The notes under the pieces were generated by a model. It worked only from the letters and a program-made list of their open reading frames with translations. It had not been told where the DNA came from and did no database searches. 35,780 nt of DNA from Pleurocapsa sp. CCALA 161. GTDB lineage: Bacteria > Cyanobacteriota > Cyanobacteriia > Cyanobacteriales > Xenococcaceae. The DNA lies in assembly GCF_003003995.1 (NCBI RefSeq), contig NZ_PVWF01000053.1:1-35780 (forward strand), read 5' to 3'. Within the stretch, counting starts at the first letter, position 1. Every line of letters begins with the position of its first letter. The position numbers and the translations under genes are program-made. Below, piece by piece: positions 1-35,780 of this stretch.

Positions 1-1
1 A

Positions 2-1240
2 AAAAGAGCTTTAAAAAAAGCTAATTTTTCAGCTTTAATAACTGAAGCGGTAAATGGTCAAGAAGCGATCGCTAAACTAAGTCAAGAAAATCATCAACAT
101 CAAATTAATCTCCATATTGCTAATGATTCAGTTAACGTTTCAGCAACTGAAGACAGTCGTGCAATGAATAATCACCTTGATAGTTTTGACTTAATTCTTT
201 TAGATTATTTGCTGCCAGATATAGATGGTTTAAATTTGTTGGCAGAGTTAAAAAAAAGAGATCTTCAGCTTCCAGTGATCATTTTAACAGGACAAGGAGA
301 TGAACAAATTGCAGTTGAAATGATGAAATCTGGAGCAGCAGATTATCTTTTAAAAGGAAAAATTGAACCTGATACTTTAAGCAGAGCAATTAACAATGCG
401 ATTCGAGTCAGCAAGGCAGAACAGGCAGTTAAATTTGCTAATCAGCGTCTTCGAGAGAGTAATCAGCTATTGTTTTCCAAAAACCTGGAGTTGGAAAAAC
501 AGCAGCAAAAAATAAAACTACAAAATATTAAGCTGCAAGAATCTTATAATCTCAAATCTGACTTTCTCTCCACTATGTCTCATGAATTACGCACGCCAAT
601 GAACGCGATCATGGGTTTTTCCCAGCTACTGCTGCGCCAACAAAGTGATCCTTTATCATCACAACAGCAAAATTTAGTGGAGCGAATTTTTCATAATAGT
701 AATAATTTACTAAATATGATTAATGAAATGCTAGATTTTTCTAAAATTGAGGCAGGTAAATTAGAGATTAATCCTCAACAATTTGATTTAGCATATTTGA
801 CCAAACTAACAGTAGAAGAATTACGCTCTTTAGCTATTGAAAAAGAGCTTGCTTTAGTGGCGGATATTCAATTAAAAGATAATTTTATAGTTCAAGATGC
901 TAACTTTGTTAAACGCATTATTATTAATTTGCTTTCTAATGCCATCAAGTTTACTGAATCAGGACAAGTTACGGTACAAGTAAAAGAAATAGACGAAACT
1001 AAAATTGCGATCGCCGTCATCGATACAGGTGCAGGAATTGCTCCAGAAAATCGAGACAAAATCTTTGAAGCTTTTCGACAGGCAGACCAAAGCTTTACTC
1101 GTCAACATGGAGGTACAGGGTTGGGTCTAGCAATTACCGACTCCTTAACAAAAATGATGGGAGGTAAAATTTTGCTAAATAGCATTTTAGGTGAAGGTTC
1201 AACTTTTACCGTAGAAATCCCTCGCAAGTATGATACTTGA
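2..1240 (+). CDS. Receiver-histidine kinase hybrid, 5' end cut by window edge
   Basis: The frame is open from base 2 to the stop at 1238-1240 (412 residues visible), so the gene begins outside the window and the first internal ATG (164) is not its start. The visible N-terminal part is a response-regulator receiver domain with phospho-acceptor Asp in LILLDYLLPDIDG and the conserved Lys in YLLKGK. A short coiled linker rich in Gln and Lys follows. Then come a HisKA dimerisation domain with the phospho-His in STMSHELRTPMN and a HATPase_c domain: N box (NLLSNAIKF), G1 (DTGAGI), F box (FEAFRQ) and G2 (GGTGLGLAI). All catalytic motifs are intact, so it is predicted to be an active cytoplasmic kinase. 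The receiver carries about 25 extra residues between the AIAKLSQ helix and the Asp strand. A second hybrid of the same design starts 56 bp downstream. The signal sensed cannot be told. Confidence 0.92.
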   Translation, partial: KRALKKANFSALITEAVNGQEAIAKLSQENHQHQINLHIANDSVNVSATEDSRAMNNHLDSFDLILLDYLLPDIDGLNLLAELKKRDLQLPVIILTGQGDEQIAVEMMKSGAADYLLKGKIEPDTLSRAINNAIRVSKAEQAVKFANQRLRESNQLLFSKNLELEKQQQKIKLQNIKLQESYNLKSDFLSTMSHELRTPMNAIMGFSQLLLRQQSDPLSSQQQNLVERIFHNSNNLLNMINEMLDFSKIEAGKLEINPQQFDLAYLTKLTVEELRSLAIEKELALVADIQLKDNFIVQDANFVKRIIINLLSNAIKFTESGQVTVQVKEIDETKIAIAVIDTGAGIAPENRDKIFEAFRQADQSFTRQHGGTGLGLAITDSLTKMMGGKILLNSILGEGSTFTVEIPRKYDT

Positions 1241-1296
1241 TCAAACTTTTATAAACTAAGCTTAAATAATATTTATGCTTTTAAAAAACAAACTTA

Positions 1297-2364
1297 ATGT
1301 CTGTTACGCAAACCTTCTCTAAAGGTAGCTATATTCTGGCTGTCGATGATATCCCTGATAACCTCCTTTTGGTGCAGCTAGCTCTCGAACAAGAAGGTTA
1401 TCGTGTTGTCTTAGCTCACAATGGAGAAACTGCCCTCAAACAAATTAAACAATTTCCTCCCAGCCTAATCTTACTTGATGTCATGATGCCTGGGATGGAT
1501 GGCTATGAGGTTACTCGGCGCATCCGCCAAGATAAAAATATTCCTTTTATTCCTATATTACTACTAACAGCAAGAGAAGAATCTAGCTTAGTACAGGGTT
1601 TAGACGCAGGTGCAGATGAATTTGTGCGCAAACCCTTCCAAATTGATGAATTACAGGCAAGAGTGCGCTCGATGTTGCGTCTTAAGGAAACCATCGACCA
1701 ACGAGAAAATTTTGTTTCTTGTTTGACTCACGATTTGCGAACCCCTTTAGTGGCAGCAAATAGAATGCTCGATTTGATTGAGCAAAAAGTTTTTGGCAAT
1801 ATTACCTGTGAACAACAAGAAGCGATCGCTAATATTATCAGCAGCAATGATAATATGCTGGAAATGCTCAACACACTCCTAGAGACACATCACTATGAAT
1901 TAGGGCAAAAGACTTTAAATTGGATTTCAGTTGATCTACAACAACTGATTTCGGAAGTGGTTAGCGAACTTGAACCTTTAGCTAGAGAAAAGGGGCTAGA
2001 GCTATTATATGATGCAGTTACCAACGTTGCTGAGGTCAAAGGCGATCGCCTAGAGTTACGTCGAGTAATTACTAATTTAATCGGCAATGCCATTAAGTTC
2101 ACCGATACAGGAAAAGTTCAAGTCTCGGTGTCGGAACATGAATCTAAGATATTGGTTCAAGTAGCAGATTCGGGAATTGGCATCTCACCAGAAGATCAAA
2201 AGGCAGTTTTCCAAAGATATCATCAGGGAAACCATCGCAGGGCTGGCAAAGGCTTAGGATTATATCTTTGCCAGCAAATTATCAATGCTCATCAAGGAGA
2301 GTTAAAAGTTCAGTCTCAGTTAGGTCAAGGAACTACCTTTACTTTTAGCCTACCTCAAGCTTAA
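1297..2364 (+). CDS. Receiver-histidine kinase hybrid (355 aa)
   Basis: Complete gene with receiver domain first (about residues 12-128; acidic pair VDDIPDN, phospho-acceptor in LILLDVMMPGMDG, conserved Lys in FVRKPF). HisKA follows (phospho-His in SCLTHDLRTPLV) and then HATPase_c (NLIGNAIKF, DSGIGIS, GKGLGLYL). All motifs needed for phosphorylation and ATP binding are present. There is no membrane segment or extra sensor domain, so input probably comes through phosphorylation of its own receiver or a partner protein. It directly follows another receiver-kinase hybrid on the same strand (56-bp gap), which suggests a shared phosphorelay, although the two proteins are clearly diverged. The ATG at 1297 gives a receiver of normal length. 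The Shine-Dalgarno sequence is weak. Confidence 0.93.
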   Translation: MSVTQTFSKGSYILAVDDIPDNLLLVQLALEQEGYRVVLAHNGETALKQIKQFPPSLILLDVMMPGMDGYEVTRRIRQDKNIPFIPILLLTAREESSLVQGLDAGADEFVRKPFQIDELQARVRSMLRLKETIDQRENFVSCLTHDLRTPLVAANRMLDLIEQKVFGNITCEQQEAIANIISSNDNMLEMLNTLLETHHYELGQKTLNWISVDLQQLISEVVSELEPLAREKGLELLYDAVTNVAEVKGDRLELRRVITNLIGNAIKFTDTGKVQVSVSEHESKILVQVADSGIGISPEDQKAVFQRYHQGNHRRAGKGLGLYLCQQIINAHQGELKVQSQLGQGTTFTFSLPQA

Positions 2365-2392
2365 ATCCACTTGAGTTTTTGAATATCGCTTT

Positions 2393-2431
2393 TTAGCTAT
2401 AAATTACTTAGAGCTTACAGCTTATAGTTAA
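2393..2431. terminator. Possible bidirectional hairpin between convergent genes
   Basis: TTAGCTATAA (2393-2402) can pair with TTATAGTTAA (2422-2431) with one G-T wobble. It lies between the end of the kinase gene (2364) and the end of the convergent lipoprotein gene (2435). There is no strong T-tract and the stem is AT-rich, so this is weak. Confidence 0.25.
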
Positions 2432-2434
2432 CAC

Positions 2435-3316
2435 TTATCTTCTACGTCGGCTGCTACCAAAACTACGGCTAGGTCTTCTAACTCCACTACTGCCAAAACT
2501 ACTAGGTCGCTTAAGCTGTTTGGGGGTGCTTTTTCCTGAAGTACGCAAAGTACTAGAACCAACGCCAGAACCTGTAGCGCGACTATTATTTTTTAGAGTT
2601 CTACGAGCTTTATTACTAGCAGCATTGCGTAGCGAACCAGTAGTTCTTAGAGTGCGACTGTTTCTGACGGCTGCGGGAGGTGCTTTATAACGCTCTTGGT
2701 AACGGTTAACCGCTTGAGAATAGCTGCTGCCATAACCACCATATCCAGTTAGCACACCTCCAGGGGTATACATTGGTGGAACATAGTAGTGAGGTCTAAA
2801 TAGTACACTGGCGATCGCCTGACCAGCTAAAGCCCCCGCAAAAGGAGTCCAGAAGTTCGATTCTCTTCTAATCACGACTGTTTCGGGTTGACCAGTTTGA
2901 GGATCATTTCTAGTTTCCGTAACGTTGTGAACATATTCAATCTTAAAGTCTTCGGTCAAATACATTACAGGTTGTTGATTCTCGACCTGAAGATAAGTTT
3001 TTGTCCCTTTTGCTGCTTCCTCTTCGCTGATGCGCGCCATCTGTAGCTGCGCTGTTTGTAACATTGGCGGAGTACCAGCAGGAGTGTTTAACAGCATTAG
3101 GCTATATTCACCACTTGCATCATCATAGGTGGCTTGCTGGACGGGATATTTGCCATCACTAATGGAGATGGGTCTAGCAGCAATATCAGCATTATTATCA
3201 AAAGATGGTTGAGTTTGCGTTGACGTTGACGTAGATGTATTGGTAGAACCTCCACAACTAACGGTCGTCAAACATAACGATAATGACATGAATAGAATTA
3301 AGATTTTGCGTAGCAT
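2435..3316 (-). CDS. Hypothetical lipoprotein with basic Ser/Arg-rich tail
   Basis: I do not recognise a named family. The frame could start at 3385, but the ATG at 3316 is preferred because it gives a classic lipoprotein signal peptide: MLRK, a hydrophobic stretch, then lipobox TVSC followed by GG. The mature protein (about 270 aa) starts with a Ser/Thr-rich linker. Next is a mixed region with strands that includes a charged MARISEEEAAKGTK segment. About residue 175 there is a short Ala/Gly-rich patch (FAGALAGQAIASVL) before a Tyr/Pro/Gly-rich segment. The last 70 residues are full of Ser, Arg and Lys and end in RRRR, which could bind an anionic surface or nucleic acid. The protein is predicted to be anchored to a membrane facing the periplasm. 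It is convergent with the upstream kinase and has no operon partner. Confidence 0.75.
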   Translation of the reverse strand: MLRKILILFMSLSLCLTTVSCGGSTNTSTSTSTQTQPSFDNNADIAARPISISDGKYPVQQATYDDASGEYSLMLLNTPAGTPPMLQTAQLQMARISEEEAAKGTKTYLQVENQQPVMYLTEDFKIEYVHNVTETRNDPQTGQPETVVIRRESNFWTPFAGALAGQAIASVLFRPHYYVPPMYTPGGVLTGYGGYGSSYSQAVNRYQERYKAPPAAVRNSRTLRTTGSLRNAASNKARRTLKNNSRATGSGVGSSTLRTSGKSTPKQLKRPSSFGSSGVRRPSRSFGSSRRRR

Positions 3317-3571
3317 TATAAGTTCTGGCTTTAATTGTCTACTTTTGATTGTAAAACTTTCCTGACAAAACAGGATCTTCGGCAATTACTAAATGTTTGA
3401 TCGGCAATTGAGTAATACTAAATCTGGAGTTGGTGAATCTATGTATAATTTTTATTTAAGGTTTTCGGATCTTAGCTTGACTTACAAAAACTTAGAGCTA
3501 ATAGCTAGTAGATGAAGGCTTAAATAAAGACACCATTTTGTCAGCCTGAAACCCTGATTATATTTAACTTG

Positions 3572-3606
3572 CTACTTACTACTTACTACTTACTACTTAC
3601 TACTTA
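3572..3606. repeat. Five tandem copies of heptamer CTACTTA
   Basis: Five exact copies of CTACTTA run from 3572 to 3606 and cover the stop codon of cobL (3600-3602 on the minus strand). Short 7-bp tandem repeats (STRR type) are known from cyanobacterial genomes. Confidence 0.95.
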
Positions 3607-4880
3607 AGCGAAGCGGTACTAGGGCGAAACACTTTACTAGCAGTAATAATCGTCACAGGATTAAGAGGAGTTAAGCGAGTTAAATGGTTGATGGGAGTAG
3701 AGCGGGATATCTGTAATTGTAGGAGTCGATATTGCCAATGATGATTACTCAACCAATTAATCGCCTGTAGTTGATATTCAATCGTCGCGAATGCCATGAC
3801 GATCAGTCCCTTGTCCCTTAGTTTCTGACTACAGACATGCAAAATATCAGCTAAATTTCCTCCGCTACCGCCAATGAAAATGCGATCGCAATCGGGTAAA
3901 TTGCTTAATACTTCTGGCGCTTTGCCACTAATACTTTTAAGATTATCTACCTGAAATCTTTGGCTATTTTTCGTAATTAAAGTTGAACCCATACTAGTTT
4001 TTTCAATAGCAAATATCTGAGATGTCGGACATAAGCGAGCTATTTCAATCGATACTGAACCTGTCCCTGCGCCAATATCCCAGACTATTTGTTGTGGCTT
4101 GAGGGCTAATTCTCCCAAGATAGCAACACGCACTTCTTTTTTAGTAATTAAACTAGGGCGATCGCCAAAGCTTAAGAAACTACTATCAGGTAAGCCAATT
4201 AAAGGTAAATTATCTATATTTAAATCATTTTTTTGTGCTTCTCGCACTAGAATTAAGACGTTTAAAGCTGAAAAATTATGCTCATCTAAATTACTTAATT
4301 TAGTTATTTCTTTAGGTAGAAAATGACTGATCTTTTCAGCTGTATCTCCTAAATCCTCGCAGATATAGAAGCTGTAGTTAACGGGTAACTCTAGAGCAAG
4401 AAACAGACGAGCGATCGCCCCAGGATTATTATCACTATCAGTGAGAACAGCAATCTTATCTTTACCTTGTTTAAATAGCTTGATTAACTGCTCGGTAGAA
4501 CGTCCATGAACGCTGACCAAATTAGCATCTTGCCAAGGCATTTTCAGACGATTAAAAGCTAATTGTATTGAACTTAAATGAGGATAAAATTCAATTTCTT
4601 CTGGCTTAAATTTTTCCAGTAATAATCTGCCCAAACCAAAAAAAAGCGGATCTCCACTAGTTAAAATAACCACTGAATGATTGTCTAATTTTAATTGAGC
4701 GATCGCTTCAATTCCAGTCTGAAGATTAGCTAAATTTAACTTTTTGGCGGGGCAATCGGCAAAATAACTAAGATGACGTTTGCTACCCGCCAAAACTGTA
4801 GCCTTTTCAATAAGCTCTTGTACAGTTTGGCTTAATCCCTGCTGACCATCTAAACCAATCCCAACTACAGCAATAACCAA
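3600..4880 (-). CDS. cobL: Precorrin-6Y C5,15-methyltransferase (decarboxylating), CbiE-CbiT fusion
   Basis: A 426-aa bifunctional corrin-ring enzyme that methylates precorrin-6Y at C5 and C15 and removes the acetate carboxyl at C12, a mid-pathway step of cobalamin synthesis. The N-terminal half is a tetrapyrrole (corrin/porphyrin) methylase, CbiE: VVGIGLDG at the start and ILTSGDPLFFG around residue 75. The C-terminal half is a CbiT class I methyltransferase with SAM motif VWDIGAGTGSVSIEIA and acidic end IFAIEK. The length matches known CobL fusions. The start is TTG at 4880 (GTA and a stop lie just upstream), so initiation is probably weak. The 3' end, including the stop codon, lies inside a 7-bp tandem repeat. 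Other cobalamin/siroheme genes (cobT, cobA-hemD) are in this window but not adjacent. Confidence 0.93.
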   Translation of the reverse strand: MVIAVVGIGLDGQQGLSQTVQELIEKATVLAGSKRHLSYFADCPAKKLNLANLQTGIEAIAQLKLDNHSVVILTSGDPLFFGLGRLLLEKFKPEEIEFYPHLSSIQLAFNRLKMPWQDANLVSVHGRSTEQLIKLFKQGKDKIAVLTDSDNNPGAIARLFLALELPVNYSFYICEDLGDTAEKISHFLPKEITKLSNLDEHNFSALNVLILVREAQKNDLNIDNLPLIGLPDSSFLSFGDRPSLITKKEVRVAILGELALKPQQIVWDIGAGTGSVSIEIARLCPTSQIFAIEKTSMGSTLITKNSQRFQVDNLKSISGKAPEVLSNLPDCDRIFIGGSGGNLADILHVCSQKLRDKGLIVMAFATIEYQLQAINWLSNHHWQYRLLQLQISRSTPINHLTRLTPLNPVTIITASKVFRPSTASLK

Positions 4881-4930
4881 TACTTAAAATCAAGATTGAA
4901 AAGAGAAGTGATTGATTTTTAATCTTTCTA

Positions 4931-4958
4931 CCTTCTGCCTTCTGCCTCCTGCCTCACT
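4931..4958. repeat. Short heptamer repeat CCTTCTG-type
   Basis: CCTTCTG, CCTTCTG, CCTCCTG and the degraded unit CCTCACT follow one another in exact 7-bp register between the cobL start and the end of the next gene. This is another STRR-type microsatellite. Confidence 0.8.
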
Positions 4959-5000
4959 CCCAAACTTAATTTAATTATTTAATTTGTATTTCAGAAGTAG

Positions 5001-5348
5001 CTAATTAGACTCAGAATTGCTGTTAAATAAACGATAACCAACGTATAGTACCAAGCCAATTACTGCCAGACTTAAAATACTGCTAACAACATGGAGTACC
5101 GCACCAACAATTGAAAAACCGATCCAAACACCACCTACAGCTACAGCAACCTTGCCAAACTTAGGTAAACTATTAAATATATTTTTACCACTATCGATCC
5201 AGTTTTGTACTTCGGGAGAAGGATTAATTTCTACTTGAGCAAATTTAGCTTCAATATCTTTAGTATCACTATGAACATCAACTTCTCGATCGAGATCTGC
5301 TGACATTTCATCTAACTTATTTTGTAAATCACGTTCTGAAAAACTCAT
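5001..5348 (-). CDS. Small membrane protein, cyanobacterial hypothetical
   Basis: A 115-aa protein of unknown function. The first 60 residues are polar and charged (helical, acidic: MSADLDREVDVHSDTKDIEAKF). The rest holds two adjacent hydrophobic segments (about residues 66-84, GKVAVAVGGVWIGFSIVGAV, and 88-106, VSSILSLAVIGLVLYVGYRL) and ends in a short polar tail. It is therefore predicted to be a hairpin membrane protein with a cytoplasmic N-terminal domain, similar in layout to the CAAD-type thylakoid proteins, though I cannot confirm that family. The ATG at 5348 gives the full polar head. It lies upstream of cobL on the same strand with a 120-bp gap, and a functional link is not evident. 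Confidence 0.75.
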   Translation of the reverse strand: MSFSERDLQNKLDEMSADLDREVDVHSDTKDIEAKFAQVEINPSPEVQNWIDSGKNIFNSLPKFGKVAVAVGGVWIGFSIVGAVLHVVSSILSLAVIGLVLYVGYRLFNSNSESN

Positions 5349-5543
5349 GACCGTTCAACTCTTGCTTAAAGTGAGTGCATCTATATACATAAGTTTAAGA
5401 TAACAAACAATATCTCTACAAAAATAGTAGTAATTTCTCTGCTTCGCTTAAAATAATGTCTGACTAGAATATATGTATTCAAGAGCTAGAAAGATTACGT
5501 ATTAGATGTTAAGACTAGTTACGGATCAAATCATGGTGAAAAA

Positions 5544-6209
5544 ATGTTAGAAGCGATATTGTTTGATTTAGACGGTACTTTAGCTGATACAGACTCGATT
5601 CACTTTGCTGTCTGGCAAGATATCTTGGTTAGATACGATCTTGACATCGATCGCTCTTTTTATCGGCAACGTATTTCTGGCAGAACCAATTCTAAAATTA
5701 TTAAGGATATTATTCCTCAGTTGACTTTAGAAGATGCTTGGAAATTAGCAACAGAAAAAGAAGAAACCTATCGTCGTTTAGCAAATTCTCTCTTACCCAC
5801 TCCTGGTTTAGATCGCTTAATTGCGCTATGCGATCAGGCTGCGATCAAAAGAGCCGTGGTCACTAATGCACCAGAAGACAATGTAGTCTATATGCTCAAG
5901 GTATTGCGTTTAACAGACACTTTCCCCACCGTAATTATGGCGAAGGATGCACTTCCAGGAAAACCCTCTCCTGCACCTTATGAGTTGGCTCTAAGCCGTT
6001 TGAAGGTAAAAAACAAAAGAGCAATTGCTTTTGAAGATTCCGCAGCAGGTATTCGTTCAGCCATTGATGCGGGTATTTATACTATTGGTATTACTTCCAG
6101 TCATCCAGCCGAAGAGTTACTGAGTGCGGGAGCAAGCATGATAATTCAAGACTTTAATGACGAGCAGCTCTGGGAATTATTGGACAGTAAGACCAAAGCA
6201 ATTGGCTAA
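5544..6209 (+). CDS. HAD-family phosphatase, beta-phosphoglucomutase-like
   Basis: A 221-aa haloacid dehalogenase superfamily hydrolase. Motif I is LFDLDGTLADTDS, with nucleophile Asp8 and acid/base Asp10. Motif II is in VVTNAP (Thr). Motif III Lys is in LPGKPSPAPYELAL. Motif IV acidic residues are in AFEDSAAGIRSAIDAG. A small helical cap (about residues 15-85) marks it as subfamily IA, the group of phosphoglycolate phosphatase and beta-phosphoglucomutase. The substrate cannot be assigned from sequence alone; a sugar phosphate or 2-phosphoglycolate is plausible. The start at 5544 is right for the motif I position. A nearby out-of-frame ATG at 5533 opens only a tiny reading frame. The gene stands alone and is convergent with mutL. 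Confidence 0.9.
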   Translation: MLEAILFDLDGTLADTDSIHFAVWQDILVRYDLDIDRSFYRQRISGRTNSKIIKDIIPQLTLEDAWKLATEKEETYRRLANSLLPTPGLDRLIALCDQAAIKRAVVTNAPEDNVVYMLKVLRLTDTFPTVIMAKDALPGKPSPAPYELALSRLKVKNKRAIAFEDSAAGIRSAIDAGIYTIGITSSHPAEELLSAGASMIIQDFNDEQLWELLDSKTKAIG

Positions 6210-6305
6210 ACTTTTGTATAAAGTGAGTTAAATTTACGTACTGAAAGCTTAGACCATTTCTCGAAATTAGCTAGTTTGAACGCAGCTAATCCACATTAGA
6301 CCTAC

Positions 6306-8057
6306 TTAGATACCATGACTCTTACCAATCACCCAGTGACGACGGAAAAAGCGAGAAAGGCTAGATTCTTCTAAAGAAAGGTAGATTGGTCTACCGTGGG
6401 GGCAGGTGCGAGGATTGCGGGTTGCTTGCCAAAGATCGAGTAGGTGCTGCATTTCTTCTAAACTCAACGTCATACCGTTACGAATCGCGCTCCGACAGGC
6501 GGTGGCTACCTGTGCCGAGCGCAAATCTCCACCCCAGCTTAATTCCAATAGGGCATCAGCACAATCTGCTCGTTCTGCTAAGATTTTAGGCACATTCCGA
6601 ACTGCCCAAATGTTGTCTCCAAACAGTTCGACATCTATATTCAATTTTTCTAACTGCTCTAGCTGTTGTGGGTTGAGATATTCTAAGGTAATCGAGGGTT
6701 TTAAAGGCACTAATTCCCAACAGTCCTGGAGCTGCTCATATAATACTCGTTCATGAGCAATATGCTGCTCGATCAGCCAGACTCCCGATGAGTGTTCGGC
6801 AACGATATAGGTTTTATTTACTTGAGCAACTGCGGTTAACTTGAGGGAGTTGATGGGAGTTGCAGTTGTATCTTTCTTGGCTAACTCGCGGTCGATATAA
6901 TATTTCTTGGATGAGGCTTCTGCCACCCTGAGAATTTTGCCAATTCGGCGATCGCCTACAGCAGCAGTGACATTGTTGTTATTGAGTTTTAAGGCTCGAT
7001 CGATTAGCTGACTTACTTCATTTTGCCAGTAGGTAAGAGAATGCAGATATATTTCGGATTTGGCAGGATGGCGATTCCAATCTACTTGACTAGGACAGGT
7101 TTGCAAATTTAACAGGCAGACGGGAAAGCGACCGCGAGGAAGAGTTTTTGCCATACTCTGAAGAATTGTCTGTTCTAATTCGGGCGATCGCACAAAGCGA
7201 TGATTAACCGCTACCTTAACCCAATCTGGACGATGGCGGTGACAGCGATCTGGTAAACCCATGACTAATTCAAGTTGGGACTTATCACTAGTGGATAAAT
7301 GGAGGCGATCGCTAGCTATCTGACTAGTCTGGACTAAACTAGGGACAAGCTGCTTGGCTAAATTAGGAGTTGCCACTTCAACTTTAAGCTGGTGCAAATC
7401 ACTGTGATTCACTCTATTTAAAAATTGAGGCAAAATATCTTGAGCGGTAGTGCCAGAACTAATCTGAAACCACAGACTATCTTGCTGCTTAATCTGCCAG
7501 GTTACTTGGGGATGGCACAGAGCAATTTTCTGGATTAGTTTCTGAATTGCCTTGAGCTGCTGGGGAATAGGAGGCAAAGCACGACGACGGACGGGAATTT
7601 TGGCAAACAAATTTGAGACGGTGACAATCGTGCCTGTGGCGATCGCCATAATTGATTCTTGCTGTGGTTGAGCTTGATCATAAACAACTTGCCAACCTAA
7701 ATCTGATTGGCTAGCGCGACTACAAATCGTCAGATCTGCTACTTGAGCAATGCTATGGAGAGCTTCACCACGAAAACCCAAACTGGTGATTTGCCAGAGA
7801 TCTTTTTGAGTCCGAATTTTACTGGTGCTATGGGGTTGAGCGCAAACACGAAGATCTGACAGCAGCATTCCCTTCCCGTTGTCAATTACCTGAACCTGCC
7901 ACAGTTGAGGATTAAAAGTTACAGTGATTCTCGTCGCCTGCGCATCAAGAGAATTTTCCACCAACTCTCTAATTACGGCAGCGATCGAATCAATTACTTC
8001 TCCCGCAGCAATTAAATCTATTACATTGTCTGGTAGAGTCTGTATTTCTGATGCCAT
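6306..8057 (-). CDS. mutL: DNA mismatch repair protein MutL
   Basis: A 583-aa GHKL ATPase that couples MutS mismatch recognition to strand removal. The N-terminal ATPase motifs are intact: IAAGEVI, RELVENSLDAQ (catalytic Glu, Asn), DNGKGM and SLGFRGEALHSIA. The transducer domain follows (about residues 200-330, ending in NRHPAKSEI). The C-terminal dimerisation/endonuclease domain (about 390-583) has the zinc-site and nuclease motif as EQHIAHERVLYE, whereas endonuclease MutLs usually have DQHAxxExxxxE. The supporting motifs ACRSAIRNG and CPHGRPIYL are present, so it is likely a nicking MutL, as in most bacteria without MutH. The residues after AGEVI (DSIAAVI) differ from the usual ERPAxVV. No mutS is nearby. 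Confidence 0.96.
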   Translation of the reverse strand: MASEIQTLPDNVIDLIAAGEVIDSIAAVIRELVENSLDAQATRITVTFNPQLWQVQVIDNGKGMLLSDLRVCAQPHSTSKIRTQKDLWQITSLGFRGEALHSIAQVADLTICSRASQSDLGWQVVYDQAQPQQESIMAIATGTIVTVSNLFAKIPVRRRALPPIPQQLKAIQKLIQKIALCHPQVTWQIKQQDSLWFQISSGTTAQDILPQFLNRVNHSDLHQLKVEVATPNLAKQLVPSLVQTSQIASDRLHLSTSDKSQLELVMGLPDRCHRHRPDWVKVAVNHRFVRSPELEQTILQSMAKTLPRGRFPVCLLNLQTCPSQVDWNRHPAKSEIYLHSLTYWQNEVSQLIDRALKLNNNNVTAAVGDRRIGKILRVAEASSKKYYIDRELAKKDTTATPINSLKLTAVAQVNKTYIVAEHSSGVWLIEQHIAHERVLYEQLQDCWELVPLKPSITLEYLNPQQLEQLEKLNIDVELFGDNIWAVRNVPKILAERADCADALLELSWGGDLRSAQVATACRSAIRNGMTLSLEEMQHLLDLWQATRNPRTCPHGRPIYLSLEESSLSRFFRRHWVIGKSHGI

Positions 8058-8159
8058 ACACTCTTTATTTGAGATGCAATTGCTCTCAATTGGTCGAATT
8101 TAACTGATACCTTTGAGTCTTTAATAGTAGCGTTTTCAGACATCAGTTTCATCCTTTAC

Positions 8160-8894
8160 TTAAAGACTGTTCATGGTGTTATTATGATCGTGTGAATTGC
8201 CCAAATATCTTTGAGAAATAGACCAAGCAGTATTGATTAGCTGCATTGCTCGTTCTGAACCATCTAAATCAGGATGATATTTAAAGCCCATTTTACGGTA
8301 GGATGAGCGTCCAAAAGCAATAAACGCGACAGCGTACCAAATTACGTCCAAACCATCGACAATATAGTTTTGATAGGTTTTATATTCTTCTAAATAGTTA
8401 GCTACCAGCTTTTGATAAACTTTTTCCGCATTTGGTAAAGCCTGTTTAATCTCATCAATGCTAATCGAATATTGAGAGTAATCGTGAGCAGAATTTTTTC
8501 GCGGTGTTGGTTCATTCCCTTTTTGCGTAAACAGTGGCGAATTGAGCAGCGCTCGATCAGTATCCTCAACTGACTTGGTAGGAATGGAGGAATATAAGGT
8601 GCTTAATAAATCTTGGCTATCCTGAAATTCATAATGTAGCTCTAAAAAATCCTTAGACAAATTAGCAATCCGCTCTAGCTTACTTAGCTTCGGTTTTAAT
8701 TCTTCTGCTTGAGTATAAAGTCTTAACGCCTGTTCATCTAATTCGTCCCGTCGCCTTTGGAACTGCTTCAGCTTAGTTTCTAACTTCAAAATGAGTTCAG
8801 TTACTTCCGCCTGTTCCCGTTGATTCTCTGCCTCATTCCGCTCAATTTGTTCTAATTGTGATCTTATTTGAGCTATACTTTCGTTAATATCCAT
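8160..8894 (-). CDS. Coiled-coil protein with C-terminal J-domain-like HPD motif
   Basis: A 244-aa protein with two parts. Residues 1 to about 100 form a long charged coiled coil (repeated Glu, Gln, Lys and Arg with heptad Leu and Ile). A Ser/Thr-rich linker follows. The C-terminal 60 residues include an aromatic stretch (GLDVIWYAVAFIAFG) and then YRKMGFKYHPDLDGSERAMQ. This matches the end of J-domain helix II, the HPD loop (residues 207-209) and helix III of DnaJ co-chaperones, so it may stimulate an Hsp70 (DnaK). The segment before it does not look like a standard helix I/II, so the J-domain is either degenerate or membrane-associated. The ATG at 8894 starts the coiled coil directly. It lies between dxr and mutL on the same strand. 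Its client is unknown. Confidence 0.8.
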   Translation of the reverse strand: MDINESIAQIRSQLEQIERNEAENQREQAEVTELILKLETKLKQFQRRRDELDEQALRLYTQAEELKPKLSKLERIANLSKDFLELHYEFQDSQDLLSTLYSSIPTKSVEDTDRALLNSPLFTQKGNEPTPRKNSAHDYSQYSISIDEIKQALPNAEKVYQKLVANYLEEYKTYQNYIVDGLDVIWYAVAFIAFGRSSYRKMGFKYHPDLDGSERAMQLINTAWSISQRYLGNSHDHNNTMNSL

Positions 8895-9167
8895 ACTCTA
8901 ATAAATAGTAAATATACTTGTAATCTTGTAGTAGCTGAAATCAGCCAGCAATCAAAAACTAAAACTGCGGGAATTTACCAGTTATTTTCATCAAATTATA
9001 ATTTGAATATGAGCGAGTATTGAATAGCTTGATAGAAATAAAATAATTTCCTAAGATACCTTTACTATTTATTTGTTTTCATGTGTTAAGGAATACAAAA
9101 TCAGCTATCCTCATCAAGACAATATAAGGACGGACTAATTTAACTGCACTGAACTGAACTGATAAAC

Positions 9168-10355
9168 TTAATTTTTTCTGAGGGCAGCAAAAACTGCCTG
9201 TCTTGCCCATTGATCTGCGTTGATAATATCATCGAGGCTTGGTTCAGCAGTATTTTGACTACTAAAGCGATCGCAAACAGTTTCAATTAAACGCGGAATA
9301 TCCAAAAAGCCAATCTTTTCGCTTAAAAACAGTGCCACTACCTGTTCATTAGCAGCATTTAACACCGCAGGCATTAATCCTCCTGCTTTACCCGCTGCGT
9401 AGGCAAGCTGCATACAGGGATATTTCTGATGGTCGGGTTCACGGAAAGTAAGATCTCCCGCCTTAACTAGATCTAACTGCTGCCAATCTGTATAAATGCG
9501 TTCTGGCCAAGACAAGGCATAGAGTAAAGGTAAACGCATATCAGCCCAGCCTAACTGCGCTAAGACTGATGTATCCTGCACTTCAATTAAGGAGTGAATA
9601 ATACTTTGAGGGTGAATCACAATATCTATTTGGTCATAGTCCAGATTAAACAGATAATGAGCCTCAATTACCTCTAGACCCTTATTCATCAAGGTAGCTG
9701 AATCAATGGTTATTTTTTGTCCCATCGACCAATTAGGATGCTTAAGGGCATCTTTAACCGTCACGGAGCTAAGTTGTTCTACGGGAAGATCGCGGAATGA
9801 ACCGCCAGAAGCCGTGAGAATAATTCGCCGTAAACCACCATCACAAACTCCTTGAAGACACTGAAAAATAGCTGAGTGTTCTGAGTCCGCTGGCAGTAAT
9901 TTGACACCATGTTTTTTAACTAAAGGCAACACCACAGGCGCACCAGCAATTAGAGTTTCTTTATTAGCCAGGGCAATATCTTTCCCCGCTTCAATCGCCG
10001 CAATGGTAGGTAACAAGCCAGCGCAGCCGACAATACCTGTAACGACACTTTGAGCATCACCATAACGAGCAACTTCGCAAATACCTTCTTGACCAACTAA
10101 AATTTTGGGCTGATAAGGACTAGAGGCGATTCCTTCGGAGAGCTTCGCTAACGCCTCTTGTAGTTCAGATAGTTTGCTTTCATTGCCTAGGGCAACTATT
10201 TCGGGTTTAAAAGTACGAATTTGCTCTGCCAAGAGATTAACATTACTTCCTGCTGCTAATCCCACCACTCGAAACTGATCGGGATGATGAGTAACAATAT
10301 CTAGGGTTTGTGTCCCAATAGAGCCAGTCGAACCCAAAATAGTAATTGCTTTCAT
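9168..10355 (-). CDS. dxr: 1-deoxy-D-xylulose 5-phosphate reductoisomerase
   Basis: A 395-aa enzyme that converts DXP to 2-C-methyl-D-erythritol 4-phosphate with NADPH. This is the first committed step of the non-mevalonate isoprenoid pathway that supplies carotenoids, phytol and quinone tails. The NADPH fold shows as [17 protein letters not shown]. The metal and substrate site is in [17 protein letters not shown]. The flexible loop region is [31 protein letters not shown], and the C-terminal helical domain is complete. The ATG at 10355 fits the family N-terminus. Around residues 67-77 there are a few residues (KLSEGIASS) that look additional to the usual family spacing. They are encoded by a palindromic stretch (10122-10158) that may be an inserted small repeat. 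Confidence 0.97.
10122..10158. repeat. Palindromic element inside dxr
   Basis: AGAGGCG (10122-10128) and CGCCTCT (10152-10158) are exact inverted repeats. They enclose a core containing CCTTCGGAGAGCTTCGC, which resembles the TTCGG/GCTTCGC cores of the dispersed repeats elsewhere in the window. It is read through in frame by dxr. Confidence 0.55.
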
Positions 10356-10487
10356 GGTGCTTTATAGATAAACAGATCTGCTCTTACTATAAATTCTTAA
10401 GTGAAACATCGTTAAGCTTTTTTAATTTTTCTAGTTTATGAGAAAGGCAAAATCTTAGACGGTATTTTGTATCAGTTGAAGAACGGT

Positions 10488-10548
10488 TGTCCTAAAGGAT
10501 ACACCTGCGGATATACGCTTTAGGAATCCTTTAGGACACCTGCGGATA
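10488..10548. repeat. Composite small dispersed repeat
   Basis: TGTCCTAAAGGAT (10488-10500) and ATCCTTTAGGACA (10526-10538) are a perfect 13-bp inverted repeat. Each arm is followed by an exact copy of ACACCTGCGGATA (10501-10513 and 10536-10548). The element lies in the 264-bp spacer between dxr and queF. Related copies occur near 11100, 13035, 13178 and 20360. Confidence 0.85.
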
Positions 10549-10619
10549 ACCGCTTCGCATATAATTGGTGCGATCACCAAACTTAATCTTTTCCTCAAGG
10601 AGAAGCTACATGAGACGGA

Positions 10620-11030
10620 TCATAATTCCTTAGTATGATGTACTTCAATAACCGTATGCACATTTCCTCGAGGGGTAAAGTCGCCTTTTACCGATGCCGT
10701 TAGAGGATCGCAAGCTGCCACAAAATCATCGAGAATTTGGTTGACAACTTCTTCATGGGGAATATAGCGATCGCGATAGCTATTAATATAGAGTTTCAAG
10801 CCTTTAAGCTCGACTACAGTTTGATCGGGAGAATAGGTCAGATAGATAGTCGCAAAGTCAGGATAGCCCGAAAAAGGGCATTTACAAGTAAATTCGGGCA
10901 AAGTAATCCTGATATCATATTTACGACCAATTCTGGGGTTAGGAAAAGTAATTAATTCTCCTTCGGCGATCGCTCTTTCACCGTATTTTAGCTCGTCGCC
11001 AGTTGTGGGTGATTGCGGAGTTGTAGTCAT
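10620..11030 (-). CDS. queF: NADPH-dependent 7-cyano-7-deazaguanine reductase (preQ0 reductase)
   Basis: A 136-aa unimodular (YkvM-type) QueF that reduces the nitrile of preQ0 to preQ1 in queuosine synthesis for tRNA wobble bases. The catalytic Cys is in CKCPFSGYPDFATI with the following Asp. The QueF signature is ELKGLKLYINSYRD, and the substrate-binding Glu/His region near the C-terminus (VIEVHH) is present. The frame extends upstream to 11114, but the ATG at 11030 (MTTTPQSPTTGDELKYG) gives the family length, and the upstream extension runs into a dispersed repeat. No preQ1 riboswitch-like sequence was recognised upstream. No other queuosine genes are close by. Confidence 0.95.
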   Translation of the reverse strand: MTTTPQSPTTGDELKYGERAIAEGELITFPNPRIGRKYDIRITLPEFTCKCPFSGYPDFATIYLTYSPDQTVVELKGLKLYINSYRDRYIPHEEVVNQILDDFVAACDPLTASVKGDFTPRGNVHTVIEVHHTKEL

Positions 11031-11099
11031 TTTAGGTTCAATGTAATATTTTAATAACTTTTTAATGTGTGAGTTTGATAGTTTGTGTAAGGGAGAACG

Positions 11100-11123
11100 C
11101 CCTAAAGGGTACACCTTCGGATA
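11100..11123. repeat. Small dispersed repeat copy upstream of queF
   Basis: CCCTAAAGGGT followed by ACACCTTCGGATA. This is the same two-part structure as the composite element at 10488-10548, with G to T in the second part. It lies in the queF-S4 protein spacer. Confidence 0.75.
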
Positions 11124-11198
11124 AGCTGAGTCTAACTTCTAACTACTTGAAGAGCGCAATCGCGTCGCTGTTCGCCCCTACCTGTATCTTATTCGCCC

Positions 11199-11975
11199 TT
11201 ATTTATAGCGCACTAGATTAACGCGATAGCGCTGTTTTTTCGTTACAGATACTTCGCCAATTTCTAATCTACCTTTACCCCGTACGGCAATTAAATCCCC
11301 TGCTTTAACGTTGTGGCTAGATTGGGTAATTTCTTTCCAGTTGACGCGGACATCCTTATGAGAAATTGCGTCTGCCATTTTACTACGAGATATGCCAAAG
11401 CCTGCCGAAGCGATCGCATCCAAACGCATCGAAGCTTCTACAGTAGTCATTTCTTTTTTTTGGGGAGGGCGAATTTTTAACTCGCTCAAGTCAATTTGCT
11501 GAGTTTTAACCGCCACCGATCTTACCTGCGTTAAGGAGGAAGTTAAGAAATCTACCATTTCGGGGACAACTATTGCCTGCGCGCCTCTTTCACCCAAAAC
11601 AATAATATCTCCTACCTTATCGCGGACAATACCTGTACCTAATAGCGAACCCAAAAAGTCTCTATGGGTAGCAGGATCAAACAAAAAGTTACCCGCAATA
11701 TCCAAAGCAGCTAAGGCAATTTGCGACTCATCTAAAGGAAGATCGGGGCGAGATAAGCCAATTCGCTGTCTTTCTGCTTGAGGATAGCCGCCCCAAGGTA
11801 AAGCCTCAATTTCTGTGAGATTTTGAAAAATTGACTGCACTTCTGCCAGTACAGGGGGAGATAAAAAATCAGTAACGACTATCTCCCAGTTTTTAATTGC
11901 TTGTTCTGCTTGATCGATTACGCGGGAAATATCCTCTTTGTTTTCTACACGCTTCAATAATTCTTCACGCTTCAT
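11199..11975 (-). CDS. Photosystem II S4-domain protein (YlmH-like)
   Basis: A 258-aa member of the cyanobacterial/plastid PSII S4 family, related to YlmH. The N-terminal part (KREELLKRVENKEDI..., LPWGGYPQAERQRIGLSRPD) and middle part (LLGTGIVRDKVGDIIVLGERGAQAIV) are typical of this family. A C-terminal S4 RNA-binding domain (about residues 180-250) contains RLDAIASAGFGISRSKMADAI and VKAGDLIAVRGKGRLEIGEV. Its exact role is not established; the family name reflects conservation with photosystem II. The frame is open up to 12128, but the ATG at 11975 matches the family N-terminus, and the additional 51 codons have no family similarity that I can see. It sits just downstream of the FeoC-like gene on the same strand. 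Confidence 0.9.
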   Translation of the reverse strand: MKREELLKRVENKEDISRVIDQAEQAIKNWEIVVTDFLSPPVLAEVQSIFQNLTEIEALPWGGYPQAERQRIGLSRPDLPLDESQIALAALDIAGNFLFDPATHRDFLGSLLGTGIVRDKVGDIIVLGERGAQAIVVPEMVDFLTSSLTQVRSVAVKTQQIDLSELKIRPPQKKEMTTVEASMRLDAIASAGFGISRSKMADAISHKDVRVNWKEITQSSHNVKAGDLIAVRGKGRLEIGEVSVTKKQRYRVNLVRYK

Positions 11976-12134
11976 CGTTAATCCAATTCCCTTAATTAAT
12001 CTGTAGAGCCATCTAGCAGCATAACTAGTTGTCCTGCCAATAATCAATTTAGCAAACTTCCACTGTAAATCTACGGGAGTTCGATCAGTTGCAAAATCGA
12101 ATGGTTCGGGGAAAGGGAAAAAGAACAAAGGATA

Positions 12135-12359
12135 CTAAGTACTTTCCACCCATTCATAAAATTCAATTTCCTCAGCTTCACACTTTTGACAAGTTTTGCA
12201 CTCTGGTGTAGTTGGGGATTTTTGGACTATCCCCTGAGTAATTAACCCGTTTAGCATTAATCTAAGAGTTTCTCCATCAATTTGTAGATAAAGCTTCATT
12301 TCTGCTAATGATACACGACGAAAATTATAGACAAAATCTTGTAACTCTTTTAACTTCAT
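12135..12359 (-). CDS. FeoC-like [Fe-S] transcriptional regulator
   Basis: A 74-aa protein. A winged-helix N-terminal part (KLKELQDFVYNFRRVSLAEMKLYLQIDGETLRLMLNGLITQGIVQK) is followed by a Cys cluster CKTCQKC, then an acidic/aromatic end (EFYEWVES). This order and length match the FeoC/FeoC-like family, which is associated with ferrous iron transport and may bind an Fe-S cluster through these cysteines. Only three closely spaced Cys are visible, so a fourth ligand would have to come from elsewhere. There is no feoA or feoB in the window; the gene is therefore an orphan in this context. The start ATG at 12359 is well placed. The gene ends 159 bp before the S4 protein start on the same strand. 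Confidence 0.8.
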   Translation of the reverse strand: MKLKELQDFVYNFRRVSLAEMKLYLQIDGETLRLMLNGLITQGIVQKSPTTPECKTCQKCEAEEIEFYEWVEST

Positions 12360-12588
12360 AATTAAAACTCCAATTAAAACTTTACCTTAAAATTGCTAGA
12401 GGATTGCGGTCAGAAATTATCGCTACAATTCTAAATTTTGTTTTAATATTTGAGGTTTAAATTATCGTTTCTTTTACATCGTGATATATTTCTTAATCAA
12501 GACTACAAGAATTGCAATTGACTTTTACTGATTATCTTTAAACTGTATTTATACTGAGATTATCTTAGTTTTCTAGGAGTAAGACTGA

Positions 12589-12996
12589 ATGAGCGATCGC
12601 CTTGGGATGGTTTGTGGTTTTTTAGGGGGAACAATTGTTGCTGTTGATTCAGGATATAAAGTTTTTCCCCATCCCCAGCCAGAAAAAATCTATAACAGAT
12701 TGAGCGATGCTAAGTGGTTTTTAGCTTTGAGGTGGTGCGATCGCCTGAACATCCCCGCAGGTATTATTAACCACACTGGTGAACTAGCTTTTTTAAATCA
12801 CATCGTGCTGAAACTGGGAGCAGAAAATTTTATTCCGCAGCAATATAGATTAGAGATTTTTGCCTTGTGTTTATCTTTGCAACCCAACGAAACATATACT
12901 TATAAACTACTCTTCAATAATCGCAATTTAGAGATACAGGCTTTAGAAATAGATCCTCGCTATGGAAAAGTAGCTCTAGTTAGAGAAATTGCTTGA
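12589..12996 (+). CDS. Hypothetical protein, 135 aa
   Basis: I do not recognise a family. The ATG at 12589 has a good Shine-Dalgarno sequence (TAGGAG about 10 bases upstream), and the HIP1 octamer lies in codons 2-4. The protein has a short hydrophobic N-terminal stretch (LGMVCGFLGGTIVAVDSGYKVF), a middle segment with Trp and Cys (AKWFLALRWCDRLNIP), and a C-terminal half that looks like mixed helix and strand (RLEIFALCLSLQPNETYTYKLLFNNRNLEIQ). It has no signal peptide cleavage site and no clear transmembrane helix, so it is probably a soluble or peripheral protein. It is divergent from the FeoC-like gene and convergent with the VanZ gene. Coding potential is supported by the ribosome site and normal composition only. 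Confidence 0.65.
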   Translation: MSDRLGMVCGFLGGTIVAVDSGYKVFPHPQPEKIYNRLSDAKWFLALRWCDRLNIPAGIINHTGELAFLNHIVLKLGAENFIPQQYRLEIFALCLSLQPNETYTYKLLFNNRNLEIQALEIDPRYGKVALVREIA

Positions 12997-13034
12997 TTTC
13001 AAATCATAGGTTTTCAGTACTTCGCCAATGGTAT

Positions 13035-13047
13035 ACACCTTCGGATA
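13035..13047. repeat. Dispersed repeat copy ACACCTTCGGATA
   Basis: An exact match to the second half of the element at 11111-11123. It lies in the 251-bp spacer between the 135-aa gene and the VanZ gene. A related core, GTCCTTTAGGAC, is at 13178-13189 in the same spacer. Confidence 0.7.
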
Positions 13048-13075
13048 TCCTGCTTGACAGGAAAAGTCAAAATTC

Positions 13076-13114
13076 GGGCGGTCAACATTTGGAGGTTTAC
13101 TCCAAATTACGCCC
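13076..13114. terminator. Structured hairpin between convergent genes
   Basis: The inner stem ATTTGGAG (13087-13094) pairs perfectly with CTCCAAAT (13100-13107) across the 5-base loop GTTTA. The outer stem GGGCG (13076-13080) pairs with CGCCC (13110-13114). Read on the minus strand it is followed by GAATTTTGAC, a poor T-tract. It lies about 130 bp past the VanZ stop, so it may be a weak terminator for that gene or part of a repeat element. Confidence 0.45.
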
Positions 13115-13177
13115 TCAAAAAGTCAAAAATTTTAACCTACTACCTATTTGCGAAGCTACATGCGGCAAAGTGCCTTT

Positions 13178-13189
13178 GTCCTTTAGGAC
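13178..13189. repeat. Dispersed repeat core GTCCTTTAGGAC
   Basis: It matches the right arm of the composite repeat (10526-10538) and is the inverted form of the left arm. Confidence 0.6.
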
Positions 13190-13247
13190 TACCTTATCTC
13201 AACTCCTTAATTCAGAATTGTCAGACTACAAGAGTAATAAACAGATC

Positions 13248-14669
13248 TTATAATTTATAGCTATCACCCTTAAACCTTTGTTGATAAAAAACCAAATAAG
13301 CACCCAGTATAATCAGAGGCGTGATGATAATTGTATAAAAAAGCAACTGATATTTTAGAGGCTTAAACCCTTCGAGGTTAACAATCCAATCTACTCTCGA
13401 CCAGGGAATATAGCTAAAAAAGCTAGTTGCTGGGGTAAATTCAAAGGAATATTTGGTTGCAGCATTATTTACGTAAAAATCAAGTTTTTTGTCTGCAAAA
13501 ACCACTAATAGGCGACAAAGATCATCGTTGGCAAATATTCTCGGAATCCGAAATCTGGGTTGAGAAGCAGCGCTACCTGTAATTGGAGTTCTCAGACGAA
13601 ATTGTAAGTCTTTTCCTTCTTGAGCGATTACAAGATTGTGATTTATTGTTCCATATGACAAAGACATGATTCTTGCGGGTCCAGACTGATGGGGGTTGTT
13701 GCTAGAAACAGCCAAATACAAACTAAATTCACCAGTATGTTGTAATTTCTGAGTCAGAGCTGCTGCTGGCTTCGCTGTTTTCAACCATTGTCTCGAATTA
13801 ACCAATATTCCATTATTTTCAGATGATTGTTGTTTTTTGAGCGATCGCTTTTGTGCTTGAGAATTTGAAGCTGAAACATTTTGCCATAAAAGGTTGGGAA
13901 GATGATGACTACGATCCTGGTAAGAATTGGCTTCCTCGTCGGTAAACTTGAGAAAAGTTACTAAGTCAGGCGACTGAGCAAACAAAGTATCAGCTTCTGT
14001 AAATGCCTGTTGGACTTGTGCAGGGTTAAAACCGCGATCGCTGATATATAAATTATTAATTCGTCCGTTCCAGGGGCGATCGCCTGTAACTTCATTGCCA
14101 ATACCTAAGTAATAGTAGTCATCCCAGTTTGACAGATTAACATTAGCTAATAAAACCAAAACCATTAGAGTAACTAAAGCGCAATAGCTGGCGATCGCGA
14201 TCAGCAAAGATTTTAAACTCAGGCGATTGGTATCCTGGTAAATAAGCCCCAGCAAAAACTGAGCAAGATATTTCCGCCAGAAATAGAAAATTGCCCCTAG
14301 AGTTCCCCCTAAGCTATTACAGATAATGTCCGATAGGTTAGAAACACGACTAGATAAAAAAAGCTGGGTTGTTTCTACGGCGCTTGTGGTTAAGATACTC
14401 GCTAAACAAGCAATAGCTACAATTGCAGGAGTGCTTAATCCCTGGCGATCGCCGATCATCGCCAAGCTAATGCCCAAAGGAATAAACAACAAAATATTCT
14501 GCCAATAATCCTTAACACTGCCGCCAAATTCAAACTTCTGGAGGATAAATTGCCCAGAAAATCCTGGAGGAATCTGGAAGTTAAAAGGAGATATCGTGGC
14601 AATGACAATAGCAGCCAGACTGGCAATAAATAATAAATTACCCCAGCGTGGCGATTTTTTGATATTCAT
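13248..14669 (-). CDS. VanZ-like membrane protein fused to a LamG/concanavalin-like domain
   Basis: A 473-aa membrane protein. The N-terminal third is a VanZ-like domain: several transmembrane helices with FGGSVKDYWQNILLFIPLG and LTTSAVETTQLFLSSRVSNLSDIICNSLGGTLGAI, the conserved E-TTQ and D-x-x-x-N signatures. After another membrane helix (about residues 155-180) comes a roughly 230-residue extracytoplasmic beta-rich segment with GEFSLYLAVSSN, ARIMSLSYG and LDFYVN, typical of LamG/concanavalin A-like carbohydrate-binding folds. One last transmembrane helix (YQLLFYTIIITPLIILGAYLVFY) closes the protein. VanZ proteins are linked to glycopeptide resistance and envelope functions, but the biochemical role is unclear. 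The ATG at 14669 lies 9 bp after the stop of a periplasmic binding protein gene, so the two are probably co-transcribed. Confidence 0.88.
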   Translation of the reverse strand: MNIKKSPRWGNLLFIASLAAIVIATISPFNFQIPPGFSGQFILQKFEFGGSVKDYWQNILLFIPLGISLAMIGDRQGLSTPAIVAIACLASILTTSAVETTQLFLSSRVSNLSDIICNSLGGTLGAIFYFWRKYLAQFLLGLIYQDTNRLSLKSLLIAIASYCALVTLMVLVLLANVNLSNWDDYYYLGIGNEVTGDRPWNGRINNLYISDRGFNPAQVQQAFTEADTLFAQSPDLVTFLKFTDEEANSYQDRSHHLPNLLWQNVSASNSQAQKRSLKKQQSSENNGILVNSRQWLKTAKPAAALTQKLQHTGEFSLYLAVSSNNPHQSGPARIMSLSYGTINHNLVIAQEGKDLQFRLRTPITGSAASQPRFRIPRIFANDDLCRLLVVFADKKLDFYVNNAATKYSFEFTPATSFFSYIPWSRVDWIVNLEGFKPLKYQLLFYTIIITPLIILGAYLVFYQQRFKGDSYKL

Positions 14670-14678
14670 GGATTAAAA

Positions 14679-15584
14679 CTAATTGACAATCCGCTCCTTA
14701 AAATCAATTAACAAATGTATATTGTCAATCATGATCTCTTTGAGATCTTTAGTCAGAGGCAATGCTCCTTGAGGCCCAAACCAGCGGTCAAAGATAGCGA
14801 CATATTCAGGCTTTTGGTCTAGTAACCCCTGCAGAAACTCAACTAAAGTGTAGTTGACCGTATTGAGAAACTGAGAGTTATTTTCTGCCACCATACAGGC
14901 AATCCCTTCCAGAGAATAGTCGCCGACAACCTGCCAATTTTGGCGATCGGGGGCTTTTTGTAACCAGCTTTCTAATAAAATCCCATCCGAAGCAAAAGCG
15001 TCAATTTTCCCCTCTCGCAGTGCCGTAAAACCCTCTGCGCGATCCTTAAGCAGAACAATTTCAGCTTTGGGTTGAACGCTCTTTATGACCTGTTCATTAG
15101 TGGTTTGAGCTAAAGCACCGATGCGTACACCGACCAGAGATTGGGGATCCCAATACCTATTTCCCCTTTTGGTTAACAGCCTAGTTCCTGTAGAACCATA
15201 GCTAAAAGAAAAATCAATAGCGCGATCGCGTTCCCAAGTAAAGCTACTGGCATCACACACTATATCTACTTCCCCTGACATCAGTTGAGGAATGCGTTCT
15301 TTAGGTTCTAGAGCTACCAATTCTAGGTCGATATCTCGATCATATTCCTGTTCTAACTGACGAGTAACTAGTTCTAAAATATCGACGGAATAGCCGACTA
15401 GTTGTCCTTGCTCATTACGATAGGCAAAAGGTAATGCATCTTTACTCGTACCTGCGGTTAACGTTCCTGTACGAGTTATTTTTTCCACTACTGTCTCGGC
15501 TACAGTATGAGGACTAGCCCAAGTTAGTAAACCTAAGCTGAGAAAACAAATCGCCGCTGATTTTGTCCACAAGTACCGCAACAT
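14679..15584 (-). CDS. Periplasmic solute-binding protein, family 3 (amino-acid type)
   Basis: A 301-aa secreted binding protein. The N-terminus is a Sec signal peptide (MLRYLWTK, a hydrophobic core, then ASPHTVAETVV). The mature part is a family 3 bilobal fold: ITRTGTLTAGTSKDALPFAYRNEQGQLVGYSVDIL, then GEVDIVCDASSFTWERDRAIDFSFSY and LKDRAEGFTALREGKIDAFASD. These are the usual ligand-contact segments of polar amino-acid binding proteins. No permease or ATPase of an ABC system is nearby. Its partner is instead the VanZ-LamG membrane protein 9 bp downstream, so a sensing role is possible as well as transport. The specific ligand cannot be read from sequence. The ATG at 15584 starts the signal peptide correctly. 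Confidence 0.9.
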   Translation of the reverse strand: MLRYLWTKSAAICFLSLGLLTWASPHTVAETVVEKITRTGTLTAGTSKDALPFAYRNEQGQLVGYSVDILELVTRQLEQEYDRDIDLELVALEPKERIPQLMSGEVDIVCDASSFTWERDRAIDFSFSYGSTGTRLLTKRGNRYWDPQSLVGVRIGALAQTTNEQVIKSVQPKAEIVLLKDRAEGFTALREGKIDAFASDGILLESWLQKAPDRQNWQVVGDYSLEGIACMVAENNSQFLNTVNYTLVEFLQGLLDQKPEYVAIFDRWFGPQGALPLTKDLKEIMIDNIHLLIDFKERIVN

Positions 15585-15717
15585 AGATAGTGCCTTTTTT
15601 GATGAGATTGGTTACAGTGTTAGACCAAAAATGCCAAAATGCCTAGTTTTATTACTGTTATTTTAGAATTGCCCCTCAAAATATTATGATTTGTGAATAA
15701 CTGGAGGAACGAAAATT

Positions 15718-16092
15718 TTGACTCGAATCTTTTTGGCGATCGCCTCAATATTAGGCGGCATATCAGTCGTGTTTGGTGCTTTTGCTAGTCATGCTTTAAA
15801 AGATCGCCTCAGCGCTAATTCTTTAGCTATTTGGGAAACAGGTACTAAATATCAGATGTATCATGCTCTGGCGTTGATGCTAGTAGCCTTATTGATATCT
15901 CGTTATCCTAATTCTACTTTGTTGACAGTGGCAGGATATGCTTTCATCGCTGGGATCTTAATCTTTTCTGGGAGTCTTTATGCTTTGACTTTGACAGGAA
16001 TTAAGTGGCTGGGGGCAATTACCCCAATTGGGGGAGTGGGATTAATTATTGGTTGGCTTTGTCTGGCACTCGCTACCTGGAGAATTGAATGA
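15718..16092 (+). CDS. DUF423 membrane protein
   Basis: A 124-aa four-helix membrane protein of the DUF423 (YgdD-like) family, function unknown. Typical features are FLAIASILGGISVVFGAFASHALKDRLS at the N-terminus, WETGTKYQMYHALALMLVALL, then GILIFSGSLYALTLTG, and KWLGAITPIGGVGLIIGWLCLALA. The start is TTG at 15718, fixed by a strong Shine-Dalgarno sequence GGAGG at 15703-15707 with 10-base spacing. An ATG start would be far inside the first helix. It is divergent from the solute-binding protein (133-bp spacer). The predicted location is the cytoplasmic or thylakoid membrane. Confidence 0.93.
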   Translation: MTRIFLAIASILGGISVVFGAFASHALKDRLSANSLAIWETGTKYQMYHALALMLVALLISRYPNSTLLTVAGYAFIAGILIFSGSLYALTLTGIKWLGAITPIGGVGLIIGWLCLALATWRIE

Positions 16093-16259
16093 AAAGATGA
16101 TTAAACTCACACCAAAGTTAGATAATCAATCAGGATGGTGAAAACTAGCTGTAGAATTTTACATAGATTATCGAGTCCACAAGATATTTTTAAAGTATTT
16201 TCTAAGTCTTTTTATCTAAATTAATTTATCAGCTCTAGAGTTTTTAGCAGATCCAGATT

Positions 16260-17393
16260 ATGCGTATTGCCTTATTTACCGAAACGTTTTTGCCCAAGGT
16301 AGATGGGATTGTTACCCGCCTACGTCATACTATTGAACATCTTGAACGTAACGGCGATCGCGTCCTCGTAGTTGCCCCTGAAGGAGGATTAACCGAATAT
16401 AAGGGAGCAAAAGTCTATGGTATCCCTGGGGTGTCCTTGCCGTTATATCCAGAGTTAAAGCTAGCGCTACCCCCTTTAGGTACAAAAAGTGCCATTGAAG
16501 AGTTTCAGCCTGATTTGATTCACGTTGTCAATCCAGCGTTTTTGGGAGTAGGCGGGATTTACTATGCCAAAACCATGAATATACCCCTGATAGCCTCCTA
16601 TCATACTCATTTGCCTCAATATCTCCATCACTACGGTTTAGGGGCATTAGAAGGACTACTGTGGGAATTATTAAAGGCAGCGCACAACCAAGCGCAGTTA
16701 AATCTCTGTACTTCTAGCGCTATGGTCAAAGAGCTTGTCAACCATGGTATTGAACGAGTCGATCTCTGGCAGAGGGGGGTGGATACCGATATGTTTCAAC
16801 CTCATTTAGCTTCGGCGCAAATGCGATCTCGTCTTACTCAAGGTAATCCTCAAGATCCACTCTTGCTCTATGTTGGTCGAGTTTCAGCAGAAAAACAAAT
16901 TGACCAAATCAAACCAGTGTTAGAGGCGATGCCCCAGGCTCGTTTGGCAATTGTCGGCGATGGGCCTTATCGAGAAGCCTTGGAAGCTCACTTTGCTGAT
17001 ACTAAAACGAATTTCGTCGGCTATCTCGAAGGATTAGAATTAGCTGCTGCGTTTGCTTCGGCTGATGCTTTTGTCTTTCCTTCTCGTACTGAAACCTTGG
17101 GTTTAGTCTTGCTAGAGGCAATGGCTGCGGGTTGTCCTGTGGTAGCTGCTCGCTCTGGCGGGATTCCTGATATTGTTACAGATGGAGTTAACGGTTATTT
17201 ATTTGAACCAGACGATCCTGATGGAGCAATTACCGCCACTAAATCTTTGTTGGCAGCGACTCAAGCCAGGGAAGAATTACGCCTCAATGCCCGTCATGAA
17301 GCTGAACAGTGGGGCTGGGCTGCTGCAACTAGACAGCTACAGAGTTACTATCGGAGGGTTCTTACGGCTGAATATGGAGTTTCGGCTGCTTGA
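16260..17393 (+). CDS. sqdX: Sulfolipid synthase SqdX (UDP-sulfoquinovose:diacylglycerol transferase)
   Basis: A 377-aa GT4-family glycosyltransferase that transfers sulfoquinovose from UDP-sulfoquinovose to diacylglycerol, making the anionic thylakoid lipid SQDG. The N-terminal acceptor domain begins MRIALFTETFLPKVDGIVTRLRHT and contains DLIHVVNPAFLG and SYHTHLPQYLHHYGLG. The donor-binding domain has LLYVGRVSAEKQIDQI, VGDGPYREALE and the E-x7-E motif in PSRTETLGLVLLEAMAAG, followed by GGIPDIVTDGVNGYLF. This sequence agrees closely with cyanobacterial SqdX as I know it. The length is normal and the start ATG at 16260 is the family start. sqdB is not in the window. The 27-bp gap to cobT downstream could allow read-through transcription, but the functions are unrelated. 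Confidence 0.97.
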   Translation: MRIALFTETFLPKVDGIVTRLRHTIEHLERNGDRVLVVAPEGGLTEYKGAKVYGIPGVSLPLYPELKLALPPLGTKSAIEEFQPDLIHVVNPAFLGVGGIYYAKTMNIPLIASYHTHLPQYLHHYGLGALEGLLWELLKAAHNQAQLNLCTSSAMVKELVNHGIERVDLWQRGVDTDMFQPHLASAQMRSRLTQGNPQDPLLLYVGRVSAEKQIDQIKPVLEAMPQARLAIVGDGPYREALEAHFADTKTNFVGYLEGLELAAAFASADAFVFPSRTETLGLVLLEAMAAGCPVVAARSGGIPDIVTDGVNGYLFEPDDPDGAITATKSLLAATQAREELRLNARHEAEQWGWAAATRQLQSYYRRVLTAEYGVSAA

Positions 17394-17420
17394 ATCCAAA
17401 ATACTACTTAATTATTATTG

Positions 17421-18527
17421 ATGATCTATGTCTATAGCGAGCTAGAGTCAGGGTTTCGTTGGTTAAGGCAGCATCATGGTGCAAATCCTAGTTTTGCCTG
17501 TGTTCTCGGTTTTACGGCAACAGGGCTAATTTCTGGAATTTCCGCAGCAGGAGCAACCCCAGAGGATCGAGAATATACAGCGATCGCTGATGCTGAATTT
17601 TTGGCTAGAGGAGTACAGTCAAGTTATCAGCATCCTTTACCAATTCTGACCGCAGGAGCATCTCCTACCTTTATTTCTCGCGCTGTAGTTGAAGCTTTTA
17701 ACATCCCTACCTATATTTTTAATGCTGGTTTACCCCATTCCCCAACCGTAGACACCATTGATTTATTAGGAGTTGCGGCTCGGTGTCTTTCTTCTGGTCA
17801 GGCGATGCCGTTACAGAAGGTGCAGCATTTATTTAACCAGGGCTTAAACTGGGGTAATCGGCTAGCGGATACGGGTGATTATTTAATTATTGGTGAATGT
17901 GTCGTTGGGGGAACAACTACAGCCCTAGCTCTATTAACCGCCTTGGGAATTGAAGCTCAAGGAATGGTAAATAGTAGTCATCCTTGCTGCAATCATCAGC
18001 AGAAATGGTCAGTGGTTGAAACTGGTTTATCCAAACTAGATTTGACCCAGTTTAATGATCCCCTAGCCTTAGTAGCAGCAGTTGGCGATCCCATGCAGAT
18101 CGTCGTTGCGGGAATGGCAATTTCTGCTAGTCGTCGGATCGGTGTGATGTTGGCGGGTGGAACGCAAATGTTAGCGGTATCTGCCTTAATCAAAGCGATC
18201 GCTAACTATCATCAACTTTCGCTTCAATTACCGAACATTGTTGTGGGGACAACTCGTTGGGTAACAGAAGATCCTACAGGAAATACGGTGGGGTTAGCAA
18301 AACTTGTTAGTGGAGTCCCCTTGCTTGCTACTGACTTAAGCTTCGCTACTTCAAGATATCCTAGCTTGCGAGCCTATACCCAGGGATATGTTAAAGAAGG
18401 CGTTGGTGCAGGAGGCTGTGCGATCGCAACTCACCTCAAACAAAATTGGACTTCCACTCAGTTGCTCAACATAATTGAAAGTTTATTTGCTCGTTATCGT
18501 CGTCTAAGAATGAATTCGGTAGGTTAA
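17421..18527 (+). CDS. cobT: Nicotinate-nucleotide-dimethylbenzimidazole phosphoribosyltransferase-like protein (CobT, TIGR00303-type)
   Basis: A 368-aa protein of the cyanobacterial/archaeal CobT-like family, which is thought to activate the lower-ligand base of cobalamin by making alpha-ribazole phosphate. Family segments include CVLGFTATGLISGISAAGATPEDREYTA, LPILTAGASPTFISRAVVE, GECVVGGTTTALALLTALG, MVNSSHPCCNHQQKW and AGMAISASRRIGVMLAGGTQMLA. A TTG codon sits just before the ATG at 17421; the ATG is the more likely start. Bacterial CobT of enteric type is only distantly related, so the exact base preference is not clear. It lies 27 bp after sqdX on the same strand and overlaps the convergent coiled-coil gene by 24 bp at its 3' end. 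Confidence 0.9.
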   Translation: MIYVYSELESGFRWLRQHHGANPSFACVLGFTATGLISGISAAGATPEDREYTAIADAEFLARGVQSSYQHPLPILTAGASPTFISRAVVEAFNIPTYIFNAGLPHSPTVDTIDLLGVAARCLSSGQAMPLQKVQHLFNQGLNWGNRLADTGDYLIIGECVVGGTTTALALLTALGIEAQGMVNSSHPCCNHQQKWSVVETGLSKLDLTQFNDPLALVAAVGDPMQIVVAGMAISASRRIGVMLAGGTQMLAVSALIKAIANYHQLSLQLPNIVVGTTRWVTEDPTGNTVGLAKLVSGVPLLATDLSFATSRYPSLRAYTQGYVKEGVGAGGCAIATHLKQNWTSTQLLNIIESLFARYRRLRMNSVG

Positions 18528-18881
18528 TAATTGTTCTTCTAAGGCTGCAATACGGTTATATGCTGCGGTCAACTGGGCTGTCAGACGGCGAATTTGCGTC
18601 TCTGGAGCCAAATTATCGTTGTTGGAGCTAGTACTGCTAGTGCTGCTATTATCATCCACCAAAATATCTTTGTGAGTTAGCTGATATTCTGATTCATTAG
18701 TCTGTCTACCAAATTTCTTAGAGCTTGAGCTGAAACTAGGTAAAGAATAAGACTCTTGTTCAACACGCTGGTGAGACTGGCTACTCAAGCCTTTAACCTG
18801 AGAGCCAATTTCCTCAATTAGCTGGTGTAGACAGTCTATCTTTTCACGCAATTCGCTAATCTGTATTTGTAATGTATCCAT
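18504..18881 (-). CDS. Small coiled-coil hypothetical protein
   Basis: A 125-aa protein with two predicted helical coiled-coil ends: residues 1-32 (MDTLQIQISELREKIDCLHQLIEEIGSQV) and about 88-120 (PETQIRRLTAQLTAAYNRIAALEEQLL). They are separated by a low-complexity, Ser-rich, probably disordered middle (SFSSSSKKF, STSSTSSNND). It may self-associate through the ends. No catalytic motif or known family was recognised. Its 3' end overlaps the last 24 bp of cobT on the opposite strand, so the two genes are convergent and may limit each other's transcription. The ATG at 18881 is the clear start. Confidence 0.7.
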   Translation of the reverse strand: MDTLQIQISELREKIDCLHQLIEEIGSQVKGLSSQSHQRVEQESYSLPSFSSSSKKFGRQTNESEYQLTHKDILVDDNSSTSSTSSNNDNLAPETQIRRLTAQLTAAYNRIAALEEQLLTYRIHS

Positions 18882-19029
18882 ATAGTTTCTAGTATTTAAT
18901 TGGCGGATTTTTCACCTGCTTTTATGCTAAAAGAATAGTTCTAAATCATTACCACTATTCCTGATTCATTTAACAATTGCTCAACTTATTTTGATAAAGA
19001 TTTTAAGCTTACTCAAAACGATTAATTTC

Positions 19030-19045
19030 AAGGCATAATTGCCTT
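19030..19045. promoter_or_regulatory. Perfect inverted repeat AAGGCA-TAAT-TGCCTT
   Basis: A 6-bp perfect stem with a 4-base spacer, about 90 bp upstream of the binding-protein start at 19137. It could be an operator or an RNA hairpin. No further support. Confidence 0.25.
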
Positions 19046-19136
19046 AAATCTCTTAGTAAAACAGGTACGTTGTTAAAGGAAAAAGTATCCATTTTTTCTA
19101 AGTAAATATACTCTCACCTTTTTGTTCAGAACATTA

Positions 19137-20354
19137 ATGAACTACCAGTTATCACGTCGTTATTTTCTCCGCTCCAGTGCTGCCATAGCTTTAGCACAAT
19201 TGCTTGGAGGCTGTGGTGGAGGGGAAGAAATTGCACAAATCTTACTTTTAGAAAACTCTATACCTTCGCAATCTATCAAAGATTTTCGCAAATCACTAAC
19301 TAAAAATAGCAAAATTGAATTCAAACCTCAAATCCATATTTTACAAATCTTTAATTCACTTTATGCTCTACAGGACTACAAAAAGCCAGAGCAAAAAATT
19401 ATTAATGCTGTTGATAAAATATTGAACCAAGCCGAAGTTTTTCCAAGTTTAGCTACTTTGGGGGATGCGTGGTTATCTATCGCAATCAAGCAGAATTTAA
19501 TTCAACCTTTGTCGAGTAAATCTTTGCTTAATTGGCAAAAATTACCTAAAATTTGGCAAAAATTAGTACGGCGTAATCCTGAGGGAGATTTAGCAGATGA
19601 TGGTGCGATTTATGGCGCGCCCTACCGTTGGGGAAGTACGATTATTGCCTATCGTCGTGATAAATTAGAGCCACTAAATATAAAAGTTAAAGATTGGCAA
19701 GATCTTTGGTTACCAGAATTACGCGATCGCATTTCTTTATTAGATTCCCCCAGAGAAGTCATTGGCTTAACTTTAAAGAAACTAGGATATTCTTACAATC
19801 TAGATAATTTAAATATTGTCGGTAATTTAAAAACTGAATTATTAGCTCTCCAAAAACAGGCAAAGCTTTATAGCTCTGATCACTATCTCGAACCTCTGGT
19901 TTTAGGAGATACTTGGGCTGCGGTGGCTTGGTCAACAGACATCTTACCCTTGCTCAAACGTTATCCTGAGATTGAATTTGTCATTCCTCAGTCGGGAACA
20001 TCCCTGTGGGCTGATCTTTGGGTAAAGCCTCGATTACCTCAAGCTTTATTAGTAAGTGATAGTGGAGATAAATCTAATCAGACCAAGATTGTGGAAGAAT
20101 GGATCGATTATTGCTGGCAACCTCGAACAGTAAAACAAATATCTCTATTCACCGATGGGATTTCGCCAATTTTAGCTACTCTACCACCCCAAGAAATACC
20201 GCAAGATCTTCAAGATAACGTTTTTGTTAACTCAGCAATTTTGAATTCAGATAAGAGCGAGTTTTTGTTACCCCTTAAGCCGGAAACAGAGCAGCAATAT
20301 CGAAATTTATGGCTTAAAGTTAGGAAATCTAATCAAGTAGAAGCTAAAAGCTAA
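19137..20354 (+). CDS. Lipid-anchored extracellular solute-binding protein (polyamine/iron type)
   Basis: A 405-aa protein with a twin-arginine signal that also carries a lipobox: SRRYFLRSSAAIALAQLLGGC. It should be exported folded by Tat and then lipidated at Cys. The body resembles family 1 binding proteins of the PotD/FutA group: a sequence of strands and helices with DDGAIYGAPYRWGSTIIAYRRDKL, WQDLWLPELRDRISLLDSPREVIGL and GDTWAAVAWSTDILPLLKRYPEIEFVIPQSGTSLWADLW. The likely ligands are polyamines or a metal, but this is not certain. The frame begins with TTG at 19122; the ATG at 19137 better fits a signal peptide. There are no transporter genes nearby. The last codons and stop (EAKS*) are made by a GCTAAAA heptamer repeat. 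Confidence 0.85.
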   Translation: MNYQLSRRYFLRSSAAIALAQLLGGCGGGEEIAQILLLENSIPSQSIKDFRKSLTKNSKIEFKPQIHILQIFNSLYALQDYKKPEQKIINAVDKILNQAEVFPSLATLGDAWLSIAIKQNLIQPLSSKSLLNWQKLPKIWQKLVRRNPEGDLADDGAIYGAPYRWGSTIIAYRRDKLEPLNIKVKDWQDLWLPELRDRISLLDSPREVIGLTLKKLGYSYNLDNLNIVGNLKTELLALQKQAKLYSSDHYLEPLVLGDTWAAVAWSTDILPLLKRYPEIEFVIPQSGTSLWADLWVKPRLPQALLVSDSGDKSNQTKIVEEWIDYCWQPRTVKQISLFTDGISPILATLPPQEIPQDLQDNVFVNSAILNSDKSEFLLPLKPETEQQYRNLWLKVRKSNQVEAKS

Positions 20355-20399
20355 AAGCTATCCTAAAGGATTCCCTTCGGTCAAAGCTAAAAGCTAAAA
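20343..20399. repeat. GCTAAAA heptamer array split by a dispersed repeat
   Basis: GCTAAAA occurs at 20343-20349 and 20350-20356. It is interrupted by ATCCTAAAGGAT and CCCTTCGG (a dispersed-repeat-like sequence at 20360-20380), then recurs at 20386-20392 and 20393-20399. The arrangement looks like insertion of the small repeat into a heptamer array, between the binding-protein stop and the recQ start. Confidence 0.75.
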
Positions 20400-20403
20400 A
20401 CCA

Positions 20404-21867
20404 ATGAATTTAAACGAAGCTAATCTACAACAGTTACAACAATCAGCTAGAGAAAAGTTTCAGCAGATTTGGGGGTATGAAAATTTTAGACCGCCTCAAG
20501 GGGAGATTGTGCAAACTCTTCTAGCCGGAAAAGATGCGCTGATCATTTTGCCGACGGGGGGCGGTAAATCTATCTGTTTTCAGCTACCAGCACTACTGCA
20601 AGCTGGTTTAACGCTGGTGGTTTCTCCTTTAGTAGCGCTGATGGAAAATCAAGTCAATCAGCTACAGAAATTGGGTTTAGCAGGAGCATTACTCCATAGT
20701 GAATTACCCAGAAGCCAAAGACAAAAAACTTTACAGGCGATCGCCAAACAAGAATTAAGCCTACTCTATTTATCCCCTGAGACTTTACTCAGCCTCCCTA
20801 TTTGGTCAATCATTGCTCAACCAGAAATAAAAATTACAGCCATTATCTTAGATGAGGTTCACTGTCTAACTCAATGGGGAACTACCTTTCGCCCTACTTA
20901 TCGACGTTTGGGTGCAGTTCGTCGTAGTCTATTACAGCATAAACCGACGGGAACAAAAATAGCGATCGCTGCTTTTACGGCTACAGCCGATCCCCAAGCG
21001 CAACAAGAGATTATTCAAGCTTTAGAATTAAAACAGCCTGAAACCTTTTTGCTTAGTCCTTATCGGCAAAATTTGAGTTTAAATATCAAAACAGTCTGGA
21101 CACCTAGAGGCAGAAAACAAAAGATGTTGCGGTTTATTCAAACCCACAAAAATCAGTCGGGGTTAGTATATGTGCGATCGCGTCAAGATAGTCAAACATT
21201 GACAACCTGGTTCAAATCATTGGGTTACGCTGTCGAGGCTTATCATGCAGGATTAGTGACAACGGCAAGAAGAAACATCGAGCAAGACTGGATCTGTGGC
21301 AAAATTCAATTTGTAATTTGCACTTCTGCTTTTGGGATGGGTATCGATAAACCAAACGTCAGATTTGTTATCCATTATCATGCCCCAGAATTATTAGCTG
21401 AATATGTGCAGGAAATTGGTAGAGGGGGAAGAGATGGTAAAGCTGCCCAGGCTTTAACTTTAATTAGTGAACCCAGTGGATTACTCGATCCTCAAGATAA
21501 ACAGCGGAGTCAATTTTTCCAGAGCAAGTTAACACAACAATATCGTCAGGCACAACAGCTAGTCAAACAAATACCAAGCCAAGGAAATATTACAACTATC
21601 AAAGAGCAATATCCTGAAGGAGAAATCACTTTGGGAATTTTACACAGTTTGGGGTTGGTTTCCTGGCAAGATCCCTTTAATTACCGTAAACAGTCGTCTT
21701 CCATCACCCTGGAACGTTTAGCTAGCAGCCAGAAAAGCTATCAGATCAAGATGCAGAGATATCTTCAAACTAAAAATTGTCGCTGGCAATATTTACTCCA
21801 GGCTTTTGGTTTTAGCCGAGAAGCTCAGGGTTTTGCTTGTGGATCTTGCGATAATTGTCAGAAATAA
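20404..21867 (+). CDS. recQ: ATP-dependent DNA helicase RecQ, short form
   Basis: A 487-aa superfamily 2 3'-5' helicase. Motif 0 is FRPPQGEIVQ. Walker A is ILPTGGGKSICFQLPAL. Motif Ia is VVSPLVALMENQV. Walker B is DEVH (instead of the common DEAH). Motif III is AFTATAD. Motifs V and VI are CTSAFGMGIDKPNVRFVIHYHAPELLAEYVQEIGRGGRDGKAAQAL. The RecQ zinc-binding region supplies the four Cys (C in KNCRWQYLLQAFG, then CGSCDNC), and the protein stops immediately after it. The winged-helix and HRDC domains of E. coli RecQ (609 aa) are therefore absent, which may alter branched-DNA recognition. The ATG at 20404 is directly preceded by the heptamer array, leaving little room for a promoter, so part of the expression may come from the binding-protein gene 49 bp upstream. 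Confidence 0.95.
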   Translation: MNLNEANLQQLQQSAREKFQQIWGYENFRPPQGEIVQTLLAGKDALIILPTGGGKSICFQLPALLQAGLTLVVSPLVALMENQVNQLQKLGLAGALLHSELPRSQRQKTLQAIAKQELSLLYLSPETLLSLPIWSIIAQPEIKITAIILDEVHCLTQWGTTFRPTYRRLGAVRRSLLQHKPTGTKIAIAAFTATADPQAQQEIIQALELKQPETFLLSPYRQNLSLNIKTVWTPRGRKQKMLRFIQTHKNQSGLVYVRSRQDSQTLTTWFKSLGYAVEAYHAGLVTTARRNIEQDWICGKIQFVICTSAFGMGIDKPNVRFVIHYHAPELLAEYVQEIGRGGRDGKAAQALTLISEPSGLLDPQDKQRSQFFQSKLTQQYRQAQQLVKQIPSQGNITTIKEQYPEGEITLGILHSLGLVSWQDPFNYRKQSSSITLERLASSQKSYQIKMQRYLQTKNCRWQYLLQAFGFSREAQGFACGSCDNCQK

Positions 21868-22007
21868 ACCCCATCTACACAGAAAACCATAGTTTACAAC
21901 AAGTTAAACAGGAGTTCAAACTGGATGCGGTTTAAGATCCGATTTTACTCACTATTTGTTGAAGATACCGAAAAGGCAAAGGTCAAGGTTTTTAGGTCAG
22001 TTAAAGC

Positions 22008-22844
22008 CTAAAGTTCTTCAATTTCTAACTTTCTTTTTAAAGGAATACGCATCGGTTTACTATCTGCCTGTGGTAATTCGATTAATTCTTTCTCTTTCTG
22101 TTTAACTTCTTTGGGTAACAAGACAGGTAAAGGCTCTTGTTCATCTTGCCAATAGCTAGCCACTGGTAAAGTATGTTCGAGGTCTTCTAGTAATCGAGGA
22201 ATAATCATCACGGCATGAAGTTCGCCGATTCTCTCTGCTTCCTGCATTCCTGCCTCGATCGCGATCGCCACATTGGCAATTGAACCTCGAATTATAGCGG
22301 TACACAAGCCATCGCCAATTTTTTCATAAGAAGCTAGCTGAACATCAGCAGATTTTAACATCGCATCTGCCCCACCAACCATGGCGGGAAAACCTCTAGT
22401 TTCTAGCAACCCAATCGAACGATTACTTAAACGACTATAGCCCCTTCTTTTTTGCGCCAATTCAATTAAATGACTGCCAATCGGAAATATAGCTTCTAAA
22501 TTAGGCATGGGACGAGCAATAACTAACTTAGACACAAGCTGACCAAACTTTTCGGCGGTTTTTGCCCCTTCTTCTACCGCTAAACGAACATCGGCAATGT
22601 TCCCCCTAACTATTGCCGTACAGTAGCCATCACCAATTTTTTCATAACCTACCATGGTCACTTCTGATGACTTGAGCATCATGTCTGCCGTGCCAACAAT
22701 TGCAGGAAAGCTTTTCGTCGATACTAAACCTAACGCACTGTCTTTAAACGGATGTTCGTTGTTGTAGCTTGGTTCTCTACGAACATAACTTGGTTGTGGG
22801 TCAAATTTGCCTAATGGTGCCTTTCTATGTTCGATGTTAGACAT
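22008..22844 (-). CDS. ccmO: Carboxysome shell protein CcmO (tandem BMC domains)
   Basis: A 278-aa protein with two bacterial microcompartment (BMC) domains. Domain 1, about residues 38-120, has ALGLVSTKSFPAIVGTADMMLKSSEV and GYCTAIVRGNIADVRLAVEEG. Domain 2, about 142-225, has SIGLLETRGFPAMVGGADAMLKSADV and GLCTAIIRGSIANVAIAIEAG. It has a polar N-terminal extension and a charged C-terminal tail. The domain order and tail match CcmO of beta-carboxysomes, a shell component needed for Rubisco encapsulation. It stands apart from the main ccmKLMN cluster, as CcmO often does. The two domains share long identical stretches (for example SYEKIGDG versus GYEKIGDG), which reflects internal duplication. 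The ATG at 22844 is good. Confidence 0.95.
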   Translation of the reverse strand: MSNIEHRKAPLGKFDPQPSYVRREPSYNNEHPFKDSALGLVSTKSFPAIVGTADMMLKSSEVTMVGYEKIGDGYCTAIVRGNIADVRLAVEEGAKTAEKFGQLVSKLVIARPMPNLEAIFPIGSHLIELAQKRRGYSRLSNRSIGLLETRGFPAMVGGADAMLKSADVQLASYEKIGDGLCTAIIRGSIANVAIAIEAGMQEAERIGELHAVMIIPRLLEDLEHTLPVASYWQDEQEPLPVLLPKEVKQKEKELIELPQADSKPMRIPLKRKLEIEEL

Positions 22845-23002
22845 TCAGTATCTCTTTTCTTTACAAGTGTGCCACGATGAGCAAGCATATATTCCTCTAT
22901 ATCTAATATAGTTAGGAAAATGAATTATAGCGTCAGTTCTAGTTTAGCCGATCGCCTTAAGAGCAAACTGAAACAGCAGGTTTAAATCTAAAATGCTTTA
23001 TA

Positions 23003-24520
23003 TTAATTTAATTTATAATTAGCGATCGCTGTAGTCAATCCTTCCAATGTGTATTCGGCTGCTTCTAGATCGACTCTGCCCAGCAATTCTTGGCAAGTTT
23101 TCGAGGTTTGAGGCCCAATTGAGGCAATACAAACCTGGTCTAGTAAATTATCTTTTATATTCGCAGATTTTAGTTGCTGCTGTAAGAGCTGATCGAAATT
23201 TTTAACGGTTTTAGAACTGGCAAAGGTAATTACATCAATTTCCAGCTGCTGCAAAGCTTGCCAGGCTAATTTATCTATCTGTTGAGGACATTGAGATTGA
23301 TAGGCAGCTACTTCCACCACTTCTGCCCCCTGAGTCGTTAATTCCTGAACTAAAATATCTCTACCACCTGTTTCTACTCTGGGAAACAAGAGTTTTTGTC
23401 CTGCCAAAGCTTCAGGAAAATGTTCCACCATCGAATCGGCGACATAATTCGGCGGAATAAAATCAGGATTTAGTTTTCTAGTTTGCAGTACCCCAGCAGT
23501 TTTACGTCCCACCACGGCAATTTTAATTTTACCCAAGGCGCGAGCATCATAGCCGAGATAATTTAGACGCTCAAAGAAATAATTAACTCCATTAGCAGAT
23601 GTTAAGACCAACCACTGAAAGTCTGCTAAATTGGCGATCGCTCGATCCAAAGCTGACCAGTTTGAAGGAGGTGTAATAGTTAAGGCTGGCATTTCCACCA
23701 CTGTTGCCCCCTGTTGTTGCAGTAAGTAAGTAAACTTACTCGATTGTTCGGCAGCGCGAGTTACCAAGATAGTTTTATTAACTAAAGGGAGAGAAGTTTG
23801 AGTTGAATTCTGATTACTAAGCTGCACGACCTTACCTATCACAATAACGGCGGGAGAAAGGGATATTTCTGCGGTTTTGTCTACTATATCGGTTAACGTA
23901 CCCCAAAAAATCTGCTGTTGTGGTCTACCACAATGACGGATAATCGAGATTAGTTCTTCAGGCGATCGCCCATTTGCCAGCAAATTCTCGATGATCTGTG
24001 GTAAAGCTCGTCCTCCCATTAAGATCACTAGAGTGTCAATTCTCGCTAAGGCTGACCAATCTAAATGTTCGGGTTGATGTCCACTCAACACCACAAAATA
24101 ATGGCTTAAGTTTTTATCCGTCAAAGGAATTCCTGCTAACAAGGGTGCAGCTAAAGCAGAAGAAATTCCAGGCACTAATTCAAAATTACACTTGGCTTGC
24201 TGTAAGGCGACAATTTCCTCGTTAGCCCGTCCAAAAATAAAAGGATCGCCACTTTTGAGCCTAACAATCTGCTTATTCTGGAGACAATAATTAACTAACA
24301 ACTGATTAATCTCCTCTTGAGGCGTGCTAGCCTGTCCGCCACGCTTGCCTACGCAGATTTGTATACAGCTTAGGGGAACTAATTTTAACAAAGACTCATC
24401 CACTAAAGCATCGTAAATTAGCACCTGGGCAATACTCAATAACTGTTTCCCTCTAACAGTTAAATAATCCTCATTACCAATCCCTGCGCCAACTAAATAA
24501 ACTTTTCCCACCTGGGTCAT
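23003..24520 (-). CDS. cobA: Uroporphyrinogen-III C-methyltransferase / uroporphyrinogen-III synthase fusion (CobA-HemD)
   Basis: A 505-aa bifunctional enzyme. Residues 1-240 are SUMT (CobA): VYLVGAGIGNEDYLTVRGKQLL at the start, VGKRGGQASTPQEEIN, LKSGDPFIFGR, GISSALAAPLLAGIPLT and VILMGG. It methylates uroporphyrinogen III at C2 and C7 to precorrin-2, the branch to siroheme and cobalamin. Residues about 248-505 are HemD: TILVTRAAEQSSKFTYLLQQQGATVVEMPALTI, WLVLTSANGV and the C-terminal ITFASSKTV and IASIGPQTS. It closes hydroxymethylbilane to uroporphyrinogen III, shared by heme and chlorophyll synthesis. The fusion brings ring closure and the first siroheme/cobalamin step together. The ATG at 24520 is the clear start. 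It is followed on the same strand by ccmO (158-bp gap), with no functional link. Confidence 0.95.
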   Translation of the reverse strand: MTQVGKVYLVGAGIGNEDYLTVRGKQLLSIAQVLIYDALVDESLLKLVPLSCIQICVGKRGGQASTPQEEINQLLVNYCLQNKQIVRLKSGDPFIFGRANEEIVALQQAKCNFELVPGISSALAAPLLAGIPLTDKNLSHYFVVLSGHQPEHLDWSALARIDTLVILMGGRALPQIIENLLANGRSPEELISIIRHCGRPQQQIFWGTLTDIVDKTAEISLSPAVIVIGKVVQLSNQNSTQTSLPLVNKTILVTRAAEQSSKFTYLLQQQGATVVEMPALTITPPSNWSALDRAIANLADFQWLVLTSANGVNYFFERLNYLGYDARALGKIKIAVVGRKTAGVLQTRKLNPDFIPPNYVADSMVEHFPEALAGQKLLFPRVETGGRDILVQELTTQGAEVVEVAAYQSQCPQQIDKLAWQALQQLEIDVITFASSKTVKNFDQLLQQQLKSANIKDNLLDQVCIASIGPQTSKTCQELLGRVDLEAAEYTLEGLTTAIANYKLN

Positions 24521-24990
24521 AAATATCTTAACTATTCTTAACTATTGCTCATAGTGATTAATCTGTCATCATATCCCCGAAGGTACAGGGTTCAGAAAAC
24601 AGTAGCTTTTACTTCATAATTCTAGAAAACTAATTTTTGCTTCCAAATATCAAGAATTTAAATTATTGGTACGGCAAATAGTATGAGTGTCAAATTCTAT
24701 ATACCTATCTAAGCTTATGTGCATTTAACTCACATCTTGCACCAGTACAAAAAAACTAAATATTTTGAGGTTGGTAATCAATTTAATGCCCTTCTCGCTC
24801 CGTCTTATATTGTTAAAAACAGCTATTTTTTGATTTTTACTGCGAAGATAAAGACATTTTTTCAGCTTTTAGCGAACAAAAAGTTTGATAAGCTAACCAA
24901 ACTCATTTTTAACTAAGTTAATCAACTAAGAACTAGGTAGAATGATCTAAACTGTTCTACTTGACAAGTAGACTTGCGTTAAGCTCAACA
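24521..24990. other. Gene-poor spacer between cobA-hemD and DUF72
   Basis: A 470-bp AT-rich stretch between two divergent genes. It must hold their promoters. A fragment similar to the dispersed-repeat core (CCCCGAAGGTACAGGG, near 24576) is present. A 65-codon open frame at 24719-24916 has no recognisable features, no good ribosome site and AT-rich low-complexity codons, so I do not call it. The end of the spacer holds a perfect palindrome (24956-24972). Confidence 0.6.
24956..24972. promoter_or_regulatory. Perfect 17-bp palindrome TCTACTTGACAAGTAGA before DUF72
   Basis: Two 8-bp arms with a 1-base centre, ending 18 bp before the ATG at 24991. It could be an operator for a dimeric repressor or a hairpin in the leader RNA. 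It also contains the alternative TTG start at 24961, making the ATG start more likely. Confidence 0.5.
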
Positions 24991-25839
24991 ATGAACTTTT
25001 ATCTAGGCTGTGCCGTTTGGTCATACAAAGACTGGGTAGGAAATCTATATCCACCTAAAAGCCAACCACGGGAATTCTTAAACTTATATAGTCACCGTTT
25101 TACCACTGTTGAAGGTAACACTACTTTCTACGCTATTCCCTCGGCAGAAACAATTAAAAAATGGGTTGAGCAAACTCCTCCAGGCTTTAAATTTTGCCCT
25201 AAGCTACATCGACAGATTACTCATCAAGGCTTCCTAACTCCTCATATTTCTAAAGCGATCGCTTTTTTTACCAGAATATCAGGTTTAGGCGATCGCCTGG
25301 GAACAACTTTTATTCAGCTACCTCCTAGCTATAGTTCTGAGTATCTATCTGACTTGACCACATTTCTGACCGCTTGTAGCCAGTCCGATCTATCTTTAGC
25401 TTTAGAAGTACGTCATTTGGACTGGTTCAAAAACGATTTGGGCGATTGCTTAAATGACCTCCTCAACCAACTAAACATAGCCAGAGTTTTGCTAGACACT
25501 CGACCAATCTATAACTGCCCTAACGATCCCCAAATTGGTTCACCTCGTAAAAAACCACAAGTCCCGCTACAAGAGATAATCACAGGAGATACCGCATTTA
25601 TTCGCTTTATTAGCCACCCTGATCGCCAATATAATCAAACCTATCTTGAACAATGGGCCGCTAAACTAAATTACTGGTTTAGTCAAGGTAAAATCGTTTA
25701 CTTTTTCGTTCACTGCCCCCAAGAAGCGAGATCGCCTGATACTGCCAAATTTTTCTACTCTTTATTCAACAACATAGACTCAGCTATTTTACCGTGGAAT
25801 AAGATTGAGCCTAACCCCACTCAGCTAAATCTGTTTTAG
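24991..25839 (+). CDS. DUF72 (YecE-like) protein
   Basis: A 282-aa DUF72 family protein with a TIM-barrel fold, function unknown. Typical segments are FYLGCAVWSYKDWVGNLYPPKSQPREFLNLYSHRFTTVEGNTTFYAIPSAETIKKWVEQTPPGFKFCPKLHRQITHQ, then LGTTFIQLPPSYS and LALEVRHLDWF. The end contains FIRFISHPDR and VYFFVHCPQEARSPDTAKFF. The frame is open from TTG at 24961, but the ATG at 24991 gives the family start (MNFYLGCAVW), and the TTG lies in a palindrome. The gene is followed by a 736-bp gene-free region with two candidate small RNAs on the same strand. No partner suggests a pathway. Confidence 0.93.
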   Translation: MNFYLGCAVWSYKDWVGNLYPPKSQPREFLNLYSHRFTTVEGNTTFYAIPSAETIKKWVEQTPPGFKFCPKLHRQITHQGFLTPHISKAIAFFTRISGLGDRLGTTFIQLPPSYSSEYLSDLTTFLTACSQSDLSLALEVRHLDWFKNDLGDCLNDLLNQLNIARVLLDTRPIYNCPNDPQIGSPRKKPQVPLQEIITGDTAFIRFISHPDRQYNQTYLEQWAAKLNYWFSQGKIVYFFVHCPQEARSPDTAKFFYSLFNNIDSAILPWNKIEPNPTQLNLF

Positions 25840-25916
25840 AGCAATAATTGTTAATAATCGTAAAGTTCATTGCCGAGAACTAAATATTAAGTTTTCATTA
25901 AGTTTATAATTAATTT

Positions 25917-26058
25917 ATTGTATATGCGGGTAAAACGACTTGCTTCAATTAACGAAGCAGCTGTGCTTATCTAGGCGACTCAATTAAGATATTGCTTAAT
26001 AATTCTCTTAAAGTTTTTGGGAACATGGTTTGGCTGACTATGTTCTCAGATTTTTTTT
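25917..26058 (+). ncRNA. Candidate small RNA, copy A of a tandem pair
   Basis: The region has no coding frame. A possible -10 element TATAAT (25905-25910) would start an RNA near 25917, but no good -35 is seen, so the 5' end is approximate. It contains a 5' hairpin (TGCTTC 25941-25946, 7-base loop, GAAGCA 25954-25959), then a box shared with copy B: CGACTC (25976-25981) and TATTGCTTAA (25990-25999). It ends in an intrinsic terminator with loop TTGGCTG and eight Ts (26051-26058). Conservation of box and terminator loop between two adjacent copies, with different stem sequences, is what a structured RNA family would show. I do not recognise the family. Confidence 0.6.
26019..26058 (+). terminator. 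Intrinsic terminator of copy A
   Basis: The stem GAACATGGT (26021-26029) pairs with ACTATGTTC (26037-26045), extendable by two pairs, across loop TTGGCTG (26030-26036). It is followed by TTTTTTTT at 26051-26058. Confidence 0.85.
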
Positions 26059-26080
26059 ACTCTACAGGAATCAAAAAAAT

Positions 26081-26100
26081 TAGTGAAAATTAGTGAAAAT
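26081..26100. repeat. Tandem duplicate TAGTGAAAAT
   Basis: Two exact adjacent 10-bp copies just after the copy A terminator. Confidence 0.85.
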
Positions 26101-26110
26101 TTAAATGTAA

Positions 26111-26139
26111 CTCTACTATGTTTAAAAAGTGCAGTAGAG
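26111..26139. repeat. CTCTACT inverted repeat in the sRNA spacer
   Basis: CTCTACT (26111-26117) and AGTAGAG (26133-26139) are exact inverted repeats with a 15-base spacer. A third copy of CTCTACT is at 26169-26175 and a near copy (CTCTACA) at 26060-26066. Confidence 0.7.
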
Positions 26140-26222
26140 AATTTGCTACAATACAGGCGTTTAGTTAGCTCTACTGTAATAAAAATTAACAACGGCTAAA
26201 GTCAGCAAACGTAATAGTTTTC

Positions 26223-26238
26223 ATTAAGTAGACTTAAT
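26223..26238. promoter_or_regulatory. Palindrome ATTAAGTAGACTTAAT before copy B
   Basis: Perfect 7-bp arms with a 2-base centre. It lies within GTTTTCATTAAGT (26217-26229), which is also found upstream of copy A (25891-25903), and overlaps a possible -10 (TAATAC, 26235-26240). It may be an operator controlling copy B. Confidence 0.4.
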
Positions 26239-26295
26239 ACAGAGGAGAAGAGGTTTTAGATTTGCATGGGGAACAAACTAAAATATATAGTTAAG

Positions 26296-26439
26296 CATAA
26301 GGACAGATTGAGATGTTAGGAATCAGCTAACAATCTCAATAATTTACGACTCGATTTTAAGTATTGCTTAACGGTTCTATATGGTTGGCGTTAGGGGTGT
26401 TGTTTGGCTGACAACGCTCCTAATTTATTTGATTTTTTT
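26296..26439 (+). ncRNA. Candidate small RNA, copy B of a tandem pair
   Basis: A possible promoter is TTGCAT (26262-26267) and TATATA (26284-26289) with 16-bp spacing, giving a 5' end near 26296; an earlier start after the palindrome at 26223-26238 is also possible. It has a strong 5' hairpin: ATTGAGAT/ATCTCAAT and GTTAG/CTAAC with one bulged A (26307-26340) and a 7-base loop. Then come CGACTC (26347-26352) and TATTGCTTAA (26362-26371), as in copy A, and the terminator (26391-26439) with the same TTGGCTG loop. Its length is about 144 nt, close to copy A (about 142 nt). There is no reading frame of note. Confidence 0.6.
26391..26439 (+). terminator. Intrinsic terminator of copy B
   Basis: The stem TTAGGGGTGTTGT (26391-26403) pairs with ACAACGCTCCTAA (26411-26423) with two G-T wobbles, across loop TTGGCTG (26404-26410). 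T-rich tracts follow (26424-26439). Confidence 0.85.
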
Positions 26440-26575
26440 ATCTACTTAACAAATATAGGTTAGTGGGAAACACGGTATCGTGTCCTCCGTAAATATACCA
26501 ATCTTTGCTATTATTTTAAACATTCATATTTAAAGCTTTGATGATCTTTTCCGTAGTTAAGCCTAGAAACTTTAT

Positions 26576-27088
26576 CTAAGCCTCATCTAATTGCACAGCA
26601 AATTCAGAGATATCAACCTGTTCATACAGTTCAAATGGTTGATGTATCCAAGGATTATTCGGCAAATACTCTACATAGTAGTCTGGTATTTTTACTGAGG
26701 CACTTTTGTACCAAATGACAGCGGTACGAATTTCTGTAATATTTTGAGGATATTTAGTTTTAAGCCAGTTAACCGATTCGGCCAAGCTAACGCCAGAATC
26801 TACTAAATCGTCAACGAGTAAAATGCGATCGCCAATAGGTTCAATTGTTGATAAATGTTCTGAGAACTTAATTACCCCACGTTCTTGATTGTTTTTCCCC
26901 CCATAGGAAGCAGTAGACAAAATAGCTAGGGGTTTATCATATAGCCGACAAAGAATATCGCCGACACGCAAACCACCTTTAGCAAGACAGACAATCTGAT
27001 CGAAGTGCCAATTAGATTTATAGATCTTGACAGCGAGGCTTTCGATTTTATGATGATATTCTGACCAGGTTACAAATAAATCCGTCAT
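26576..27088 (-). CDS. Phosphoribosyltransferase (xanthine/hypoxanthine PRT-like)
   Basis: A 170-aa type I phosphoribosyltransferase. The PRPP-binding motif is ILLVDDLVDSGVSLAES (residues about 90-106). Upstream are the strand/helix FDQIVCLAKGGLRVGDILCRLYDKPLAIL and the flexible-loop region SYGGKNNQERGVIKFSEHL. The C-terminus includes KIPDYYVEYLPNNPWIHQPFE, in which Trp and Glu residues resemble the purine-base hood of xanthine/guanine PRTs. Purine salvage is the likely role, but the base is not certain. The ATG at 27088 is clear. It is divergent from the GPH transporter gene, whose start is only 21 bp away. Downstream lies the gene-free sRNA region. Confidence 0.88.
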   Translation of the reverse strand: MTDLFVTWSEYHHKIESLAVKIYKSNWHFDQIVCLAKGGLRVGDILCRLYDKPLAILSTASYGGKNNQERGVIKFSEHLSTIEPIGDRILLVDDLVDSGVSLAESVNWLKTKYPQNITEIRTAVIWYKSASVKIPDYYVEYLPNNPWIHQPFELYEQVDISEFAVQLDEA

Positions 27089-27109
27089 AGCAGTAGGAAC
27101 ATAAACAAA

Positions 27110-28750
27110 TTGAATACTAGCGAAAAGCAGATAGAGCGGGAAAAACTTAACTTTACTACCAAACTTGCCTATGGTGCAGGAGATCTAGGACCAGCAATTG
27201 CCGCCAATCTGCTGACATTTTTCTTATTGTATTTTTTTACTGGAGTTGCGGGGTTACCTGCGGGGTTGTCAGGCAGTATTTTAGCGATCGGCAAAATCAG
27301 CGATGCGATTAACGATCCCATTACGGGAATTTTAAGCGATCGCACCCGTAGTCGTTGGGGTAGGCGTATGCCTTGGATACTGTATGGTGCTATTCCCTTT
27401 GGTATTTTGCTATTTCTTCAGTGGATCGTACCGCAATTTAGTAATGATTCGACAATTCAAACTTGGAGTTTATTTGTTTATTATGTTGCTATTGGGATTT
27501 TATCTAATTTGGCTTACACAGCGGTTAATTTACCTTACACGGCTCTAACTCCAGAATTGACCCAAGATTATGATGAACGAACTAGTTTAACTAGTTTTCG
27601 CTTTGCTTTTTCAATTGGGGGCAGTATTTTATCATTAGTCTTAGCCAGATTTATTTTTCAAACTTATGCTGACGATCCACAGCAGCAATATCTAATTTTG
27701 GGCGTAATTTGCAGTATTATTGCCACTATTGCCTTGTTATGGTGTGCTATTCGGATTCAAGAACGAGGTGCCTTACCAATTGTTAACCAACTGGGCAAAA
27801 AGATTTTGGGTTTTAGCTTGGGAGTCATCGGAACGGTGATTTTGGTTTATGGCATAACTCAGTTTACCAATACCTCAGGTAATAGCTCTTATGGGGTTGC
27901 AGGCATTCTTCTCGGGATAGAAATACTTGCTTTTGGGCTGACTTTGATTTTTGCCAAAATAGAACCTCATTTAAACAATTCCGCAGCAGTGGCAGCGAGA
28001 GATTTAGCTAATAGTGTCCCCACCGCGCCTATCAAAGAACAAATAAAGATGGCTTTTAGTAACAAACCATTTCTCTATGTAATTGGCATTTATCTCTGTT
28101 CTTGGTTGGCTTTCCAGCTTACAGCCTCAATCTTAGTTTATTATTCCGTTAGCTGGATGGGCATGAGTGAAGCAGACTCGCCAACAGTACCTCTTGCTGT
28201 TCAAGCAACAGCTTTTATTATGTTGTTTGGTTGGACTTTTATCAGTCGAAAGCTGGATAAAAAAACTGTATTTATTTTGGGTAGTATTATTTGGATTGTG
28301 GCTCAAGGAGGATTATTTCTAATTCAGCCAGGTCAAATCAAAGAACTTTATTTCCTCGCAATTTTGGCTGGGTTTGGTGTGTCGGTTGCTTTTTTAATTC
28401 CTTGGTCAATGATTCCCGATGTCGTTGATTTAGATGAATTGAACACAGGTGAGAGAAGAGAAGGCATTTTTTACAGCTTTATGGTGCTATTACAAAAATT
28501 TGGGCTGGCTTTAGCTTTATTTTTAGTCGGACAGGCACTAGAATGGTCTGGATTTATCTCCCAAGCACCAGGAGAAGTACTCCCTGTGCAACCAGACAGC
28601 GCTTTATTGGCAATTCGAATTGCGATCGCGCCTCTGCCAACTATCTTTCTCATTATTGGCGTAGTCTTAACCTATTTTTACCCCATTACTAAAGAAGTTC
28701 ACGCTGATATTCGCCGACAACTGCAAGCGCGAAAAGAGCAAGAAGTTTAG
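27110..28750 (+). CDS. GPH-family (sodium/melibiose-like) MFS symporter
   Basis: A 546-aa membrane transporter of the glycoside-pentoside-hexuronide:cation symporter family. Typical features are LAYGAGDLGPAIAANLLTFFLLYFF at the N-terminus, ISDAINDPITGILSDRTRSRWGRRMPWIL (loop 2-3 signature), NLPYTALTPELTQDYDERTSLTSFR and SMIPDVVDLDELNTGERREGIFYSF. It should take up a sugar or related solute with a cation. The protein is longer than most members: about residues 230-285 contain two additional hydrophobic segments (LGFSLGVIGTVILVYGI and GVAGILLGIEILAFGLTLIFA). The start is TTG at 27110 with AGGA 11 bases upstream; a stop at 27077-27079 blocks extension. The spacer to the divergent phosphoribosyltransferase is only 21 bp. 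Confidence 0.9.
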   Translation: MNTSEKQIEREKLNFTTKLAYGAGDLGPAIAANLLTFFLLYFFTGVAGLPAGLSGSILAIGKISDAINDPITGILSDRTRSRWGRRMPWILYGAIPFGILLFLQWIVPQFSNDSTIQTWSLFVYYVAIGILSNLAYTAVNLPYTALTPELTQDYDERTSLTSFRFAFSIGGSILSLVLARFIFQTYADDPQQQYLILGVICSIIATIALLWCAIRIQERGALPIVNQLGKKILGFSLGVIGTVILVYGITQFTNTSGNSSYGVAGILLGIEILAFGLTLIFAKIEPHLNNSAAVAARDLANSVPTAPIKEQIKMAFSNKPFLYVIGIYLCSWLAFQLTASILVYYSVSWMGMSEADSPTVPLAVQATAFIMLFGWTFISRKLDKKTVFILGSIIWIVAQGGLFLIQPGQIKELYFLAILAGFGVSVAFLIPWSMIPDVVDLDELNTGERREGIFYSFMVLLQKFGLALALFLVGQALEWSGFISQAPGEVLPVQPDSALLAIRIAIAPLPTIFLIIGVVLTYFYPITKEVHADIRRQLQARKEQEV

Positions 28751-28800
28751 GGATTTAGGGCGAGTAAAGTTGATCTTTTATTCCCATATTCCCATCTGGT

Positions 28801-30093
28801 TTATAAAACACGCAAAATACTGGGAATACTATCAATCGATGCCAGACTTTTAATTTCTTCAAGTGCCTGGCGGAAGTTGCCCTCTTGGACATCATGGGTT
28901 ACAACCACAATTTCGGCTAAATCGTCGCAAAAACCAATCTGCACCACTGACTCTAAGCTAACGTCATGGTTGCCAAAGCTAGTGCCTAAATGACCGATCA
29001 CACCAGGAACATCTCGGCAGAGAAAACGAGCATAGAAACGAGTATTAATTTCGGCAATGGGAGTAAGCTGCTTAAAATGATCGTGGGAGCATTTCAACAT
29101 CGGATCGAGCTTTCCTTTGGTGTTGCTAGTCTGTAAAAATCCAATAATATTAACGATATCCGAGACGACTGCACTAGCTGTTGCTCCTTTCCCCGCACCA
29201 GGGCCAAATAGCATGACCTGACCTAAAGGATCTCCCTCGACAAGAATAGCGTTATAAACCCCGTTAACGTTGGCTAGGGGATGATCTTTTGGTACTAAAG
29301 TGGGATGAACTCGTACCTGAAGAGAATCATTGTCGACATTAGCTTTAGCAATTGCCAGTAATTTAATTACAAATCCTAAATCATCGGCATAGCTAATATC
29401 AGTGGCGTTGATTTGACGAATGCCTTCACAGGAAATCTGATCTCGCTTAATTCTGCCATTAAAAGCGATCGCCGCTAAAATCGCAATCTTATCTGCTGCA
29501 TCGTAACCATCAACATCCGCAGTGGGATCGGCTTCGGCGTAACCAAGTTGCTGCGCTTCGGCTAGCACCTCCTCAAAGTCTGCACCTTCTTCCGTCATCT
29601 GGGTCAGAATATAGTTAGTTGTGCCGTTAATAATGCCAATCACAGTTTCAATGCGGTTTACCCCCAAAGACTGTTTCAGAGGTTTAATTACAGGAATCCC
29701 TCCGCCGACGGCTGCTTCAAAGAAGACATATACCCCTGCTTGGTTAGCTGCGGTGAAGATCTCTTCTCCATGACGTGCAATCACAGCTTTATTGGCGGTA
29801 ACAATATGCTTACCATTGGCTATTGCCTGGAGAATTAGCGATCGCGCTGGTTCTAATCCCCCCAGCAATTCCACGACAATTTCAATTTCAGGATCGTTAA
29901 CAATTGTCACTAAATCCGTAGTTAATATCCCAGTAGGTAATTGAGGCGATCTGGGCTGAGCGAGCGATCGCACTCCTACCTTAGCTATCTCGATTTCCTG
30001 CAACAGACTATTGCGTCCTTCTGGAGCTAAAATAATCTCTGCTGTACCTGTACCAACCGTGCCGTAACCTAGTAAACCAATCTTAAAAGCCAC
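28801..30093 (-). CDS. hom: Homoserine dehydrogenase
   Basis: A 430-aa enzyme reducing aspartate semialdehyde to homoserine, the branch to threonine and methionine. The NAD(P) fold is at the start (KIGLLGYGTVGTGTAEIIL). TANKAVIARHGEEIF and FFEAAVGGGIPVIKPL follow. The catalytic segment has GIINGTTNYILTQM and EADPTADVDGYDAADKIAILA. The C-terminal ACT domain (about residues 350-430; RFYARFLCRDVPGVIGHLGTSFGNHDVSLESVVQIG) allows feedback control, probably by threonine. Complete and of normal length. It lies 275 bp downstream of rplY on the same strand, past the rplY terminator, so it has its own promoter. Confidence 0.97.
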   Translation of the reverse strand: MAFKIGLLGYGTVGTGTAEIILAPEGRNSLLQEIEIAKVGVRSLAQPRSPQLPTGILTTDLVTIVNDPEIEIVVELLGGLEPARSLILQAIANGKHIVTANKAVIARHGEEIFTAANQAGVYVFFEAAVGGGIPVIKPLKQSLGVNRIETVIGIINGTTNYILTQMTEEGADFEEVLAEAQQLGYAEADPTADVDGYDAADKIAILAAIAFNGRIKRDQISCEGIRQINATDISYADDLGFVIKLLAIAKANVDNDSLQVRVHPTLVPKDHPLANVNGVYNAILVEGDPLGQVMLFGPGAGKGATASAVVSDIVNIIGFLQTSNTKGKLDPMLKCSHDHFKQLTPIAEINTRFYARFLCRDVPGVIGHLGTSFGNHDVSLESVVQIGFCDDLAEIVVVTHDVQEGNFRQALEEIKSLASIDSIPSILRVL

Positions 30094-30281
30094 AACTTAC
30101 ACCTTGACTGTACCCGCATGAAGTGAATGCCAATCCATCATATCAGCAACGGGCTGGATTCCATCGATCATTTAGATGTTTAATTTTTTCTCCCATCAAC
30201 ACTTCCCCAATCTCTATTCATGCCATTAGTAGCAAACATTTAAGTATTTCAAATAAACATCGGCAGGAATAATTAATTATC

Positions 30282-30314
30282 AAAAAAAACCAGAGATTTT
30301 CAGACAATCTCTGG
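30282..30314 (-). terminator. Intrinsic terminator after rplY
   Basis: On the minus strand CCAGAGATT pairs perfectly with AATCTCTGG (30290-30298 with 30306-30314, 7-base loop), followed by a run of eight Ts (complement of 30282-30289). It lies about 55 bp after the rplY stop. Confidence 0.95.
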
Positions 30315-30368
30315 CAAGCGCAAATACTTCTTTGTATCTATATATTGAAATAACTCTAGCTAAATCAA

Positions 30369-30995
30369 CTATGATTCCGTAACGGTTTCTGCTGATTGCT
30401 CGACTCCTTCTGTTACTTCTGTATCTTCCGTGCCGACTGCTTTTGCTGGTAAAACTATGGAAATTGCTGTACGTTCAGGGTCGTCTAAGACTTCAGCTCC
30501 ATCAGGTAAGACAATATCACCTACCTGGAGCATACTACCAATTTCAAAGTTGGTCACATCAATCTCAATGGACTCAGGAATACTGTCGGCAGCACAGATA
30601 ATTTTCAGCTCAGTCATAATTTGATCGACAATGCCACCTTCTTTCGTTCCCGCTGCTTTACCAGTCAATATGATAGGCACGACAATTTCTACCTGTTGTT
30701 TGGCAGAAACAGTGAAAAAACTTAAATGATGCAAAGTTCTTTTCCAAGGATGAGCCTGCACTTCTCTAATCAAAGCCTTCCCTTTCCAGGAAAGATCGGG
30801 AACGTTAAGATCGATCAAAGTATTATTAATAGCTGCATCTCTCAATAATAATTGAGCTTCTTTGGCAGGAATTGTTAAGGAAATTGAGTTTGCTCCATCA
30901 TGACCGTATAAAGCGGCAGGAATTAATCCTTCACGACGTAAAGCTCTTGGTTTGCTTCCCTCTGGACGGGATTTACATTCTACTGAAATGTTCAT
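30369..30995 (-). CDS. rplY: Ribosomal protein bL25 (CTC/TL5 family)
   Basis: A 208-aa large-subunit protein that binds 5S rRNA. The N-terminal L25 domain (about residues 1-92) has KSRPEGSKPRALRREGLIPAALYGHDGANSISLTIPAKEAQLLLRDAA and KALIREVQAHPWKRTLHHLSFFTV. The C-terminal TL5-type beta domain (about 95-185) has VPIILTGKAAGTKEGGIVDQIMTELKIICAADSIPESIEIDVTNFEIGSMLQVGDI. The acidic tail (GTEDTEVTEGVEQSAETVTES) is longer than in short L25 proteins, as in other CTC-type members. It is followed by a strong terminator. The start at 30995 (MNISVECKSRPEG) is the family start. purA lies 104 bp upstream on the same strand. Confidence 0.96.
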   Translation of the reverse strand: MNISVECKSRPEGSKPRALRREGLIPAALYGHDGANSISLTIPAKEAQLLLRDAAINNTLIDLNVPDLSWKGKALIREVQAHPWKRTLHHLSFFTVSAKQQVEIVVPIILTGKAAGTKEGGIVDQIMTELKIICAADSIPESIEIDVTNFEIGSMLQVGDIVLPDGAEVLDDPERTAISIVLPAKAVGTEDTEVTEGVEQSAETVTES

Positions 30996-31099
30996 ATTGT
31001 TTGGTTGAATTGATAGTAACTAAACATGTTTAATCTGGTTCAAAGCTGCTCCAAGCTAGTAAAAGCAATGCGCTTGTTGTTTGAGTATTAGATATTCGC

Positions 31100-32446
<1,347 letters not shown>

Positions 32447-32526
32447 CTAAAGTTTACACAAACTATTATTATGGTGATTTGCCGTACACAATGTCAACAG
32501 ATATTAGTTAAGAAGTTAGAAAAAGA

Positions 32527-33810
32527 ATGCAACTGCTGCAACAAGTAAGGATTATTGACCCCGTACAACAGGTAGATCGATTAGCAGATGTGTTGATTAT
32601 CGACGGTAAAATCAAGCTAATCCATGATCAGATTACTGATTATCCTGCTCAAGCCTCAATTATCAAACCGCAAGGCTTAGTTTTGGGAACTGGACTCGTA
32701 GATCTTTACAGTCATAGCTCAGATCCAGGAAATGAAACCAGAGAGACTTTATTGGAGTTATCACAAGCAGCGGCGATGGGAGGATTTACTCAGATCGGCA
32801 TTCTTCCTGATACCATTCCTGCAATTGATAGTGCAGAAGTGATTGCAGCAGTTAAGCACAAAGGCGATCGCTTGAAGCGCGATTACAATCGGTCAACTAG
32901 TCTATCTCATCTCCCTCGGCTCAATTTTTGGGGTTCTGCCTACAGCCAAAGCGAGCAAAAGATGAATGCACTGGCAGAATTAGAGCCAGAAATTGTTGGC
33001 TTTACTACCCAGCACAATTTAAGTAATCTTCATCTTTTCAAACAGATTTTAGAATATGTTCAACCTGGACAAAAACCAGTGGCGATCGCTCTTCATCAAA
33101 ACGAGCTAGCAGCAGGAGTAGTTAGGGAAGGCAACGCCTCAATTCGCTACGGTATGTCAGGAAATCCTGGGTTTTCAGAGGCAGCAATCATCGCCGCCGT
33201 CTTAGAGATAGTGGCAGAAATTCCCACCTTGGTTCATATTATGCGAGTCTCAACTAAGCGAGGAGTAGAATTAATAGCTGATGCGAAAGCCAGAGGAGTA
33301 AAAGTTAGCGCTAGTACCACCTGGATGCATCTGTTATGGGATAGCGACGCTATTGGCAGCTACAACCCCAATTTACGCTTAGAACCACCTTTGGGTAATG
33401 AATCAGATCGAATTGCTTTAGTTGATGGAGTTCGTCAGGGTATTATTGATGCGATCGCTATCGATCATCAAGCCTATACTTATGAAGAAAAAACTGTCGC
33501 TTTTGCCCTTGCGCCCCCAGGGGTTGTCGGTTTAGAGTTAGCTTTAGCCTTGTTGTGGCAAAAATTTGTCAAGAGTGGAGCATGGTCGGCAATAGAACTA
33601 TGGCAAGCTTTAAGTAGTCGCCCCCGTCAATGTATCCAGCAGCATCCCATAGCGATCGCCTCAGAACAAGCGATCGATCTAGTTTTATTCGATCCAGAGA
33701 AAAAATGGCTTGCTAATCAAGATAATCTCAAATCTCCTGCTGCTAATACACCTTGGTATAATCAAGAAATTACGGGCAAAGTCATTAGAACAATGAACAA
33801 TGAACAGTGA
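32527..33810 (+). CDS. pyrC: Dihydroorotase-like protein with incomplete metal site
   Basis: A 427-aa amidohydrolase of the dihydroorotase (PyrC/PyrC-prime) group. The overall layout matches: short beta domain (RIIDPVQQVDRLADVLIIDGKI), barrel start GTGLVDLYSHSSDPGNETRETL, then VHIMRVSTKRGVELIADAKARGVKVSAST, PNLRLEPPLGNESDRIALVDG and AIAIDHQAYTYEEK. The metal-binding motif, normally DxHxHLR, is DLYSHSSD here (residues 59-66), the second histidine pair is HIMR and DHAPH is DHQAY. A standard two-zinc site therefore cannot form, and the protein may be a non-catalytic dihydroorotase-like (PyrC-prime) or a divergent enzyme. Many cyanobacteria seem to have a similar copy. The last five codons and the stop (MNNEQ*) come from the heptamer array. 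Divergent from purA. Confidence 0.8.
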   Translation: MQLLQQVRIIDPVQQVDRLADVLIIDGKIKLIHDQITDYPAQASIIKPQGLVLGTGLVDLYSHSSDPGNETRETLLELSQAAAMGGFTQIGILPDTIPAIDSAEVIAAVKHKGDRLKRDYNRSTSLSHLPRLNFWGSAYSQSEQKMNALAELEPEIVGFTTQHNLSNLHLFKQILEYVQPGQKPVAIALHQNELAAGVVREGNASIRYGMSGNPGFSEAAIIAAVLEIVAEIPTLVHIMRVSTKRGVELIADAKARGVKVSASTTWMHLLWDSDAIGSYNPNLRLEPPLGNESDRIALVDGVRQGIIDAIAIDHQAYTYEEKTVAFALAPPGVVGLELALALLWQKFVKSGAWSAIELWQALSSRPRQCIQQHPIAIASEQAIDLVLFDPEKKWLANQDNLKSPAANTPWYNQEITGKVIRTMNNEQ

Positions 33811-34141
33811 GCAATGAACAATGAACAGTGAGCAATGAGCAATGAGCAATGAACAATGAGCAATGAGCAATGAACAATGAGCAATGAGCAATGAACAATG
33901 AACAGTGAGCAATGAGCAATGAACAATGAACAGTGAGCAATGAACAATGAACAATGAACAATGAACAATGAACAATGAGCAATGAGCAATGAACAATGAA
34001 CAGTGAGCAATGAACAGTGAGCAATGAACAATGAGCAATGAGCAATGAACAATGAACAATGAACAGTGAGCAATGAGCAATGAACAATGAGCAATGAGCA
34101 ATGAACAATGAACAATGAACAATGAACAATGAACAATGAAC
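33792..34141. repeat. Array of fifty 7-bp units AATGAAC/AATGAGC/AGTGAGC
   Basis: The array runs 350 bp in unbroken 7-bp register: I count 29 AATGAAC, 14 AATGAGC and 7 AGTGAGC units. AGTGAAC never occurs. It begins in the last codons of the dihydroorotase-like gene and ends 71 bp before the start of the GGDEF-EAL gene, so it fills most of the 402-bp intergenic region. On the minus strand all three frames are open and spell repeats such as FIVHCSL, but these are artefacts of the repeat. Units 7-15 form a 21-bp higher-order repeat (GAGC, GAGC, GAAC types). This is a large member of the STRR class of cyanobacterial microsatellites. Confidence 0.98.
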
Positions 34142-34212
34142 ACAAAATGTTACTTCCCATTAGATTTTGGGCATCATAGGAAGGTAATTTTCGCTACTGT
34201 AGCCCAATTCGG

Positions 34213-35780
34213 ATGTCTGAAGAAATAGTAGGAATTCTGCAACAGCAAAATTCTCTTTTAAATCGAATAGAAGAAGTTCTAGCCGAGAATCAAAGACTCA
34301 GAACAGAATTTCAGCAGTTAATCGAGCGAGAAGAAAGATTTCGGCAAATTGCGGAAAATGTGCGCGAAGTTTTTTTTGTAATTTCGGCTAAAACCGACGA
34401 AATTCTCTACATTAGTCCAACTTACGAAAAGGTTTGGGGGCGTAGCTGTCAGAGTTTGTACGAAGATCCTCAATCCTGGCTATTTGCCATTCATCCAGAA
34501 GATTCCTTTAAAGCGATCGCCACGATTGAAACTCAGTTTAGAACAGGTGACGATTTTGAAGAAGAATATCGCATTATTCGTCCCGATGAGTCTATTTGCT
34601 GGGTAAGAGTGAGAGCCTTTCCTGTTCGAGACGTAATGGGCAAAGTCAATCGTTTTGTGGGTATTGCTGAAGATATTACTAATCGCCGAGACGCCGAAGA
34701 GGCTTTAAGAAAAAGTGAAGAACAGTTTCGACTTACTTTTGAAATGGCTCCCATTGGCATGGCAATCAGTACTCTTAAGGGGAAGTTCACCCGTGTTAAT
34801 CAAGCTTTATGTGATGCTCTTGCTTATTCTCAAGCAGAATTATTAGAATTATCTTTCGCGGAAATTAGTCATCCTGATGATTGGGAAATACACCATAATT
34901 TAGAGAAAAAATTAATCAACAGCCAAGAAACAAGTTTTCAAATTGAGAAACGTTTTATCGCTAAAACTGGTTTTGTAGTTGATACTCTACTTAAGGTAGT
35001 AGTAGTATGCGATGCACAGGGAAAACCACTACACTTTAACAATCAAATTGTTGATATTACCGAACGAAAATCAATGGAACAGCAGCTACTCCACGATGCT
35101 CTCCATGATACTTTGACAGGGCTGCCAAATCGGGCTTTGTTTATGGATCGTTTGGCGCAACAGCTAAAGAGAAGCCAGAACCAAAGTGGTTATTTATTTG
35201 CTGTCCTGTTTCTCGATTTAGACCGATTCAAAGTAGTTAACGATAGCGCTGGTCATTTAGTCGGCGATAAGTTATTGATTGAAATTGCCCGTCGCTTACA
35301 AAAATCGATTGCTCCCACTGATACGGTAGCTCGTTTGGGAGGAGATGAATTTACGATCCTGTTAGAGAATATTTCTAGTAAATCAGAAGCTATTTTAGTT
35401 GCCGAGAGTATTTATCAGACTTTAAGCTTTTCTTTTCAGATTGAAGGATACGAATTATTCTCCACCGCAAGTATTGGTATTGCTCTTTCTTCTCAAGGAT
35501 ATGAAAAACCTGAAGAAATTCTGCGGGATGCCGATTTGACGATGTACAGCGCCAAAGAACAAGGTAAAGCTAGGTATGAAGTATTTGATCGCTCCCTGCG
35601 CGATCGCGCTCTGCAAAGATTAGAATTGGAAACAGATTTACGTAGGGCGCTTGAGCGAGGAGAATTTGAGGTCTATTATCAGCCCATTACCTCTCTCAGC
35701 CTTGGTGTTTTATCTGGTTTTGAAGCTTTAGCTCGCTGGAATCACCCCACCAAAGGAGCAATTGGTCCAGGTGATTTTAT
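34213..35780 (+). CDS. PAS-PAS-GGDEF-EAL protein, 3' end cut by window edge
   Basis: The frame runs from ATG 34213 to the window end without a stop (522 codons visible). A short coiled coil (residues 5-45) is followed by PAS1 (about 47-160; RFRQIAENVREVFFVIS, ending VGIAEDITNRRDAEEAL), PAS2 (about 166-290; MAPIGMAIS, ending NNQIVDITERKSMEQQL) and a GGDEF diguanylate cyclase domain (DTLTGLPNRALFMDRL; LDLDRFKVVNDSAGH; active site RLGGDEF at 374-380). An EAL phosphodiesterase domain follows, beginning at LETDLRRALERGEFEVYYQP, with EAL at 504-506. The GGDEF motif is intact; the RxxD inhibitory site reads APTD, so product inhibition is unlikely. There are no membrane segments in the visible part, so it is probably a cytoplasmic sensor controlling cyclic di-GMP. 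The ATG is supported by an in-frame stop at 34177-34179. Confidence 0.93.
   Translation, partial: MSEEIVGILQQQNSLLNRIEEVLAENQRLRTEFQQLIEREERFRQIAENVREVFFVISAKTDEILYISPTYEKVWGRSCQSLYEDPQSWLFAIHPEDSFKAIATIETQFRTGDDFEEEYRIIRPDESICWVRVRAFPVRDVMGKVNRFVGIAEDITNRRDAEEALRKSEEQFRLTFEMAPIGMAISTLKGKFTRVNQALCDALAYSQAELLELSFAEISHPDDWEIHHNLEKKLINSQETSFQIEKRFIAKTGFVVDTLLKVVVVCDAQGKPLHFNNQIVDITERKSMEQQLLHDALHDTLTGLPNRALFMDRLAQQLKRSQNQSGYLFAVLFLDLDRFKVVNDSAGHLVGDKLLIEIARRLQKSIAPTDTVARLGGDEFTILLENISSKSEAILVAESIYQTLSFSFQIEGYELFSTASIGIALSSQGYEKPEEILRDADLTMYSAKEQGKARYEVFDRSLRDRALQRLELETDLRRALERGEFEVYYQPITSLSLGVLSGFEALARWNHPTKGAIGPGDF

Follow-up and report, generated by a model that had tools for sequence, protein, structure and literature searches.

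The intergenic locus

The window analyzed here (the whole 35,780-nt stretch of Pleurocapsa sp. CCALA 161 DNA) contains a gap of 736 bases at 25840–26575, flanked by a gene for a DUF72 protein (24961–25839, plus strand) and a phosphoribosyltransferase gene (26576–27088, minus strand); both identities were assigned by Pfam. The original prediction held the gap to be free of genes, which proved correct for open reading frames (ORFs) of at least 80 amino acids, the minimum of the ORF list: none overlaps it. Two related units, predicted to encode small RNAs (sRNAs), were located within the gap on the plus strand, repeated at a spacing of 372–374 bases. In a typical unit, a −10 box is followed by a 5′ hairpin, by a core that stays unpaired (ACGACTC...ATTGCTTAAC(A/G)GTTCTAT), and by an intrinsic terminator. 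The strings named in the original prediction were all recovered: the upstream box GTTTTCATTAAGT at 25891–25903 and 26217–26229, CGACTC at 25976 and 26347, TATTGCTTAA at 25990 and 26362 (8 and 9 bases past CGACTC, respectively), and the terminator loop TTGGCTG at 26030 and 26404.

Unit 1 is predicted, from its sequence, a terminator scan, folding, and homologues, to specify an RNA of about 140 nt (25918–26060). Its likely −10 box, TATAAT (25905–25910), would place the RNA start near 25917; the hexamer was present in 12/12 aligned unit-1 upstream regions, preceded by TTAAG in 8 of the 12. Downstream follow the 5′ hairpin with its 7-nt loop (25941–25959), CGACTC (25976–25981), the core (25990–26007), and the terminator (26016–26058, loop 26030–26036). 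Unit 2, predicted on the same kinds of evidence at 26291–26440, is a copy of ancestral type with homologues in 8/8 genera of the family. Its likely −10 box, TAAAAT (26279–26284), points to a start near 26291; a −10-like hexamer of variable sequence occupies a similar position in the genus alignment and in other genera. The unit is made up of a 5′ hairpin (26307–26340), TTTACGACTC (26343–26352), the core (26362–26388), and the terminator (26390–26439, loop 26404–26410). Two further features accompany unit 2: an upstream element on the plus strand at 26176–26193 (GTAATAAAAATTAACAAC) and, downstream of its terminator at 26481–26501, a conserved element denoted E3, which reads GTANATTTACNGAAGACA on the minus strand and has the variant GTATATTTACGGAGGACA in the window.

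The upstream box shared by the two units is exact in the window, as originally described, but an alignment of upstream regions did not support it as a common promoter element. In unit 1 the box abuts the −10 box and lies in a conserved region. The unit 2 box is separated from the likely −10 box by about 50 bases, on the upstream side, and is conserved only as far as the nearest relative (G003); a promoter role there was rejected. The two boxes are equivalent by accident only.

Other observations were made within the gap. Between the units, at 26057–26180, several CTCTACT/AGTAGAG repeats are able to pair (GCAGTAGAG with CTCTACTGT). The stretch just past the phosphoribosyltransferase stop (26515–26575) looks conserved in the genus; read by eye in the frame of the gene, it could continue the protein past the stop as a C-terminal tail with the end ALNMNV. 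It is possibly a conserved 3′ region, or the Pleurocapsa strain may have an early stop.

Structure of the predicted RNAs

Both unit terminators were detected by the terminator scan, which returned three terminator-like sites as compared to 1.8 expected from shuffled sequence. Folding z-scores for the two units were −3.4 and −3.9, and in neither case did any of 200 shuffles fold as well. Over 25 units, 97.0% of the cells in the terminator stem were paired. The covariation score of the stem was 0.362, as compared to 0.253 ± 0.020 in shuffles that ignore kinship (relatedness alone can beat such shuffles); 0/500 shuffles reached it, and slid controls gave 0.10–0.16. The compensatory change originally proposed for the terminator stems is upheld by this score, but a second measure, of further pair types, gave the stem no support (325/500 shuffles reached its value). 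The terminator scan and the covarying stem point to what is expected of an sRNA, an independent intergenic gene with an intrinsic terminator.

The 5′ hairpin, for which z-scores were calculated in unit-2-type copies only, changes widely in sequence yet refolds: in 20 of 24 loci it folded better than 95% of mononucleotide shuffles, a mark missed in G002, G008, G010, and G020. The core was mostly unpaired in centroid folds of the window units, with parts of it paired in some full-unit minimum-energy folds. The terminator loop GTTTGGCTGAC is invariant within the genus while the stem around it changes, but it is not conserved across the whole family. Likewise, the exact 10-mer TATTGCTTAA is invariant, together with the loop, only within the genus and in a single copy from a sister genus. 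The deeper, family-wide motif is TTNAC(A/G)(A/G)TT; ACGACTC or a variant of it is found in some genera and absent from others.

Distribution and descent

A BLASTN search with the region against 150 relatives matched the 12 remaining genomes of the genus and gave a single match in G016. Homologues exist beyond the window locus; because homologous units recur in these 12 genomes, the units are beyond chance. The original prediction of two related small-RNA genes stands. Both units were present in 13/13 genomes of the genus (Waterburya-type, Pleurocapsales), although G010 has a degraded unit 1. They sit in tandem on a single contig in every genome but G003, in which each unit is at the end of a separate contig. 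Degraded unit 1 of G010 was omitted from alignment A1, and unit 1 of G003 (contig end, broken stem) was also omitted from alignment A2 and model R1.

G013, G020, and G014 received only weak scores from model R1 (25 units; E 0.017–0.07), with the matches in the same DUF72/phosphoribosyltransferase/MFS neighborhood; the placement between DUF72 and phosphoribosyltransferase genes is common to three other genera, their genes being read from translations. A search with E3 yielded more orthologues, in G015, G018, G022, and G023. Model R2 (alignment A4), built from 16 of the units known at that stage, reached E < 0.001 in 23 of the 27 family genomes. Fifteen of the 23 had supplied training rows; the independent eight were G002, G003, G005, G006, G007, G009, G020, and G026. 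With G019 added on the basis of its architecture, orthologues were accepted in 24/27 family genomes and 8/8 genera. No acceptable orthologue was found in G017, G024, or G025; R2 matches in G024 (L168) and G017 (L169) were rejected as family members.

R2 was then searched across the order, in 388 genomes that include the 27 of the family. Matches at E ≤ 0.5 were obtained in 75: 24 family genomes and 51 others. None of the 361 genomes of other families within this one order reached E < 0.001. The best 7 of the 51 weaker outside matches (L160–L166; E of all 51, 0.0026–0.5) were rejected as lacking the sRNA architecture, L164 and L166 included; most of the seven resemble ordinary terminators or hairpins beside genes. 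A pattern scan of named genomes recovered nine stretches, eight in the genus and one in Elizabethkingia, the latter taken as chance, and viral contigs gave no exact pattern match. Two genomes, G011 and G016, have additional copies that are not adjacent, that of G011 being accompanied by an E3 variant. In G018 (L106, 1000–1300) an independent tandem duplication of the same sRNA was observed, followed by a degenerate third repeat. As judged from these sequences, the sRNA family appears to have been inherited vertically within one family of Pleurocapsales.

Selection and a damaged copy

Mean pairwise identities were calculated over 11 genomes, with G010 set aside and G003 left out. The cores were 84% (unit 1) and 87% (unit 2) identical, the conserved unpaired stretch expected of an sRNA; the terminators were 76% (unit 1) and 91% (unit 2) identical, and E3 87%. 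In comparison, identity was 73% in the phosphoribosyltransferase coding end, 18% in the spacer, and 31% in the region upstream of unit 2; the cores are thus better conserved than neighboring coding sequence. Selection is acting on the RNA.

G010 offers a case of natural damage. In that genome a transposase gene of IS605 type (OrfB_IS605, Cas12f1-like TNB; L048, minus strand, 2485–3666) lies between DUF72 and the decayed unit 1. The unit 1 core has fallen to 61.5% identity, where the lowest value among the other genomes is 75%, while the unit 2 core stands at 86%. Decay of a core beside an IS element amounts to a natural experiment; however, the unit 1 terminator has hardly decayed (70% as compared to 76%), which counts against the sRNA reading.

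Probable duplication and the upstream element

Unit 2 looks like the ancestral copy: it adjoins E3, has a TAAAAT-like −10 box, and carries an upstream AT-rich element common to other genera. Unit 1, whose upstream region differs from that of unit 2, looks like a duplicate with a different promoter. The AT-rich element lies about 112–142 nt before the hairpin. Its strict pattern, AAAA(A/C)TTAA(C/T)A within 90–150 nt upstream of the hairpin, was present in 17/25 loci and a loose pattern in 20/25, as compared to 0.09 and 0.28 expected from shuffles.

In two papers (PMC11633204, PMC9241938), the HLR1 consensus is given as (G/T)TTACA(T/A)(T/A), repeated after 2 nt, and activating HLR1 sites are placed about 50–100 nt upstream of the start. 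The element matched HLR1 at 15 of 16 defined positions at best (G008, G011, G012), at 11–14 in most loci, and at 12 in the window; because of these scores we name it only HLR1-like. It resembles the RpaB box HLR1 and is conserved with the gene.

The companion element E3

Alignment of 25 loci showed E3 next to the sRNA in each, albeit as a poor variant in three (G019, the second copy of G011, and G016). The exact 16-mer pattern occurred in 15 of 150 genomes, all of them in the family, with a control count of 0; one of the 16 exact rows (G002 C24) lies at another locus and looks like chance. Allowing up to three mismatches, E3 was present in 23/27 family genomes, in 22 of them at the sRNA locus. 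It occurs once at the window locus, its conservation equals that of the sRNA core, and it accompanies the sRNA even when the neighboring genes change. A dif site was considered for E3, but the second arm does not seem to fit. Judging by its sequence, it may be a minus-strand promoter or −10 region.

Candidate targets

The original prediction had called for a search of 5′ untranslated regions for matches to the two invariant segments. A 17-nt complement of the core, with up to two mismatches allowed, showed no excess in 13 genomes: of 76 matches, 24 were the sRNA genes themselves, leaving 52 as compared to 51 in the control, and the one recurrent extra match falls inside coding sequence. The short complement GTTAAGCAAT was found within 30 nt of an ATG in 97 rows; the reversed pattern, which is not a perfect control, gave 34. 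A site inside a stop-to-stop frame of at least 90 amino acids on either strand was counted as coding; by this rule 56 of 89 distinct sites were inside frames and 33 were not, two rows (G004 C194 and C269) standing outside the count. The rule can hide real leaders, for example L249, a leader with an energy of −28.4.

The ndhF1 site, 18–23 nt before the ATG, was the sole non-coding site before a real ORF common to more than two genomes. Pfam identified the gene product as complex I chain 5, and its best NCBIfam match was NAD(P)H-quinone oxidoreductase subunit 5, below the whole-protein cut-off because only 200 amino acids were scanned. Its leader carries a perfect 10-nt complement in 9 of the 11 genomes of the genus with the gene (G004 and G008 differ; G001 and G009 gave no ndhF1 gene match). 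Unit 2 has another stretch, ATATGGTTGG, that pairs with GTTAATCAT in the leader; at least seven pairs form in 8 of these 11 genomes. In G013 and G020, both partners differ from those of the genus (leader site GTGAAGCAAT, sRNA ATTGTTTCAC) and pair over 11 positions with one G·U.

Duplex scoring covered 21 family genomes; G015, G017, and G024 were read for the motif only. Cognate duplexes had z-scores of −0.1 to −3.2 in the 11 genus genomes, five of them below −2.1 (60 shuffles each). The site has mismatches in G004, G008, and G016, and the best G008 duplex lies elsewhere, as does the pairing of the G023 leader. Leaders of G014, G018, G021, and G026 paired no better than shuffles, and those of G016 and G019 barely better; no leader site was found in G015 or G024, and only a poor one in G017. 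The site is absent from the ndhF paralogues of G000 and G010. When 393 leaders, a set enriched for the seed, were ordered by energy, the ndhF1 leader of the window came 17th.

Conservation of the ndhF1 leader may have another cause, since a related motif occurs without the sRNA in other families. GTGAAGAAAT, or a sequence one base off, was found at −26 to −32 in 9/21 readable ndhF1 leaders of other families in which no sRNA was detected (three further leaders were unreadable), and for that reason the candidate is weak. A block in the region upstream of ndhF1 (variants of TGTGTCACAAT ... AGTGAAGAAATATAAAGTAGGC) was conserved in several families of the order (L305, L311–L315, L325, L334, and L335). 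From the pairing observed, the ndhF1 leader is the best target candidate, albeit a doubtful one.

Among the leaders of 26 window genes, those of the neighbors, including the DUF72, phosphoribosyltransferase, and MFS genes, gave no pairing of note; the leader of a distant gene (start at 164) paired with unit 2 at a z-score of −3.3. A DUF4079 gene was dropped as a second target: its exact site was found only in G000 and G002 among 24 loci, inside an AT-rich, promoter-like motif.

Interpretation

Homology, conservation, RNA-level structure, and terminator-like sites were observed; transcription, its start sites given above, and a base-pairing mode of action are inferred. The region probably holds two paralogous genes of one new family of trans-acting, base-pairing sRNAs. 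Each gene, about 140 nt long, would have its own promoter and Rho-independent terminator. A tandem duplication would have occurred in the ancestor of the genus, with unit 2 the older copy and unit 1 furnished with a different promoter. The RNAs would act in trans, the stretch left unpaired between the two hairpins pairing with mRNA leaders and blocking translation; the best single candidate partner would be the ndhF1 leader, pairing with the core via GTTAAGCAAT. The units have been kept by natural selection and probably act by pairing with messenger RNAs.

Other readings were weighed against this one. Tandem copies, with a second non-adjacent copy in G016 and G011, would suit non-functional repeats or the remnant of a mobile element, an explanation we consider extremely unlikely. 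It is already contradicted by the pattern of conservation: inheritance at one locus in four genera, conservation exceeding that of coding sequence, and decay of a core just where an IS element lies; nor, as noted above, did viral contigs match. Also improbable, though less so, is a tiny hydrophobic peptide. The core and loop of unit 2 can be read as a 15-codon ORF, TTG CTT AAC ... TTT GGC TGA (LLNGSIWLVLGVLFG), at 26364–26411, with its TGA stop within the terminator loop. The frame is open in 12/13 unit-2 copies of the genus and in G016, and of its six variable codons three change only silently and two more only between V and A or among V, I, and M. However, only 5/11 unit-1 copies keep the frame despite their invariant core and loop, and the unit-2 copy of G008 is frameshifted. 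Variable sites number 4/2/3 over codon positions 1/2/3, the start would be TTG with no Shine–Dalgarno sequence seen, and no such ORF was shown in the other genera listed. We therefore read the product as RNA, on the behavior of the frame across the aligned copies, and not as peptide.

An RNA product could also function differently. The unpaired core might bind a protein, for example as a sponge, and not mRNAs; a loop that stays invariant in the genus on a changing stem, and the lack of any target class that stood out, would suit such a role. The loop is not conserved across the family, however, and the analyses point to no protein, so we judge it rather unlikely. Somewhat less unlikely, but still doubtful, is a sense/antisense module, in which E3 would be the promoter of an antisense RNA running back through unit 2 and titrating or destroying the sRNA. 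The constancy of E3 beside the sRNA despite differing neighbors, and its company with the second copy in G011, would be expected of such a module, as would its minus-strand sequence: TANATT (first T in 25/25 loci, A in 23/25, last T in 24/25, third base variable) and then a conserved stretch. Against this, no conserved −35 was seen across the 25 loci aligned. Within 25000–27500, the scan found a single terminator-like site on the minus strand, which lies in the unit 1 hairpin and not near unit 2. In G016 the first copy has a degenerate E3, and the second has none in the 160 nt after it.

The sRNA reading can be extended to a fuller, lineage-specific scheme: a duplicated sRNA, under the control of RpaB, would repress NDH-1 through pairing of two blocks with the ndhF1 leader, would coevolve with that leader, and would itself be countered by antisense RNA from E3. 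As a whole, this combination seems to us very improbable. If the proposed explanation is true, the sRNA family would be restricted to one family of Pleurocapsales, its duplication could be placed on the tree along with a change of promoter, and NDH-1 would connect the sRNA with respiration and cyclic electron flow.

Comparison with known RNAs

Yfr1, Yfr2, and the other cyanobacterial families in Rfam are short intergenic RNAs with conserved motifs. Unlike these, the units described here found no Rfam 15 match at the gathering score in the window; another 18 loci, 11 of them with members of the new family, likewise gave none. At a relaxed threshold the best window match (E = 8) was due to chance. 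The original prediction, which saw no clear match to a known family, held against Rfam 15. Searches of open-licence papers on cyanobacterial sRNAs and Pleurocapsales showed no earlier report of this RNA. As far as the sequences go, the sRNA family appears real and new, though ordinary in kind, with members found in a single family of cyanobacteria.

Unlike NsiR1, which the title of one paper calls heterocyst-specific, the new family is represented in Pleurocapsales by a pair of diverged units that have separate promoter-like regions and terminators. PsrR1 (SyR1), according to one review (PMC6202907), is a trans-encoded RNA of about 131 nt, conserved in cyanobacteria, that targets psaL, psaJ, chlN, and cpcA and takes part with RpaB in a feed-forward loop in light control. 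Compared by description alone, the two differ in range: PsrR1 is widely distributed, while the new family was found in one cyanobacterial family only, with 0/361 genomes of other families matching at E < 0.001 in the one order searched. The predicted RNAs resemble PsrR1, so described, in their trans-encoded type and similar length, and an HLR1/RpaB-like element lies upstream of the new family too.
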